DNA from: an uncultured Flavobacteriaceae bacterium
GTDB lineage: Bacteria; Bacteroidota; Bacteroidia; Flavobacteriales; Flavobacteriaceae
Length of the DNA stretch: 64,000 nt
Assembly: GCA_938017825.1 (NCBI GenBank)
Contig: CALIJE010000027.1
Span: 1-64,000, forward strand
Direction: 5' to 3'
Shown: piece after piece, positions 1 to 64,000 of the stretch
Position numbering within the stretch: the first letter of the stretch is position 1
Layout of the letters: each line of letters begins with the position of its first letter
The notes under the pieces: model-generated
The model's database searches: none
Told to the model about the DNA's origin: nothing
What the model saw: only the letters and a program-made list of their open reading frames with translations
Position numbers and translations under genes: made by a program

Positions 1-404
1 ACTTCACCTGAAAAGACACAGAGCGTAGCCTTGTCAGGCATTTTTAAGGCACCCGATTTTACCTCCTCCTCACGAATATCAAAAATTTCAGTGCCATCCT
101 TGCCCTCGGCCCTGAGCGCTCTACCCCTTGCCATAAAGGCATCGAGCTCTTTATGATAGGCCGCTGCAGCGAAGCCCTCTTTCATAGGGTCGTCTGCTAT
201 GCAGATGTAGGAATTGGTGCCCTCACGTAAGGTCGTAAACTCCCCTTTTTCATTGTATCCATATACCTTGGAACCTTCTCGAAATTCTTCAGGTGCGGCC
301 AATACTGCAGTTTTTATTTGCCATTCAGGCGAAGGAATATTCTGCCCTTGGGTACATGAAAGTGTTACTGTTAACAGCAAGAGGTATGTGATGAACTGTT
401 TCAT
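1..404 (-). CDS. Lipoprotein of unknown function (3' end outside window)
   Basis: The reading frame is open from an ATG at 404 down to the window edge, giving the first 134 residues; the stop lies beyond base 1. It is absent from the ORF track because it is cut. The N-terminus has a short hydrophobic stretch ending in VTLSC, a good lipobox, so it is probably a lipidated exported protein. The visible mature part is mixed charged sequence with no motif I recognise. It starts 15 nt after the stop of the S10 peptidase gene on the same strand, so the two are probably cotranscribed. The function is unknown. Confidence 0.75.
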   Translation of the reverse strand, partial: MKQFITYLLLLTVTLSCTQGQNIPSPEWQIKTAVLAAPEEFREGSKVYGYNEKGEFTTLREGTNSYICIADDPMKEGFAAAAYHKELDAFMARGRALRAEGKDGTEIFDIREEEVKSGALKMPDKATLCVFSGE

Positions 405-419
405 AAGTTTTTTTTATAA

Positions 420-1910
420 TTAGTATTTGGCACTTTTACCAATAGCGGTTGTGCGTTTTATGAATTCCCTAATGTCGTCGTTGGCGTTTTTAAGGTCTTC
501 ACGTCTTAAATACATCATATGCCCTGAGCGATAGCCCTTAAATTCGAAGCGGTCTTTCATACGCCCGCTGGGATCTACCTGCCACATGGTGTATTTGGCA
601 TTGAAATAGGTGGTTGCACCGTCGTAATAACCACTTTGAACCAGTACGTTCAAATAAGGATTCTGAGCCATAGCCTGGCGTAAGTTATCCCGTGTATTAT
701 CATCGCTATTGTCCCAAGGGCGAACCGGTCCGAACATATTGTATTTAATATCTGTTTTGAACTTGAGTTCTTCTTGCAGATAATAATTGATAGCTGGGGT
801 AAAACTATGCAACCATGAGGTGAGCTCGGCACTATAGTCTGGTGAAGAGCCAGATAACTGGCGATCTATACCGAGGTAGCGACTATCCAAACGGCCAACA
901 TTATACCCTCCTTTTTCCTTTAACAGGTTTTTCCAAAAATAACGTGTGGGCACGACCAAATTTTGATCGAGTATTTCTTTTTTGGAGAGTCCGGAATAGT
1001 AGGCCATTTTTTCTGCTACCGCATTCTTTTCGGTTTCGCCAATGAATCCGCCTTTTGCTAATGCAGGTACCAATGTATTTATGGTGTATTCTTCAGATTC
1101 TGGGAGTATTTCAGTCAAGTCTTTACTTTGTAATTCGGCAGGTAAGGCCTTGTGATGCCATGCCGCAGCGGTATAATAGGGAAGGTTCATTGCATCGGAA
1201 ACAGGACCACCGACGCGTATAACTTTGTAATCTGCCGGGCTTACCATGATGACGCCATTTAAATACATCCATTGTCTATTTTGCAAAGCAAGTGAAAGCC
1301 CCATAACCCGAGTGCCTCCGTAACTTTCGCCTATAATGTACTTGGGCGAACGCCAACGATTATTGCGAGTCACAAAAGTATTGAGCCATTCGGCCAAATA
1401 GTTGACATCGGCATTGATACCAAAGAATTTTTTACGGTCGACTTCCTTTCCCGATTCCGGAATCGTTCTCGAGTATCCCGTATTGGCTGGGTTTACATAC
1501 ACGATATCGGTGACGTCCAAGACAGAATACGGATTTGCTTTTACCCCATAGGGTTGTACTGGATAGCCTTCATCATCTATTTTAAGCGTTCTCGGCCCAG
1601 TGTAGGCCAAATGCATCCAAACAGAACCTGATCCGGGCCCTCCGTTAAATGAAATAAGCAGTGGGCGCGATGCCCTATCCTTAACACTGTTTCTTGTATA
1701 GTAGGTATAGTGCAAAGATGCTATGGGTTCGCCATGTTCATCCCAAACGGGTTGAGTACCTGTTTTGGCCGTATAGTTGATCGGCGTGCCATTAATCGTA
1801 ACGCTATGCTGAGTTGTAACAACCGTATCAATCGGTAGTTTCCGTTGTTGGGAGAATAGAAGTGCCATGGGTACCAACAATGCGGTTATGAATAGGAGTT
1901 GTTTTTTCAT
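420..1910 (-). CDS. Serine carboxypeptidase, peptidase family S10
   Basis: The 496-residue protein begins with a signal peptide (hydrophobic residues about 4-20). The family's nucleophile elbow is clear in IIGESYGGTR, and the oxyanion region FNGGPGSGS lies near residue 90. The catalytic Asp and His are probably in YYDGATTY and SGHMMY near the C-terminus. S10 enzymes remove C-terminal residues from peptides; here the protein is exported, probably to the periplasm, so a role in peptide scavenging is inferred. Length fits the bacterial S10 group. It is the first gene of a minus-strand pair with the lipoprotein at the window edge. Confidence 0.93.
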   Translation of the reverse strand: MKKQLLFITALLVPMALLFSQQRKLPIDTVVTTQHSVTINGTPINYTAKTGTQPVWDEHGEPIASLHYTYYTRNSVKDRASRPLLISFNGGPGSGSVWMHLAYTGPRTLKIDDEGYPVQPYGVKANPYSVLDVTDIVYVNPANTGYSRTIPESGKEVDRKKFFGINADVNYLAEWLNTFVTRNNRWRSPKYIIGESYGGTRVMGLSLALQNRQWMYLNGVIMVSPADYKVIRVGGPVSDAMNLPYYTAAAWHHKALPAELQSKDLTEILPESEEYTINTLVPALAKGGFIGETEKNAVAEKMAYYSGLSKKEILDQNLVVPTRYFWKNLLKEKGGYNVGRLDSRYLGIDRQLSGSSPDYSAELTSWLHSFTPAINYYLQEELKFKTDIKYNMFGPVRPWDNSDDNTRDNLRQAMAQNPYLNVLVQSGYYDGATTYFNAKYTMWQVDPSGRMKDRFEFKGYRSGHMMYLRREDLKNANDDIREFIKRTTAIGKSAKY

Positions 1911-1966
1911 TTTCTGGTGGATTTAGTCAATCTTTAAAAGTAAGGAAAAAAGTAACTCCCAAGGCA

Positions 1967-2731
1967 TTAGAACTTTTCAAAAACGCCAAGCCCGAAAAGT
2001 GCGAAATCATACTTAGCTGGATCATTGGCATCCAACTTTCGAAGATTATGATCCAGTTCGGCTAAGGCCTTTGCATCGTTTTGCTTTCGCTTAAGCAGCT
2101 TTAATTTTCTGGCCACATTGCCCGAATGAACGTCCAATGGGCAGGATAGGGCCGATTTAGGAATACTTTTCCATAATCCGAAGTCTACACCCGTGTTGGC
2201 GTCGCGCACCATCCAGCGTAAAAACATATTTAGACGTTTTGCCGCGGAACCTCTTAATGGGTCGCTAACATGTTTGGTTGTCCGCTTGGGATGGGGCAGT
2301 TCAAAAAATACTTTTTTGAATGATGATATGGCCGGCTGCATCGAATTTTTGTCCCTGTTTCGAGCAAAAACTTGCTCTAGTCCATCATGATTTTTATAGA
2401 GGTGCTGCAGACTTTGAACGAAATAGCGCAGATCAACCCCATTAAATGTACGATGCACGAAACCAGATAGTTTCTCCAATTCGATTTCGGAATGATGGTG
2501 CACAAAATCAAAAGGGGAATGATCCATAAGTTCCATCAATCGAGTAGCATTGTTAATAATGCTTTTTCGATTTCCCCACGCAATGGTAGCGGTAAGGAAG
2601 GCACTGATTTCAATGTCTTCTTTTCGGTTAAAAAGATGCGGAATTTGAATGGGGTCGCTTTCCAAAAAGCTGGGGTGATTGTATTGAACTACCTTAGCAT
2701 CCAAAAATTCTTTGAGTTCGGCCTTGGTCAT
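1967..2731 (-). CDS. TIGR02757 family protein (DUF2400)
   Basis: The 254-residue protein resembles the conserved Bacteroidota family TIGR02757. It has LTATIAWGNRKSIINNA in the N-terminal half and CPLDVHSGNVARKL later on, the latter reminiscent of helix-hairpin-helix DNA glycosylase folds. No signal peptide or membrane segment is present, so it is cytoplasmic. The start ATG sits just after the stop of the CPBP protease gene at 2734, so translation may be coupled. The biochemical role is not established; a nucleic-acid function is inference from the fold resemblance. Confidence 0.85.
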   Translation of the reverse strand: MTKAELKEFLDAKVVQYNHPSFLESDPIQIPHLFNRKEDIEISAFLTATIAWGNRKSIINNATRLMELMDHSPFDFVHHHSEIELEKLSGFVHRTFNGVDLRYFVQSLQHLYKNHDGLEQVFARNRDKNSMQPAISSFKKVFFELPHPKRTTKHVSDPLRGSAAKRLNMFLRWMVRDANTGVDFGLWKSIPKSALSCPLDVHSGNVARKLKLLKRKQNDAKALAELDHNLRKLDANDPAKYDFALFGLGVFEKF

Positions 2732-2733
2732 GC

Positions 2734-3285
2734 TTATGAAATGTTGAGAAGATCTACAAGTATCATGGGCACTGATATCAATAGGTTATAGCCCGCATGA
2801 AGGGCCATCGCCCAGAGTAAACCAAAACGAATTCGAATAAAACCGGCGAACATTCCAAGGCTCATTTGTGGGGCGATCAGTAAGGGCGCCATATACCAAT
2901 GCGTAGTGTAATCTTCGTAATTAGCCAGGTGAATCAATCCAAATAAAACAATTGAGCAATAGAGTGCAATTCTTAGGGTGGTTTTCTCCCGAAACCAATG
3001 CAGCGGACCTCTGAAAAGTAATTCTTCCAATAGTGGTGCTACAATAACGACTAGAAAGACAATCGCAAGAGTACTCAAATTTTCTATCATATCCTCACTG
3101 GCATGTCTTCCAAATTGAAGATCAAAAGTGCTTTCTAGGATACTTGTGATGGCAGAAAGCCCAAAACTGATGACAAGTGCCAAAAGAATGAGCTTTATCA
3201 GAATTACTACTCGATAAGTAGGGTCTTGATTCTCGTCTTCCTCGTAGACGGGATTTCTGGTAAATTGAAGAACTTGCTGTAACAT
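2734..3285 (-). CDS. CPBP family intramembrane metalloprotease
   Basis: The ORF track start (3351) would overlap the upstream ABC gene by about 60 nt. The ATG at 3285 (MLQQVLQF), 7 nt after the ABC stop, is preferred and gives about 183 residues. The protein has several hydrophobic helices. The CPBP/Abi signature is visible as EELLFRG and FGLIHLANY, supplying the conserved Glu-Glu and His residues of this membrane-protease family (Rce1-like). Substrates are unknown. It probably shares a transcript with the LolD-type ATPase. Confidence 0.88.
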   Translation of the reverse strand: MLQQVLQFTRNPVYEEDENQDPTYRVVILIKLILLALVISFGLSAITSILESTFDLQFGRHASEDMIENLSTLAIVFLVVIVAPLLEELLFRGPLHWFREKTTLRIALYCSIVLFGLIHLANYEDYTTHWYMAPLLIAPQMSLGMFAGFIRIRFGLLWAMALHAGYNLLISVPMILVDLLNIS

Positions 3286-3292
3286 AGAAAGG

Positions 3293-4003
3293 TTAGGACA
3301 GGTTTTGAGCTTCTTTTTCCGTTGGCGGTGAGGCCACTTCATTGCCCACAATTTGTCCGTCTACCATGGTTAGTTTACGATCGGCAAGATCTGCCAGCAG
3401 CTCGTTATGAGTAACGATAACAAATGTCTGCCCGAACTTATCGCGCAGCTCAAAAAAAAGTTGATGTAAATTATCGGCACTATCCGAGTCTAAGTTACCA
3501 CTTGGTTCATCGGCAAAAATTACCGAAGGATTATTGATCAATGCACGTGCTACGGCGACGCGTTGCTGCTCACCTCCTGAAAGTTCACTTGGCTTATGAT
3601 GGTGACGCTCGGATAATCCCAGAAAATCCAATAACTCTTTTGCACGCGACTCGGCATCATCTTTAGGTGTTTTTCTAATGAAAGCCGGGATGCAAACATT
3701 CTCTAAGGCCGTAAATTCGGGTAACAATTGATGGAATTGAAAAATAAAACCAATATGCTCGTTTCTAAATTTGGCGAGCTCCTTGTCGCTTAGATTCGAT
3801 ACTTGAATCGAATTGATTACTAAGCTACTGTCTTGTGAATTCGAAGATCCATCCAAAGTACCTAAAATCTGAAGTAAGGTCGTTTTTCCTGCTCCTGACG
3901 CGCCGACGATCGAAACCACTTCTCCCTTTTTGATATGAAGGTCAACACCCTTTAAAACGGTTAAATCTCCATATTGCTTTCTGATATTGGTCGCTTTGAT
4001 CAT
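3293..4003 (-). CDS. lolD: ABC transporter ATP-binding protein, LolD type
   Basis: The 236-residue ATPase carries Walker [10 protein letters not shown], signature [15 protein letters not shown], Walker [13 protein letters not shown] and the switch His in IVTHNE. The sequence style is that of the MacB/LolD/FtsE group. LolD powers the LolCDE complex that releases lipoproteins from the inner membrane. No LolC/E permease lies next to it, so assignment to the Lol system rather than another MacB-like exporter rests on sequence only. It diverges from folE across a 176-nt gap. Confidence 0.85.
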
Positions 4004-4179
4004 GGGTCGAAATTACGTATTCGAAAAGAGATGACAAAATAGTGATTCATCCTTAAATTTACTTTGTTCAACCCTCATAAGGATTCACAAATAAAGGTTA
4101 AATTGGCGGGTTGAATTTTTACATTTAATCATTTTGTTTAATATTTGATTAAAATTAATAAACAAAATTACGCGTGCGC

Positions 4180-4779
4180 ATGGCATTATATCGAAATCTT
4201 GAAGAGTATGACAAGGAGGTATCTGAAGAAATCAAAAAAGATTACTCTAAAATACTAGATGAAATAGGGGAGGACGCTTCTCGTGAGGGGCTGCTCAAAA
4301 CACCTGAGCGTGCCGCCAAAGCAATGTTGTTCCTTACCCAAGGATACCAACAAGACCCAGTCGAAATATTAAAAGGTGCGATGTTCGCCGAAGATTATGA
4401 TGATATGGTTATCATCAAAAACATTGAGCTCTATTCACTGTGTGAACATCATATGCTGCCCTTTTTTGGGAAGGCTCATATAGCCTATATTCCAAATGGA
4501 CACATTGTGGGTTTGAGCAAAATACCACGTGTAGTAGATGTTTTTGCTAGGCGATTACAGGTGCAGGAGCGCTTAACCCACGATATATTGGAATGTCTTA
4601 ACGATACCTTGAAGCCTAAAGGGGTTGCTGTAGTAATCGAAGCCTCACACATGTGTATGATGATGCGCGGAGTTCAAAAACAGAATTCTGTCACCACTAC
4701 ATCTGGATTTAGAGGACAATTTGAAAAAATAGAAACCCGTAATGAGTTTTTGAAGCTTGTAGGCTCCGACCTCTCATAA
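4180..4779 (+). CDS. folE: GTP cyclohydrolase I
   Basis: The enzyme converts GTP to 7,8-dihydroneopterin triphosphate, the entry step to tetrahydrofolate and pterins. The zinc and catalytic segment [18 protein letters not shown], followed by GLSKIPR, is diagnostic. The C-terminus has the conserved [16 protein letters not shown]. The ORF track begins at a GTG (4174), but the ATG at 4180 is the likelier start, giving 199 residues. Upstream, 4067-4074 TTCAACCC and 4108-4115 GGGTTGAA form an 8-bp inverted repeat of unknown meaning in the leader. Confidence 0.96.
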
Positions 4780-4859
4780 ACTATACCATAGGTCTTTATT
4801 GAAAGGCAAATTTCTGGCATCTTTATTGCATCGGTGTTGTTAGAACACATACCACATTT

Positions 4860-5159
4860 ATGACAACGACGAAACAATACGATTTTAGAAAACTTGCCCT
4901 AGGGCTCATTTTTGATGCCATAGGAATGTTATCCTTTGTGATCCCTTTTGTTGGAAGCTTTACCGATATTATTTGGGCGCCCATTGCCGGTTGGTTGATG
5001 ACCCGAATGTACAAGGGTAAGGCCGGCCAAGCTGCTGGATTATTCACCTTTGTAGAAGAACTGATTCCCGGGATGGATATTATTCCCACCTTTACCATTA
5101 TGTGGTTTTATACTTATGTCTTTAAGGGCGCTAAAAATGAAAAGACCATAGAGGTATAA
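4860..5159 (+). CDS. Small membrane protein, function unknown
   Basis: The 99-residue protein has two or three hydrophobic segments (about residues 12-35, 37-50 and 75-92) separated by a positively charged turn, MTRMYKGKAG. A PG-rich stretch, ELIPGMDIIPT, precedes the last helix. I recognise it only as a conserved flavobacterial type with no assigned function. It follows folE by 80 nt on the same strand and ends in a terminator-like hairpin that overlaps its stop codon. Confidence 0.7.
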   Translation: MTTTKQYDFRKLALGLIFDAIGMLSFVIPFVGSFTDIIWAPIAGWLMTRMYKGKAGQAAGLFTFVEELIPGMDIIPTFTIMWFYTYVFKGAKNEKTIEV

Positions 5160-5174
5160 GCCTCTACGGTCTTT
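5144..5174 (+). terminator. Terminator-like hairpin overlapping a stop codon
   Basis: GACCATAGAGG and CCTCTACGGTC pair with one A-C mismatch around the loop tataag, followed by only three T. The left arm is part of the last codons of the upstream gene. The short T tract makes it moderate rather than certain; it would end the folE-side transcript before the convergent lipoprotein gene. Confidence 0.5.
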
Positions 5175-5234
5175 AACAAGTATCTATTTGCCTGGCTGTC
5201 CCAGCAGTAAGCCTGAACAATAATTGGGCATTGA

Positions 5235-5789
5235 TTATTCTACTGTTACCGAAAAACTTTGGGCAATATCGGTTTCACCTCCTGCATCGGCCAAGGTACC
5301 ATCATTGGGTTTCTTTGGTTCGTGTCTTAAGGTAATCTGAATGGTGCCGCTTCCTGCATCCCCAGTTGTTAAGGCAAAACTTAAACCGAGCGGATTTCCA
5401 TCACCATCTTCATCGCTATAAGCGGTTTCGGTCAACGCGCCACTAACGTCAAAAAAGAATTGATGTTCACTATCTTCTTCCGCCACTTCGGCGGTTATGT
5501 CCTCGGCCGGAGTCTCGGTTTCGTTCAAAAGTTCAATACTACCTGCATAGGTCGTATTGGGTGCCAAGCTACCGGAAACAGTAACGACTGGAGCATCAGG
5601 ACCGTCTCCGTCCAAGTCTTGCGACGCTAAACTTACGGTCGTAGCTCCGGTCGCCGTTAAAGTTACGTTCATGGTAGTAATGACTTCCTCCTCGTCAACC
5701 GGGGCGGGGTCATCGTTATTGTCGCACGAAAACATCAAGAATGCTGTACCTAATAGTACGGTAAAGAATTTTAAGTTAGTTGTTTTCAT
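5235..5789 (-). CDS. Acidic lipoprotein downstream of TonB receptor
   Basis: The likely start is the internal Met of MKTTNLKFF, giving about 184 residues with a lipobox FLMFSC. The longer track ORF would overlap the receptor gene. After the Cys comes a very acidic linker (DNNDDPAPVDEEE), then a beta-rich domain with DLDGDGPDAP and DEDGDGNP acidic turns that could bind divalent cations. Proteins of this kind are regularly found behind ZnuD-like receptors in flavobacteria. A surface or periplasmic metal-capture role is inference from this context. Confidence 0.8.
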   Translation of the reverse strand: MKTTNLKFFTVLLGTAFLMFSCDNNDDPAPVDEEEVITTMNVTLTATGATTVSLASQDLDGDGPDAPVVTVSGSLAPNTTYAGSIELLNETETPAEDITAEVAEEDSEHQFFFDVSGALTETAYSDEDGDGNPLGLSFALTTGDAGSGTIQITLRHEPKKPNDGTLADAGGETDIAQSFSVTVE

Positions 5790-5829
5790 TTGTCTGAAAC
5801 TCTTTTTCATGTTATTGAATTTTGGGTTA

Positions 5830-8226
5830 TTAATATGCATAAATTAAACGGATACTTATATTTCTGCCAAGGTCGTCTACAAAGTAGCGCTGGCGATTGA
5901 GATAGTCTCTATATGCGCTGTTTAGCAAATTGGTTACTCGAAGTCCGACTCCTAAATCATCATTTTTTCTTAAGGAGAACCGCGTATCGATATCAATTGC
6001 CAATACGTGATAAGCTTCGGGTGGGGTATTGATGGCCAATATGACTTCTTCTTGCTGTTGCGGTGAAAATACCGAGATATTAGAAGGAAAGCGTTGCTGT
6101 TCAAAGACGTATTGACTCTCTAAGGATATGGTCACATTATTCCACTTTTCATTCGAATAGGTAATACTATTGTTGATATTGGTGGCGGGGATATTGATCA
6201 AAGCTGTATCGGAGGACGTATCGGTACCTCTGACCCAAGAAAGTTGATGGTCGCTGCGAAAATGCCTTGACCAATTACTGTAGGTTGAGACATCTACACC
6301 AAGAAGTTGGGCATCTGCTTGACGATAGCTCCAAACAGGAAATGCGCCTCGTATTGTAAATTCTACACCACTAGGCTCAAGAAGAATAAAATCCTTGATT
6401 GAATTGATGTACGGTGCAATGGTAAATCCCCAATTCGATGCATTGCGCTCCAATGAAGCGGATACCTTTGAGGAAACCTCACTTTTTATTCTCAAATCAC
6501 CTAACTCTATTCGCGCCGCGGAATGATGTAATCCATCACTGAACAATTCAGACGGATTTGGCGCCCTTTGTGCGAAAGCGTAATTGAATCTTAGGTAATG
6601 ATCGTTTTTTAAATCGTATTGAAGACCAGCCATGGCGGCAACATTATGGTAGTCAAAGACCGGATTGACAAGTAATTGTGTTCCTAGGTCTTCTACAATC
6701 AGATTTCCAAAGTCATTGTCATAATTACGTTCTTCCCATCGCGATGTACGATAGAACTTTTTGGCATCAATACGGGTAAAATCATAACGTACACCAGCAT
6801 CGATTTTTATATCGGAACGGAGTTGGTATTCACCAATACCAAAAAATCCAAAGTCATATTTATCATAATCGGGAATCAATCTTCGAACCCCTGTATCAGG
6901 ATTCGCAAAGTTATCTTGGTACCTGGCAAGAGCTCCAAACTTTCCTTCAAATTTTTCATTTGAATCTAACTTTAAGATAGCTGAAAGCGTATGTGTTGAC
7001 AAGCTTAGGTCGAGCGAAGGTTTGTTGGCATCGTCACCAACGCGAACATCGTACTCGAACCTGGAGTTATTTTGAAAGTCGTATTGCAGATCTAACTTGC
7101 CAAACCCCTTGAAGCGCCTATAATAATTGAATTTCGCCAGATGATGGGTCACTTCTTGATTCGGCCGAATAATATCGCGGGAAAACGGATTGATGATGCC
7201 CGGTTGTTGGCTGTTGATTGCGGTAATTAGGTCGTCGATATTTCCTATATGTGATGCTCGGAGAATGCCTATATTGGAATCGAAAAATGAATAATAAGCC
7301 TCCCAGCCTTGGAGGAAATCGCGTTTCCCAAAGTTAAGTGAGAAACTATTCTCCTTGATCCCAGTATTGGTCAAAAGGTAGTTTGGTGCTTCTAAATCCC
7401 CTAGACGTTTTAAGGTTCCTTGAACTTTAACATAAAGACCGGAATCATAAGATTTAATAAGTGTCGTAGTGATACTTCCCCCTCGACCATTTGATGAGAG
7501 ATTGAGTTGAGTTTTACCAAAAAGTGAATCCACACGGGCTATGGGTAATGGGTCGAGAACAATGACCCCGCCAATTGCATCACCTCCATATTCCAAAGCG
7601 CCGGCTCCTTTGATAACACTTATGTTCTGATTTGAATTGATATCGATATTCGGTGCATGTTCCTGCCCCCATTCCATATCTTGCATACGTACATTATTGT
7701 TTAGTACGAGCACACGGCTCCCGTTTAAGCCTTGAATTACAGGCTTTACGATATTGGCTCCGGTATTAAGTGAGGAGACACCAGTAATACGTCTCAAAGC
7801 ATCACCTAATGATTTTCCACTATTTTGCTCTACATCCTTTAATGAAAGGCCTTCCTCCTGATTTGAGGTGGTATTTTTTGATTTGTCACCAACTACTTTG
7901 ACTTCATCCAACTCTTCCAAATGATGTTCAAGGCTAATTTTATGGTACGTATCGCCCTCGATGGTAAGTGTTACAAATTGTGATTTGCACTCTGGATGCG
8001 AGATCTCCAATTCCAATATACCGTCGCAAAGGCTTTTAAAACTGAACTTCCCTGCGCTATCGGTGGTCGCAGTTAGTTTTTTGCCGCTGACGAGTACCGT
8101 AGCATTTTCTAAAGGTGTATTGTCATGAAAGTCAACAACCTCTCCCAAGAGAATGGAAGTACAGTCTTGCCCTGCTAGGTAATTACCAAACAATATGGTA
8201 AGTACTATTACGTATAAAAATCTCAT
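5830..8226 (-). CDS. TonB-dependent outer membrane receptor, ZnuD-like
   Basis: The 798-residue protein has a signal peptide (about 1-19), then a carboxypeptidase-regulatory-like domain (GEVVDFHDNTPLENATVLV), then a plug (about 110-225, KSLGDALRRITGVSSL, PVIQGLNGSRVLVLNN). A long beta-barrel follows, ending in an aromatic residue (RLIYAY). The plug segment GQEHAPNID resembles the ZnuD zinc-receptor group. It imports a ligand across the outer membrane using TonB energy. Zinc or another metal is inferred from that resemblance and from its His/Asp- and Cys-rich upstream partner. It probably forms an operon with both neighbours. Confidence 0.92.
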   Translation of the reverse strand: MRFLYVIVLTILFGNYLAGQDCTSILLGEVVDFHDNTPLENATVLVSGKKLTATTDSAGKFSFKSLCDGILELEISHPECKSQFVTLTIEGDTYHKISLEHHLEELDEVKVVGDKSKNTTSNQEEGLSLKDVEQNSGKSLGDALRRITGVSSLNTGANIVKPVIQGLNGSRVLVLNNNVRMQDMEWGQEHAPNIDINSNQNISVIKGAGALEYGGDAIGGVIVLDPLPIARVDSLFGKTQLNLSSNGRGGSITTTLIKSYDSGLYVKVQGTLKRLGDLEAPNYLLTNTGIKENSFSLNFGKRDFLQGWEAYYSFFDSNIGILRASHIGNIDDLITAINSQQPGIINPFSRDIIRPNQEVTHHLAKFNYYRRFKGFGKLDLQYDFQNNSRFEYDVRVGDDANKPSLDLSLSTHTLSAILKLDSNEKFEGKFGALARYQDNFANPDTGVRRLIPDYDKYDFGFFGIGEYQLRSDIKIDAGVRYDFTRIDAKKFYRTSRWEERNYDNDFGNLIVEDLGTQLLVNPVFDYHNVAAMAGLQYDLKNDHYLRFNYAFAQRAPNPSELFSDGLHHSAARIELGDLRIKSEVSSKVSASLERNASNWGFTIAPYINSIKDFILLEPSGVEFTIRGAFPVWSYRQADAQLLGVDVSTYSNWSRHFRSDHQLSWVRGTDTSSDTALINIPATNINNSITYSNEKWNNVTISLESQYVFEQQRFPSNISVFSPQQQEEVILAINTPPEAYHVLAIDIDTRFSLRKNDDLGVGLRVTNLLNSAYRDYLNRQRYFVDDLGRNISIRLIYAY

Positions 8227-8301
8227 TATAAAGGTGTTACACTTTTTTTTGGCTTCAATAAACTACTGAATTTATGAATGCCATTCTGCTTGATGAATAG
8301 A

Positions 8302-8607
8302 TTACATCATTGCAGGCGGTGGCCTACAAAAGGGCCAAGTGTAAGCATTTGAAGAAGTGAAGGTTTGAGGTGCGGAACAAATAGGCAAAGCCTCAAATGT
8401 GATTGGAGCTAAACTTTCTTTGGTTACTACAGCGAATGCGAGGTGTTCCGTTTCCTGATTTTCTATCGCAGAATCGCATATCTCACAATTTTCAATTTGA
8501 CCTAAGTCATCATCGTGATGGGAGTAAACATGGGGTGCTGACACCTTGAATAGCATCAAGGCCAGAAATAGAAAGGCAACGATATTGAGGAATGTCCTTT
8601 TATTCAC
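8302..8607 (-). CDS. Small exported protein with His/Asp and Cys motifs
   Basis: The 101-residue protein has an N-terminal hydrophobic segment (residues 5-22) and then SHHDDD, a CEIC pair and a Pro-rich end (RPPPAMM). These features suggest metal binding, reminiscent of DUF2946-like proteins that accompany metal receptors. It precedes the ZnuD-like receptor by 75 nt on the same strand. The first codons (KRTFLNIVA) are nearly identical, at DNA level too, to those of the DUF6146-like gene about 860 nt away. The function is unknown. Confidence 0.75.
   Translation of the reverse strand: MNKRTFLNIVAFLFLALMLFKVSAPHVYSHHDDDLGQIENCEICDSAIENQETEHLAFAVVTKESLAPITFEALPICSAPQTFTSSNAYTWPFCRPPPAMM
8576..8601 (-). 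repeat. Signal-peptide coding repeat, copy 1
   Basis: 26 nt covering the start of the small metal-related gene match 9439-9464 with one mismatch. Both copies encode the same N-terminal residues KRTFLNIVA. Confidence 0.8.
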
Positions 8608-8652
8608 AAGGCTAAAGTAAGCAAAGAAACAGACTATTATGTTAAAGAAAAC

Positions 8653-8979
8653 CTAACTATTTTTCTTGAAGAGAAAACCCAGCCCCATACGGGAGAGCAT
8701 TTTCTTTTCAAAATTCCAAAAGAATTTAAATTGCCCAAAGAGCCATCCGAATAGTATCAATAATACTTGATAAAAAGGAAATATAAGGAGCAATCGCAAT
8801 GTCCAGTAGACAAAACCGCCCCAAAAAGAATCAGAGAACGCCTCTCTTGAAAGATTGATCCAATCTAAAAAGGGTTTGGCGACATATACCGATGAAGATC
8901 CGGTAATGGCGAATACAATGAAAATAATTATGATTTGAAAGTTGGAATCAATGCCCCAGCGTTCTTTAAGTTTTTCCAT
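8653..8979 (-). CDS. Small membrane protein, DUF6787-like
   Basis: The 108-residue protein has two main hydrophobic stretches (about residues 14-34 and 56-85) and a basic C-terminal tail ending FLFKKNS. The pattern (KERWGIDSNFQ start, FGQFKFFWNFEKKM end) matches a conserved Bacteroidota family I recall as DUF6787, sometimes mislabelled a diacylglyceryl transferase. No catalytic residues are evident. A TATATTTG box sits 18 nt upstream of its start. Confidence 0.7.
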   Translation of the reverse strand: MEKLKERWGIDSNFQIIIIFIVFAITGSSSVYVAKPFLDWINLSREAFSDSFWGGFVYWTLRLLLIFPFYQVLLILFGWLFGQFKFFWNFEKKMLSRMGLGFLFKKNS

Positions 8980-8996
8980 TAACTATATTAAAGCGG

Positions 8997-9004
8997 CAAA
9001 TATA
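8997..9004 (-). promoter_or_regulatory. Candidate -7 promoter box
   Basis: TATATTTG on the minus strand fits the Bacteroidota TAnnTTTG element, 18 nt upstream of the DUF6787-like start. The matching TTTG at -33 is only partial (TTTTA). Confidence 0.45.
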
Positions 9005-9008
9005 GGAC

Positions 9009-9467
9009 TTAAAGACGAGGCGTAAAATTTCCAAGCCGCTGCTGGTATTTGCGCTGAAAATAAACGAAATAATTGTAGAGTTTATAATTGACTTCGTAAC
9101 CGTAATCGATGCCGGGGCGATAGTCGATTTGCATTTCGTACAGTTGTGCATCGAACTGCTGCGGTTGCAGTACCCTTTGGTTCCAGCTATTGACCCAAAC
9201 TTGATTTCTATTTTCAAAAAAGATTTGGGAATAGTAGCCTTCGGGTCTTGCCACTGATTGCAGCCAAGTATTAAAGCCGGGTTCGATAATAATGATTTCG
9301 TACTCTGTTTTGTCGCTTGAGATGGCAATGGTATCACCTTCAACTTGTTGAAAAACTTCTCGTTCGGCGTCTGAGATATTTATGGCCTCTTGCGTGCCTT
9401 TGCAACTTGAAATACAAATCGCAATGACGGCCATAACAGCAACGATATTTAGGAATGTCCTTTTCAT
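9009..9467 (-). CDS. Lipoprotein, DUF6146-like
   Basis: The start is placed at the ATG at 9467 (MKRTFLNIVA), giving 152 residues with a lipobox near ICISSC. The mature part has aromatic- and Arg/Gln-rich sequence (GYYSQIFFENRNQVWVNSWNQ, YFVYFQRKYQQ) typical of a flavobacterial family I recall as DUF6146. It is predicted periplasmic and membrane-anchored. The function is unknown. Its first codons duplicate those of the gene at 8302-8607. Confidence 0.78.
   Translation of the reverse strand: MKRTFLNIVAVMAVIAICISSCKGTQEAINISDAEREVFQQVEGDTIAISSDKTEYEIIIIEPGFNTWLQSVARPEGYYSQIFFENRNQVWVNSWNQRVLQPQQFDAQLYEMQIDYRPGIDYGYEVNYKLYNYFVYFQRKYQQRLGNFTPRL
9439..9464 (-). repeat. Signal-peptide coding repeat, copy 2
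   Basis: Second copy of the 26-nt stretch at 8576-8601 (one mismatch), again at the start of an exported-protein gene on the same strand. Confidence 0.8.
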
Positions 9468-9532
9468 TACAGTAAGATACAAAAAAAGCCATTTCAATTA
9501 AGAAATGGCTTTGAATTATAAGGTTTTGAAAA

Positions 9533-10189
9533 TTACTTTCCAAAAAGTCCTCCTAGTAAACTACCAAGTCCACCACCGGCAGAACTCTGCCCGCGGCCAC
9601 CGCCTAATACCATACCAGCTACATCATCAAGAATGCTTCCGTCGCCGTCAGAATCTAGAAAGCTTTCAATCAGGGATTGTTGCTTTACAGCTGCTTCTTG
9701 CTGACCTCCACCAAGTACACCACTCAGTAGGTCCCCGATACCATTTGCACTATTTACATTTTGTTGGCGTGATTTTTGACCCAAGAAACCCATTAAAATT
9801 GGGGCGGCAACCTTTAGTATGGTGCCAATAGAACCAGCGTCCATACCAGATTTTTGGCTCAATGCATTTTGTACCTGAGGTTGCTTTCCTCCCAATACAT
9901 GTCCTAAAATGCCTGCGCCATCGTTCAATACCGAATCATCGACACCTCCGCCGAAGAGGCCACCTAGATTATCGAGGATACTACCGTCATGTTTATTTGA
10001 AAGGGCATTCATTAGTCCCTGCGCGCCTTCTGGGCTTGCCGTATTTCTCTTCATAGCACCCATTAATACGGGTAATGCCATCGTTAAAACGCCTCCTGCT
10101 TTTTCGGGGCTTTGACCTGTTTGTCCGGCTACGCCGTTAATCAATTGTTTGCCCATAGGGCTGTCAAGTAATTCTAATAATCCTGCCAT
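9533..10189 (-). CDS. DUF937 domain protein
   Basis: The 218-residue protein is rich in Gly, Leu and Gln and contains repeated helical segments (MGKQLINGVAGQTGQ, VAAPILMGFLGQKSR) typical of DUF937. A DSDGDGSILDD stretch near the C-terminus looks like an EF-hand-type calcium loop, echoed by HDGSILDNL in the first half. No signal peptide is obvious. The family function is unknown. It follows serA by about 100 nt on the same strand. Confidence 0.85.
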   Translation of the reverse strand: MAGLLELLDSPMGKQLINGVAGQTGQSPEKAGGVLTMALPVLMGAMKRNTASPEGAQGLMNALSNKHDGSILDNLGGLFGGGVDDSVLNDGAGILGHVLGGKQPQVQNALSQKSGMDAGSIGTILKVAAPILMGFLGQKSRQQNVNSANGIGDLLSGVLGGGQQEAAVKQQSLIESFLDSDGDGSILDDVAGMVLGGGRGQSSAGGGLGSLLGGLFGK

Positions 10190-10293
10190 TGTTAAATTTA
10201 TTGTTTAATGTTTAGCCTGGTAATGTACAAAAAAGAATCTAACCGTCGGGGTTAAACCCATTACCAGAAATTTCCAATTTCAGGAAACAAATT

Positions 10294-11244
10294 TCATGCC
10301 AGTAATGCAATAATCTGTGTTGCTAGTTCGGTGCCGATGCGATCTTGGGCTTCTAAGGTTGCCGCGCCTATGTGAGGGGTCAATGAAATTTTTGGATGCA
10401 TCAAGATTTTTATTTCCGGGTTTGGTTCCGATTCAAACACATCAAGACCTGCAAAAGCGATTTTCCCATCTTCCAGGGCATTGATCAACGCTACCTCATC
10501 TAGAACACCACCTCGTGCCGCATTTACAATACCGGCACCATGCTTCATTAACTTGAATTCCCTTTTGCCAATGACATACTCCTTTTGAGCAGGGACATGC
10601 ATTGTTAGGAAATCGGCTTCCTGTAAGACGGTATCCTTATCAATAGATTCGAAATCGAATGTAACTTCTTGGCCGTTAAAGAAATTCAGGGTAATCGATG
10701 CCTTATCCATAAAGGGATCATGGTATAGTACCTTCATGCCAATTCCTAGGGCAATTTTGGCCGTTGCTCGTCCAATTCTTCCGAAGCCAATTACACCCAA
10801 AGTCTTACCTCTAAGTTCAGACCCTGCAGCGTAAGACTTTTTGAGCTGTTTGAATTTGCTATCCCCTTCTAGTGGCATGTTGCGGTTAGCATCATATACG
10901 AATCGTACCCCTCCGAAAAGGTGAGCAAAAACGAGCTCGGCCACCGATTCTGAAGAAGCCGCGGGGGTATTAATTACATGCAAACCTTTTTCTTTGGCAT
11001 AAGCAACATCGATATTGTCCATTCCCACGCCGCCTCGACCTATGAGTTTTAAATCGGGACAAGCATCGATGAGATCTTTACGCACCTTGGTAGCGCTGCG
11101 CACCAAAAGGGCCACAATATTATGATCGTTGATATAATTAATCAATTGCTCTTGTGCCACATGGGTGGTGTTTACCTCATAACCTGCTTTTTCAAGAGCC
11201 GTTATGCCACTTGCAGCAATGCCATCGTTCGCTAATATTTTCAT
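10294..11244 (-). CDS. serA: D-3-phosphoglycerate dehydrogenase
   Basis: The enzyme catalyses the first step of serine synthesis, oxidising 3-phosphoglycerate to phosphohydroxypyruvate with NAD. The 2-hydroxyacid dehydrogenase pattern is complete: GRGGVGMDNID, the nucleotide loop GFGRIGRATAK, NAARGGVLDE and the catalytic His in TPHIGAAT. At 316 residues it is the short form with no C-terminal ACT domain, so feedback by serine through ACT is not expected. It follows serC by 31 nt, so the two form an operon. Confidence 0.94.
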   Translation of the reverse strand: MKILANDGIAASGITALEKAGYEVNTTHVAQEQLINYINDHNIVALLVRSATKVRKDLIDACPDLKLIGRGGVGMDNIDVAYAKEKGLHVINTPAASSESVAELVFAHLFGGVRFVYDANRNMPLEGDSKFKQLKKSYAAGSELRGKTLGVIGFGRIGRATAKIALGIGMKVLYHDPFMDKASITLNFFNGQEVTFDFESIDKDTVLQEADFLTMHVPAQKEYVIGKREFKLMKHGAGIVNAARGGVLDEVALINALEDGKIAFAGLDVFESEPNPEIKILMHPKISLTPHIGAATLEAQDRIGTELATQIIALLA

Positions 11245-11275
11245 TCTATCACTTGGAGTTTAAATTTTATGTGAA

Positions 11276-12340
11276 TCAACCCTTACGTTCCATTTCACTC
11301 ATGATGTCCACAAGAACACCAACACTTTCAAGAGAAAGTGCGTTGTACATAGAGGCGCGATAGCCCCCTACGGAGCGGTGGCCATTTAGGCCATTGATAC
11401 CTGCATCTCGGAGCATGCTATCAAATGATTCTTTAAGTCCGTCTTCTGCCAAGTTAAAGGTCGCGTTCATTATTGATCGATCTTCTTTGTTGGCAAAACC
11501 ATTAAAGACCGGATTCAGATCAATTTCAGAGTAGAGGAGCTGCGCTTTCTTCTCATTGATCTCTTCGATGGCCGAAATGCCTCCCAAATTCTTCAACCAT
11601 TGCAGCGTTAGCATTGAAACGTATACCGGAAAAACTGCCGGGGTATTGAACATGCTATCCTTGCCGATGTGCACTTTATAATCGAGCATGGAAGGAATTT
11701 GTCTAGAAACCTTACCAAGTATGTCCTCCTTAATGACCACTAGTGTGGTGCCTGCCGGACCCATGTTCTTTTGGGCTCCCGCGTAGATCATATCAAACTG
11801 TGAAAAATCCATTTCCCGCGAAAAAATGTCTGAACTCATATCGCAAACGATAGGAGCGTTTGTCTTCGGGAATTTTTTCATCTGGGTTCCAAAAATGGTG
11901 TTGTTCGAGGTCAGGTGGAGAAAATCCAGCCCGTCGGGAATCGTATAGCCCTTAGGGATATAGTTGAATTTTTCATCCTTCGAGGAACCTACTTCAATAA
12001 TTTCCCCGAAAAGTTTGGCTTCTTTTATCGCTTTATCGCTCCATGTACCAGTATTGAGGTAGCCCGCCTTCTTTTCGAGTAAGTTGTAGGCGACCATAAG
12101 AAATTGTGTACTTGCCCCGCCTTGAAGGAACAATGCTTGATAGCCTTGATCTTGCAATCCCAAGAGCTCCAATACCAAAGACCGAGCGGTTTCCATAACT
12201 TCTACGAACTCTTTGCTACGGTGTGATATCTCGACAAGCGAAAGCCCAAGGCCGTTGAAGTCGACTACTGCCTCAGAGGCTTTTTTTAAGACTTCTTGAG
12301 GTAGAATGCAAGGCCCGGCACTAAAATTATGTTTTTTCAT
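11276..12340 (-). CDS. serC: Phosphoserine aminotransferase
   Basis: The PLP enzyme makes phosphoserine from phosphohydroxypyruvate, the step after SerA. N-terminal HNFSAGPCILP and the Schiff-base lysine region YAGAQKNMGPAGTT are characteristic, as is the C-terminal GHRSVGGYRASMYNA. Length (354) is normal. It lies between the acyl-CoA reductase gene and serA on one strand; serine phosphatase (serB) is not in the window. Confidence 0.96.
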   Translation of the reverse strand: MKKHNFSAGPCILPQEVLKKASEAVVDFNGLGLSLVEISHRSKEFVEVMETARSLVLELLGLQDQGYQALFLQGGASTQFLMVAYNLLEKKAGYLNTGTWSDKAIKEAKLFGEIIEVGSSKDEKFNYIPKGYTIPDGLDFLHLTSNNTIFGTQMKKFPKTNAPIVCDMSSDIFSREMDFSQFDMIYAGAQKNMGPAGTTLVVIKEDILGKVSRQIPSMLDYKVHIGKDSMFNTPAVFPVYVSMLTLQWLKNLGGISAIEEINEKKAQLLYSEIDLNPVFNGFANKEDRSIMNATFNLAEDGLKESFDSMLRDAGINGLNGHRSVGGYRASMYNALSLESVGVLVDIMSEMERKG

Positions 12341-12434
12341 CGATATGGATTTATTGCTTTAAAGGAGTTTTCAATAAGGCGATAAAGGTCATAAAATTCA
12401 GACGAATGATAGGTACAAAAAAAGAATTATTCCG

Positions 12435-13481
12435 TTATATTTTCAACAAGAAATCAACAGTGTCGATACCATCGGCATAATCGGCCAAGTTAGGATGTTG
12501 GGTTTCGCCAAAAGAGACCTCATCTTTCGCAAAACCATTACTAACAATACACTGCACACTTTCAGCCTCGTTTTGCAATTTTGATTTCAAGGTTTCCAAA
12601 TCAGTATAATGCTCGTAGAATAGGGAAGCAATGGGTGAGGTGTAGTGCGAATCTTCCTTTAGGATAAGAAACCCATTGTCTAAAATCTTAAATTCCGACA
12701 TGAGATATACTGCCTTATTGTAATCATAGTTGTTTGAGTATTTAATCTGATCAATAATAGGGTGAAAGGTGTAAATTGCTTTGAAAAGGGCGTCGAAATC
12801 GTAGTCTTTGGGAACAAAAATTTTAGAGACACTACGACATCCCAAACCATAATATCTAAAAATATCGTCGCCCAAAGCCTTAAGTTGGGCAGGTGTTTCA
12901 GTCCCCATGAGTACGGCGACCGAATTTCTATTTTTTCTGATGATGTTCGGTACCTTGCCAAAGTAGTGTTCAAAGTATCGTGCCGTATTGTTACTTCCAG
13001 TGGCGATAATGGCGTCAAAACCCTCCATTTTACCATCGGTAAGGACAATTTTTTCTCTTAGTGTTGGTTCAATATGTATTAGGTAATCTACTATGAATGA
13101 GAATAGTACATAATCTTTTGATGATAATTTTATCAATGCCTTATGATTGGTTATTAAGACGGCCAAAAAATCGTGGAAACCGACCAGTGGAATATTTCCT
13201 GCCATCACCAATCCGACAGTTTTCGACGAATTTTTCGTAAGGTAATTTGGGTAGCGAGAAAGCCAATCGGAGAGTTTTCCTTCGGTTAACAATTCACCCC
13301 AATTCTGCAGGGAAAATTTCACATTTTCCTTAGTAAACCACCCATTTTTGTGTTTGGCTAGTGAAATGGCCTCCTCTAGCTTTTCTTTCCACGCTAATTC
13401 TGTAGTGGTTTCATTGCTGAATTCTCTTAGAAACCTGCCTAGTGTTACGAAAGCAATAAAAGTTTTACGTTGGTCGTTCAT
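12435..13481 (-). CDS. Acyl-CoA reductase, LuxC-like
   Basis: The 348-residue protein resembles the LuxC/aldehyde-dehydrogenase group, which reduces acyl-CoA or acyl-protein to aldehyde. The likely thioester Cys is in YYGLGCRSVSK, and VGLVMAGNIPLVGFHD is typical. Flavobacteria commonly carry this gene beside a dicluster ferredoxin and serC/serA; here the ferredoxin diverges immediately upstream. Its physiological substrate in these organisms is not established. The promoter region overlaps that of the ferredoxin. Confidence 0.88.
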   Translation of the reverse strand: MNDQRKTFIAFVTLGRFLREFSNETTTELAWKEKLEEAISLAKHKNGWFTKENVKFSLQNWGELLTEGKLSDWLSRYPNYLTKNSSKTVGLVMAGNIPLVGFHDFLAVLITNHKALIKLSSKDYVLFSFIVDYLIHIEPTLREKIVLTDGKMEGFDAIIATGSNNTARYFEHYFGKVPNIIRKNRNSVAVLMGTETPAQLKALGDDIFRYYGLGCRSVSKIFVPKDYDFDALFKAIYTFHPIIDQIKYSNNYDYNKAVYLMSEFKILDNGFLILKEDSHYTSPIASLFYEHYTDLETLKSKLQNEAESVQCIVSNGFAKDEVSFGETQHPNLADYADGIDTVDFLLKI

Positions 13482-13485
13482 ATTA

Positions 13486-13517
13486 TTTGTGCGAAAATGT
13501 AATCCGCTTTACCTTTG
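13486..13517 (+). promoter_or_regulatory. Promoter of ferredoxin gene
   Basis: TTTG (13486-13489), 20 nt spacer, TACCTTTG (13510-13517): a good Bacteroidota-type promoter 30 nt upstream of the ferredoxin ATG. Confidence 0.65.
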
Positions 13518-13519
13518 CG

Positions 13520-13527
13520 CAAAAGTA
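13520..13527 (-). promoter_or_regulatory. Candidate -7 box of acyl-CoA reductase gene
   Basis: TACTTTTG on the minus strand is back-to-back with the ferredoxin box, sharing the palindrome TTTGCGCAAA. No clear TTTG at -33 was found. Confidence 0.45.
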
Positions 13528-13547
13528 AGCATAAGAAAAGGAAAATT

Positions 13548-13901
13548 ATGGCGATTATCATAACAGACGAATGTATCAACTGCGGTGCTTGCGAGCCCGA
13601 ATGCCCGAATACTGCCATCTATGAAGGCGCCGATGAATGGCGTTATAGCGATGGCACCTCTTTAACCGGGAATGTGGTGTTGCCAGATGGCAAGTCGGTA
13701 AACGCTGATGAGGTGCAAGAACCCATAAGCGATGAAATCTACTATATTTCACCTGATAAGTGTACAGAGTGCATGGGCTTTCATGAAGAACCACAATGCG
13801 CTGCGGTATGCCCCGTTGACTGTTGTGTTCCTGATGAGGATCGAGTAGAGACAGAGGAAGTTTTACTGGGCAAGCAGGCCTTTATGCATCCTGAGGGGTA
13901 G
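13548..13901 (+). CDS. 4Fe-4S dicluster ferredoxin
   Basis: The start is the ATG at 13548 ([15 protein letters not shown]), not the in-frame upstream start of the track, giving 117 residues. Two cluster motifs are visible: [12 protein letters not shown] near the N-terminus and [18 protein letters not shown] later on. The second has the longer spacing of Alvin-type (2[4Fe-4S]) ferredoxins. It carries electrons in the cytoplasm; a link with the divergent acyl-CoA reductase is suggested by conserved neighbourhood only. Confidence 0.93.
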
Positions 13902-13920
13902 TTGAAACAATAGTATCTTT

Positions 13921-15495
13921 TTACTTGAAATTTATTTTGGTAAACCCTTGTTTCTTGACATTTCCGGGGTACTGACCGAAAATCACCAATTCACCTGAGT
14001 CATTTATGTTACTTAGTGCAGGTCGCATTATTATGGCCTCTAGGTCGGAATAGTAAGTCGCAACGTTTTTATCAAACTCCCCATTCGGATTTATTATAGC
14101 GCAGATTAGGGCTCTATCTTTCTGTTCTGAAAAAGCATTTTCAAATTTTCCACCGTATAGATGATGCAGATTTTTGACGTTGCCGTTGTAAAAAAGATAG
14201 AGTTGCTCTTGATGAAACACGGGGTGAAAAGAAGAATATATTTCTGTATTCGCCCTCGCCTGGTTTTTTCCAATTTTGGTTGTGTAAAGTAGATTTCCGC
14301 GCTCATCGAGCTTGAATACCGCAATATTCTTGTTATAGTGAGTTATCCTACCATAATCGCTGACTACAGAATAACGCTGCTCTGCCATTAGGAAGATATT
14401 ATCTGCATCTGCCACAAGTAAGCCATTACCGTAATAAAAATTGTCCGCATTTCTTTTATTGAAGCCTAAACCAAGCCCGAGTGTTCTAACCTTTTTGTTT
14501 CGCTTGTCTGGTCGCTCATAAAAATCATCGGGTAATGATGTTCTTTTCTCGACGGCAACACGCATTGTATTTAAATCATAGTTCAGAAAGTAGACGCCGT
14601 CTGGTTTAGAAATAGTTACGCTGCTAGAAACGCCCGATGCGAGCAAATGCCCTGATTCGGTAATATGAGCCGATATGCTGGTAATAAAACTCCCTTCAGG
14701 AAGTATTCTTTTGAGCAGTTTCATTTTTCCATCTTCCAACAGAAAAATCGGGTACTCATATTCTTTTTTTTGTTCACTTCGTAAATAATTGGCGGATAAG
14801 TAGCTTTTTGTCAAGAGCACATATTTGGTCGTGTCGATGGCTTCAAGAAAAAGGTTATTCACATTAATGAATCCCTTTAATGGGAGATGGTAAATATTTG
14901 ATTGAACACTATTGAAATCGGTATCAAAAGAATGTATGGCCAGCTTTTCAGAATCTTCGCGTTCAATTGGTAAATTATAGGTTAGGTGAATAAGATCGGA
15001 TTTTGAATCCGTAAATATTTTGGTTGTGAAGAAATCGGAATACGCCTCTTCTTTGGCAATACTTGCAATTTTTTTTCCTTCATCAACGCGCGCATTTTCA
15101 TAGTCTACTTTCTGCACATAAAAGTCTTTAGCTCCTTTAATGTTAGACCACCATATGTGGTACATGATCTTATTGTGCAAAACAACATCAACAGTTTCTT
15201 CGATATTGCTAATTTTCTTTACGGAAAGGTCGATACGATATTTCGTGGGTTGTAATTTAGTGTCGAATTTGCGAATCGATTTAGTTCCGCGACCATGCTT
15301 ACCTTTTCCAAAAAGGACATAGTACCCACTATCATCTGAAAACAGGATTTTTACAGGAACCTCCCTTTTCTTCGTTTCATAAGAAGGAATCTTTTCAATG
15401 GAATAGCGTGGCTTTATTATTTGAGCACTACCAAAAAACGAAAAAAACAAAAAGAGAATACAGATTGTCTTTGGGGCCTGGTGGTAGTTAAGCAT
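13921..15495 (-). CDS. Exported protein of unknown function
   Basis: The start is set at ATG 15495 (MLNYHQAPKTIC), giving 524 residues with a clear signal peptide ending near FFGSAQ. The mature protein is beta-rich and Lys/Tyr-rich, alternating short strands such as YYVLFGKGKHGRGTK and LDERGNLLYTTKIGKNQ. This is suggestive of a beta-propeller-like fold, though that is only an impression. No catalytic motif or type IX C-terminal domain was noticed. It converges with the ferredoxin gene. Confidence 0.75.
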   Translation of the reverse strand: MLNYHQAPKTICILFLFFSFFGSAQIIKPRYSIEKIPSYETKKREVPVKILFSDDSGYYVLFGKGKHGRGTKSIRKFDTKLQPTKYRIDLSVKKISNIEETVDVVLHNKIMYHIWWSNIKGAKDFYVQKVDYENARVDEGKKIASIAKEEAYSDFFTTKIFTDSKSDLIHLTYNLPIEREDSEKLAIHSFDTDFNSVQSNIYHLPLKGFINVNNLFLEAIDTTKYVLLTKSYLSANYLRSEQKKEYEYPIFLLEDGKMKLLKRILPEGSFITSISAHITESGHLLASGVSSSVTISKPDGVYFLNYDLNTMRVAVEKRTSLPDDFYERPDKRNKKVRTLGLGLGFNKRNADNFYYGNGLLVADADNIFLMAEQRYSVVSDYGRITHYNKNIAVFKLDERGNLLYTTKIGKNQARANTEIYSSFHPVFHQEQLYLFYNGNVKNLHHLYGGKFENAFSEQKDRALICAIINPNGEFDKNVATYYSDLEAIIMRPALSNINDSGELVIFGQYPGNVKKQGFTKINFK

Positions 15496-15710
15496 TAGAT
15501 AGGTTTTATGGTTTTTGGAATAAATTCGATACATATAGTTAACGCAAATATGATCTAAAGTATTTTCACAAACGAATTTAATAATTCGATATAGATCACT
15601 GCTTTAGTTACGAATTAAAGAGCGGCTTGCATTTTTTTTGACACAAATAATAGCTCAATTATGATGGGCAGTGGTGCAAAGATAATGGCCACCAAACATT
15701 GTTCCCTGAT

Positions 15711-15745
15711 TTTGTCTTGCAAATCGTCGTTAAGAACTATCTTTG
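15711..15745 (+). promoter_or_regulatory. Promoter of ychF
   Basis: The 263-nt gap 15535-15797 holds an exact -7 box TATCTTTG (15738-15745) with TTTG at 15711 and a better-spaced TTG at 15717 (18 nt). Nothing else in this gap looks like a gene. Confidence 0.6.
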
Positions 15746-15797
15746 CGCCCGAATTCATGAGTAGAGCTTCTTAGGCTTCGCATCTAATTTCGCAAAA

Positions 15798-16892
15798 ATG
15801 AAAGCAGGTATCGTAGGATTGCCCAATGTTGGTAAATCAACCCTTTTTAATTGTTTGTCAAATGCCAAGGCACAAAGTGCAAACTTTCCCTTTTGTACCA
15901 TCGAACCCAATATTGGGGTAGTGAACGTGCCCGATTCACGCTTGGAAAAGCTCGAGGATTTGGTGAATCCTGAAAAGGTGATTCCCGCAACAGTTGAAAT
16001 CGTGGATATTGCAGGATTGGTTAAAGGCGCCAGTAAAGGCGAAGGTTTGGGAAACCAATTCTTGGGCAACATTCGCGAGACCGATGCAATCCTACATGTG
16101 CTACGCTGTTTTGACAACGACAATATCGTTCATGTAGACGGTTCGGTAGATCCAATTCGGGATAAGGAAACGATTGATATGGAATTGCAGCTAAAAGACC
16201 TAGAAACAGTTGAAAAGAAATTAGATAAGGTAAAGCGGGCTGCCAAAACCGGCAATAAGGAAGCCCAAAAAGAGGAAGTAGTTTTACGTGCCCTACAAGA
16301 CGGACTGGAGTCGGGAACCTCGGTGCGTGCCATCGATATTTCTAAAGATGACCGTAACGAATATGTGAAACCCTTACAATTCATCACCGACAAACCCGTA
16401 TTGTACGTTTGCAATGTAGATGAAGGTGCAGCAGTTGATGGTAATGATTATGTGACTGCTGTAAAAGCCGCTGTCGCTAACGAAAATGCTGAGGTAATTG
16501 TTTTGGCCGTGGGAACAGAGGCCGATATCACGGAATTGGATACCTATGAAGAGCGTCAAATGTTCTTGGAGGATTTAGGGTTGACCGAACCGGGCTCTGC
16601 TGTTTTGATTCGTGGTGCATACAAGCTATTGAACTTGGAAACCTATTTCACGGCCGGGGAAAAGGAAGTTCGTGCTTGGACCATTCCCATTGGGGCCACC
16701 GCACCTGAGGCCGCTGGTGTCATCCATACCGATTTTGAAAAGGGATTTATTCGCGCAGAGGTGATCGGCTATGACGATTATATCTCATACGGTAGTGAAG
16801 CCAAAGTCAAAGAAGCCGGAAAAATGAGGGTAGAAGGAAAAGACTACGTAGTCAAAGATGGTGATGTAATGCATTTTAGATTCAACGTATAA
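15798..16892 (+). CDS. ychF: Redox-regulated ATPase, Obg-like GTPase family
   Basis: The 364-residue protein starts with the P-loop GLPNVGKST and has the YchF-type DIAGLVKGASKGEGLGNQFL switch region. The specificity loop is consistent with ATP preference, and a C-terminal TGS-like domain ends in YVVKDGDVMHFRFNV. YchF binds ribosomes and is implicated in stress responses. Length and sequence are typical. It is a single-gene unit with its own promoter. Confidence 0.95.
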   Translation: MKAGIVGLPNVGKSTLFNCLSNAKAQSANFPFCTIEPNIGVVNVPDSRLEKLEDLVNPEKVIPATVEIVDIAGLVKGASKGEGLGNQFLGNIRETDAILHVLRCFDNDNIVHVDGSVDPIRDKETIDMELQLKDLETVEKKLDKVKRAAKTGNKEAQKEEVVLRALQDGLESGTSVRAIDISKDDRNEYVKPLQFITDKPVLYVCNVDEGAAVDGNDYVTAVKAAVANENAEVIVLAVGTEADITELDTYEERQMFLEDLGLTEPGSAVLIRGAYKLLNLETYFTAGEKEVRAWTIPIGATAPEAAGVIHTDFEKGFIRAEVIGYDDYISYGSEAKVKEAGKMRVEGKDYVVKDGDVMHFRFNV

Positions 16893-17049
16893 TCAAAATC
16901 AGTTCTTCTCAGGGTCATTTAATTTTTTCCACCAGACCCTATTCTATCAACAATCTGCCTATTTTCTTTGTTAATTACTTTAGGGCCTAGGGGTTTCATT
17001 TATTTTTTGGTCGTGTTATCTTTAGCATCACTTTTGAAAAATTCCGCCC

Positions 17050-18912
17050 ATGTCTAAGAAAAGTCAATATACAGAAGACAATATTCGTTCGCTCGATTGG
17101 AAAGAGCATATACGTCTGCGTCCTGGTATGTACATTGGCAAGCTGGGTGATGGCTCCTCTGCAGATGACGGAATTTATATTCTTCTAAAGGAAACCCTCG
17201 ACAACTGTATCGACGAATTCGTAATGGGCGCGGGGAAGACCATTGAAATCTCCATTCAGGGGGATCGTGTTATTGTACGCGATTATGGGCGCGGTATACC
17301 GTTGGGCAAAGTGGTGGATGTAGTTTCTAAAATGAATACCGGCGGTAAGTACGATAGTCGTGCATTTAAGAAGTCGGTTGGCCTAAATGGTGTAGGTACA
17401 AAGGCGGTAAATGCCCTTTCCAGTTATTTTAAGGTGGAGTCAACCCGTGATGGGAAATCGAAATCAGCGGAGTTTAGTCTGGGTAATTTACAGAATGAAG
17501 AACTTTTAGAGGAAACGACCCGGCGCAGGGGTACAAAAGTTACCTTTACCCCTGATGAGACGATATTCAAGAAATTCAAATACCGCAATGAGTATGTAGA
17601 GCGGATGCTCAAGAATTATGTGTACCTCAATCCTGGGCTTACCATCGTATTCAATGGCGAAAAATTTCATTCCGAAAACGGACTTAAAGATCTCTTGGAG
17701 GACAACAACAATAAGGATGATATGCTTTACCCGGTCATTCATTTGAAAGGGGATGATATTGAAGTAGCCATAACACATAGTAAAACCCAATACAGCGAAG
17801 AATACCATTCGTTCGTGAACGGGCAACATACCACGCAAGGAGGAACGCATCAATCGGCATTTCGGGAAGCCATTGTGAAGACCATTCGTGACTATTATGG
17901 CAAAAGTTATGATGCTTCTGATATTCGTAAATCGATAATATCCGCGATATCCATAAAGGTCATGGAACCTGTTTTTGAAAGCCAGACCAAGACCAAATTG
18001 GGCTCAACCGAGATGGGGGGCGATTTTCCCACAGTGCGAACGTATATCAATGATTTTGTAGGCAGGTATCTCGACAATTATTTGCATAAGAATGCCGAAA
18101 CTGCAGAGAAACTGCAGCGCAAGATCATGATGGCCGAAAAAGAGCGAAAAGAGCTTTCTGGCATACGTAAATTGGCGCGAGATCGAGCAAAGAAATCGAA
18201 CCTGCACAATAAAAAATTACGCGACTGCCGTGTGCACCTGGGCGACATGAAGAAAGATAATCGATTGGACAGCACCTTGTTCATTACGGAAGGCGATTCC
18301 GCTTCTGGTTCAATAACCAAATCTCGTGATGTGAATACACAGGCAGTTTTTAGCTTACGTGGTAAGCCTTTGAATTCCTTTGGCATGTCGAAGAAAATCG
18401 TTTATGAAAATGAGGAATTCAATCTTTTGCAAGCAGCGCTGAATATTGAGGAATCGATGGAAGACTTGCGCTACAACAATATCGTAATTGCCACAGATGC
18501 CGATGTAGATGGGATGCACATTCGATTGCTCTTGATCACGTTCTTTTTGCAATTTTTTCCCGAACTGATCAAAGAAGGGCATTTATACATTTTGCAAACG
18601 CCCCTGTTTAGAGTGCGAAATAAAAAAGAGACCATATACTGTTACAGCGATGAAGAGCGCAGGAATGCTATAAACAAGCTGACTGGCAAGCCAGAGATTA
18701 CACGATTTAAGGGATTAGGTGAAATATCCCCCGATGAGTTCAAGCATTTTATCGGAGATGACATTAGATTAGAACCGGTAATGCTCGATAAGGCAATGTC
18801 GATTGAGCAACTTTTGCGTTTTTACATGGGTAAAAACACGCCCGACCGCCAGAAGTTTATCATTGAAAACCTGAAAGTAGAGGTAGACTTAATAGAAGAA
18901 AACCAATTATAA
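17050..18912 (+). CDS. parE: DNA topoisomerase IV subunit B
   Basis: The ATPase subunit of a type IIA topoisomerase (620 residues). GHKL motifs are [16 protein letters not shown] and [15 protein letters not shown]. The Toprim domain has TEGDSASGS and the metal-binding [12 protein letters not shown]. With ParC, 45 nt downstream, it decatenates chromosomes. The short GyrB-type length and its pairing with this ParC favour topo IV over gyrase. A TATCTTTA box at 17017-17024 may be its promoter. Confidence 0.93.
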
Positions 18913-18957
18913 ACCAGTTTGCCGATAGGCAGGCCAAGCTAAACCGATTTTTTCCGA

Positions 18958-21744
18958 ATGGAAGAAAATGACGACTTGAATTTACCCACCGGAGAGGAGG
19001 GCCTTCCCAATGGTACGGATGGAGAGGAAAAACAAGAGATTCCCGAAAGCATGGATGGTCAGACTGAAGATGTATCTGAACTTACAGACGGCGAAATGGG
19101 TACTGATGAGCCTCAAGATGATGCCCTTACCCGGGTGTCTGGTATGTACAAAGATTGGTTTTTAGACTATGCATCCTATGTAATTCTTGAACGCGCCGTG
19201 CCAGCGATTGAAGATGGTTTTAAGCCGGTGCAGCGCAGAATCATGCACTCGCTCAAAGATTTAGACGACGGCCGCTATAACAAAGTGGCGAATGTTGTGG
19301 GGCATACCATGCAGTATCACCCCCATGGTGATGCCAGCATCGCCGATGCCATGGTGCAGATCGGTCAGAAAGACCTCCTAATCGACACCCAGGGAAACTG
19401 GGGCAATATTCTCACCGGTGATCGGGCAGCGGCCTCGCGGTATATAGAGGCACGTCTGTCAAAGTTCGCTCTTGAGGTAGTCTTCAGTCCAAAAATTACC
19501 GAATGGCAGCTATCATACGACGGCAGAAAAAAAGAACCGGTGAATTTGCCGGTAAAATTTCCGTTGCTGTTGGCACAAGGGGCCGAAGGTATTGCAGTCG
19601 GACTTTCGACTAAGATATTACCCCATAATTTTGTGGAGTTGATCGATGCCTCTATCAAACACTTACAAGGCAAACGATTTAAATTGTTTCCTGATTTTCC
19701 GACGGCCGGTATTATAGATGTCAGCAATTATAATGATGGTATGCGGGGTGGAAAAATCCGTGTACGAGCCAAAATTGCCCAGTACGACAAGAATACCTTG
19801 GTCATTAGCGAGATTCCCCATGGTACGAATACTTCTTCTCTGATCGATTCAATTTTAAAAGCCAACGATAAGGGGAAAATAAAGATCAAGAAAATCGAGG
19901 ACAATACGGCGGCCGATGTAGAGATCTTGGTGCATCTTCCTTCTGGAATTTCTCCTGACAAGACTATAGATGCATTGTATGCCTTTACTTCCTGCGAATC
20001 CTCCATTTCACCTTTGGGCTGTATTATCGAGGACAATAAACCGCTGTTCATTGGAGTGACCGAGATGTTGAAGCGCTCGACGGATGCGACTGTTGATCTT
20101 TTAAAACAAGAGCTCGAAATTCAGCTTTCTGAGCTCGAGGAACAATGGCATTTTGCTTCTTTGGAACGTATTTTTATCGAGAATAGAATTTACCGCGACA
20201 TCGAGGAAGAAGAAACTTGGGAGGGTGTCATAAAGGCTATTGATAAAGGGTTGAAGCCCCATGTTAAAAAATTGAAGCGAGCGGTTACCGAGGAGGACAT
20301 CACCCGACTTACGGAAATTCGAATCAAGCGTATTTCCAAATTTGATTTGGATAAGGCCCAACAACATTTAGATAATCTAGAAGAGAAAATAGCCGAGGTA
20401 AAACACCATTTGGCCAACCTAATCGAATTTGCGATTGATTACTTTAAGAACCTTAATACAAAGTATGGCAAGGACCGGCAACGGAAGTCGGAAATTCGAA
20501 TATTCGATGATATTGAAGCTGCCAAGGTGGTTATACGAAATACGAAGTTGTACGTAAATCGTGAGGAAGGTTTTATCGGAACATCGTTGCGTAAAGACGA
20601 ATACGTTACAGATTGCAGTGATATCGATGATATTATCGTATTTACTAAAGACGGTAAGATGATGGTAACGAAGGTGGGTAGTAAAACATTTGTCGGTAAG
20701 AACATTCTACATGTAGCGGTCTTTAAAAAGAAAGACAAGCGTACCATCTATAACATGATGTACCGGGATGGAAAAGGAGGGGCTACCTATGTAAAAAGAT
20801 TTGCAGTAACTGGTGTTACTCGAGACAAGTCGTATGATTTGGGTGCAGGTAAGCCAATGACTTCGGTACATTACTTTTCTGCCAATCCCAATGGTGAGGC
20901 CGAGGTGGTAACCGTTAATCTAAGGCAGGTTGGTAGCGTAAAAAAGTTGAAATGGGATGTTGATTTCGCCGATGTCTTGATTAAGGGCCGAGGATCAAAG
21001 GGTAACATCGTTACCAAATACACGGTGAAACGAATTGAATTGAAAGAGAAAGGTCTTTCTACCCTGAAACCACGCAAATTGTGGTTCGATGATACGGTAC
21101 AGCGCCTAAATATGGATGAGCGAGGAGAATTCTTAGGGGATTTCACCAGTGAGGATCGCCTGCTTATTGTGAATCAAAAAGGAAGGGTGAAGACCGTGAT
21201 TCCAGAATTGACCCTACGCTTTGACGACGATATGATCGTCTTGGAAAAGTGGATTCCAAATAAACCGCTCTCAGCGATATATTGGGAGGGTGAAAAAGAG
21301 TTGTTTTATGTAAAGCGCTTTTTAATCGACCAACCAGATAAGGATGAGGTACTCATAACTGATCATGCCAAATCTTATCTCGAGTGTATTTTTACGGATT
21401 ATCGCCCTCAGGCAGAAGTCGTCTTTGCCAAAAAGAGAGGTCAGGATAGAAAAGAAAATTTTAATGTAAACTTAGAGGAATTCATCGCTATCAAGAGTAT
21501 TTCTGCCATGGGCAATCAATTGACCAAAGGAAAAGTGTTGGAAATAAACGCGTTGGAGCCTTTGCCATATGAACTTCCCGAACCAACAGTGACCGAAGAG
21601 CTTGAAGTAGTTGATGAGGAAACTGTTTCCAAGGCCAACTCTGAGGACCCTCCCAAAGAAAAGCCGAAATCAGAAAAGAAGAAGAATGACAAGACCGACG
21701 ATGCGAAGAATTCAGATGAGGATGGCCAAACGACTCTATTCTAG
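18958..21744 (+). CDS. parC: DNA topoisomerase IV subunit A
   Basis: The 928-residue cleavage subunit has an acidic N-terminal extension (about residues 1-55), then the winged-helix domain with the active-site Tyr (about residue 162) in AASRYIEARLS. A coiled-coil gate follows, with a C-terminal domain probably forming a partial beta-pinwheel. The last 60 residues are a Lys/Glu-rich low-complexity tail (KPKSEKKKNDK). It forms a topo IV heterotetramer with ParE. The stop is 5 nt upstream of the mscL ATG. Confidence 0.93.
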   Translation: MEENDDLNLPTGEEGLPNGTDGEEKQEIPESMDGQTEDVSELTDGEMGTDEPQDDALTRVSGMYKDWFLDYASYVILERAVPAIEDGFKPVQRRIMHSLKDLDDGRYNKVANVVGHTMQYHPHGDASIADAMVQIGQKDLLIDTQGNWGNILTGDRAAASRYIEARLSKFALEVVFSPKITEWQLSYDGRKKEPVNLPVKFPLLLAQGAEGIAVGLSTKILPHNFVELIDASIKHLQGKRFKLFPDFPTAGIIDVSNYNDGMRGGKIRVRAKIAQYDKNTLVISEIPHGTNTSSLIDSILKANDKGKIKIKKIEDNTAADVEILVHLPSGISPDKTIDALYAFTSCESSISPLGCIIEDNKPLFIGVTEMLKRSTDATVDLLKQELEIQLSELEEQWHFASLERIFIENRIYRDIEEEETWEGVIKAIDKGLKPHVKKLKRAVTEEDITRLTEIRIKRISKFDLDKAQQHLDNLEEKIAEVKHHLANLIEFAIDYFKNLNTKYGKDRQRKSEIRIFDDIEAAKVVIRNTKLYVNREEGFIGTSLRKDEYVTDCSDIDDIIVFTKDGKMMVTKVGSKTFVGKNILHVAVFKKKDKRTIYNMMYRDGKGGATYVKRFAVTGVTRDKSYDLGAGKPMTSVHYFSANPNGEAEVVTVNLRQVGSVKKLKWDVDFADVLIKGRGSKGNIVTKYTVKRIELKEKGLSTLKPRKLWFDDTVQRLNMDERGEFLGDFTSEDRLLIVNQKGRVKTVIPELTLRFDDDMIVLEKWIPNKPLSAIYWEGEKELFYVKRFLIDQPDKDEVLITDHAKSYLECIFTDYRPQAEVVFAKKRGQDRKENFNVNLEEFIAIKSISAMGNQLTKGKVLEINALEPLPYELPEPTVTEELEVVDEETVSKANSEDPPKEKPKSEKKKNDKTDDAKNSDEDGQTTLF

Positions 21745-21749
21745 TGTTC

Positions 21750-22181
21750 ATGAAGAAGTTTGTAAAAGAGTTTAAGAACTTTGCCATTAAGGGGAATATG
21801 CTCGATATGGCTATCGGTATTATTATTGGGGCTTCGTTCAATGCAATTGTGAATACTTTAGTGAAGAAGGTGATTATGCCGCCACTTTCTTTGTTGACCG
21901 AAGACGTGCATCTAGCCGATAAGAAATTCGTTCTCAGGGAGGCAACCGATATCAAAAAGGAAGTAGCCATAGGCTACGGGGAACTGTTTGAAGTTTTTAT
22001 CGATTTTTCTATAGTCGCACTGACCATTTTTTTGGTGTTAAAAGGAATCAATAGATTCCGTGATAAGGCCGAAAATCCAGAAGATGAGGAAGTACAGACT
22101 CCAAAAAATATAGAGTTGTTGTCTAATATCGAAAAGTTAATGAAAGAACAGAATGAACTATTACGAAAGTCGGAAGACTGA
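21750..22181 (+). CDS. mscL: Large-conductance mechanosensitive channel
   Basis: The pore-forming inner-membrane protein releases solutes during hypo-osmotic shock. The first helix, GNMLDMAIGIIIGASFNAIV, carries the family signature. A second helix spans about residues 75-97, and a charged C-terminal bundle (NIEKLMKEQNELLRK) ends the protein. The ATG at 21750 (143 residues) is preferred to the overlapping GTG at 21744. It follows parC by 5 nt, so it is likely cotranscribed. Confidence 0.95.
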   Translation: MKKFVKEFKNFAIKGNMLDMAIGIIIGASFNAIVNTLVKKVIMPPLSLLTEDVHLADKKFVLREATDIKKEVAIGYGELFEVFIDFSIVALTIFLVLKGINRFRDKAENPEDEEVQTPKNIELLSNIEKLMKEQNELLRKSED

Positions 22182-22285
22182 CTTTGTTTAGTATTTTCGT
22201 TCAAAATAGTTTCTTTATGGGCAATAGATGGAACAAGTTATAGAATCGAAATGATTATGTTTACCTTTAGCGAAATTTGCATTAA

Positions 22286-23242
22286 ATGGATTTAACGAAC
22301 CCCCTCGTTTATGGCGTACCAGCCTTTATAGCCTTTATTTTACTTGAAATTACGTACAGTCACACTCACGGCGATGAGGATTTGTATGTTTGGAAAGATT
22401 TGATGGCCAGCGGAGCGATGGGCATCGGTTCCGCAATCTTGGGTCCCTTGGTCAAAGTAACGGTGTTGATCGTCGTATTCAATTACACCTATGAGTTGTT
22501 CAACCCCATGGTAGATGGCACCCGTATGAATATTATGGGATACAAGTCTTTTGGCTACGAATGGTATATATTCTTGCTCTGCCAATTGGCAGATGACTTC
22601 ACCTACTATTGGTTTCATCGTGCAAATCATGAAATTCGCTTGTTATGGGCGGCCCATATCGTACATCACTCCTCCGATCATTTTAATTTGGGGACAGCGA
22701 TTCGAAACGGATGGTTTACCTTATTGTACAAACCGTTCTTTTATATGTGGTTACCTGCCGTAGGTTTCCCAGTGGAAGTAGTGATATTTGCCTTGGCGAT
22801 CGAATCATTCTGGCAATTTCAATTGCACTCAAAGTATGTTCCCAAAATGGGGTGGATTGAAAAGATCTTCAATACACACACCATGCATCAAGTACACCAT
22901 TCACAAAATGTAGAGTACTTGGATAAAAATCATGGCGGATTTTTGAATTTCTTTGATAAGATTTTCGGAACCTGGAAAGAACTCGATGATGACGTAGAAG
23001 TAAAATTCGGGGTTATTCATGCACCGCAATCCTATAACCCAATGGTTATCTTAACACATGAGTTTAAAGACATTTGGGCCGATACTAAAAAGTCGCCCAA
23101 ATTGTCACATAAGCTCATGTATATCTTTGGTCCTCCCGGATGGAGTCATGATGGTAGTACCATGACCGTAAAGCAACAGCAGCGTTTGTTTAAAAAGCAA
23201 CAACAGGAAAATCCGGAATCGGTTTTTAATAGACCGAATTAA
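22286..23242 (+). CDS. Sterol desaturase / fatty acid hydroxylase family protein
   Basis: The 318-residue membrane protein has the di-iron His clusters of this superfamily: FHRANHE, HIVHHSSDH and HTMHQVHHS. Four or so hydrophobic helices surround them. These enzymes hydroxylate or desaturate lipids using oxygen; the substrate here is unknown, though a membrane lipid or carotenoid-like lipid is plausible. The gene ends in a 4-base overlap (TTAA) with the convergent gene at 23239. Confidence 0.9.
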   Translation: MDLTNPLVYGVPAFIAFILLEITYSHTHGDEDLYVWKDLMASGAMGIGSAILGPLVKVTVLIVVFNYTYELFNPMVDGTRMNIMGYKSFGYEWYIFLLCQLADDFTYYWFHRANHEIRLLWAAHIVHHSSDHFNLGTAIRNGWFTLLYKPFFYMWLPAVGFPVEVVIFALAIESFWQFQLHSKYVPKMGWIEKIFNTHTMHQVHHSQNVEYLDKNHGGFLNFFDKIFGTWKELDDDVEVKFGVIHAPQSYNPMVILTHEFKDIWADTKKSPKLSHKLMYIFGPPGWSHDGSTMTVKQQQRLFKKQQQENPESVFNRPN

Positions 23243-24117
23243 ATGGATTCCAAAAAATTGCTGAATTCTTCGTTTATACGCAGGTAAGTTACCACATCAC
23301 GGTCTGTGAACTTTGTTTCTCCCTTATTATTCGTAGTCGCCCTTTTGTTTTGAATGGATAGGTAATTTTCATTCGTTTCGTTGGCATACAAGGTAAATAT
23401 ACTGTGGTTTTCAGTAGTTGGATTGGGGACGTGTGCAATTCCCTTTAAGGCTTCATAGTCATTGTCCTCCAAGCGGGAAACAGCGCGCATAGGTGGCTCC
23501 AGAAAGCTCATTGCAGGCAATTGCCGTTCCTCAAACCATTTTTGATTCAATTCACAAAATGGTTCGCTGCTTTTGCCAGGGGGTATCGTGGTACCCATGA
23601 ATAGAACTATTACAGCTTCAACAATCCAAATTCCGCCTAAAAACCAACCATTAACAGTTGTATTGCGGAACCCCCATACGCCTACATTCATGATTTCTCC
23701 AATGATTTCAAATAAAATTCCCGGTTGTAATGCTAGTTCTAGCACCTGTTCTAGTTTAATATTGCTCACCGAAAAACCTATCCTATCGGAACCATATGTT
23801 TCTCCAGCGTTGATTACGAGATCAACCCATACTGCCCAACTAAGATAAAGCCCTGCCAAAGCACCCAAGAACCCAAAGGCATAAGCGAGAGTGTTGTTTC
23901 GAACTTTTCCGAGTCCTACTGCCAGTTTTTGAACTAGTAGACCAATGGCGAACCCAAAGCCTAGGGTGATGAAAAAGTTGATATAGGGGAACGGTATGTA
24001 CCAAATTGCATATGAGTATATTAACGCAAGAATGGGAATCAGTGCAATACAGGCTATAAGGAAATAGATAAAGGATAAAGGTGAAAATTTGTTTGATGGT
24101 TGGTAATATGCTTCCAT
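23239..24117 (-). CDS. Multi-pass membrane protein, function unknown
   Basis: The 292-residue protein has about five hydrophobic helices in the first 190 residues. A soluble C-terminal part of about 100 residues follows, containing FCELNQKWFEERQLPAMSFLEPP. I do not recognise the family. The stop codon overlaps that of the convergent sterol desaturase-like gene, so transcripts may run into each other. Confidence 0.75.
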   Translation of the reverse strand: MEAYYQPSNKFSPLSFIYFLIACIALIPILALIYSYAIWYIPFPYINFFITLGFGFAIGLLVQKLAVGLGKVRNNTLAYAFGFLGALAGLYLSWAVWVDLVINAGETYGSDRIGFSVSNIKLEQVLELALQPGILFEIIGEIMNVGVWGFRNTTVNGWFLGGIWIVEAVIVLFMGTTIPPGKSSEPFCELNQKWFEERQLPAMSFLEPPMRAVSRLEDNDYEALKGIAHVPNPTTENHSIFTLYANETNENYLSIQNKRATTNNKGETKFTDRDVVTYLRINEEFSNFLESI

Positions 24118-24181
24118 TGGTTGGGTTTAAGTGAAAAGTTGTAGTATAACGAATATGTACATATTTTATTGAAGACAAAGT

Positions 24182-24214
24182 AAAAAGCCCACCCTCGAAA
24201 GGGCGGGCTTTTAC
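24182..24214. terminator. Bidirectional rho-independent terminator
   Basis: AAAAGCCC-ACCC and GGGC-GGGCTTTT form a GC-rich stem with a TCGAAA-type loop. It is flanked by A on the left and T on the right, so it can work on both strands. It lies just after the terC stop and upstream of the membrane gene's start region. Confidence 0.8.
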
Positions 24215-24238
24215 CTAAATCATATGTTGGTCGTTCTA

Positions 24239-25057
24239 TTATTCTTCTGAATGTACCTCTTCAACCTTAGATTTCTTGTTCTTTTTCATTCGTAGGTCAA
24301 AGAATTCGACCATCAATGAAAAGGCGATCGAAAAGTATAAATAGCCTTTTGGAATGGTACCTACTTCATTTCCGAATACCACCAAGTGCGAAAGATGGGC
24401 CGCCTCGGCAATCAGCATAAATCCGATTAGAATCAAGAACGAAAGCCCCAATATCTGAATAGAAGGGTGTTTGTTTACAAATTCGCCAACGGGATTGGCA
24501 AACAGCATCATAATAATTACCGAAATGACTACGGCAACCACCATAAGCACCAAGGCATCATTGGGATCAGGCGAAATGCCATTGGTCATACCAATAGCCG
24601 TAAGAATAGAATCGAACGAAAATACGATGTTGATTACGGTAATCTGTAAAATCGCTTTCGTCAGTGTATTGCCCCGAGCATTGGTTACCTCGCGCTCGTC
24701 ATGTCCCCGGTCTTCTACTTTTTCATGTATTTCTTTGGTGCTTTTGTAGAGCAAAAACAGCCCCCCGAGAAAGAGAATTAGACCCTGACCACTTATACCG
24801 CCATGTATCCAATCTAACTCAAGAACCCAAAATGGCTTTTTCATTGCAGTGAGCCAAGTGATACCAAACAATAGCACAATACGCATTATCATGGCTAATG
24901 CGAGACCAATGTTTGTTGCTTTCTTACGTTGATTTTTCTCTAGCTTGCCAGCGGCAATTGCGATAAATATGATGTTGTCGATACCCAGGACAATTTCTAA
25001 AAAGGTCAAGGTCACTAAGGCTATCCATGCATCCGGGTTGGCAAAAATATCAAACAT
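24239..25057 (-). CDS. TerC family integral membrane protein
   Basis: The 272-residue protein has seven or so hydrophobic segments and the TerC signature LEIVLGIDNIIFIAI near residue 20, repeated as FSFDSILTAIGM later. The acidic residues in these helices are thought to bind or move metal ions. The family is linked to tellurite resistance and to manganese export loaded onto secreted proteins. No tellurite cluster genes are nearby, so a metal-homeostasis role is the cautious reading. Confidence 0.92.
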   Translation of the reverse strand: MFDIFANPDAWIALVTLTFLEIVLGIDNIIFIAIAAGKLEKNQRKKATNIGLALAMIMRIVLLFGITWLTAMKKPFWVLELDWIHGGISGQGLILFLGGLFLLYKSTKEIHEKVEDRGHDEREVTNARGNTLTKAILQITVINIVFSFDSILTAIGMTNGISPDPNDALVLMVVAVVISVIIMMLFANPVGEFVNKHPSIQILGLSFLILIGFMLIAEAAHLSHLVVFGNEVGTIPKGYLYFSIAFSLMVEFFDLRMKKNKKSKVEEVHSEE

Positions 25058-25068
25058 ATTGGTTGGTT

Positions 25069-25431
25069 TTATTCAGTTTTGAAGGCGGTGCCCCTTGCTT
25101 TTTGGGAGCTCCCCACTTTGTTATATTCAAATGTATATGATTTCTCTGTAGTTGACAATATTTTCATCTGTATAGAAGTCTTGGTCTTGATATCCTGAAG
25201 CACAAATTCACAATCATTTACCCACTTTACCGTTGCGCTGTCTATTTTGTTGTCATAATACTCTACACTATACGCGTTGTCACGAGTGAATTTACCAGAT
25301 TTCATTTCCCCATTCACTTCATAATCAAATGTAAATGTGCCCGTCTTGAATTCATTGCAATTGCGTTCGGGCTGATAACACGAACTTAGGATCAGAAAAA
25401 CCAAAAGTGTAGAAAAGGCAGATTTTATCAT
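25069..25431 (-). CDS. Small lipoprotein, function unknown
   Basis: The 120-residue protein has a signal peptide and lipobox LILSSC, then a beta-rich mature part with three more Cys-containing or charged strands (GTFTFDYEVNGEMKSGKF). Similar flavobacterial proteins are often mislabelled DNA topoisomerase IV in databases; nothing in the sequence supports that. It follows the XRE regulator on the same strand by 25 nt and precedes terC, so the three may share a transcript. Confidence 0.78.
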   Translation of the reverse strand: MIKSAFSTLLVFLILSSCYQPERNCNEFKTGTFTFDYEVNGEMKSGKFTRDNAYSVEYYDNKIDSATVKWVNDCEFVLQDIKTKTSIQMKILSTTEKSYTFEYNKVGSSQKARGTAFKTE

Positions 25432-25456
25432 CTGCGCAAATTAAAGAAATTAGGCA

Positions 25457-25822
25457 TCAATTGCCATGAAACGATTTAAAAGTTCCATCGGCATAGAAAA
25501 TCACAATTTTTTCGATGGATTTGTCGGGAGCTGATACTTCTGAATTTATCGTTTCTGTTTTTTGTAAAGTAGTAGGAGCGGGGTCAGCTTTCTCGCTAGC
25601 CGGAAAACTACCTTTGCCGTTGAGCAGCCAATACAGATTTACCTCGGGAAATGTCTTGACGACTTTAAGCACAAAATCCAAACTTGGTTTGTTTCGACCC
25701 GAAAGCAAATGTGAAATACTTGATCGCTGTACCTGAATTTTATCAGCAAAGGCCGCTGCGGAAATTCCGTAGTACTGTAACAATTTTTCAAGGCGCTGCA
25801 CAAAATCGGCGCTGTTTACCAT
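25457..25822 (-). CDS. XRE-family HTH transcriptional regulator
   Basis: The 121-residue protein has an N-terminal helix-turn-helix (about residues 8-62) with GISAAAFADKIQVQRSSISHLLSGRNKPSLDF as turn and recognition helices. After VNLYWLLNGKG the tail is short and polar with no sensor domain recognised. Repressors of this type often bind near their own gene. Three related TACAAATGTA sequences lie in the 268-nt gap upstream, before the divergent peptidase gene. Confidence 0.88.
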   Translation of the reverse strand: MVNSADFVQRLEKLLQYYGISAAAFADKIQVQRSSISHLLSGRNKPSLDFVLKVVKTFPEVNLYWLLNGKGSFPASEKADPAPTTLQKTETINSEVSAPDKSIEKIVIFYADGTFKSFHGN

Positions 25823-25976
25823 TGTAACCTATTTTATTCTAAAAATACATATAGTTTTTTAAAAATCATTAAAATATAAGTATAAAATAACTTGATAATA
25901 GATAACTTATGCTTTATATAAAATAATATAAAACACTGATTAAAAATAAATTATGAGTTACACTAAATATTATGTT

Positions 25977-26073
25977 TACAAATGTATATTTTACATAGGA
26001 AATGACGACTACAGTGCATCAAATATGGAATAAATAAATTACAAATGTAATTTTTATTGATAGTACATTTGCA
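25977..26073. promoter_or_regulatory. Three TACAAATGTA-type repeats between divergent genes
   Basis: TACAAATGTA occurs at 25977-25986 and 26040-26049, and as inverted TACATTTGCA at 26064-26073. The last copy contains the exact -7 box TACATTTG of the M14 peptidase gene. They may be operators for the XRE protein, or simply promoter boxes on both strands. The rest of the 25823-26090 gap is very AT-rich with no gene seen. Confidence 0.5.
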
Positions 26074-26090
26074 ACCATATACTAGCCACT

Positions 26091-27212
26091 ATGTTGTTTT
26101 TTAGCGCAGCTTACCAGTCCGTAAAGGAGCATTCGATACAAGGAAGATACATTACTTATGATATGATCTCTCCCTTGCTAAAAAAGTTGGATTCAAAATT
26201 TAAGGTTGTGGAAATTGGAAAATCTGTCAACGGTATTCCAATTGAAAGTGTCGACTTTGGGTATGGTGAAACGAAAATTTTGATGTGGTCTCAAATGCAC
26301 GGAAATGAATCGACCACAACCAAAGCTGTTATGGATTTACTGAATTTCCTGCAATCAGAATCGGATCTGGTTTTTGAAATTTCCAAAAAATGTACTATTC
26401 GGGTAATTCCAATATTGAACCCCGACGGGGCAAAGGCCTACACTCGAGTTAATGCCAATGAGATAGACCTAAACCGCGACGCTCAGAACCTTTCGCAGCC
26501 CGAAAGCAAGATCCTAAGGCAGGCATACACAAACTTTGGTCCGGATTTTTGTTTTAATCTTCATGATCAGCGTACCAAATACAATGTTGGCGATACCAGA
26601 AAATCGGCGACGCTATCATTTTTAGCACCGGCATTTGATGAAGAACGCACAATATCAGATACAAGAACCAGGGCAATGCAATTGATTCATGAAATGAATC
26701 TGGTTCTCCAGGAGCACATTCCTGGGCAAGTGGGGCGATATGATGATGGGTTCAATTCGAACTGTGTTGGTGATACCTTTCAAATGCTTCAAACACCCAC
26801 GGTGCTCTTCGAGGCTGGCCATTTTCCAGGTGACTATGAAAGAGAGCGTACGCGTGAACTTATATATATGTCATTGGTACAGGCTATCAAATCGGCAATG
26901 CAATTGGGTCCTATCACCGAGTTTTACGATACCGCTTATTTTGGAATACCTGAAAACGGGCAGCGCTTTTTCGATCTTGTGCTTCACAATGCACATTATG
27001 TCGACGTGTGCTATGACCAAGGAGTATCTTTAGGGGTTAATTATGAGGAACGCCTTACAGATGGCGCAATACATTTTATTCCCGAAATAAAAGGCGTTTT
27101 TGGCAAGGGGCATTATTTGGGACATGTAGAATATGACTGTAAAAATGAGAAAGAACTACAAAATCTAAAAGATTCACCTCTTTTTGAGATGTTGTTCGGC
27201 CATAATGCTTAA
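26091..27212 (+). CDS. M14 family zinc carboxypeptidase
   Basis: The 373-residue protein has zinc ligands in MHGNEST (His, Glu) and later FNLHDQR (His). It also has the substrate-binding Asn-Arg of DLNRDAQN and a likely catalytic Glu in LFEAGHFPGDY. It has no signal peptide, so it is probably cytoplasmic, as in other flavobacterial members. Peptide or peptidoglycan-peptide trimming is inferred. An Lrp-type regulator follows on the same strand. Confidence 0.9.
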   Translation: MLFFSAAYQSVKEHSIQGRYITYDMISPLLKKLDSKFKVVEIGKSVNGIPIESVDFGYGETKILMWSQMHGNESTTTKAVMDLLNFLQSESDLVFEISKKCTIRVIPILNPDGAKAYTRVNANEIDLNRDAQNLSQPESKILRQAYTNFGPDFCFNLHDQRTKYNVGDTRKSATLSFLAPAFDEERTISDTRTRAMQLIHEMNLVLQEHIPGQVGRYDDGFNSNCVGDTFQMLQTPTVLFEAGHFPGDYERERTRELIYMSLVQAIKSAMQLGPITEFYDTAYFGIPENGQRFFDLVLHNAHYVDVCYDQGVSLGVNYEERLTDGAIHFIPEIKGVFGKGHYLGHVEYDCKNEKELQNLKDSPLFEMLFGHNA

Positions 27213-27321
27213 GCGATTTTATTTTCAAAAAACACCGTTTATTACATTTTTGTTAGAAAAAGGCAACTTTTATTAAAAATAGTTTCCCAATTGTTTATTT
27301 TTGCTGAAAATTAAGCGAAAA

Positions 27322-27801
27322 ATGGCGAAAGCAAAATTAGACGAAATAGATCACCAAATTTTAGATATGTTGATCGACAATACCCGGACCCCCTTTACGG
27401 ATATTGCCAAGAAATTATTGATTTCCGCAGGTACCGTTCATGTGCGTGTCAAAAAGATGGAAGATGCAGGTATCATCAAAGGATCGTCTTTGACTCTTGA
27501 TTATCAAAAATTGGGGTATTCATTTATTGCCTATGTTGGCATTTTCTTGGAAAAAACACACCAAACAAAATTTGTTTTGGAGCGTTTGGAGCAGATACCT
27601 AATGTCACCGTGGCGCATATTACCACAGGGAAATTCAATATTTTTTGTAAAATTCGAGCCATGGATACCAATCATGCCAAGAATATTATTTTTGCCATAG
27701 ACGATATTGATGGTATTAGTAGAACAGAAACCATGATTTCCCTTGAAGAAAGCATCAACGATAAAAAACGATTGATGCACAAGATTTTCAACGATCTATA
27801 G
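27322..27801 (+). CDS. Lrp/AsnC family transcriptional regulator
   Basis: The start is ATG 27322 (MAKAKLDEIDHQ), 159 residues. An N-terminal winged HTH (about 5-55, ISAGTVHVRVKKMEDAGII) is followed by a RAM/AsnC ligand-binding domain with TGKFNIFCKIRA. Members sense amino acids and control their metabolism or transport. The target is unknown. The upstream TATTTTTG box (27296-27303) may be its promoter, and a terminator follows. Confidence 0.92.
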   Translation: MAKAKLDEIDHQILDMLIDNTRTPFTDIAKKLLISAGTVHVRVKKMEDAGIIKGSSLTLDYQKLGYSFIAYVGIFLEKTHQTKFVLERLEQIPNVTVAHITTGKFNIFCKIRAMDTNHAKNIIFAIDDIDGISRTETMISLEESINDKKRLMHKIFNDL

Positions 27802-27822
27802 GTAAAGGTCTAAATTTTCATT

Positions 27823-27856
27823 CCCCCGTTCAAGACTTTTGTTCGGGGTCTTTTTA
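27823..27856 (+). terminator. Terminator after Lrp gene
   Basis: CCCCG and CGGGG pair around a 15-nt loop, followed by TCTTTTT. It sits 20 nt after the regulator stop. Confidence 0.6.
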
Positions 27857-27880
27857 TTAATAGGTATAAACGGATAAAAT

Positions 27881-28396
27881 ATGAAATCTTCCGCATTACA
27901 AACAGGTGATTTTAACCCGTATTATGGGAGGTATATTGATAAAGTGGGGGATGCCGATTTAGTGCCTTCAATGGAAAAGCAACTGAACAACTTTCCCAAG
28001 TTCATTGCCAGTATCCCTGATGAGAAGTGGAATTATGCCTATGCCGATGGTAAATGGACCATCGCTGAGGCATTGTTGCATGTAATAGATACGGAACGTA
28101 TTTTTCAATATAGGGCCTTGCGCTTTTCAAGGAACGATGACAGTCACCTTCCTGGCTTCGACCAAGATCTTTATGTGCCACATTCGAATGCGAATTCTAG
28201 AACTAAAGAAAGTATCATAAAAGAATATGAGGCGGTACGTCAATCTAGTTTGGCACTATACGCGTCCTTAGATGATGCGACCCTGAAACAGAAAGGCACC
28301 GCTAGTGGTTCTCCGGCGAGTGTTGCTGCTTTGGGATTTATAATCCTGGGGCATCAAAGACACCATCGCGATATTATTCGGGAAAGATACTTGTAA
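27881..28396 (+). CDS. DinB family protein
   Basis: The 171-residue protein has the DinB four-helix layout with metal-ligand His residues in ALLHVIDTE, DRIFQYR-like spacing and the C-terminal GHQRHHRDIIRERYL. DinB/YfiT-like proteins are putative metal-dependent hydrolases or thiol-transferases, mostly uncharacterised. It is convergent with the acidic small protein at 28399, with only 2 nt between the stops. Confidence 0.85.
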   Translation: MKSSALQTGDFNPYYGRYIDKVGDADLVPSMEKQLNNFPKFIASIPDEKWNYAYADGKWTIAEALLHVIDTERIFQYRALRFSRNDDSHLPGFDQDLYVPHSNANSRTKESIIKEYEAVRQSSLALYASLDDATLKQKGTASGSPASVAALGFIILGHQRHHRDIIRERYL

Positions 28397-28398
28397 GT

Positions 28399-28734
28399 CT
28401 ATTCGAAATCTTGCTCTTCGTCTTGCTCGGCCTCATTATTGAGTTCTTGCTCTAGTTCTGTTGCATCGACTTCCTCAAGAATAGGTTCGGTAGCGTTTTC
28501 GAGCTCCTTTTCGATAGTATCCTCGAAATTTTCAATAAAACTGGCGAGGCTCTTACTTATTTTAACCAAATAAAGACAGTCCTCGGTTCTGATTTCGACG
28601 GCTTCTACAAAATCGCCATTTGAATTTTTGAATGCGATGATGTCATCATCCCCGTATCCGTGCGGAAAGGTTTCAATTAGCAATGCCGCCAATTCGTGGC
28701 TCAGTTTTTTGTAATCTACAAGTCTGCGTGTCAT
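28399..28734 (-). CDS. Conserved acidic small protein, function unknown
   Basis: The 111-residue protein has an N-terminal domain of about 75 residues (LSHELAALLIETFPHGYGDDD, EAVEIRTEDCLYLVKIS). A Glu/Asp-rich tail ending EQDEEQDFE follows. I recall it only as a conserved flavobacterial hypothetical. No signal peptide is visible. It is transcribed away from aroB. Confidence 0.72.
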   Translation of the reverse strand: MTRRLVDYKKLSHELAALLIETFPHGYGDDDIIAFKNSNGDFVEAVEIRTEDCLYLVKISKSLASFIENFEDTIEKELENATEPILEEVDATELEQELNNEAEQDEEQDFE

Positions 28735-28788
28735 AGTAGGTTAATAGTTCCCCATGGTTAGTAGGGTGGTTAGGTTTTAATTTGTGTC

Positions 28789-28814
28789 CAATTCGTTTTG
28801 GTTTGAACGAATTG
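28789..28814. repeat. Perfect 9-bp inverted repeat
   Basis: CAATTCGTT and AACGAATTG flank an 8-nt spacer in the gap between aroB and the acidic protein gene. There is no convincing T run on either strand, so it may be an operator rather than a terminator. Nothing else was seen in the 160-nt gap. Confidence 0.5.
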
Positions 28815-28895
28815 TTTTACACTTTCTAAACTAACCAAATTTGTATACCGGCTAAACAAAGAGTTGTCAAATGCGCAATTAAGTATATGAAGTCA

Positions 28896-29957
28896 CTATT
28901 CTGAGTAGTAAGCGAAAGCACCGTGCAGTAATTTTTCCTCGATTTGTACATCAAGCGCTGGATCTCCGATTTGATTTAGGAGCACAAAGTTTATGTTCCC
29001 ATGGGAATTTTTCTTGTCAAATCTTAGGAGTGAAATTATGGTATCGATATCTTTTTTGGAAAAAGAGACGGTGGGATAGCGCTTCCCAAAAGTGTTTTTA
29101 ATGTCGATAAGATCCTCTTCAGGAAGTCCTTGTAATTGCATTGAAAGCCAACCTTCTAGAACCATGCCTATGGCTATGGCCTCGCCATGCAATAACGATT
29201 CGTGTTCCAAACTTTCCAAAAAATAAGATTCTATGGCATGGCCAAGAGTGTGGCCATAATTCAATATTTTTCGTAAACCCTGTTCTGTTGGGTCTTGTAA
29301 GACAACTTTGTTTTTGATGGTCACCGAATGGTGAATGAGCTGGTCTATCTCTTTGGCATCGACACCGTTCTTCAGGGTGTTCCAATAGCTTCGATCTTGA
29401 ATAAGGCCGTGCTTTAACATCTCTGCAAATCCGCTTTGTAGTTGACGCTCATCAAGGGTGTTCAGAAAATCGCTAACGACCAAGACCATTTCTGGTTGAT
29501 TGATCACGCCGACTTGATTTTTCAACGATCCAAGATCAACCCCGGTTTTACCGCCTACCGAAGCATCTACCATGGCCAATAAGGTAGTAGGTACATTAAT
29601 GAAATCAATTCCTCTTTTATATGTAGAAGCCACAAACCCTCCTAAGTCGGTTATGACCCCGCCACCAAGATTGATCAAGATACTTTTGCGATCGGCATTC
29701 AGTTCAGAGAGCACTTCCCAAACACGGGTACAAGTACTTATGTTTTTGTTTTCTTCCCCAGATTCTATTTCAATGATTTCAAAATCATAATCTTGTTCGA
29801 TTGCGGGCATAAATTTAGGCAGGCAGTGTTCATGCGTGTTTTCATCTACTAGAATAAATACCTTGGAGTATGACGCGTTTTCCAAATGATCGTTCAGGGC
29901 CACAAAGGCAAATTCATTAAAGTGTACTGAACAGGATTCAGAGGTAATTGATTTCAT
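28896..29957 (-). CDS. aroB: 3-dehydroquinate synthase
   Basis: The enzyme cyclises DAHP to 3-dehydroquinate, step two of the shikimate pathway. The NAD-binding INLGGGVITDLGGFVASTYKRGI and FINVPTTLLAMVDASVGGKTGVD segments are characteristic, as are the zinc ligands in NYGHTLGHAIE and LLHGEAIAIGM. Length (353) is normal. It diverges from the proline dehydrogenase gene. Confidence 0.95.
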   Translation of the reverse strand: MKSITSESCSVHFNEFAFVALNDHLENASYSKVFILVDENTHEHCLPKFMPAIEQDYDFEIIEIESGEENKNISTCTRVWEVLSELNADRKSILINLGGGVITDLGGFVASTYKRGIDFINVPTTLLAMVDASVGGKTGVDLGSLKNQVGVINQPEMVLVVSDFLNTLDERQLQSGFAEMLKHGLIQDRSYWNTLKNGVDAKEIDQLIHHSVTIKNKVVLQDPTEQGLRKILNYGHTLGHAIESYFLESLEHESLLHGEAIAIGMVLEGWLSMQLQGLPEEDLIDIKNTFGKRYPTVSFSKKDIDTIISLLRFDKKNSHGNINFVLLNQIGDPALDVQIEEKLLHGAFAYYSE

Positions 29958-30030
29958 TGTTCTGATGATAATAGAATCGAAAGCACAAAATAAAGCTAAT
30001 TTTTATCGAAATATATCCTGAAAGGCTAAT

Positions 30031-30038
30031 TATATTTG
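30031..30038 (+). promoter_or_regulatory. Candidate -7 box of proline dehydrogenase gene
   Basis: TATATTTG, an exact match to TAnnTTTG, ends 22 nt before the ATG. No good -33 TTTG was found. Confidence 0.45.
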
Positions 30039-30060
30039 AGAACCGAATTTTTGATATCAT

Positions 30061-31227
30061 ATGGAACAAATTTTTGAAGATACCGCAACCGCTTTTTCGT
30101 TAAAGACCGATTCTGAACTGGAACGGGCCTATTTTTTGTTCAAAATGATTGCCAATGAACCTTTGGTGCGTATTGGTACGGCCATGACCAATTTTGCCAT
30201 AAAGGCAAATCTACCGGTCGAAGGTCTTATTCGTGCAACGGTATTCGATCATTTTTGTGGTGGGGTCAATGAGATGGATTGTATGCCCGTGGTGGATAAA
30301 ATGTGGAGTAGGGGAGTTTGCTCCGTTTTAGATTATTCGGTTGAGGGGGAAGACAGCGAAGACCCATTAGATGATACCTTGAACAAGGTTCTGCATGTAT
30401 TGGATTTTGTTAAAGAGAAGGCGGCCATTCCTTTCGCAGTCTTTAAACCCACCGGTTATGGTCGATTTGAACTGTTCAACAAGTTGAGTGCTGGCGCGTC
30501 TCTGAGCGAAGCGGAGCAAAAAGAATGGGAACGGGTAGTGCATCGTTTTGATATGACTTGTAAAAAGGCCTATGATTTAGATGTCGCCTTACTTATCGAT
30601 GCCGAGGAAAGTTGGATGCAAGCTGCTGCCGATGAACTGGTTGAGCAGATGATGCGAAAATACAATGTAAATAAGGCTGTAGTTTTTAATACCCTACAAA
30701 TGTACCGTTGGGACCGAATGGAATATCTTATAGGCCTGCACGAGCGCGCTAAAGCCGACGGATTCAAAATAGGGATGAAAGTGGTTCGCGGTGCCTATAT
30801 GGAAAAAGAAAATGATCGCGCAAAAGAAAAAGGGTATACCACGCCCATATGTGCTTCTAAAAAAGAAACAGATCTAAATTTCGACGCCGCGATTTCCTAT
30901 ATGCTGACTAATTTAGATGACATGTCTCTTTTTGCAGGCACCCACAACGAAGAAAGTAGCTATGCGCTGATGCAGATGATGCAGTCACAGAACATTAAGA
31001 ATAACGACCCCAGAATTTGGTTCGGGCAGCTGTACGGTATGAGCGATCACATCTCATTTAACTTGGCTGATAAGGGGTTTAATGTCGCAAAGTATTTGCC
31101 ATTTGGACCGGTAAAGGATGTAATGCCATATTTAATAAGGAGGGCAGAGGAAAATACATCTGTAGCGGGGCAGACCACACGAGAACTAAGTTTATTGAAA
31201 AAAGAACGCAAACGCAGAAAGATCTAG
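30061..31227 (+). CDS. Proline dehydrogenase
   Basis: The 388-residue FAD enzyme oxidises proline to pyrroline-5-carboxylate. PutA-type barrel motifs are present: LLIDAEESW, VFNTLQMYRWD, KVVRGAYMEKEN and FGQLYGMSDHIS. It is a monofunctional form without the P5C dehydrogenase half. It has no close metabolic neighbour in the window. Confidence 0.93.
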   Translation: MEQIFEDTATAFSLKTDSELERAYFLFKMIANEPLVRIGTAMTNFAIKANLPVEGLIRATVFDHFCGGVNEMDCMPVVDKMWSRGVCSVLDYSVEGEDSEDPLDDTLNKVLHVLDFVKEKAAIPFAVFKPTGYGRFELFNKLSAGASLSEAEQKEWERVVHRFDMTCKKAYDLDVALLIDAEESWMQAAADELVEQMMRKYNVNKAVVFNTLQMYRWDRMEYLIGLHERAKADGFKIGMKVVRGAYMEKENDRAKEKGYTTPICASKKETDLNFDAAISYMLTNLDDMSLFAGTHNEESSYALMQMMQSQNIKNNDPRIWFGQLYGMSDHISFNLADKGFNVAKYLPFGPVKDVMPYLIRRAEENTSVAGQTTRELSLLKKERKRRKI

Positions 31228-31258
31228 AGGTGCAATTAGCTGTGAGCGAGAAGCTTTG

Positions 31259-31636
31259 CTAATAAACGATACTTTCAACCCTAGCCTTTGAAGGGCAGTT
31301 CAGTACTTTGAGAACCGCCTCCTTATCATTGACTTCACCTTCAATATAATAAGTTTTACACGGTCTTGATTTGGTGTCGCTTTGCCCAAAATCTACATCC
31401 CCATCAAAGAGAAAGGCATTGATGATGGTAGAATCGAGTGTTTTATTGCTGATCAACACATTAATTTCATCAGAGTAAGTCAAGGGTTTTGAGCGGATAT
31501 CCTTTAAGGTTCTACAGTTGGGCAGATAGCAAAAGGTAACGCCGGTTTCATCAGATTTTTTCTTTAGAAAAAAGGCCAAAAATACAAGACCAAAGGAGAG
31601 GCCTACCAAAAAATAACCGAGACGTTTAAGGAACAT
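31259..31636 (-). CDS. DUF4258 domain protein, membrane-anchored
   Basis: The 125-residue protein has one N-terminal hydrophobic helix (about residues 7-24). A small domain with FCYLPNCRTLKDIRSKP and a later Cys (LKVLNCPSKARVE) follows; I recall the family as DUF4258. The start is 3 nt after the alanine dehydrogenase stop, so the two are cotranscribed. The function is unknown. Confidence 0.8.
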   Translation of the reverse strand: MFLKRLGYFLVGLSFGLVFLAFFLKKKSDETGVTFCYLPNCRTLKDIRSKPLTYSDEINVLISNKTLDSTIINAFLFDGDVDFGQSDTKSRPCKTYYIEGEVNDKEAVLKVLNCPSKARVESIVY

Positions 31637-31639
31637 GAA

Positions 31640-32839
31640 TTAAAAAATGAGAAAGTTAATATCACTGAAATCAAGGTCAAACCATTCTCCTACCGATCTG
31701 TTGCACAGAATACCGTGATACATATATAATCCGTTTCTAAGGCCTTTGTCAAAACGTAGCGAATTTTCAAGTCCACCATCCTCTCCCAATTTCAATAAAT
31801 AGGGCGTAAAAATATTGCTGATAGAGACCGAAGCGGTTTTAGGGTAACGCGATGGTATATTAGGAACTCCGTAATGTACTACGCCAAACTGCTCTTGTGT
31901 GGGTTTATCGTGTGTTGTTACTTTGCTGGTCTCAAAACAACCGCCCATGTCGATACTCACATCAATAATTACAGCACCCTTTTTCATATTTTCAACCATG
32001 GTGCTTGATACTACGATGGGAGAGCGGTCCGCTCCGCGAATGGCACCAATGGCGACATCACATCTTTTCAATGCCTTGAGTAAATTTTTGGGCTGTAACG
32101 TTGAGGTATAAAGTGTTTGCCCAAGGTGAGATTGTATATTTCGTAATTTGGTGATCGAATTGTCAAATATTTTCACGTTTGCCCCAAGTCCCAATGCGGA
32201 TCGGGCCGCAAATTCTCCAACTGTACCTGCACCTATGATAACTACCTCTACCGGTGGCACACCACTAATATTCCCGAACATAAGACCGTTGCCTTTGTTG
32301 CTTGCAGCCATCAGTTCGGAAGCGATCAACACAGAAGAAATACCGGCAATTTCACTTAATGATCGCACCGCCGGGTACTTCCCATCATCATCTTTTATAT
32401 ATTCAAAGGCGATTGCGGTAATGCGCTTCTTTGCCAAATGCTCGAAATACTTTTTCTCCTGAGTTTTTATTTGTAGGGCCGATATCACTACAGCCTGTGG
32501 GTTGAGCATTTCAATTTCCGCAAGTGTTGGCGGTTCTACTTTCAATAATAGGGGGCAATGAAATACTTTCTTTGTATCTCTTGTAATTTCCCCGCCGGCA
32601 TTTGTATAATCCGAATCTGAAAAACTGGCTCCATCACCAGCTCCCGATTCTATGAGAACCCTATGCCCGTTGGCGGTAAGCGCGTTAACGGCATCGGGTG
32701 TAAGGCAAATACGTTGTTCTTGATATTGATTTTCTTTGGGAATACCAATAAAAAGATTGCGCTTGTGTTTTAGAATCTCCAATGTTTCTTCCTGCGGAAG
32801 TAGTTGTTGTTTGCTAAATGGTGAGCTTGGTTGGTTCAT
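31640..32839 (-). CDS. ald: Alanine dehydrogenase
   Basis: The 399-residue enzyme interconverts alanine and pyruvate plus ammonia with NAD. IGIPKENQYQEQRICLTPDAV at the N-terminus and the nucleotide loop VIIGAGTVGEFAARSALGLGA are typical of the alanine dehydrogenase/transhydrogenase-alpha family, as is VDVSIDMGGCFETS-type sequence. The tail after residue 370 is that of the Bacteroidota form. It is upstream of the DUF4258 gene. Confidence 0.9.
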   Translation of the reverse strand: MNQPSSPFSKQQLLPQEETLEILKHKRNLFIGIPKENQYQEQRICLTPDAVNALTANGHRVLIESGAGDGASFSDSDYTNAGGEITRDTKKVFHCPLLLKVEPPTLAEIEMLNPQAVVISALQIKTQEKKYFEHLAKKRITAIAFEYIKDDDGKYPAVRSLSEIAGISSVLIASELMAASNKGNGLMFGNISGVPPVEVVIIGAGTVGEFAARSALGLGANVKIFDNSITKLRNIQSHLGQTLYTSTLQPKNLLKALKRCDVAIGAIRGADRSPIVVSSTMVENMKKGAVIIDVSIDMGGCFETSKVTTHDKPTQEQFGVVHYGVPNIPSRYPKTASVSISNIFTPYLLKLGEDGGLENSLRFDKGLRNGLYMYHGILCNRSVGEWFDLDFSDINFLIF

Positions 32840-32967
32840 AACAGAGGTGTGGCCAGAATAGTTGTTTTTAATAAACTACCACCAAGAAAGCCTCGGAGCG
32901 TTTAAATCTCGATGTTAAGGTAAAATTACGATTTTTTACGATACATCAGGTTTGCCTTACAGAGAAG

Positions 32968-33390
32968 CTAGTTGGCAAGGTTTATTTTACGGGTACTTTC
33001 ATTTACAATCTCAATTGTTATCGGCACGGCGTCTTGTGGAATTAGCGAGGAGATCTTTTCCGGCCATTCTATAAATATCCAGCAATCTTGAACTAGATAA
33101 TCTTCAAAACCGATATCGTAGGCCTCTAGTTCATCCTCCAATCGGTAAAAATCAAAATGATAGCCCAATAGTCCACCTCCTGCCAATTCATATTCATTCA
33201 CGATACCAAAGGTGGGGCTACCACCAAGATCTGCACCGCCGAGTTCTTTGATCAAATGTTTTATTAGAGTCGTCTTACCAGCGCCCATTTGACCATAAAA
33301 ACAGAGGGTTTTGCTTTGGGCCGCTGCAATAATTGCCTTGGCAACTTTTTGAAGATCTTTTTCGGAATAGGTTAGTTGCATGCCTGCCAT
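32968..33390 (-). CDS. tsaE: tRNA threonylcarbamoyladenosine synthesis ATPase
   Basis: The 140-residue P-loop protein (FYGQMGAGKTTLIKHL) is the TsaE partner needed for t6A modification of ANN-decoding tRNAs together with TsaB and TsaD. GSPTFGIVNEYE and FIEWPEK are family motifs. The start ATG at 33390 lies 2 nt after the porX stop, so translation may be coupled; M4 (33381) is an alternative start. The TsaB and TsaD genes are elsewhere. Confidence 0.93.
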   Translation of the reverse strand: MAGMQLTYSEKDLQKVAKAIIAAAQSKTLCFYGQMGAGKTTLIKHLIKELGGADLGGSPTFGIVNEYELAGGGLLGYHFDFYRLEDELEAYDIGFEDYLVQDCWIFIEWPEKISSLIPQDAVPITIEIVNESTRKINLAN

Positions 33391-33392
33391 AC

Positions 33393-34937
33393 TTATTTAG
33401 GATCCAAGACCACAAACGGAATAATCATTTCCTCTAAAGACACTCCGCCATGCTGATAGCTATTTCGATAATACCCAACATAGTGATTATAATTATTGGG
33501 ATAAGCAAAGAAGAGATCGTTTTTGGCAAAAATATACGAGCTGCTCACATTGATATTCGGGAGGTGAATGTCTTTCGGATTTTTTGCTGCATAAACGTCC
33601 TTATCTTCATAGGTTAAGCTTCTTCCTGTTTTGTACCTTAAATTTAAACTAGTGTCTTTATCTCCCACAACCTTAGATGGTTGTGTAACATTAATGGTGC
33701 CATGATCTGTAGTGATGATCAATTTCATTCCCAGGCTTTGTGCTTGTTGAATAATATCTAACAACGGGGAATTTTTGAACCAGCTTTGGGTTAGGGATCG
33801 GTACGATTTATCATTGCCTGCCAGTTCTTTTATCACTTCCATTTCGGTCTTGGAATGGGAAAGCATGTCTACAAAATTGTACACAATCACGGTAAGGTCA
33901 TTGTCTTTCTGAGACCTGAAATTATTGGCCAGATGCTTTCCTTGTTTTAAACTGCTGATTTTGTGATATTCCCACTTTAAATCTAAGCCCAAACGTTTGA
34001 GTTGTGCTCCAAGAAATTTATCCTCGAAAAGATTTTTACCACCTTCATCGGTATCATTTTTCCACCATTCAGGATATTTTTTTTCCATATCCAAAGGTGT
34101 TAATCCCGAAAAAATGGCATTTCTCGCATATTGCGTGGCCGTGGGTAATATGCTAAAATAGGTTTCTTCCTTGGTTTTTTTATAAAAAGACCCCACAGTA
34201 TCTTCGAAGGCAAACCACTGATCGTAGCGCAGATTATCAATCACGACCAAAAGGGTAGGGCCGTCATTCAATTCGGGCTGAATTCTCTCTTTGAATAAGG
34301 TGTGTGACAATATAGGTCCGTCATGACCATCAAACCAATCTTGATAGTTTCGCTCAATGAATTTTCCAAATTGTGAATTGGCTTCCGTTTTTTGGGATTC
34401 CAATATTTCAAACATACTTGCGTCCTCGATCTCCTCCAATTGCAATTCCCAATAAATCAATTTCCTATACAAGCTGGTCCATTCTTCAAAAGAGTTGACC
34501 ATGGATAAATCCATAGCTATTTTTCGAAACTCTTGCTGGTAATTCGATGTGGTCTTCTCTGAAACCAATCGAGAATGGTCAAGGTTTTTCTTTAATGAAA
34601 GTAGAATTTGATTAGGATTTACGGGCTTTATAAGGTAATCGGCTATTTTTGATCCGATGGCCTCTTCCATTATAAACTCCTCCTCGCTCTTGGTAATCAT
34701 GACGACGGGAATCGAAGCATCCATGAGTTTTATTTCGTTAAGGGTCTCTAGACCGGAAATACCTGGCATGTTCTCATCTAAGAACACAATATCTACCTTG
34801 TTTTCCCTTAATTCTTCTAAAGCTTCTTGCCCACTTAAACAGGGAATTACCTTATAATTTTTTCCTTCCAGAAAAATGATATGCGGTTTTAAAAGATCGA
34901 TTTCATCATCGACCCACAAGATGGTTATTTCATTCAT
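33393..34937 (-). CDS. porX: Response regulator with PglZ domain, PorX
   Basis: The 514-residue protein has an N-terminal receiver domain with acidic pocket VDDE and phospho-acceptor Asp54 (VFLDENMPG). A linker follows, then an alkaline-phosphatase-superfamily PglZ-like domain with VVIDNLRYDQW and TTDHGTINV metal sites. This architecture is PorX, which with the kinase PorY controls the type IX secretion system. No T9SS structural genes or sigP-like partner are directly adjacent. It is cotranscribed with tsaE. Confidence 0.95.
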   Translation of the reverse strand: MNEITILWVDDEIDLLKPHIIFLEGKNYKVIPCLSGQEALEELRENKVDIVFLDENMPGISGLETLNEIKLMDASIPVVMITKSEEEFIMEEAIGSKIADYLIKPVNPNQILLSLKKNLDHSRLVSEKTTSNYQQEFRKIAMDLSMVNSFEEWTSLYRKLIYWELQLEEIEDASMFEILESQKTEANSQFGKFIERNYQDWFDGHDGPILSHTLFKERIQPELNDGPTLLVVIDNLRYDQWFAFEDTVGSFYKKTKEETYFSILPTATQYARNAIFSGLTPLDMEKKYPEWWKNDTDEGGKNLFEDKFLGAQLKRLGLDLKWEYHKISSLKQGKHLANNFRSQKDNDLTVIVYNFVDMLSHSKTEMEVIKELAGNDKSYRSLTQSWFKNSPLLDIIQQAQSLGMKLIITTDHGTINVTQPSKVVGDKDTSLNLRYKTGRSLTYEDKDVYAAKNPKDIHLPNINVSSSYIFAKNDLFFAYPNNYNHYVGYYRNSYQHGGVSLEEMIIPFVVLDPK

Positions 34938-35008
34938 AAATGCCTATGGATTATTGTAGTGAAAATGCAATAAGTATTCTAATGTGGTTAAGATCGTTTT
35001 GCTTTTAA

Positions 35009-35016
35009 TAAATTTG
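35009..35016 (+). promoter_or_regulatory. Candidate -7 box of HD hydrolase gene
   Basis: TAAATTTG matches TAnnTTTG; the TTG start codon follows 27 nt later. No -33 partner is clear. Confidence 0.4.
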
Positions 35017-35042
35017 CGCAATCCGTTTCTAAGACCTCTCGT

Positions 35043-36272
35043 TTGACAGCATCAAAAAAACTGGAAATATTTAATGATCCAATTTACGGATTTATTACAA
35101 TTCCTTCTCCGTTGATTTTTGAATTGATCAGCCATCCTTACTTTCAACGGCTCCGAAGAATTTCGCAAATGGGCCTTTCCTATTTGGTATACCCAGGGGC
35201 GCATCATACCCGTTTTCATCATGCGTTAGGGGCAATGTATTTGATGCAAAAAGCAGTGCAAGTGCTTCGTTTTAAGGGTGTTGAAATTACGGAAGAAGAA
35301 GAAGAAGGGCTGCTGGCGGCCATACTATTGCACGATATTGGGCATGGCCCTTTTTCGCATGCTATGGAGCATAGTATAGTAAAGGATGTACATCATGAAG
35401 ATATTTCCTTGTTATTTATGGAGGAATTGAACACTAAGTTTAACGGAAGTTTAACTACGGCCATAGCCATCTTCAAAAAAGAACACGCAAAGACCTTTTT
35501 AAATCAACTGGTTTCGAGTCAATTGGATATGGATCGCATGGATTACCTTAAGCGCGATAGTTTCTATACAGGGGTATCCGAAGGAAATATTAATTCTCAA
35601 CGCTTGATCACAATGCTGAATGTAGTTGAAAAGGAGTTGGTAGTCGAGGAAAAGGGAATCTATTCAGTAGAGAAATTTCTAATGGCAAGGCGGTTTATGT
35701 ATTGGCAAGTATATCTTCATAAAACCGGACTCGTTGCCGAACAGTTACTGATCCGTACCCTAAAAAGGGCACGTGAAGTTCTTGCCATGAACCTTGAATT
35801 ACCATGTAGCGACAATCTCATGTTTTTTTTGAAGAACAAGATTGCCAAGAAAGATTTCGATGCCACTATTTTAAATCGCTTTTCGCTTTTGGATGATACT
35901 GATATTCTTGCCGCCCTGAAGGCATGGCGAGACCATTCCGACTATGTCCTGTCAAATCTTTGCGCTATGCTTTTAGACCGTCGGCTTCTAAATATCAAAT
36001 TAAAGAATAAACCGATAGCTTCGCAAAAAGTTCAAGAACGGCTGGATTCGTTGCGTAAGGCAAAACAACTTTCGAAAGAAGAAGCTGCTTATTTTGTCTT
36101 CGAAGGTTCAGTGGCCCTGAAGGCCTATGAGGCTGATAAACAAAACATCAACATCTTAAAAAGCAATGGCAAATTGACCGATGTTGCAAAGGCCTCCGAT
36201 CACCTTAATTTAAAGGCGCTTTCGAAAACGATGACGAAATATTATATGTGCTACCCCAAAGATTCTGTTTAA
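35043..36272 (+). CDS. HD domain phosphohydrolase
   Basis: The 409-residue protein has the HD metal site: His in [13 protein letters not shown] and the His-Asp pair in [17 protein letters not shown]. It resembles the dNTP triphosphohydrolase-like HD group. The start is a TTG: no ATG or GTG exists between it and an in-frame stop at 34989-34991. It begins the run into lpxD, whose start lies 24 nt after its stop, a neighbourhood common in Bacteroidota. Confidence 0.9.
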
Positions 36273-36295
36273 CTATTTTTCTTACTTTTGTGTTC

Positions 36296-37324
36296 ATGAT
36301 TTTTACCGCAGGTCAGATTGCAGGCATTTTAGAGGGTGAGTTAGAGGGAAACCCAGACATTGCAGTTCATAAACTTGCCAAAATAGAGGAAGGGGAGCAA
36401 GGTTCATTGACCTTTCTTTCGAACCCCAAATATACGCCACACATTTATACCACCAAGGCCTCGATTACGATCGTAAATAAGGATTTTATTCCTGAACATA
36501 GTTTAGATACTACGCTGATCAAGGTGGAGGACGCCTATGAGTCTTTTTCAAAACTGTTGGAATATTATGATCAAGTAAAGAATGACAGTAGAAAAGGTAT
36601 TGAAAATCCATCCTATATTTCAGAATCGGCTACCTACGGAGAGGGTCTTTACTTAGGTGCTTTTGCGTATATCGGTAGCAATGCGGTACTTGGCAAAAAT
36701 GTAAAAATATTCCCGAACGCCTTTGTGGGCGATAATACGGTATTAGGCGATAACGTGCAGGTTTGGGCAGGAGCTAAAATTTGTTCTGAGTCTGTCATTG
36801 GCAATAATTGTGTAATTCATAGTGGTGCGGTTGTAGGATCCGATGGTTTTGGATTTGCTCCTAGTAAAAATGGGGAGTTCACCAAAATTCCGCAGACTGG
36901 CAACGTTATTTTGGAAGATAATGTAGACGTGGGCACAGGCACCACCATCGATCGCGCGACCTTGGGTTCTACAATTTTGCGTAAAGGCGTGAAGCTAGAC
37001 AACCAAATACAGATTGCCCATAATGTTGAAATAGGAGAGAACACTGTAATCGCCGCACAAACCGGTATCGCAGGTTCTGCCAAAATTGGAAAAAATTGTA
37101 TGATCGGTGGCCAAGTAGGTATCGTAGGCCACGTGACTATTGGCGACCGTGTTAGAATACAGGCGCAATCGGGTGTGGGTAGAAATGTAAAGGATGATGA
37201 GGTACTGCAAGGCTCCCCTGCTATTACCTACGGGGACTATAACAAATCTTATGTGCATTTCAAAAACTTATCTAAGCTCAACAAGAGAGTACATAAATTA
37301 GAAAAAAAGAAAAGTAGTGAGTAG
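36296..37324 (+). CDS. lpxD: UDP-3-O-acyl-glucosamine N-acyltransferase
   Basis: Lipid A synthesis enzyme adding the N-linked acyl chain. The start is ATG 36296 ([12 protein letters not shown]), 342 residues. The N-terminal UDP-binding domain contains LTFLSNPKY. The hexapeptide-repeat beta-helix follows, with the catalytic His in [10 protein letters not shown]. Its last 8 nt overlap the start of lpxC-fabZ. A second, more diverged lpxD copy occurs at 40193. Confidence 0.95.
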
Positions 37325-38723
37325 CGAAGTACAAAAGCAAAGAACCATCGCCAAAGAAGTTATACTAAAAGGTGTAGGTTTACATACGGGTGAAGAAGTG
37401 ACGATGAAATTCGTGCCGGCACCTGAAAACCATGGCTACAAATTTAAACGTGTAGACCTAGAGGGTAACCCTGTTATCGAGGCTGATGCCAACTATGTGG
37501 TCAATACCCAACGGGGCACGAATCTCGAAAAGAACGGAGTTAAGATTCAGACCTCAGAGCACGTTTTGGCAGCTTTGGTAGGAATGAATATTGACAATGC
37601 CCTTATAGAACTAAATGCGCCTGAACCACCTATCATGGATGGTTCGTCAAAATATTTCGTAGAGGCTTTGGAAATAGTTGGGGCTGTAGAACAAGATGCG
37701 ATTCGTGAGGAATATGTGGTAAAAGAGGTCATTTCGTATCGAGATGAGGCTACAGGGAGCGAGATTACCGTAATACCTGCCGATGAATATCAGGTTACCA
37801 CCATGGTAGATTTTGGAACCAAAGTACTGGGAACACAAAATGCGACCCTAGAGCATATCACTGATTTCAAAGAGGAAATATCAAATGCAAGAACCTTTAG
37901 TTTTTTGCATGAGTTAGAGGCCTTACTCGAAAATGGTTTGATTAAGGGCGGGGATTTAAATAACGCCATCGTTTATGTAGATAAGGAAATATCGAACGGG
38001 ACGATGAAGAAGTTGGAAAAGGCTTTTGGAAAGGAAAAACTCTCAGTGAAGCCTAATGGCATACTTGATAACCTTACCCTGCATCAGCCAAATGAGGCAG
38101 CTCGGCACAAATTGCTCGATGTTATTGGAGATTTGGCCCTGGCAGGAACCCGAATCAAAGGCAAGGTCATCGCAAACAAACCCGGGCATTTTGTGAACAC
38201 CCAATTCGCAAAAAAGTTGGCGAAGATCATAAAGCTCGAAAAGCGAAACAATGTTCCGCAATACGATTTAAATGCTCCTCCTTTGATGGATATCACTAAA
38301 ATCATGGAGCGTCTCCCCCATAGGCCCCCGTTTTTATTGGTAGATAAGATATTGGAACTATCCGAAACCCATGTGGTCGGACTCAAAAATGTAACCATGA
38401 ACGAACCTTTTTTCGTGGGGCATTTTCCCGGAGCACCCGTAATGCCAGGAGTTTTACAATTAGAGGCTATGGCTCAGACGGGAGGTATTTTGGTTCTGAA
38501 TACGGTCCCCGACCCAGAAAACTATTTGACCTATCTTTTGAAAATCGATAATGTACGCTACAAGCAACAAGTGGTACCAGGTGATACCCTCATTTTTAAA
38601 CTTGATTTAATGCAGCCCATACGAAGAGGACTTTGTCAAATGAATGCAAAGGCCTATACCAATGGCAAATTGGCTTCCGAGGCAGAGATTATGGCCCAAA
38701 TAATTAAGGTAAAAGGAAATTAG
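37317..38723 (+). CDS. lpxC-fabZ: Bifunctional LpxC deacetylase / FabZ dehydratase
   Basis: This 468-residue fusion is standard in Bacteroidota. Residues about 1-310 are the zinc deacetylase LpxC, with zinc ligands in TSEHVLAAL and [18 protein letters not shown]. Residues about 320-465 are the hotdog dehydratase FabZ, with the active His in [14 protein letters not shown] and [13 protein letters not shown]. It thus joins lipid A commitment with fatty-acid dehydration. The start is a GTG at 37317, overlapping the lpxD stop by 8 nt. Confidence 0.96.
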
Positions 38724-38724
38724 C

Positions 38725-39510
38725 ATGAATCAACCATTAGCCTATATTCATCCTGGCGCCAAGATTGCAAAGAACGTAGTGGTAGAACCCTTTACCACCA
38801 TTCACAATAATGTGACCATAGGTGATGGTACCTGGATCGGTTCGAACGTAACGATTATGGAAGGAGCCCGCATTGGTAAAAACTGTAATATCTTTCCAGG
38901 GGCGGTTATTTCGGCCCCACCTCAGGATCTTAAATATCAGGGAGAGGAAACAACGGTGGTAATTGGGAACAATACTACGATCAGGGAATGTGCCACCATT
39001 CATAAAGGTACCTCTGATAGGAACAAAACAGTAATCGGTAAGAACTGCTTGATTATGGCATATTGCCACGTGGCACATGATTGCCTCGTTGGTGACAATT
39101 GTATTTTTTCGAACAATTCAACCCTCGCCGGTCATGTCACCATTGGCGATAATGTTATCCTTGCAGGTTTAGTAGCAGTTCATCAATTCGTATCGGTTGG
39201 CCAACACGCTTTTGTAACTGGAGGTTCTTTGGTTCGAAAGGATGTTCCGCCATATGTTAAGGCGGCGCGCGAACCTTTATCTTATGTTGGCATCAATTCC
39301 GTGGGATTGAGAAGAAGAGGTTACGAGTCTGAAAAAATCAGGGAAATTCAGAATATTTACAGAATTCTCTATCAGAAAAATTACAATAACACCCAGGCGG
39401 TTCAAATAATCGAGGCAGAGATGGAAGCGACCCCTGAGCGCGACGAAGTGCTTCAGTTTATTCGAGATTCACAGCGCGGTATCATGAAAGGCTATTTTAG
39501 CAATAGTTAG
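38725..39510 (+). CDS. lpxA: UDP-N-acetylglucosamine acyltransferase
   Basis: First acylation of lipid A synthesis. The 261-residue protein has hexapeptide repeats from residue 5 to about 190, the catalytic His in MAYCHVAHDC, and the helical C-terminal cap (INSVGLRRRGYE). It starts 2 nt after the lpxC-fabZ stop, so translation is probably coupled. Confidence 0.96.
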   Translation: MNQPLAYIHPGAKIAKNVVVEPFTTIHNNVTIGDGTWIGSNVTIMEGARIGKNCNIFPGAVISAPPQDLKYQGEETTVVIGNNTTIRECATIHKGTSDRNKTVIGKNCLIMAYCHVAHDCLVGDNCIFSNNSTLAGHVTIGDNVILAGLVAVHQFVSVGQHAFVTGGSLVRKDVPPYVKAAREPLSYVGINSVGLRRRGYESEKIREIQNIYRILYQKNYNNTQAVQIIEAEMEATPERDEVLQFIRDSQRGIMKGYFSNS

Positions 39511-39546
39511 TCAGAAAAAACAATATTCAATTAATAGAAAATAAGC

Positions 39547-40113
39547 ATGGCATCAACATCGGACATTAGAAAGGGATTATGCATTCGTTACAACAATGAT
39601 ATTTACAAGATTATAGAGTTTTTACATGTTAAGCCTGGCAAAGGCCCCGCATTTGTAAGGACCAAGCTTAAAAGTGTCAGTAACGGTAAGGTGTTGGACA
39701 ATACTTTTTCGGCAGGACATAAGATAGACGATGTTCGCGTTGAGACCCGATCGTACCAATATTTATATGCCGAGGGAAAGACCTATCATTTTATGAATAC
39801 GGATGATTACAATCAGATTACACTTGAGGAAGATACCTTGGATGCCCCTGGTTTATTAAAGGAAGGTGTTGTGGTCAAAGTGCTTTTCAATACCGAGGAT
39901 AGCATGCCGTTATCCGTAGAAATGCCTGCTAGCGTGATTCTAGAGGTTTCCTATACCGAGCCAGGCGTCAAAGGAAATACGGCAACCAACGCCACTAAAC
40001 CGGCAAAGGTCGAAACAGGTGCCGAGGTAAATGTGCCCTTGTTCATCAACGAAGGCGATAAAATCAAGATAGATACCGCCAGTGGCAATTACATGGAAAG
40101 AGTAAAGGAGTAG
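39547..40113 (+). CDS. efp: Elongation factor P
   Basis: Relieves ribosome stalling at polyproline stretches. The 188-residue, three-domain protein has the KPGKGPAFVRTKLK loop that enters the peptidyl transferase centre, and the family end motif GDKIKIDTASGNYMERVKE. The modification enzyme is not in the window. It sits between lpxA and the second lpxD, as in other Bacteroidota. Confidence 0.96.
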   Translation: MASTSDIRKGLCIRYNNDIYKIIEFLHVKPGKGPAFVRTKLKSVSNGKVLDNTFSAGHKIDDVRVETRSYQYLYAEGKTYHFMNTDDYNQITLEEDTLDAPGLLKEGVVVKVLFNTEDSMPLSVEMPASVILEVSYTEPGVKGNTATNATKPAKVETGAEVNVPLFINEGDKIKIDTASGNYMERVKE

Positions 40114-40192
40114 GTAACCATGCTTCCCGAAAGAATAGACTTTTTCATATAAGTTGCCCAGTGAATTGAACGTCCCTTAATTAGTTTTTAAA

Positions 40193-41125
40193 TTGAAATT
40201 CCCGACCCCACATACCCTTGAACAAATTGCGACTATTCTGAGTTGTGAATTTATCGGTCCCTCTGACTTTCCTGTTTTGGGGATGAACGAGATTCATGTG
40301 GTGACCCCAGGGGATATTGTATTTGTTGATCATCACAAATATTATGACAAAGCATTAAGCAGCAAAGCAACTATTGTATTGATCAACAAAAAAGTAGCTT
40401 GTCCTGAAGGAAAAGCACTCTTGATTTCTGAGGACCCTTTTCGGGACTTCAATAAGTTAACGCAGTATTTTCGACCCTTTGAAAAGACGGATACCCTAAT
40501 TTCCGAAACCGCCAAGATTGGGCAAAACACGATTATTCAGCCTAACGCATTCATAGGAAACAATGTCGTCATTGGTAAGGACTGTGTCATACATGCCAAT
40601 GTTTCTATCTATGATAATTGCATTATTGGTGATAGGGTAATCATACATTCAGGAACGGTTTTGGGCGCAGATGCCTTCTATTACAAAAATAGGGTAGATG
40701 GCCACGATCGCTTATTGTCTGGTGGTAGGGTAGTTTTGGAGGATGATGTAGAACTGGGTGCTCTTTGTACCATCGATAAAGGTGTAAGCGGTGATACAAC
40801 CATAAAAAAAGGCACCAAATTGGACAATCAGGTTCATGTGGGCCATGATACGGTAATCGGCGAAAAGTGCTTGATTGCTTCCCAAACCGGCATTGCTGGT
40901 TGTGTGGTTATTGAAGATGAGGTGACACTTTGGGGGCAGGTCGGTACGAATAGTGGTATTACTATTGGTAAAAAAGCCGTGATTATGGGCCAGACGGGGG
41001 TAACCAAATCGGTAGAGGGCGGTAAAAGTTATTTTGGTACGCCGATCGAAGAATCTCGCGAAAAGTTGAAACAATTGGCCTATGTCAAAAAAATTCCGTC
41101 GATATTGAAAAAATTAGAAGAATAA
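40193..41125 (+). CDS. Second LpxD-like acyltransferase
   Basis: The 310-residue left-handed beta-helix protein is a diverged paralogue of LpxD, with a shorter N-terminal domain (GDIVFVDHHKYYDKAL). It retains the catalytic His in VHVGHDTVIG. Whether it acylates the same UDP-diacyl-sugar or another substrate is not known. The start is a TTG (MKFPTPHTLEQ). A paralogue at this place, after efp, is usual in flavobacteria. Confidence 0.88.
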   Translation: MKFPTPHTLEQIATILSCEFIGPSDFPVLGMNEIHVVTPGDIVFVDHHKYYDKALSSKATIVLINKKVACPEGKALLISEDPFRDFNKLTQYFRPFEKTDTLISETAKIGQNTIIQPNAFIGNNVVIGKDCVIHANVSIYDNCIIGDRVIIHSGTVLGADAFYYKNRVDGHDRLLSGGRVVLEDDVELGALCTIDKGVSGDTTIKKGTKLDNQVHVGHDTVIGEKCLIASQTGIAGCVVIEDEVTLWGQVGTNSGITIGKKAVIMGQTGVTKSVEGGKSYFGTPIEESREKLKQLAYVKKIPSILKKLEE

Positions 41126-41136
41126 ATAAGCATGAG

Positions 41137-41173
41137 TTTCTCAGCAAACCCATATTTTTGCATCGCTGAGAAA
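41137..41173 (+). promoter_or_regulatory. sucD -7 box flanked by 9-bp inverted repeat
   Basis: TTTCTCAGC (41137-41145) and GCTGAGAAA (41165-41173) are exact inverted arms. Between them lies the exact -7 box TATTTTTG (41153-41160). A regulator bound to the arms would cover the promoter; the hairpin could otherwise lie in the 5' end of the transcript. Confidence 0.5.
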
Positions 41174-41212
41174 AATCGAAACCATTAATTCCAAATAAGA
41201 AACGAAGAACAA

Positions 41213-42085
41213 ATGAGCGTTTTAGTCAACAAAGATTCAAATATTATAGTACAAGGATTTACGGGTAGTGAAGGAACTTTTCATGCCGGTCAAATGATCG
41301 AATATGGCACCAATGTCGTAGGTGGAGTAACTCCCGGTAAAGGTGGACAAGAGCATTTGGGAAAGCCAGTTTTTAATACCGTACAGGAGGCCGTTGAAAA
41401 GGTAGGGGCCGATACGACGATTATTTTTGTTCCACCAGCTTTTGCTGCCGATGCGATCATGGAAGCAGCGAATGCGGGAATTAAGGTTATCATAACGATC
41501 ACAGAGGGAATTCCTGTTGCCGATATGGTAAAGGCATCGAATTACATCAAAAATATGGACTGCCGTTTGGTAGGTCCGAATTGTCCTGGGGTAATTACTC
41601 CTGGGGAGGCTAAGGTTGGTATCATGCCCGGTTTCGTTTTTAAGAAGGGCAATGTAGGTATCGTATCAAAATCGGGAACCTTAACTTATGAGGCCGCCGA
41701 TCAAGTGGTGCGACAAGGCTTGGGAATTACTACAGCTATTGGAATTGGCGGTGACCCCATTATCGGAACGACGACCAAAGAGGCTGTTGAATTGTTGATC
41801 AATGATCCAGAAACCGAGTGCGTTGTAATGATCGGTGAAATTGGTGGCCAGTTAGAGGCCGATGCAGCTAAGTGGTATAAAGAAAGTGGCAGCAAAAAGC
41901 CGGTTGTAGGTTTTATCGCTGGCGAAACGGCACCTGCTGGGAGAACTATGGGCCATGCCGGTGCTATAGTGGGAGGTAGCGATGATACCGCACAAGCAAA
42001 GAAAAAAATAATGAGGGAACATGGCATTCATGTTGTGGACTCACCTGCAGAGATCGGTAAAAAGGTAAAAGAGGTGATGGGATAG
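41213..42085 (+). CDS. sucD: Succinate-CoA ligase alpha subunit
   Basis: TCA-cycle enzyme making succinate and ATP/GTP from succinyl-CoA. The 290-residue protein has the CoA-binding [34 protein letters not shown] and the phospho-histidine region [11 protein letters not shown]. The beta subunit (sucC) is not adjacent, as is common in Bacteroidota. It is a single-gene unit bounded by an inverted-repeat promoter and a strong terminator. Confidence 0.96.
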
Positions 42086-42108
42086 TTCATCGCGATATTT
42101 AATTTATA

Positions 42109-42147
42109 AATCCTGTTTTCAACTCATTGATGACAGGATTTTTTTTC
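42109..42147 (+). terminator. Rho-independent terminator after sucD
   Basis: AATCCTGT and ACAGGATT pair around a 16-nt loop and are followed by eight T. Confidence 0.8.
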
Positions 42148-42167
42148 GTCTTTGTAAGAACAACACC

Positions 42168-42175
42168 TATCTTTG
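42168..42175 (+). promoter_or_regulatory. Candidate -7 box of fabG
   Basis: TATCTTTG matches TAnnTTTG exactly, 26 nt before the fabG ATG. The nearest TTTG (42151) is spaced only 13 nt away, so the -33 element is uncertain. Confidence 0.5.
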
Positions 42176-42201
42176 ATATTAGACTAGCAAACTTTTTTAA
42201 A

Positions 42202-42948
42202 ATGAAATTACTTGAAGGAAAGAATGTCATCATAACCGGGGCAAGCAGAGGAATAGGTAGAGGTATTGCGCAAGTATTTGCGGACTACGGTGCCAATGTG
42301 GCCTTCACATATAGTTCTAGTGAGGCACCGGCCCTAGAACTCGAAAAAGAATTAATTGGCAAAGGTGTCACCGCAAAGGCGTATAAGAGTAATGCTGCAA
42401 GTTATGATCAATCAGAGCAATTGATAGAAAACGTATTGGAAGATTTTGGCGGTATAGATGTTTTGATCAATAACGCAGGGATTACCAAAGATAACTTGCT
42501 CATGCGTATGGGAGAGGAGGATTTTGATAGCGTTATTGAGATAAACCTAAAGTCTGTTTTTAACATGACAAAGGCGGTACAGCGCACCATGTTGAAACAA
42601 CGCAAAGGTTCAATCATCAATATGAGCAGTGTGGTTGGGGTAAAAGGTAATGCAGGGCAAACGAATTATGCGGCATCCAAAGCGGGCATGATCGGTTTCA
42701 CGAAGTCCGTAGCCTTGGAGTTGGGGTCTAGAAATATACGCTGCAACGCGATAGCACCAGGATTCATAGAAACTGAAATGACGGCGAAACTTGATGAAAA
42801 AACCGTTCAGGGTTGGCGAGAAGGAATTCCCCTTAAGCGAGGTGGTACCCCTGAAGATATTGCCAACGCTTGCTTGTTTTTGGCGTCCGATCTTTCTGCC
42901 TATGTTACAGGGCAAGTGCTCAATGTTGATGGTGGAATGCTTACTTAA
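42202..42948 (+). CDS. fabG: 3-oxoacyl-ACP reductase
   Basis: Short-chain dehydrogenase of fatty-acid elongation. The start is ATG 42202 (MKLLEGKNVIITGASRGIG), 248 residues. Motifs are the NADPH loop TGASRGIG, NNAG, and the catalytic YAASKAG with Ser in MSSVVG. FabG-type SVALELGSRNIRCNAIAPGFIETEMT supports the call. Its place next to lpx/fabZ and sucD genes fits fatty-acid metabolism. Confidence 0.95.
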   Translation: MKLLEGKNVIITGASRGIGRGIAQVFADYGANVAFTYSSSEAPALELEKELIGKGVTAKAYKSNAASYDQSEQLIENVLEDFGGIDVLINNAGITKDNLLMRMGEEDFDSVIEINLKSVFNMTKAVQRTMLKQRKGSIINMSSVVGVKGNAGQTNYAASKAGMIGFTKSVALELGSRNIRCNAIAPGFIETEMTAKLDEKTVQGWREGIPLKRGGTPEDIANACLFLASDLSAYVTGQVLNVDGGMLT

Positions 42949-43041
42949 AAAGGCTAAGCCTTAAACGTACTGAGTTTGGAAATTCTACTGCAAGCCAATT
43001 TCCTACGTATAACATATAACTATTAAAGGGCGCATCTCTTA

Positions 43042-45063
43042 ATGGATATTCAAACGATACTTTTAATTGTATTAGCAGGGGTGGTGGCTCTTGTGCTAGT
43101 GCTGTTTCAATACCATTATAAAACGAAAAAGCGTGGCAAGCTATCCGTTTTGCTATCATTTCTGCGCTTTTTGACCTGGTTCGGTGCTTTCGTATTGCTC
43201 ATTAATCCAAAGTTTACAAAAAATGATTACACCTTGGAAAAGGCCAACCTCATGGTTTTGGCCGACAATTCATCATCCATGAAAGACCAGGGCTTAATCG
43301 AATCCCTTCAAGCACTTAAGGAACGACAAGATCTCGCGGACAAATTCAATATCATATATCATAGTTTTGGCGGTAATTTGAATGTGCATGATAGCCTTTC
43401 ATTTTCTGAACCCAATACCAATATCTCGAAAGCCCTAAAGTCGCTTAACACAATTTATGGGGGTAACAACGGAGCCGTTTTGCTCTTAACAGACGGCAAT
43501 CAAACTTTGGGCGAAGATTATGAGTTCTATTCCAAAAATCAAAAAATGCCCGTTTATCCAATAATTTTAGGGGATACGACCACTTATGAGGATGTACGCA
43601 TAGATCAGGTAAACACCAACAAATATGCATTCTTAAATAACAAATTTCCCCTAGAGGCCTATGTGTCCTATCAAGGAAGTGGTTCAGCTTCGAGCACCTT
43701 AAGTATTTCTGTTAACGGAAAGTCGGTGTACCGCGAGAATATCAGTTTTGGAGGTACCAATAGAACCAAAGTGATCAATACCCTTTTAAGTGCAGATATA
43801 GTTGGCACCAAGCGTATTCAGATATCGCTCGGGAAATTGGAGGGGGAACGCAATACCAAGAACAATTCTAGAACTACCGCTGTAGAAGTAATAGACGAAA
43901 AAACAAATATTGCGCTTGTTTCCGATGTCTTGCATCCAGATATTGGATCACTGAAGAATGCAATTGAGACCAATGAACAACGTGCAGTTTCCATTCTAAA
44001 GAGCAGCGTTGGTTCAAACAAACTTGAAGAATTTGATCTATTTATTCTATATCAGCCGAAGTCTTCTTTTAAGGCAGTATATGATTTTATAGAACAAAAG
44101 AAAGTGAATTACTTTACTATCGTTGGTCCCAAAACCAATATGAATTTCTTGAACTCCGCACAAGAGACATTTAGTCATCAGCGTTTTAATCAGACCGAGG
44201 AAACATCACCAAATTTAAACCCAGGTTTCTCAGCTTTTGATATGTCTAATTTTAATGTGGACGATTACCCTCCCTTAGATGCCAATATGGGTGAAGTGAC
44301 TATAAAAAAACCAGGTGAAACACTATTGAGCAGAAGGGTACGGGGGGTTAGTTTAAACGATCCGTTGCTTTATGTATCCGAGGCCGATGGGCAGCGTGAA
44401 GGTGTGCTTTTTGGTGAGAATATTTGGAAGTGGAGAGTACAGAACTATCGTAATGAGAAAAGTTTCAAGAATTTTGATGAATTCATAGGTAAATTGATCC
44501 GCTATCTTGCCGCCAGTAAGCCAAAAACACGATTTTCATTAGACTATGAAACGGTGTACGAGGGCACCAATTCGGCTAAAATCAAAGCCAACTATTTTGA
44601 TAAGGCCTATGAGTTCGATGGCAACGCGACCATAGACTTGCAGCTTAAGCATAACGACACAGGTGTTTTAAGTCGATTTACGATGCTCTTAAAGAATGGC
44701 TATTTTGAAGCTGATTTGGCAAATATGGCACCAGGTACATATACATTCACGGCAAAAGTGTTGAATGAAAATCTAACGAAGTCAGGGAGTTTTACCATTT
44801 TGGATTTTGATGTAGAACGGCAATTTTTATCGACCAATTATAAGAAATTGGAACGCATGGCTTTAAATACATCGGCCGAAAGTTATTTTCCGAATCAGGT
44901 GGGGCAATTAGTTGATGAACTCATGGTTCAGAAGCGTTTTTTACCAGTTCAAAAGAGCGAACAAAATGTTGTATCTTTAATAGATTTTCGCGTACTTTTA
45001 GCGTTAATTGCCGCCACACTTGCGATAGAGTGGTTTATTAGAAAATACAATGGACTAAATTAA
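43042..45063 (+). CDS. VWA-like membrane protein, function unknown
   Basis: The 673-residue protein has an N-terminal anchor (residues 5-23), another hydrophobic stretch near 40-55, and a von Willebrand A-like domain with a MIDAS-like ADNSSSM. A long extracytoplasmic part follows, and a C-terminal helix (FRVLLALIAATLAIEWFIRKY) ends it. Such proteins often act with AAA ATPases or in cell-surface assembly, but no such partner is adjacent. The prohibitin-like gene follows 12 nt later, so the two are an operon. Confidence 0.8.
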   Translation: MDIQTILLIVLAGVVALVLVLFQYHYKTKKRGKLSVLLSFLRFLTWFGAFVLLINPKFTKNDYTLEKANLMVLADNSSSMKDQGLIESLQALKERQDLADKFNIIYHSFGGNLNVHDSLSFSEPNTNISKALKSLNTIYGGNNGAVLLLTDGNQTLGEDYEFYSKNQKMPVYPIILGDTTTYEDVRIDQVNTNKYAFLNNKFPLEAYVSYQGSGSASSTLSISVNGKSVYRENISFGGTNRTKVINTLLSADIVGTKRIQISLGKLEGERNTKNNSRTTAVEVIDEKTNIALVSDVLHPDIGSLKNAIETNEQRAVSILKSSVGSNKLEEFDLFILYQPKSSFKAVYDFIEQKKVNYFTIVGPKTNMNFLNSAQETFSHQRFNQTEETSPNLNPGFSAFDMSNFNVDDYPPLDANMGEVTIKKPGETLLSRRVRGVSLNDPLLYVSEADGQREGVLFGENIWKWRVQNYRNEKSFKNFDEFIGKLIRYLAASKPKTRFSLDYETVYEGTNSAKIKANYFDKAYEFDGNATIDLQLKHNDTGVLSRFTMLLKNGYFEADLANMAPGTYTFTAKVLNENLTKSGSFTILDFDVERQFLSTNYKKLERMALNTSAESYFPNQVGQLVDELMVQKRFLPVQKSEQNVVSLIDFRVLLALIAATLAIEWFIRKYNGLN

Positions 45064-45075
45064 AAACAGAACACT

Positions 45076-45891
45076 ATGGATAAATTACCAAAAATAGCCT
45101 TGCCCTTTATCTTCGGGGTCATTGTGCTCGTAATACTACTTTCGAAATCAGCAATCACTATTGGTTCAGGTGAGGCTGGGGTACTCTATAAAACCTTTGG
45201 AGGTGGTGTAGTTACCGACCAACCGCCATTAGGTGAAGGCTTTCATATCATTGCCCCTTGGAATAATGTATATGTATATGAAGTGCGCCAGCAAGAAGTA
45301 TTCGAAAAAATGAAAGTGCTTTCATCAAACGGTTTGGACATTCAATTAGACGCTTCTACCTGGTTTCAGCCTAAATATGAGCATTTAGGGAAATTGCACC
45401 AGGAAAAAAGTGAGCAGTATAAAGAACGTATACTATTGCCCGCAATTCGTTCTGCAGCTAGAAGCGTAGTAGGAAGGTACACGCCTGAACAGTTGTATTC
45501 AAGTAAACGAGATGCGATACAAGTAGAGATTTACGAAGAGACCAAGAAAATAGTCGATGATCAGTACATTCAATTAAATGAGGTCCTAATTAGAGATGTG
45601 ACACTTCCTCCAACGATAAAGGAAGCAATTGAGCGGAAGTTAAAACAAGAGCAAGAATCCCTAGAGTACGAATTCCGTTTGGTAACGGCGGCGAAGGAGG
45701 CAGAAAAAGTAACTATAGAAGCCCAAGGTAAGGCAGACGCAAACAGAATCCTGAGTGCATCACTTACCGATAAAATATTGCAGGATAAGGGTATAGATGC
45801 AACATTGAAGCTTTCAGAATCGCCTAATTCAAAAGTAATCGTAGTTGGTGGCGGAGATGCCGGCCTTCCTTTGATCTTAGGCAATAACTAA
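45076..45891 (+). CDS. Prohibitin/SPFH (band 7) family protein
   Basis: The 271-residue protein has an N-terminal anchor (residues 7-25), then an SPFH domain (LYKTFGGGVVTDQPPLGEGFHIIAPWNNVYVYEVR). A Glu/Ala-rich coiled-coil segment follows (about 185-230), as in prohibitins. It would form membrane-associated ring assemblies, which in bacteria often regulate membrane proteases. It pairs with the VWA membrane protein upstream. Confidence 0.9.
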   Translation: MDKLPKIALPFIFGVIVLVILLSKSAITIGSGEAGVLYKTFGGGVVTDQPPLGEGFHIIAPWNNVYVYEVRQQEVFEKMKVLSSNGLDIQLDASTWFQPKYEHLGKLHQEKSEQYKERILLPAIRSAARSVVGRYTPEQLYSSKRDAIQVEIYEETKKIVDDQYIQLNEVLIRDVTLPPTIKEAIERKLKQEQESLEYEFRLVTAAKEAEKVTIEAQGKADANRILSASLTDKILQDKGIDATLKLSESPNSKVIVVGGGDAGLPLILGNN

Positions 45892-45944
45892 GATTGTACG
45901 AGCAGCCCAAATTCGAATGCTTTTGTTTCATTTCTAACAAATCT

Positions 45945-45975
45945 TTTGATAACTCAAAAATACGTTTTACTTTTA
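45945..45975 (+). promoter_or_regulatory. Promoter of his operon
   Basis: TTTG (45945-45948), 19-nt spacer, TACTTTTA (45968-45975). If initiation is about 6 nt after the -7 box, the transcript would start at or next to the leader-peptide ATG at 45983. Confidence 0.6.
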
Positions 45976-45982
45976 CTGCATA

Positions 45983-46036
45983 ATGAGAAATAAGAATACA
46001 CATCATCATTTTTACACTGGCTGTCAAGCGAGGTAA
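45983..46036 (+). CDS. his operon leader peptide
   Basis: A 17-codon ORF, MRNKNTHHHFYTGCQAR, carries three consecutive His codons (46001-46009). It is far too short for the ORF track. It lies upstream of hisG and ahead of a perfect terminator hairpin, so it reads as the ribosome-stalling sensor of a His-tRNA attenuator. When His-tRNA is scarce, a ribosome paused at the His codons would leave the downstream TCAAGCG free to form the antiterminator. When His-tRNA is plentiful, the ribosome reaches the stop and covers that segment. The mechanism is inferred by analogy with the enteric his leader. No other start codon is available in frame upstream. Confidence 0.8.
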   Translation: MRNKNTHHHFYTGCQAR

Positions 46037-46078
46037 AGATGTATTGTAGTATTTACAACATAATTACGACCCGTTTGA
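46024..46078 (+). promoter_or_regulatory. Antiterminator pairing of his attenuator
   Basis: TCAAGCG (46024-46030, inside the leader ORF just after the His codons) can pair with CGTTTGA (46072-46078), the left arm of the terminator, with one G-U pair. The two structures are mutually exclusive. A minor TTGTA/TACAA hairpin (46044-46058) sits in the loop. Confidence 0.65.
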
Positions 46079-46097
46079 GCAATCAAACGGGTTTTTT
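46070..46097 (+). terminator. Attenuator terminator before hisG
   Basis: CCCGTTTGA and TCAAACGGG form a perfect 9-bp stem with a GCAA loop and six T. It ends 11 nt before the hisG start codon, so it cannot serve only the upstream prohibitin gene without also affecting his transcription. Confidence 0.85.
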
Positions 46098-46108
46098 AAT
46101 TACGAATT

Positions 46109-46963
46109 ATGAGATTAAGAATAGCAATCCAGAAATCAGGTCGTCTTAATGAGGATTCATTAAAGTTGCTGAAAGACTGTGGCATCTCTATCGATAATGG
46201 AAAAGATCAGTTGAAGGCATCTTCACGCAATTTTCCCATCGAGGTTTTTTATCTGCGAAATGGTGACATTCCCCAATATTTACGCGATGGGGTAGTCGAC
46301 ATTGCGATTATTGGTGAGAACGTACTCATCGAAAAAGGGGCGGATATTTCAACAGCAGAGCACCTAGGTTTTTCTAAATGCAAAGTTTCGCTGGCCATAC
46401 CGAAAGGCGAAACCTATGAATCTGTTCATGATTTTGAGGGAAAGCGAATTGCAACCTCCTATCCAAATACCGTTCAGAATTACTTGAACGAAAAAGGAGT
46501 TAAGGCAGAATTGCACATCATCAATGGCTCTGTCGAAATTGCCCCGAATATTGGTCTGGCCGATGCTATTTGTGATATCGTATCTAGTGGAAGCACACTA
46601 TTTAAAAATAATCTGAAGGAGGTAGAGGTAATGCTGAAGAGTGAGGCCGTATTGGCCATTTCCCCTAAAATCTCAGAAGAACGTAAAGCACTGCTTCAAA
46701 AATTTCAATTTCGAATTCAATCGGTTTTAAGGGCGCGCCAATCAAAGTACGTACTATTGAATGCACCGAATAATAAGCTAGGTGATATTATTGATAAGCT
46801 TCCAGGAATGCGAAGCCCTACGGTACTGCCCTTGGCCGAAAAAGGTTGGAGCTCTGTTCATACGGTAATTAACAAAGACAAATTCTGGGAGGTCATAGAT
46901 GAGCTTAAGCAAGCGGGTGCTGAAGGTATTTTGGTATGTCCAATAGAAAAAATGGTCCTGTAA
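46109..46963 (+). CDS. hisG: ATP phosphoribosyltransferase (long form)
   Basis: First, committed step of histidine synthesis: ATP plus PRPP to phosphoribosyl-ATP. The 284-residue protein has the catalytic part with DIVSSGSTLFKNNLKEVE (PRPP loop) and the C-terminal HisG_C domain (about 215-284, VLPLAEKGWSSVHTVI). It is therefore the long, histidine-inhibited form that needs no HisZ. Control is probably double: feedback on the enzyme and attenuation of transcription. The stop overlaps the hisD ATG (TAATG). Confidence 0.96.
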   Translation: MRLRIAIQKSGRLNEDSLKLLKDCGISIDNGKDQLKASSRNFPIEVFYLRNGDIPQYLRDGVVDIAIIGENVLIEKGADISTAEHLGFSKCKVSLAIPKGETYESVHDFEGKRIATSYPNTVQNYLNEKGVKAELHIINGSVEIAPNIGLADAICDIVSSGSTLFKNNLKEVEVMLKSEAVLAISPKISEERKALLQKFQFRIQSVLRARQSKYVLLNAPNNKLGDIIDKLPGMRSPTVLPLAEKGWSSVHTVINKDKFWEVIDELKQAGAEGILVCPIEKMVL

Positions 46964-48246
46964 TGAATAAAATATACAACCCAAAAAGGGAAGATTGGAA
47001 GACTATTCTCAGAAGACCTTCACATAAGGTGGACGCTATTGAACAATCCGTACAAACGATTTTTAATGAGGTTCAGCGTAATGGTGATGCTGCTATCATA
47101 AAGTATACGGCACAATATGATCAGGTTTCGCTAAACGAAATGTTGGTGTCTAAAGCGGAAATTAAAGAGGCTTCCGCTAGTGTTTCTGAGGAACTTAAAG
47201 CTGCCATTGGGGTGGCAAAACGTAATATTGAAATTTTTCACAAGGCTCAGAAAACTGGGAAACTAGCGGTAGAAACATCTAAGGGCGTACTGTGTTGGCA
47301 GGAAAAACGTCCGATTCAAAAAATCGGATTGTACATTCCAGGAGGAACTGCGCCTTTGTTCTCAACGATATTAATGTTGGCCGTACCGGCAGCTATTGCA
47401 GGTTGCAATGAAATTGCTTTGTGTTCACCTCCCAATAAACAAGGAGAGATACATCCAGCAATCCTATATACGGCCTCCATATGCGGTATCACACAAATCT
47501 ATAAAGTTGGCGGTATTCAGGCCATTGCGGGTTTGACCTTTGGTAGCGCGACCATACCCAAGGTGTACAAGATATTTGGACCTGGAAATCAATACGTAAC
47601 CATGGCCAAACAAATCGCCACCAAGTATGGCGTAGCCATTGATATGCCGGCTGGTCCGAGTGAGTTATTGGTGGTTGCCGACGATACAGCCGATGCCTCG
47701 TTCGTGGCGTCCGATTTATTGAGTCAGGCCGAGCACGGAGCTGATAGTCAGGTTTTGTTGGTTTCAACATCTCAAAATATGATTCGGGATGTAGAAGCGC
47801 AACTAGCACTTCAAATTTTAGATTTGCCACGAAAAGAAATTGCCCAGCAAGCAATAGCACATAGCAAGTTGATTTATGTTGAAGATGACCAATCGGCCCT
47901 TGATTTAATTAACGCATACGGTCCAGAACATTTTATAATATGTGTTGAAAATGAAGATTTTTATATTGAGAACACCATTAATGCCGGTTCGGTGTTTATT
48001 GGAAACTATACCCCTGAAAGTGCAGGCGATTATGCTTCCGGAACGAATCATACCCTGCCTACTAACGGTTATGCAAAGCAGTATAGTGGCGTCAACCTAG
48101 ATAGTTTTATGAAAAGCCTGACCTTCCAGAAAATATCTAAAAAAGGAATACAGGAAATTGGAAGCGTTATAGAAATTATGGCAGAAGCAGAAGGTTTACA
48201 AGCTCATAAGAATGCTGTTAGCTTGCGATTAGAGAGTTTAAAATAA
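46963..48246 (+). CDS. hisD: Histidinol dehydrogenase
   Basis: Last two steps of histidine synthesis, oxidising histidinol to histidine with NAD. The start is ATG 46963, overlapping the hisG stop, giving 427 residues. Family motifs are YIPGGTAPLFSTILM, GPGNQYVTMAKQ and IDMPAGPSELLVVAD. Zn-site His residues lie in LLSQAEHGADSQ and PEHF. Length is normal. Confidence 0.96.
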   Translation: MNKIYNPKREDWKTILRRPSHKVDAIEQSVQTIFNEVQRNGDAAIIKYTAQYDQVSLNEMLVSKAEIKEASASVSEELKAAIGVAKRNIEIFHKAQKTGKLAVETSKGVLCWQEKRPIQKIGLYIPGGTAPLFSTILMLAVPAAIAGCNEIALCSPPNKQGEIHPAILYTASICGITQIYKVGGIQAIAGLTFGSATIPKVYKIFGPGNQYVTMAKQIATKYGVAIDMPAGPSELLVVADDTADASFVASDLLSQAEHGADSQVLLVSTSQNMIRDVEAQLALQILDLPRKEIAQQAIAHSKLIYVEDDQSALDLINAYGPEHFIICVENEDFYIENTINAGSVFIGNYTPESAGDYASGTNHTLPTNGYAKQYSGVNLDSFMKSLTFQKISKKGIQEIGSVIEIMAEAEGLQAHKNAVSLRLESLK

Positions 48247-48295
48247 TGTCATATTGGGTAGGCATGAGGTCAAAATGCAAAAAATTTCAAAGTCA

Positions 48296-49342
48296 ATGGG
48301 ATTTAATGTGAATAATATAATACGGGAGAATATAAAAGGTTTACAGCCTTATTCCTCTGCACGTGATGAGTACGTATCCGACGGATCTCAAATGGTATTT
48401 TTAGATGCAAATGAGAATCCGTTTGAGAATGGTGTGAATCGGTATCCTGATCCCCAACAACGTACTTTGAAAAAGGTTTTGGCAGACCAGAAAGGACTTG
48501 AATCGGAAAATATTCTCTTAGGTAATGGGAGTGATGAAGTACTTGATTTGCTCTTCAGGGCCTTCTGTGAGCCCAAAGTAGACAACATTATAACATTACC
48601 ACCTACTTATGGCATGTACGCGGTATTGTCAGGTATCAATAACATTGAAAACAAGACTGTTTTATTGGCCGAAGATTTTGAGCCAGATACCGAGGCCATA
48701 TTGAATTCGGCTGATGCACACTCCAAGCTACTTTTTATTTGCACTCCCAATAACCCAACAGGCAATAGTTTTGCAACCGAAAAAGTAATGCGCCTATTAA
48801 ATGGATTTAATGGTCTTGTTGTAGTTGATGAAGCCTATATTGACTTTTCTCCAAATGAAAGTTGGGCGTCGAAATTGTCAGAATATCCGAATTTGGTGGT
48901 GACGCAAACGCTTTCAAAGGCATATGGTATGGCCGGTGTGCGCCTGGGTATCTGCATCGCATCTAAAGAAGTCATAGGAGTATTAAACAAGATCAAGCCT
49001 CCATATAATGTTAATGAATTAACCCAACAAAAGGCATTGTCAAGAATTTCGGACGGGGTTCGGATTTCATCGGAGATTCAAGAAATTCTTGAGCAAAAGA
49101 AAATATTGGTCAGCGTATTGCTTACCATCGGATTTGTACAAAAAGTGTATCCGTCTGATGCAAATTTTGTTTTGATACGGGTTGATGACGCCAATACACG
49201 CTATGACCAACTCCTAAAGAAAGGTATCGTAGTACGAAATAGGAGTACGCAGCCCCGCTGCAGCAACACGCTACGGCTTACTGTGGGAACAAAAGAAGAA
49301 AATATCAAGTTGATGAGGGTTTTAAAAGAATTGGAACAATGA
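48296..49342 (+). CDS. hisC: Histidinol-phosphate aminotransferase
   Basis: PLP enzyme converting imidazole acetol phosphate to histidinol phosphate. The likely start is [14 protein letters not shown] (48296), as in related proteins; ATG 48275 is an alternative. Motifs are [30 protein letters not shown] and the Schiff-base lysine in [14 protein letters not shown]. About 348 residues. The 3' end overlaps hisB by 4 nt. Confidence 0.95.
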
Positions 49343-50472
49343 AAAGAGTTTTATTTATAGATCGCGATGGTACGATCATCAAAGAAACGGCCGACGAGCA
49401 GATTGATGCATTTGAAAAAATGATATTCTACCCCAAGGCCTTTACGTATTTGGGAAAAATTGCGAAAGAACTGGATTATGAGTTGGTCATGATAACCAAT
49501 CAAGACGGACTGGGAACCGACATATTTCCTGAGGAGACGTTCTGGCCAGTGCACAATTTTATATTAAAATCTTTCGAAAATGAAGGGGTGGTCTTTGACA
49601 AGGTATTTTTGGATAGGACCTTTCCAAAAGACCAGGCGAACACCCGTAAACCGGGCACAGGTTTATTGACGGCATATTTTTCGGAAGAATACGATTTAGA
49701 GAATTCTTTTGTAATCGGTGACCGCTTAACCGATATGGAATTGGCCAAAAACCTTGGGGCAAAAGGTATCTTTATCAATGACAACACCAACCTAGGTACT
49801 GGAGAAATAACGGTAAAACAGGATGAGCTCAACACGGTAATCGCCCTTGAGAACAATGATTGGGAGAAGATTTACGAATTCTTAAAATTAAAGAATAGAA
49901 CAGCTGAGATTCATAGGAAAACCAATGAAACCGATATCAAAATCAAATTGAATTTAGATGGTACGGGCAGCGGCACTGTTGAAACAGGTTTGGCTTTTTT
50001 CGACCATATGTTAGATCAATTGGCCCGTCACGGCCAAATGGATTTGGATATTCAAGTGAACGGAGACTTGCAGGTTGATGAGCACCATACCATTGAAGAT
50101 ACGGCAATAGCCCTAGGTGAGGTATTTCATAAAGCACTAGGAAACAAGTTAGGAATTGAAAGGTATGGGTTCTGCCTGCCTATGGATGATTGCCTGGCCC
50201 AAGTGGCTATAGATTTTGGTGGTCGCAATTGGCTGGTTTGGGATGCGGACTTTAAACGTGAGAAAGTAGGCGATATGCCGACTGAAATGTTTTACCATTT
50301 TTTCAAGTCTTTTACCGATGGTGCGAAGGCAAATCTAAATATCAAGGCAGAAGGTATTAATGAACACCATAAAATCGAGGCCATTTTCAAGAGCTTTGCA
50401 AAATCGATTAAGATGGCAGTAAAAAGAGATGTCGAGAAAATGATATTACCCTCCACAAAAGGCAAGCTATAA
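49339..50472 (+). CDS. hisB: Bifunctional histidinol-phosphatase / IGP dehydratase
   Basis: The 377-residue fusion has an N-terminal HAD phosphatase (about 1-165, nucleophile [15 protein letters not shown]). A C-terminal imidazoleglycerol-phosphate dehydratase (about 185-377) has metal-binding [15 protein letters not shown] and [14 protein letters not shown]. It covers two steps of the pathway, as in enteric bacteria. It overlaps hisC by 4 nt and hisH by 1 nt. Confidence 0.96.
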
Positions 50473-51053
50473 TGAAGGTGGTGATCATTAACTACGATGC
50501 GGGTAACATTCAGAGTATCAAATTCGCTATTCAACGATTGGGCTATGAGGCAACCTTGAGCAGGGATGTTGACGAGATTCTGAATGCGGATAAGGTTATT
50601 TTCCCAGGAGTTGGGGAGGCGAGTAGTGCCATGCGGAAACTAAAGTCAAGTGGGTTGGATAAACTTATTCCAAGATTAGCGCAACCGGTTTTAGGTATTT
50701 GTTTGGGTATGCAACTAATGTGCAATTCAACTGAAGAGGGGAATACTAAAGGATTGGGAATATTCGATGTCGATGTCATTCGCTTTTCGAAACAAGTAAA
50801 AATACCGCAAGTTGGGTGGAACCAGATAAGCAATTTAAAGTCTGACCTATTCGATGGAATTGTGGAGCAGGAGTATATCTATTCGGTACATAGTTTTTAT
50901 GCCCCCTTATGCGCTGCTACGATAGCAGAATCATTATATGACGTGACGTATAGTGCAGCCCTGCAAAAGCAAAATTTTTACGGCACCCAGTTTCATCCAG
51001 AAAAGAGCAGCACCAAAGGAGCGCAAATTTTGCTGAACTTTTTAGGTCTATAA
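50472..51053 (+). CDS. hisH: Imidazole glycerol phosphate synthase, glutaminase subunit
   Basis: Class I glutamine amidotransferase feeding ammonia to HisF. The nucleophile Cys is in [10 protein letters not shown], and the His-Glu pair in [10 protein letters not shown]. The 193-residue length is normal. The start overlaps the hisB stop (TAATG), so translation is probably coupled. Its partner hisF is two genes downstream, after hisA and a DinB gene. Confidence 0.96.
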
Positions 51054-51067
51054 AAACAAATTTGAAA

Positions 51068-51802
51068 ATGAGAATCATACCGGCAATAGACATTATCGAA
51101 GGTAAATGTGTACGCCTTTCCAAGGGTGATTATACGACTAAAAAGGTCTATAATGAAAATCCGTTGGAAGTAGCAAAAGAATTCGAGTCATATGGCATCA
51201 AGTATTTACATTTGGTAGATTTGGATGGAGCGAAATCCAAACACATTGTGAATCACAAAATTCTTGAACTCATTGCATCGAAAACCAATTTGAAGATCGA
51301 TTTTGGTGGAGGGTTAAAAACAGATGAGGATTTGCGTATCGCTTTTGAAAGTGGTGCGTCACAGATAACAGGTGGTAGCATCGCCGTAAAGGATAAAATT
51401 ACGTTCTTGGATTGGATTCGTAAGTATGGGCCAGAAAAAATTATACTGGGTGCCGATGCCTTGCATGGAAAAGTTGCCGTTTCAGGATGGCAGGAGGAAT
51501 CGGAGGAGCAGCTGTTTCCTTTTATTGATGCATATCAGAAAGAAGGCATGCAGTATGTAATTTGTACTGATATTGACAAAGATGGGATGTTGGCGGGTCC
51601 CTCCTTTGATTTGTACCAGCAGATGATCGATCAGCTCGATGGACCCCTCCCATTGAAACTAATCGCTTCGGGTGGTATTTCTACTTTTGAGGAGCTGCCC
51701 AAACTAGCCGATATGGGCTGTGAAGGCACCATTATCGGAAAAGCAATTTATGAAAATAGAATTACCTTGAAACAATTGGAAACGTATATCTTATCGTCAT
51801 AA
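51068..51802 (+). CDS. hisA: ProFAR isomerase
   Basis: TIM-barrel enzyme isomerising the ProFAR aminoaldose to the ketose. The start is ATG 51068 ([17 protein letters not shown]) rather than the upstream TTG, giving 244 residues. The catalytic Asp near residue 8 and the C-terminal phosphate loop [30 protein letters not shown] identify HisA. A DinB-family gene follows 2 nt after its stop. Confidence 0.95.
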
Positions 51803-51804
51803 TC

Positions 51805-52317
51805 ATGGAAGAGAAATTTAGAGAGGAATTTGTGCAGAACGCCCTGTATCGTTTGGATGAAAGTACCCGAATGAATACAATTGCTTTGGCGCAGCTCACA
51901 GATGCCGATATTTGGCAACGGCCGAATGAATCGTTGAACAGTATCGGCAATTTGATATTACATTTATGCGGCAACATTACCCAATATGTGATTGCCTCCT
52001 TGGGCGAAACGGATGATCATCGAGACCGTGATGCAGAATTTGCTGCGCAATCAGGTTCCTCCAAAGAGGAGCTCCTTCTCAAGCTTACGGCCACTGTGGA
52101 AGAGGCAAAAAGAGTGATCAATGATGCTTCGCTAGACCAATTCATTAGAAAAAGAGAGGTACAAGGGTTCTATTTTTCAGGTATTGGTGTGGTTATGCAC
52201 GCAGTAGAGCATTATTCCTATCATACAGGTCAAATTGCATTTTGGGTAAAACAAATGAAGAACAAAGACCTTGGCTTTTACGCAGGTATCGATTTGAAAA
52301 TTAAAAACAAGGAATAG
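51805..52317 (+). CDS. DinB family protein inside his operon
   Basis: The 170-residue helical protein has DinB-type His ligands in [13 protein letters not shown] and [19 protein letters not shown]. It lies between hisA and hisF with 2 nt and 1-nt overlap spacing, so it is translated with the his enzymes. A role in histidine metabolism is possible but unproven. The spacing shows it is not a recent loose insertion. Confidence 0.86.
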
Positions 52318-53072
52318 TGCTCGCAAAAAGAATAATCCCGTGTTTGGATATTAAAGATGGACGAACGGTAAAGGGAATCAACTTTGTTGATTTACGTGAT
52401 GCCGGTGACCCCGTTGAGTTGGCCGAAATCTATAGTCGAGAAGGTGCCGATGAATTGGTATTTCTTGATATTTCAGCGACTGAACAAAAACGCAAAACAC
52501 TTGCTGATTTGGTATATCGAGTTGCTGAAAAAGTGAATATTCCATTCACGGTAGGCGGCGGTATCTCCTCTTTGGAAGACGTTGATGTCCTTTTGCACAA
52601 CGGGGCCGACAAAGTTTCCATAAATTCGTCTGCAATAAGGAATCCGCAGTTGATAAATGATTTGACCGCCAAGTTTGGTTCGCAATGTATTGTCGTTGCG
52701 ATCGATGCAAAACAAATTCAAGGCAAATGGATCGTACATTTGGTAGGAGGCAAAGTACCAACAGAATTGGATCTGTTCGATTGGGCAAAGGAAGTGGCTA
52801 AGAGAGGGGCAGGTGAGATCCTTTTTACATCAATGGACAATGACGGTACCAAAGACGGATTCGCCAATAAAGCACTGTCTAGATTATCGGAGGAATTAAA
52901 TATTCCTATTATTGCATCGGGAGGTGCTGGTAGCGTACAACATTTTATAGATACCTTTAAAGAGGGAAAAGCTGATGCCGCCTTGGCAGCCAGTGTCTTC
53001 CATTTTAAGGAAATTGAAATAAATGATTTGAAAGAAAACCTGAAGAATAGCGGAATTCCGATCCGTATTTAA
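52317..53072 (+). CDS. hisF: Imidazole glycerol phosphate synthase, cyclase subunit
   Basis: TIM-barrel subunit that forms IGP and AICAR using ammonia from His[19 protein letters not shown] is the N-terminal signature and [12 protein letters not shown] the phosphate loop, with catalytic Asp residues in DIKDG and DNDGTKDG. The start is a GTG overlapping the DinB stop by 1 nt; 251 residues. AICAR links this step to purine synthesis. Confidence 0.96.
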
Positions 53073-53089
53073 AAAAGGAAAACAAAATT

Positions 53090-53686
53090 TTGATACGAGC
53101 AGATAAAAGCGATAGAGACTTGGTAGTAGGTATTTTGATTGAGGCCTTTGATCCCCTTCAAGAAGACAATTCCATCAATTTTATTGTACGACATGATGAA
53201 AAGCGCAGAAAACGCTTAGAATTATTAATGGGATATCTATTTGATAAAGCCATGCGCTCAGGTGAAGTATTCCTTTCTGACAATAGAGGGAGCTGTCTGT
53301 TGATCAGTTATAAGAACAGAGAGGTATTATCATGGGCTTCCTTTAAATCGGATTTTCGGCTCGTTACCCAATGCATTGGACTACGCAGAATTATGAAGGC
53401 CTTGAAACGCCAGCGTATTGTAAAGCGAAACTATCCCAAAACCAATCATATTCGCCCTATGATCTTTGCGGTGAAAGAGGAATATAAAGGAACGGTTACG
53501 GCAGCCAAGCTGATCATGCAGGTTTTTCGTGATTTTCAGAACAATACCCTTCCTATCATAGTTGATACGGCTTCTATGGATCATGTACGCCTTTATCAAA
53601 AATTTGGTTTGAAAGTATATAATACCGAGGAAGGCCTTGGTTTTCCGATATACTTGCTACGAATGAACAAAGTTAAAAAGATGTAA
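53090..53686 (+). CDS. GNAT-like acetyltransferase inside his operon
   Basis: The 198-residue protein has an acetyltransferase-like fold: an acyl-CoA-binding-like AVKEEYKGTVTAAKLIMQVF and a C-terminal TASMDHVRLYQKFGLKVYN. The start is a TTG (MIRADKSDRD), 17 nt after hisF. It lies between hisF and hisIE, so it is expressed with the pathway. The substrate is unknown; modification of a pathway metabolite or an unrelated tag-along gene are both possible. Confidence 0.82.
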   Translation: MIRADKSDRDLVVGILIEAFDPLQEDNSINFIVRHDEKRRKRLELLMGYLFDKAMRSGEVFLSDNRGSCLLISYKNREVLSWASFKSDFRLVTQCIGLRRIMKALKRQRIVKRNYPKTNHIRPMIFAVKEEYKGTVTAAKLIMQVFRDFQNNTLPIIVDTASMDHVRLYQKFGLKVYNTEEGLGFPIYLLRMNKVKKM

Positions 53687-53727
53687 GCTTGGGTTATGAC
53701 CCGAAGCCTATTAAGATGTACAAAATC

Positions 53728-54327
53728 ATGCAATTAAATTTCAATAAGAATCCCGACGGCCTCATACCGGCAATTATTCAAGATGCCATAACTAAAAGTG
53801 TTCTGATGCTGGGATATATGAATCAAGTGGCCCTTGAAACCACTATGGAAACCAAAACGGTGACGTTTTTTAGTCGTTCAAAGCAGCGTCTATGGACCAA
53901 AGGAGAGGAAAGTGGCAATTTCTTGAACGTAGTCGATATCAAAAATGATTGCGATAGCGATACACTCTTGATTACGGTCAACCCTTCAGGGCCAACCTGT
54001 CATACAGGATCAGATACATGCTGGGACGAAGAAAACGTTTCAAACTTCGGATTTCTATCAGAATTGGAAAATACCATTGCCCAAAGACGTAATTCGGCCG
54101 ACGCCAAAAGCTCTTATGTAGCGTCACTTTTTGAAAAAGGAATCAATAAAATAGCGCAAAAAGTAGGGGAAGAGGCCGTAGAAACCGTCATTGAAGCAAA
54201 AGATAACAATGACGAACTGTTCCTAGATGAAAGCGCCGACTTATTGTTTCATTACCTGATCCTACTACAGGCCAAAAATTATACCTTGAAGGACATCGAA
54301 AAGGTTCTCCGTAAGAGGCATAAATAG
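53728..54327 (+). CDS. hisIE: Bifunctional PR-AMP cyclohydrolase / PR-ATP pyrophosphatase
   Basis: Steps two and three of histidine synthesis. The N-terminal HisI part has LMLGYMNQVALETT, FFSRSKQRLWTKGEESGN and metal ligands in CDSDTLLI and GPTCHTGSDTCW. The C-terminal HisE part has KVGEEAVETVIEAK. The start is put at ATG 53728 (MQLNFNKNPDG), giving 199 residues; ATG 53716 is an alternative. It is the last gene of the operon and converges with the head-GIN gene. Confidence 0.95.
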   Translation: MQLNFNKNPDGLIPAIIQDAITKSVLMLGYMNQVALETTMETKTVTFFSRSKQRLWTKGEESGNFLNVVDIKNDCDSDTLLITVNPSGPTCHTGSDTCWDEENVSNFGFLSELENTIAQRRNSADAKSSYVASLFEKGINKIAQKVGEEAVETVIEAKDNNDELFLDESADLLFHYLILLQAKNYTLKDIEKVLRKRHK

Positions 54328-54329
54328 TA

Positions 54330-55045
54330 CTAATTCCTATTGTTCACTTCCGAAGCCCCTGAAAGGTCTTGATTTGAAATAACGGCATTTCCCTTATAGT
54401 TCAACGTACTTGCCCCTGATGCCTCAACGTCGATAGATTCATTGACCATTAGAAAGGCTTCACTTGCTCCTGAAAGATCTATTCTAAGTCTATCGATTGA
54501 AAAGTCAAAATCCCTTATCTCACTGCTGCCTGAAAGGTCGGCATTCAGAATTTCCGCCGTACCATAAATGTCGGTATGTGATGCTCCACTAAGGTCTAGT
54601 TCCAGGCGATCTAGAGCCACTTAAAGTCGGAAGAGCCTGAGAGATCAATTCTTCCATTGGAAATAACCCATTGATTTTCCAAATATAAGGTAGAGGCACC
54701 TGAGATATCGAACTCGGTTATGTTCTTAGTTACGATATAGGCGTTAAGCGTGGCGTTGCCGCGAATTTGCGTGAACTTTTTGAGCTTTATGACCAATGAA
54801 TTGCCATCGCGCTTAACGGTAATACGGTCATGAAGATTCTCATTGGCTTCGATACGAATACTCTCTTCGGTATCAGAAAAAGACACATACACGTTAAAGG
54901 CATTTGAAACCTCCAAATTCGAAAAATCGGGAATGTTATAGGTCAACGAACTGACCTCCTCAGAGGCGCGAATTTTTTCATAATCACAGGAAGTGAACAC
55001 CACTGTAAATAGCATAAGTCCGAGTACAATTGATTTTGTTTTCAT
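54330..55045 (-). pseudogene. Head-GIN domain lipoprotein, frame-shifted
   Basis: Two overlapping frames, 54611-55045 and 54330-54620, make one protein. The first has a signal peptide with lipobox VVFTSC and the start of a DUF2807/head-GIN beta-helix. It ends in DLSGSSDFKWL then stop. The second continues with VALDRLELDLSGAS and further LSGAS repeats. One base is missing near 54620-54622 (a TTTAA-AGTGG context on the minus strand). Adding one A restores a single frame of about 238 residues. This is either a real inactivating mutation or a sequencing slip. The family is found beside sigma/anti-sigma operons in flavobacteria. Confidence 0.85.
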
Positions 55046-55106
55046 TCTATTGGATTTTAATATGATTGATGTTTTGTCGTTGTTACCTGACCAGGCACAA
55101 AAGTTC

Positions 55107-55283
55107 CTATAATCGGGCCGAAACCCAATTAAAGTCTGTCGGGAACCACTCGGCCACCTCTGAATATGGTGCCGAATATTCCAAGGGTTCTTTTTTTAAG
55201 AAGACTTGTTCATCCTCGCTAAAAACATGCTTGGTTTTGATCTTTGCCTGACGGCTGCTCGATACGTTTGAATTATTCTTCAT
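55107..55283 (-). CDS. Short ORF overlapping the beta-barrel gene (58 aa)
   Basis: This ORF is below the track's size limit. The ATG at 55283 lies inside the last codons of the beta-barrel gene (11-nt overlap), and the frame runs 58 codons to a TAG at 55107. The translation is a plausible soluble peptide, KTKHVFSEDEQVFLKK, ending in EWFPTDFNWVSARL. No family was recognised. The tight overlap with the upstream stop is what suggests it is real. It fills most of the otherwise gene-free 227-nt gap 55046-55272. Confidence 0.45.
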   Translation of the reverse strand: MKNNSNVSSSRQAKIKTKHVFSEDEQVFLKKEPLEYSAPYSEVAEWFPTDFNWVSARL

Positions 55284-55944
55284 CTTGAATGTTCTTTTTA
55301 TATCTGTTTCTACCCATATTGAATACTCCCAGCTTGATCCCTAGACCGGCAGTAAAGCCGTTTAATCGATTTATGGGGCTATTGGGCAGGTTAAACTTGC
55401 TTGTAAAACGGTATTTAACACCTACTTCAAGCTGCACATAACGTGAAATATTAAATAGGGCACTAACTCCTGGTTCAAGGACGAACATGCCGTCAAAATC
55501 CTCCTCTGTCAATTCCTCTTCAAAATCCTCCTCTTTAAAATCATCGCCAATTTGACCAATAGCTCCCCCTCCAATCAAAAGTGGAAAAGAAAGATTAACC
55601 CTAGATTTGCTAAAGAATATTGGTTCTAAATGTAGGCCCCCGTACCCACCGATCAAATCTTCCTGTTGAGAATTGAGGGTGTTGAAATAATTTTGATCGG
55701 AATAAAAGAAGTTACCCTCAAAGCCAACCTCAAATTGTTGATTGGCTACATAGGCAATCTTGAGTCCCCCCGTAAAGGTTTCGGCATTATTTACTTCCCC
55801 GAAACGGGAAGTTAACCCCAAGTAAACACCGTGTACCACATTGTTACGGTCATTAAAAGTTACGTATTGCTCATCCTCTTGGGCAGTGCCAAAAAAACCT
55901 ACAACAATGACGGCCAAAAAAATGACGAATTTTGATTGTTTCAT
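55273..55944 (-). CDS. Outer membrane beta-barrel protein
   Basis: The start is ATG 55944 (MKQSKFVIFLAVIVV), 223 residues with a signal peptide ending near FFGTAQ. The mature part alternates aromatic and hydrophobic strands (FTGGLKIAYVANQQFEVGFEGNFFY) of an 8-stranded-type barrel, with an acidic loop DFKEEDFEEELTEEDFDG. It is predicted to sit in the outer membrane. It belongs to the run of genes downstream of the ECF sigma factor. Confidence 0.82.
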   Translation of the reverse strand: MKQSKFVIFLAVIVVGFFGTAQEDEQYVTFNDRNNVVHGVYLGLTSRFGEVNNAETFTGGLKIAYVANQQFEVGFEGNFFYSDQNYFNTLNSQQEDLIGGYGGLHLEPIFFSKSRVNLSFPLLIGGGAIGQIGDDFKEEDFEEELTEEDFDGMFVLEPGVSALFNISRYVQLEVGVKYRFTSKFNLPNSPINRLNGFTAGLGIKLGVFNMGRNRYKKNIQDEE

Positions 55945-56103
55945 TTTGATTGAATTTTTATGATGAACCGACTGTAGGTTGGGTCGTTCATTTTTAAAGA
56001 CAATTGATTTCTTGAAAAGTTGCATATTGGTTGTATAAAATTGTTTTTCGTTACGATATTATAGGTTCTGCCGCTATTCTACATTGACTTAAGTCAAGAA
56101 CGG

Positions 56104-57189
56104 TTAATACTCCTTGAGCAGCACAACACCTTTCTTTCCTTTGATCGAGATGCTACCCGGCTTCCCATTACCATATGTGGCCATGATTCTTCGTAGTTTC
56201 TTACCCTTGTCCAGCATTTTCGAATCAATATTTTGAAATGATTTAGGTAGGCGAACAAGACCTTGTTCAACTGTGGCTTCAAATTGATGCGAAAAATCGA
56301 CAATGTTGAAACTTAATTTCGATGATTCCTGCTCTATGGCAATATCCGCGCTTGGATCAACAATTTCGTCTACACGTAAATCCGCTATTCGCAGATTTAG
56401 GTCGATTCCTTTGATCAACCGTGAAATCTGAACGGTAGTGAATTTAAAATGCCCAAAGGCCGTGCCCACTTCAGCAAGGGTAACATCATCTTTATTCGAA
56501 TATATTTCGAGCGACTTCACGCTATTTAAGGCCATTTCAGATCCATTGCTATTGATTCGTAAATTTTTGGAGTCTTCCATATCCAATTCCCCGTTCTTAA
56601 GATCTAAACTGCCGTAGTTGATCGAATTGGCTCGTAGTTTTCCATATTTCATTACGATATCCGCCTTATTCAAATCATTATTGATCCAGAGATCACCATG
56701 TTCTATAGTGGCCTTTAATTGACCTGACCAATCTTCGATAATTACATCTCCAAACGTATTCATAACTTTTAGCTCTGCCTTTTTGGGCAGGTGAACGGTA
56801 TAATCTATCTGCACATTGCTACGATCAAAATCGGGGTGCACTTCATCAAAAAGTTTCGCAAAAAAGCTATGGTTCTTTTCTGCGATTTCATAACCGATAG
56901 AAACATAATTGTTGCTATTTTTAATCACGGGGCTAATGCGTTTGAGCAGATCTTTGGCATTCTCCTTTTTCCTATGATTGGCCGATATCACGATAGACAC
57001 GGAGACCTCCTCTTTATCCCAACCGAAAAGGTTAATGTTCCCATACTTGTTTTCCAACTGCAGCTTGCCAGAATTGGTCAAGGCGAAGTTTTCTGTTACC
57101 GTCTTAGATACGTTTTCTTGGGCCGTCGCATGCTGTCCTAGAATCAGCACTAGGGCCACCCATAGTAGTTTTTTACAAAGTGTATCCAT
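56104..57189 (-). CDS. DUF4097-like exported protein
   Basis: The 361-residue protein has a signal peptide (to about LGQHATAQ). A right-handed beta-helix-like region of repeating short strands follows (GKLQLENKYGNINLFGW, VMNTFGDVIIEDWSGQ), typical of the DUF4097/putative adhesin family. It overlaps the anti-sigma-like gene by 17 nt in another frame, so translation is coupled. The family often responds to envelope stress circuits, but the molecular function is unknown. Confidence 0.82.
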   Translation of the reverse strand: MDTLCKKLLWVALVLILGQHATAQENVSKTVTENFALTNSGKLQLENKYGNINLFGWDKEEVSVSIVISANHRKKENAKDLLKRISPVIKNSNNYVSIGYEIAEKNHSFFAKLFDEVHPDFDRSNVQIDYTVHLPKKAELKVMNTFGDVIIEDWSGQLKATIEHGDLWINNDLNKADIVMKYGKLRANSINYGSLDLKNGELDMEDSKNLRINSNGSEMALNSVKSLEIYSNKDDVTLAEVGTAFGHFKFTTVQISRLIKGIDLNLRIADLRVDEIVDPSADIAIEQESSKLSFNIVDFSHQFEATVEQGLVRLPKSFQNIDSKMLDKGKKLRRIMATYGNGKPGSISIKGKKGVVLLKEY

Positions 57190-57715
57190 AATTATCGTCT
57201 ATTATTTTAGAATCGTTAATCTGTTTCAATAGGTTTTCGATCAATTGTATGCGTTGCTTATAGTTGGCTACAATTGCCTCGAGTACTAGTTCATTGTCTA
57301 AGTTATTCTGCATTTCCAAACGTAATTGCGCATATTCGGCATCGAGCTCATCCATAAAGGACAAAAACTCAGACTTATCCGCTTCAGTTAGGTTAGGATT
57401 GTTCTGTACCAACTGCACTTGATAGGAGACCAATCCTTTGTAGTGCATATCTATGTCCAAGAGTTCTTTGGCAACATATTGGGTTCCTTCTGTCTCATGG
57501 CCCCCTAAAAGTTGGAGCCCTATAAAACCGCCAATGCCTAACAGTAGGAGAAGGGTAGCTGCAATTTTTGCCATGGGTCTTTTCCACAATGGAATTACCT
57601 TGGGCTGCGCCGGTTGCAATTCTTCTGAAATCTTTGCCCACATTTTGGCACGGTCTGCCTTGTGCTCATCGAATGCCGAAGCATTCTCCCGAATATGTTT
57701 TTCAAAGTTGTCCAT
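57173..57715 (-). CDS. Anti-sigma-like membrane protein
   Basis: The 180-residue protein has a cytoplasmic N-terminal part (about 1-48), one hydrophobic helix (about 49-68, MAKIAATLLLLLGIGGFIGL), and a periplasmic helical part rich in Asn, Gln and Leu. The topology and the TAATG overlap with the sigma gene suggest an anti-sigma factor, though no canonical zinc motif is seen. It is cotranscribed with the DUF4097-like gene. Confidence 0.82.
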   Translation of the reverse strand: MDNFEKHIRENASAFDEHKADRAKMWAKISEELQPAQPKVIPLWKRPMAKIAATLLLLLGIGGFIGLQLLGGHETEGTQYVAKELLDIDMHYKGLVSYQVQLVQNNPNLTEADKSEFLSFMDELDAEYAQLRLEMQNNLDNELVLEAIVANYKQRIQLIENLLKQINDSKIIDDNYGYTL

Positions 57716-58254
57716 TACAAGGTTTCTATAATTTGTACTAATTTTTTCTTTGCTCGATGATATTGCGATTTAGAGGTAGAGGTGCTAATGCCCAATACTT
57801 CCCCAATCTCAACATGGTCATACCCTTCTATAAGATAGAGGTTGATGATTTGTCGATAGCCTGCAGGAAGCTTGTTGATACCCTCCTTTACTTTTTTGAT
57901 ATCCACTGCCGCTGTTTCAACTTCAGTATCATCCTTTAAATGAAATTCATGCGCTGCTATTGGTACTACGGGAATTTCCTTTTTCTTTAAATAGTTGATG
58001 CTCTTATTGATGACAATGCGTTTTAACCAAGCCCCAAAAGTACTCTCGTAAGAAAAGCCATCCAGATTCTTAAAGGCCGCAACAAAACTATCTTGCACGA
58101 TATCCTCGGCATCTTCCTTGTTTCCCAACATACGCATGCCTACATTATACATAGCATCAACATAGAGTCCATACAACTCGTACTGTGAGCTGCTATGGCC
58201 TGTTTTGCACTTTTCTACGAGTGCGCTATGCGTAAAACGGATATCGGTTTCCAA
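57715..58254 (-). CDS. ECF RNA polymerase sigma factor
   Basis: The 179-residue protein has region 2 (about 20-90, GNKEDAEDIVQDSFVAAFKN) and region 4 (about 120-175, YDHVEIGEVLGISTSTSKSQYHRAKK) and no other domain, so it is an ECF-type factor. The start is a TTG (58254); an in-frame stop upstream excludes other starts. It heads the operon of anti-sigma-like and DUF4097-like genes and probably drives its own promoter. It is not shown to be the PorX partner SigP. Confidence 0.9.
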   Translation of the reverse strand: METDIRFTHSALVEKCKTGHSSSQYELYGLYVDAMYNVGMRMLGNKEDAEDIVQDSFVAAFKNLDGFSYESTFGAWLKRIVINKSINYLKKKEIPVVPIAAHEFHLKDDTEVETAAVDIKKVKEGINKLPAGYRQIINLYLIEGYDHVEIGEVLGISTSTSKSQYHRAKKKLVQIIETL

Positions 58255-58305
58255 TACTTTTTTGGGTTGGTTTTAACCTATTCGATTACTACTTATACTA
58301 CAAAA

Positions 58306-58331
58306 GACAATAACAAAAGTCAAAGGTTGCA
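58306..58331 (-). promoter_or_regulatory. ECF-type promoter of the sigma operon
   Basis: On the minus strand TGCAACC (58331-58325) is followed after 16 nt by GTC (58308-58306), spaced like an ECF -35/-10. A second AAGGTTGCA (plus-strand view) at 58361-58369 repeats the -35 core without a matching -10. Confidence 0.55.
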
Positions 58332-58395
58332 CTAGGGAAAAGAAAATGTGCTAAATTTTTAAGGTTGCATTTGTACTGTAAGAAAAACTCATCTT

Positions 58396-58950
58396 CTATT
58401 TGTTTGCCCTGAACATGCGCATACTAAAGAAAATTGTACTTAGGACAAAGGTACCTAGGGCAACATAATGAAACCAGTAAGGTGTCGCTCCTTCAAAATC
58501 CCCTTTTAGACGAGAAAAATAAGTCACCATCATCACTATGGTTACATAGTAAAAATAAATCATTTGCCAGAACGTCTTTAACTTATGCAATACAAAAGGG
58601 GCTAGCACAATCATCAAATAGGCTAGGGCACCCCCAGTCAATTTTGCCGGTACAAGAGAAATTTCGTTTAAATAAATATTCATTGACAGGAAGCCAAAAT
58701 GGATCATATGCAAAACAGCGAACAAGCGAATGAAATTTCGCAAACCCTTGTTTTCGCTTAAGGGTAGCGGAAATGAAATGGCATATCGGTAAAAAATGTA
58801 CAAAAAGACAATTGCCGATAAACGCCCAGAGTAGCGGGCCGCAAAGCGAAAAGTTTCTTGGAGTTCTGGGTGCAAGAGATACGAAACTAAGAGTATAAAA
58901 AGCTCTGTAGATACTCCTAAAAACAATAATCTTCCTATTGAAAACTTCAT
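58396..58950 (-). CDS. Multi-pass membrane protein, function unknown
   Basis: The 184-residue protein has five or six hydrophobic helices with little loop sequence (ARYSGRLSAIVFLYIFYRYA, LHMIHFGFLSMNIYL). Several His and Arg residues within helices recall heme-binding or reductase-like membrane proteins, but no firm family could be named. It lies upstream of the sigma operon and is divergent from the TIR-like gene. Confidence 0.72.
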   Translation of the reverse strand: MKFSIGRLLFLGVSTELFILLVSYLLHPELQETFRFAARYSGRLSAIVFLYIFYRYAISFPLPLSENKGLRNFIRLFAVLHMIHFGFLSMNIYLNEISLVPAKLTGGALAYLMIVLAPFVLHKLKTFWQMIYFYYVTIVMMVTYFSRLKGDFEGATPYWFHYVALGTFVLSTIFFSMRMFRANK

Positions 58951-59082
58951 TTAGTGGTAGTTATGTATATCCTTATACCGCATAATTGGCGGCACAAACC
59001 AGTGGTCGCTCTAAAATAGTGAATAAATTTATTCTGTATGAATAGGCCAATATGTTCCTGTTTTTATTAATTTATCCGTGAA

Positions 59083-60537
59083 ATGAATGTGAACGGTACA
59101 ATTTATGCGATCTACTCTTTAGAGGATAAAGACTTGGTTCTAAATCTTTTGAATCGTTTAAAGTCCTCTGATAAAGACTCCAATAACACCATTTGGGATG
59201 ATGACCCTATTAAATCAGGGCAAGCCTGGTCGCCAAAAGATGCAACACGACTGCAAAAAGCAGATGCCTTTTTTCTTTTTGCCAGCAATTCGTTTATGTA
59301 TTCCGAATTTATTCAGCAGAATGAATTTAAAATGATCATTGACCGCTACAAGGATGAAAACACCACCGTAATCCCAATACTGATCGACAATTGTCCCTGG
59401 GATACTGAGTTTAGTTCTGATGATTACAATTTCAGTTTTAAGGAACTACAGGTATTGCCAAAGAATAGGAAACCTATTAGCAGGTGGGATTCAAGAGATG
59501 ATGCGCTGAATCATATTGCGAAAAAACTAAAGAAGATAATTGCACCCGAAATTGAAAACGCTAGGGAACAAGATCTTGATAAAAAACAGGATTCGGATTC
59601 CATCGAACTTAAAAAGGAAGAACAAATAGCACTTGATTTTACTGAAGAAAAAGAGGATAAAACACAGCAAGTAGTCGATTCTGAATCCGAGAAGCGTTTA
59701 GCGGAGGAAATCCGTTTGAGGAAAGAGGCGGAGGCCAAGCGCAGTGCATTAGAGGAGAAAAAGCAAATAGAAAGGGTAAAAGCTGAACAAAAAGCTAAGG
59801 AATTGGCACAGATCAAGGCTAATGAAGAACAAAAATTGCATGAGGCCGCGAAAATCAACCAAAAACCGGAACATGAAGTCGAACCGATTACAACTCCCCC
59901 TGACCCAAAGGAAGTGCCTATTTCTGATGATTATGAAGAAGAAGAAAATGTATATCGGAACAACAATAGGCTTAAGAATAGGGCACTCATTGGTATTGCT
60001 GCCGCTCTGGCCGCATTAGCCATTTGGTTTTTTTTAGACGACAAGGCCCCTTCGAAAATATCGGCGACTGAAGCAACAAAGATTGAAAACGTATCTGGCG
60101 AGGAGGTTGAAAAAATTGATGCGCCAAAGGAAGTGCCACAACAACAAAAGGAAATTTTGCAAGAACTCGTTGTCGGCGACTCCTATAAGGGTGGAATCAT
60201 CTTTAAAATTGATGCCTCCGGAAAATCGGGAACACTTGCTTCCTATGATGATGTAGGACCCATGTCTTGGAGTGCGGCCATGAAAATACATGAGGAATTA
60301 GGAGAGGGTTGGCGTTTACCCAGTCTTGACGAATTAAGATTAATGCGCCAGACCATAGGGCAAGGAGCGACCAATGATGGGGAATTTTCAGACGGACTTT
60401 ATTGGAGTGCTACCGACTATGATGAATACCAAGCACGCGTAATGCGGTTTCGTGATGGAAATACTTCATACCATTATAACAAAGTTGCCGAGAATAGAAA
60501 ATTTCGAGTTCGCCCTATTCGTGACTTTACCCGCTAG
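59083..60537 (+). CDS. TIR-like / coiled-coil / TM / DUF1566 protein
   Basis: This 484-residue protein combines parts seldom seen together. Residues about 5-155 are TIR-like: AIYSLEDKD start, ADAFFLFASNSFMYSEFIQQNEF with Glu81 where TIR NADases carry their catalytic Glu, and PISRWDSRDDALNHIAKKL at the end. Residues about 200-265 are a highly charged coiled coil (EKRLAEEIRLRKEAEAKR). One membrane helix lies near 297-317. Residues about 363-483 resemble DUF1566 (GGIIFKIDASGKSG, GWRLPSLDELRLM, YWSATDYDEYQ). The predicted layout is TIR inside and DUF1566 outside. No defence or partner gene is adjacent. A sensor-effector role is inference. Confidence 0.82.
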   Translation: MNVNGTIYAIYSLEDKDLVLNLLNRLKSSDKDSNNTIWDDDPIKSGQAWSPKDATRLQKADAFFLFASNSFMYSEFIQQNEFKMIIDRYKDENTTVIPILIDNCPWDTEFSSDDYNFSFKELQVLPKNRKPISRWDSRDDALNHIAKKLKKIIAPEIENAREQDLDKKQDSDSIELKKEEQIALDFTEEKEDKTQQVVDSESEKRLAEEIRLRKEAEAKRSALEEKKQIERVKAEQKAKELAQIKANEEQKLHEAAKINQKPEHEVEPITTPPDPKEVPISDDYEEEENVYRNNNRLKNRALIGIAAALAALAIWFFLDDKAPSKISATEATKIENVSGEEVEKIDAPKEVPQQQKEILQELVVGDSYKGGIIFKIDASGKSGTLASYDDVGPMSWSAAMKIHEELGEGWRLPSLDELRLMRQTIGQGATNDGEFSDGLYWSATDYDEYQARVMRFRDGNTSYHYNKVAENRKFRVRPIRDFTR

Positions 60538-60675
60538 AAAATTTATGTGATGGGCTCAATAGGGCTCTTTTTTCCTAAGTTGACCAAGCAGTATTTAGTA
60601 TACAGATCCGTTTAGAATGTAGTGCACTTTTGATTTAAGTTAAAGTTGTAAATTCCCCATTCAAAATCGATTCTT

Positions 60676-62406
60676 ATGAAATTCCGAAATTTACTCTTCT
60701 GGAGCTTGGCCTCTGGCCTTTTGTTGGGCAGTTCCTGTACTTCGCCAAAAAAAGAACCTGCTACTCTATTGATTTACGGTGGTCCTATTTATACCGTAGA
60801 TTCTACTCAAGCAATGGTCGAGGCAGTGGCTACAAAAGACAACCTAATTCTTTTCGCTGGCAGTCTGGCAGATGCGGAAGCATACAAGAATGAGGATACT
60901 AAAATCATTGATTTAGAAGGAAAAACCATGACCCCTGGTCTAATAGAAGGCCATGGTCACTTTATGGGATTAGGTTACAACGAAATAAATCTTGATCTGA
61001 TGAATACTACCAGCTATCAAGAAATTGTTGATGCGGTGGCGGAAAAGGTAAAAACAACCGCTCCTGGAGAATGGATTACTGGGCGTGGATGGCATCAAAG
61101 CAAATGGACCGTGGCCCCTGAAAAAACGGTAAACGGTTTTCAAACGCATGACCTTTTAAGTGCCGTATCACCCGATAATCCAGTATATCTTAGGCATGCA
61201 AGTGGTCACGCTGGCTTTGCGAACGCAAAAGCAATGGAAATGGCCGGACTAAAAGTACGGTCTAATGAAGGTATAGATATGTTTAAGATAGAAGGTGGAG
61301 AGGTAATGCGCGATGAGTTCGGAGCACCTACCGGTATTTTTAATGAGCGTGCAATGACCTTGATCACCAAGCACATTCCTGAAAGTACCGCGGAAAAAGA
61401 TAGACAAGCCTTTGAAATGGCAGTTGCAGCGTGTCACAGAAATGGAATTACTGGTTTTCACGATGCAGGAATTGGCAAGGAGACCATAGCTCTTTATGAT
61501 GACATGAAGAACAAGGACAAAATGAAGATTAGAATGTATGCAATGCTCACGGGTTGGGATAAGGAACTATTGGACGAATGGTATGAAAAAGGCCCGATGA
61601 TTGATTCAGATAACCTGGTCACCATACGTTCTGTAAAATTAAATTGCGATGGAGCACTTGGTTCACGTGGGGCTTGGCTACTGGAAGATTATACCGATCG
61701 CCCTGGGCACTTTGGCCATGAGACCCTGCCCATGGAATTTGTAAAAGAGACAGCCCTAAAGGGATTGGAATTCGGATTTCAAGTCTGTGCACACGCAATT
61801 GGTGATCGTGCGAATAGAGAGATATTAGATCGTTATGAAGCGGCCATGGATGAGAAGCCAGATTTGACTACCGATCATCGGTTTCGAATTGAGCATGCCC
61901 AGCATTTACATCCTGATGATATTCCTAGATTTGCAGGTTTGGGGGTTATCCCAGCCATGCAAGCCGTGCATATGTCGTCAGATAGACCTTGGGCTATTGA
62001 TCGCTTAGGTGAAAAACGAATTAAGGAAGGTGCTTATATGTGGCAAGATTTACTGCAGAGTGGTATTCCTATCGTCAATGGAACGGATGTTCCGGTAGAA
62101 CCCTTGAATCCGATTTGTAGTTTATACGCAAGTATTAGTCGTAAAACGCTCAAAGGTCTGCCCGAGGGAGGCTACGAACCAGCGCAAAAAATGACACGCG
62201 AACAAGCGTTGCGTTCCTATACCCTTGATGCTGCCTATGGTGCTTTTGAGGAAGACATTAAGGGGTCTATTACCGCTGGTAAGCTCGCAGACTTTACCAT
62301 TTATAGTCAAGATATCATGACTGTTTCGGAAAGTGAATTTTTACAGACCGAAATCGAAATGACAATTTTTGATGGAGCGGTAGTTTTTACGAAGGAAGAC
62401 CAATAA
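60676..62406 (+). CDS. Amidohydrolase family lipoprotein, YtcJ-like
   Basis: The 576-residue protein has a signal peptide with lipobox LLGSSC, then an amidohydrolase barrel. Metal ligands are visible in EGHGHFMG, VCAHAIGDRAN, RIEHAQHLH and NGTDVPVEPLNP. The C-terminal segment ends GKLADFTIYSQDIMTV. YtcJ-like enzymes hydrolyse amide or related bonds in unknown substrates; an envelope location is indicated by the lipobox. Confidence 0.92.
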   Translation: MKFRNLLFWSLASGLLLGSSCTSPKKEPATLLIYGGPIYTVDSTQAMVEAVATKDNLILFAGSLADAEAYKNEDTKIIDLEGKTMTPGLIEGHGHFMGLGYNEINLDLMNTTSYQEIVDAVAEKVKTTAPGEWITGRGWHQSKWTVAPEKTVNGFQTHDLLSAVSPDNPVYLRHASGHAGFANAKAMEMAGLKVRSNEGIDMFKIEGGEVMRDEFGAPTGIFNERAMTLITKHIPESTAEKDRQAFEMAVAACHRNGITGFHDAGIGKETIALYDDMKNKDKMKIRMYAMLTGWDKELLDEWYEKGPMIDSDNLVTIRSVKLNCDGALGSRGAWLLEDYTDRPGHFGHETLPMEFVKETALKGLEFGFQVCAHAIGDRANREILDRYEAAMDEKPDLTTDHRFRIEHAQHLHPDDIPRFAGLGVIPAMQAVHMSSDRPWAIDRLGEKRIKEGAYMWQDLLQSGIPIVNGTDVPVEPLNPICSLYASISRKTLKGLPEGGYEPAQKMTREQALRSYTLDAAYGAFEEDIKGSITAGKLADFTIYSQDIMTVSESEFLQTEIEMTIFDGAVVFTKEDQ

Positions 62407-62516
62407 ATAGCTACAAAGCCAGGCACTTATTCATATTCCGTCGGCCTCATAACTTTGAACGGTTGGGGCCACAATTTCCAAATCAGTTGAAATAATATGA
62501 GCTGATGCTGATTGCG

Positions 62517-62900
62517 TTAGGTGCCAAGATTCAATAACACCCCAATTGATAAGAGCACGAACCAACCTGGGTGTTTTCCTTTAGTCCCTACCAAAACCAT
62601 TAACGCCGCCACGAACATGGTATAAGTGGTACACTCAAGTATAAAGTCACCAAATTCGGTTCGACCCGCACGCGCAATCTTGATTAAGATTGCGCCGAGA
62701 CACCAACCAAAAATAGATGCCAAATGCCAAGTGGCCCAAATAATTCGAAGATGCCTCTCCTTTAAGTTCGAATCTCCTATAGAAGGAACAATACTCCCTT
62801 TTACTCTTTTATGTCTAAAAATTAGGTATTCTCCTAAAATAGAATGCACCACGCCCAAGAGCAAGCTCAAAATTCCGGCAGTTAATATATAGACATTCAT
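62517..62900 (-). CDS. Small four-helix membrane protein, function unknown
   Basis: The 127-residue protein has four hydrophobic helices (about 3-25, 50-72, 85-103, 110-126) with His and Arg residues at the helix edges (VVHSILGEYLIFRHKR, TWHLASIFGW). I do not recognise the family. It has a good promoter directly upstream. The gap 62407-62516 downstream holds nothing clear. Confidence 0.75.
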   Translation of the reverse strand: MNVYILTAGILSLLLGVVHSILGEYLIFRHKRVKGSIVPSIGDSNLKERHLRIIWATWHLASIFGWCLGAILIKIARAGRTEFGDFILECTTYTMFVAALMVLVGTKGKHPGWFVLLSIGVLLNLGT

Positions 62901-62932
62901 AGGATTGCGCTTGTTAATGAATCATGCTCGAA

Positions 62933-62962
62933 TAAAGATAGTAATCGGTCTTCAAAATCAAA
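62933..62962 (-). promoter_or_regulatory. Promoter of the small membrane protein gene
   Basis: TTTG (62962-62959), 18-nt spacer, TATCTTTA (62940-62933) on the minus strand, about 33 nt upstream of the ATG. Confidence 0.6.
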
Positions 62963-63058
62963 ACCGCCCTATACCTCCTAAGCAATATCATTAAAAGGGA
63001 CCTAATTCTTAAACATACGAATGATGTGCTCGTTTTACGAAGCGCTAGTGCTTTGAAT

Positions 63059-63865
63059 TCAACAACCCATCAATCCGAACGAAATTACAAGCTCTTGATC
63101 TACTTTTTCACCTTTGGCATTTTCAGCAGGCTTCCATTGGCCTGGAAGCTTAGAGATCAGCTCGATCATTCTGTCATCCAAACTTGGATAGCCCGAATGA
63201 TTGTCTAGGCGTACATGTTCAAGAATCCCACTTTTGGTTACCGTAAAGTATAGTTTAGCAGGTCTCATTTTGTCCGGTTCTACATTGATCAAGGCTTCCT
63301 TAGTGTTTTCTTTCAAATAGGATTTGAGTTGCTTAAAACCTTTGCTATACTGAGCTTGTGTTTCAGGTACGATGGTAAGATGAGGATTGAAAGTGCCATT
63401 CTCGATTTTGCCAGTGGTCTTGTTTGTTTTTTCAAATTTTGCCTGTATTGAAAAATTGGTAGAGTAATCAAACGAACGTAGCATTTGTAATTGTGCTTTT
63501 GTAAATTCCTCATCAAATCCTATTTCTCGAATAGCTGACTGCGCCTCATTTTTGATGACGATAATGTTAACCGATTTCAAGGACCCTATTTCTTGAATTT
63601 CTTTAGAACTGAAAAAATCATGTATCGAAGTTGCCTCAACTAGTTCGGTCTTCTTTATACCGCTGAATCTTGGGCCTATATCATATATGAAATCGGCGAA
63701 GATTTTTTTGTCTGGTTGCTCAACATTATGTGATACCAAAGGGCCGTCCGCTAGAATAACGTTATCCTGCCCCAATGTGCTTGAATCGTTCCTATTGGCA
63801 AGGGCAAAGAATGTTAGGCCTATGGTGGCTAGTAGTGTGCAAAAAATATAAAGTAGCTTTCTCAT
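63059..63865 (-). CDS. Exported protein with TonB-C-like end
   Basis: The 268-residue protein has a signal peptide or anchor (residues 4-24). Its last about 80 residues (MRPAKLYFTVTKSGILEHVRLDNHSGYPSLDDRMIEL, then WKPAENAKGEKVDQELVISF) resemble the TonB C-terminal fold. The middle part has no recognised motif. It lacks the Pro-rich spacer of classic TonB, so energy transduction is doubtful. Upstream lie phased TGTAAAT repeats and a TAGTTTTG box. Confidence 0.8.
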   Translation of the reverse strand: MRKLLYIFCTLLATIGLTFFALANRNDSSTLGQDNVILADGPLVSHNVEQPDKKIFADFIYDIGPRFSGIKKTELVEATSIHDFFSSKEIQEIGSLKSVNIIVIKNEAQSAIREIGFDEEFTKAQLQMLRSFDYSTNFSIQAKFEKTNKTTGKIENGTFNPHLTIVPETQAQYSKGFKQLKSYLKENTKEALINVEPDKMRPAKLYFTVTKSGILEHVRLDNHSGYPSLDDRMIELISKLPGQWKPAENAKGEKVDQELVISFGLMGC

Positions 63866-63884
63866 TGTTTTTCGTTTAAGGATT

Positions 63885-63961
63885 AATTTACATCAAAACT
63901 AACGCAGCAGTTGGCTGCAGTGTGTCTATGGAGTGTAAATTGATGTAAATTTTGTGTAAAT
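63885..63961 (-). promoter_or_regulatory. Promoter with phased TGTAAAT repeats
   Basis: TGTAAAT occurs at 63934, 63944 and 63955 (10- and 11-nt steps), with its inverse ATTTACA at 63886. The outer pair extends to a perfect 12-bp inverted repeat (63885-63896 / 63940-63951). The -7 box TAGTTTTG (63901-63894, minus) lies between, placing the direct repeats at about -46 to -73 of the TonB-C-like gene. Confidence 0.55.
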
Positions 63962-64000
63962 CATTTCTAAATGTCCAAGATTCAGATAGTTTTGCAGCAT

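What the first reader, a model, noticed from the sequence alone, without database searches (positions are those of the whole stretch)
63885..63961. Helically phased TGTAAAT repeats upstream of a TonB-C-like gene
Three direct copies 10-11 bp apart sit at about -46 to -73, the usual place for an activator such as a response regulator, and a fourth inverted copy lies by the start region, making a perfect 12-bp inverted repeat across 67 bp. No regulator gene is visible nearby.
Basis: partly seen in the sequence, partly recalled or inferred. Interest (0 to 1): 0.5.

Follow-up and report, generated by a model that had tools for sequence, protein, structure and literature searches.

The report
Two-way switch for membrane-anchored gene regulator
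The three evenly spaced repeats are a highly conserved DNA switch lying between two genes that point away from each other, one for an exported protein and one (just past the window's edge) for a membrane-anchored DNA-binding regulator that very probably binds the repeats; the family is widespread in Bacteroidota and I found no published description of it.

Summary
In detail: TGTAAAT occurs at 63934, 63944 and 63955 (+). "No regulator nearby" is wrong, an artefact of the window edge. A regulator gene starts at 63999 on the + strand and runs to 64901 of the contig. It encodes 300 aa: periplasmic domain, TM helix, C-terminal OmpR/PhoB-type winged helix.

The array TGTAAA-N4-TGTAAA-N5-TGTAAA is its likely operator, shared by both divergent promoters. 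In 27 homologous loci it starts 64-66 bp from the regulator ATG (21) or one helical turn further (6). The regulator's -7 box sits at -12 in 23 of 27, so its mRNA is predicted leaderless. The partner's -7 box lies 31-32 bp from the array in 21 of 25. A DNA-only scan of 400 family genomes gave 17 exact arrays, all between this regulator (one a pseudogene) and the TonB_C-like gene. Unlinked copies in other genomes sit before the same kinds of exported-protein genes. Operator spacing follows the regulator clade (10/11, 11/11, 12/9).

The fourth inverted copy is in 1 of 25 loci: incidental. Most likely this is an autoactivated, membrane-tethered one-component switch, working like ToxR with the domain order reversed. 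Binding, direction of control and signal are inferred.

The parts
63934..63960 (+). Operator: three direct half-sites TGTAAA-N4-TGTAAA-N5-TGTAAA (starts 63934, 63944, 63955)
   Evidence: Exact array unique in own genome; conserved in 26 of 27 subfamily-A loci; 17 of 17 exact sites in 400 genomes lie at this locus type
63987..63994 (+). Predicted -7 promoter box TAGTTTTG of the regulator gene, at -12 to -5 from its ATG (predicted leaderless mRNA)
   Evidence: Same position in 23 of 27 loci; matches T-12 A-11 T-8 T-7 T-6 G-5 of F. johnsoniae promoters (PMC6847099)
63999..64000 (+). First two bases of the regulator gene (contig C27:63999-64901, L013:2000-2902): 300 aa, periplasmic domain + TM helix + C-terminal Trans_reg_C winged helix
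   Evidence: Pfam PF00486 1e-19; AlphaFold2 model of an orthologue, mean pLDDT 85.7; TM segment at 174-192
63894..63901 (-). Predicted -7 promoter box TAGTTTTG of the partner gene, 32 bp from the operator; predicted start site about 63889
   Evidence: Box at 31-32 bp in 21 of 25 linked loci and in 16 of 17 loci found by DNA pattern alone
63059..63865 (-). Partner gene: 268-aa exported or membrane-anchored protein with a TonB_C-like C-terminal part
   Evidence: PF03544 0.0004, below curated cut-off; conserved next to the regulator
63886..63892 (-). Fourth, inverted TGTAAAT copy; incidental, not conserved
   Evidence: Present in 1 of 25 linked loci, ours only

Best explanation
The repeats are the operator of a membrane-tethered one-component regulator encoded divergently from 63999. 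Its periplasmic N-terminal domain senses something in the envelope, and a single transmembrane helix carries the signal to the C-terminal OmpR/PhoB-type winged helix. Winged helices load head-to-tail on the three TGTAAA half-sites, on one face of the DNA. From there they recruit RNA polymerase to both flanking promoters: the regulator's own, predicted leaderless promoter (positive autoregulation) and that of the exported TonB_C-like partner. Shown here: anatomy, conservation, unique placement, fixed geometry on both sides, unlinked target sites in other genomes, and operator spacing that follows the regulator clade. Inferred: direct binding, activation rather than repression, the signal, and any feedback from partner to regulator.
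For: Regulator gene with winged helix directly divergent. Array conserved in 26 of 27 loci against 0 of 540 shuffles. Array 64-66 bp from the regulator ATG in 21 of 27, the other 6 shifted by one helical turn. -7 box at -12 in 23 of 27; partner -7 box at 31-32 bp in 21 of 25, chance about 1.7% per site. 17 of 17 exact arrays in 400 genomes flank this regulator, one of them a pseudogene. Unlinked arrays precede the same families of exported-protein genes in G042, G060, G074 and G075. Operator spacing follows the winged-helix clade, 9 changes against 43 shuffled. Half-site sequence and spacing resemble those bound by KdpE (PMC3264566) and the tox-box (PMC8517210).
Against: No binding, expression or start-site data. 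The array reads in opposite directions relative to the two promoters, so activation of both is not a given. In some subfamily-A members the third half-site is weak (L058, L065). One genome (G005) keeps operator and partner although the regulator is broken.
Confidence: 0.75

Rival explanations
1. Same regulator and operator, but it represses one or both promoters (autorepression, released by a signal).
For: Divergent regulator/target pairs often use autorepression (established knowledge). The array reads in opposite orientations towards the two promoters.
Against: The array ends upstream of -38 on both sides and does not cover either -7 box or start site. The regulator -7 box carries G at -10 in 23 of 27, a base almost absent there in F. 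johnsoniae promoters (PMC6847099), which fits a weak, activator-dependent promoter. Shifts are by a whole helical turn, as activators need.
Confidence: 0.15
2. The site belongs to an unlinked two-component response regulator (for example RprY- or PhoB-like) and not to the divergent gene.
For: The organism has another OmpR-family winged-helix protein (G000:C159:17371-17694), and the winged helix is nearest to RprY among curated models.
Against: Exact arrays were found only beside this regulator, in 17 of 17 genomes. Array spacing class follows this regulator's clade. Where regulator and partner are unlinked (G042), both keep the array.
Confidence: 0.06
3. Chance repeats in AT-rich intergenic DNA.
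For: Single TGTAAAT words are common (21 in the 64-kb window, both strands).
Against: Shuffles, other stretches of the same loci, whole-genome uniqueness, and conservation across Bacteroidota families.
Confidence: 0.01

Closest known systems
ToxR/CadC-like membrane-bound one-component regulators (with ToxS-type companions)
   Same: Single-pass membrane protein joining a periplasmic sensor domain to an OmpR-type winged helix, no phosphorylation domain; AT-rich direct-repeat operator (tox-box TNAAA-N5-TNAAA, PMC8517210); exported protein encoded next door.
   Different: Domain order is reversed: periplasmic domain N-terminal, winged helix C-terminal. Partner is divergent and variable. Different phylum, and no sequence relation outside the winged helix was found.
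OmpR/PhoB-family response regulators (KdpE, PhoB, RprY)
   Same: Winged-helix fold; 6-bp direct half-sites about one helical turn apart (KdpE TTTATA/TTTACA with 5-bp spacer, PMC3264566).
   Different: No receiver domain and no kinase; membrane-anchored; three half-sites.
CpxR box GTAAA-N5-GTAAA (from memory, not tested)
   Same: Half-site sequence and spacing look alike.
   Different: CpxR is a cytoplasmic response regulator; two half-sites; different phylum.

Membership tests
OmpR/PhoB winged-helix superfamily | Trans_reg_C winged-helix domain | tested here: met
   PF00486 70.8 bits against cut-off 26.2; fold matches to PhoB, KdpE, CadC and ToxR domains
OmpR/PhoB winged-helix superfamily | Tandem direct half-sites about one helical turn apart | tested here: met
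   10/11 bp spacing, conserved; binding itself not tested
Two-component response regulator | Receiver domain with phospho-acceptor aspartate | tested here: not met
   Pfam finds only Trans_reg_C in all 14 members scanned
ToxR-like receptors | Membrane-anchored winged helix with periplasmic sensor domain | tested here: met
   TM segment between the domains in 77 of 81 members; model
ToxR-like receptors | N-terminal cytoplasmic winged helix, C-terminal periplasmic domain | tested here: not met
   Winged helix is C-terminal, residues 223-296 of 300
ToxR-like receptors | Extra C-terminal strand completing a five-stranded N-terminal sheet (PMC8517210) | not tested
   Not examined in the model
TonB (energy transducer) | TonB C-terminal domain above the curated cut-off | tested here: not met
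   21.2 bits against 24.6; 10 of 22 subfamily-A partners match at E up to 0.01; fold resemblance weak, best E 0.027
Leaderless mRNA | Start site at or next to the start codon | not testable with these tools
   Predicted from the -7 box at -12 in 23 of 27 loci; needs start-site mapping

The most novel reading that the evidence does not exclude
A phylum-wide, undescribed signalling module: a reversed-order membrane winged-helix regulator with a dedicated operator whose repeat spacing co-evolved with the regulator (three classes), whose own mRNA is leaderless with a fixed operator/-7/ATG geometry, and in which the exported partner gene is swapped (TonB_C-like, Reg_prop propeller, YceI, TPR or TPR/S41) while the switch stays. 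The partner may act as the sensor or feedback protein for the regulator's periplasmic domain.
Probability: 0.45. Interest if true: 0.68.

Novelty: new variant of a known kind. Interest (0 to 1): 0.55.

Why it matters
Few transcription switches of Bacteroidota have been defined at the level of operator and promoter (my own judgement). Here one site gives regulator, operator, both predicted start sites and a tiny regulon, so each is directly testable in a cultured relative such as Ulvibacterium marinum. The three spacing classes (10/11, 11/11, 12/9) with matching recognition helices (GRTLDVF, GRSLDT[YF], GRSLDMF) are a natural data set for how winged-helix proteins read half-site spacing. The predicted leaderless regulator mRNA is unusual in a group where about 5.5% of mapped mRNAs are leaderless (F. 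psychrophilum, PMC9723704).

Tried and rejected
Chance origin (rejected). Fourth inverted copy and 12-bp inverted repeat as a looping element (rejected as a conserved part: 1 of 25; a further TTGATGTAAATT occurs at 3461). A large regulon in the own genome (none found: the exact array is unique; the relaxed two-repeat pattern gives two further sites against two for the control). A classical response regulator as the cognate protein (disfavoured). Filing the regulator as ToxR-like (domain order not met). Literature searches for this family found nothing that describes it; that library holds open-licence papers only. Fold search of the partner gave only weak resemblance to TonB C-terminal domains. 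The fold list of the regulator was filled by winged helices, so fold relatives of the periplasmic domain were not seen.

Full report
OBSERVATION. The three TGTAAAT copies are at 63934, 63944 and 63955 (+), 10 and 11 bp apart, and an inverted copy is at 63886-63892. In the organism's own draft genome (3.32 Mb, 87% complete) the exact array TGTAAA-N4-TGTAAA-N5-TGTAAA occurs only here. All other sites have 3 mismatches and are near the number given by the reversed-pattern control (17 against 11).

WHAT THE WINDOW CUT OFF. The contig continues to 68468. A + strand gene starts at ATG 63999, two bases before the window ends, and runs to 64901 (L013:2000-2902). Its 300-aa product has a C-terminal Trans_reg_C domain (residues 223-296, 1e-19), whose nearest curated model is RprY. 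A hydrophobic segment lies at 174-192, followed by KRKKEER. The AlphaFold2 model of the Ulvibacterium marinum orthologue (mean pLDDT 85.7, pTM 0.48, so relative domain placement is unsure) shows an N-terminal helix, a compact alpha/beta domain (about 45-140), a TM helix (165-193) and a winged helix (200-296). The last matches PhoB-pho box, KdpE-DNA, CadC and ToxR-DNA structures. So the locus is a divergent pair: regulator to the right, TonB_C-like exported protein to the left.

CONSERVATION. I fetched 80 named relatives of the regulator from GTDB genomes. They fall into three groups by recognition helix and operator. A (this locus; 27 loci; GRTLDVFISKLR): TGTAAA, spacing 10/11, or 10/12 in some. 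B (27; GRSLDT[YF]ISKLR): TGTCAA-N5-TGTAAA-N5-TGTCAA, often with a fourth TGTAAA, spacing 11/11. C (mostly GRSLDMFISKLR): TGTAAA, spacing 12/9. A three-unit score of 14 or more was reached in 26 of 27 A, 25 of 27 B and 22 of 26 C promoters; shuffles reached it in 0 of 540 for A and under 1% for B and C. On a tree of the winged helix alone, operator class needs 9 changes against 43 for shuffled labels, and the A loci form one side of a branch with support 100/99. Clustering on a tree is expected of any inherited trait; the stronger hint of matching is G014. There the regulator is class B, and an orthologue of our partner, at an unlinked place, carries an 11/11 array with its -7 box at 32 bp. That is a single case.

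GEOMETRY. In group A the array starts at -64 to -66 from the regulator ATG in 21 of 27 loci, and at -76/-77, one helical turn further, in the other 6. TAnnTTTG lies at exactly -12 from the ATG in 23 of 27. In F. johnsoniae the -7 element is T-12 A-11 .. T-8 T-7 T-6 G-5 with 4-5 nt to the start site (PMC6847099), so transcription should begin at or next to the ATG: a leaderless mRNA, a class that makes up 5.5% of mapped mRNAs in F. psychrophilum (PMC9723704). The base at -10 is G in 23 of 27, although G is almost never seen there in F. johnsoniae. On the other side, TAnnTTT[GA] reading towards the partner lies 31-32 bp from the array in 21 of 25 loci; the chance level for a match of 5 of 6 letters is about 1.7% per site. 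Between array and boxes conservation is much lower.

DNA-FIRST TEST. Searching only the exact 27-bp pattern in 400 genomes of the family gave 17 sites in 17 genomes (reversed pattern: 2). All 17 lie between this regulator and a TonB_C-like gene. An ATG lies 65 or 66 bp from the start of the array in all, and a partner -7 box is at 31/32 bp in 16. In one genome (G005) the regulator is broken, its own -7 box is gone, and operator and partner side persist.

TRANS SITES. In G042 regulator and TonB_C-like partners are about 50 kb apart and each keeps its own exact array. A third site with one mismatch precedes a lipoprotein-like gene (YGGWYCPDN family) which in L068, L071 and L073 is the linked partner. 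Further unlinked sites precede the same family (G074), a second TonB_C-like gene (G060) and a YceI-like gene by eye (G075). All five, and G014, keep the 31-32 bp spacing to a -7-like box. In group B, unlinked sites precede YceI genes and a conserved exported protein of about 410 aa. Linked partners differ by group: TonB_C-like, Reg_prop, TPR or TPR/S41 in A; YceI in 15 of 25 in B. The switch stays and the exported target changes.

MECHANISM. Best reading: a periplasmic signal changes the membrane-anchored regulator; its winged helices occupy the three half-sites head-to-tail, as OmpR/PhoB-family proteins do (KdpE: TTTATA/TTTACA, 6-bp repeats with a 5-bp spacer; PMC3264566), and help RNA polymerase at both promoters. 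Binding, activation, the signal and any feedback by the partner are inferred. Repression is the main rival, disfavoured by operator position and by the one-turn shift.

KNOWN AND NEW. It works like ToxR/CadC but has the reverse domain order, and unlike response regulators it has no receiver domain. I found no description of the family in the open-licence literature searched, which is not proof of novelty. I file it as a new variant of a known kind.

Noticed in passing
G005:C1 around 592448 (L018:4514-4794): A subfamily-A regulator broken by a stop and a frameshift, with its own -7 box lost, while operator and partner promoter persist: a natural loss to compare with intact relatives.
   Followed up: partly
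L068, L071, L073 partners; G042:C24:26190; G074:C25:20582: An uncharacterised lipoprotein-like family with the motif YGGWYCPDN, repeatedly found behind this operator, linked or unlinked.
   Followed up: partly
L190 and L202 (group B sites): A conserved exported protein of about 410 aa (LDCNxCDxTYIKQNLGNVQFVRDQ) behind unlinked TGTCAA/TGTAAA arrays in two genomes.
   Followed up: no
window 57715-58254 and 56104-57715, - strand: Sigma-70-family (ECF-type) factor gene followed by two genes that look like its operon, possibly an anti-sigma factor and a secreted protein.
   Followed up: no
window 59083-60537, + strand: 484-aa protein with a TIR-like N-terminus (by eye), a TM segment and a C-terminal domain.
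   Followed up: no
L013:2955-4031 (contig C27:64954-66030, outside the window): Gene for a protein with an adenylate/guanylate cyclase domain, convergent with the regulator gene.
   Followed up: no
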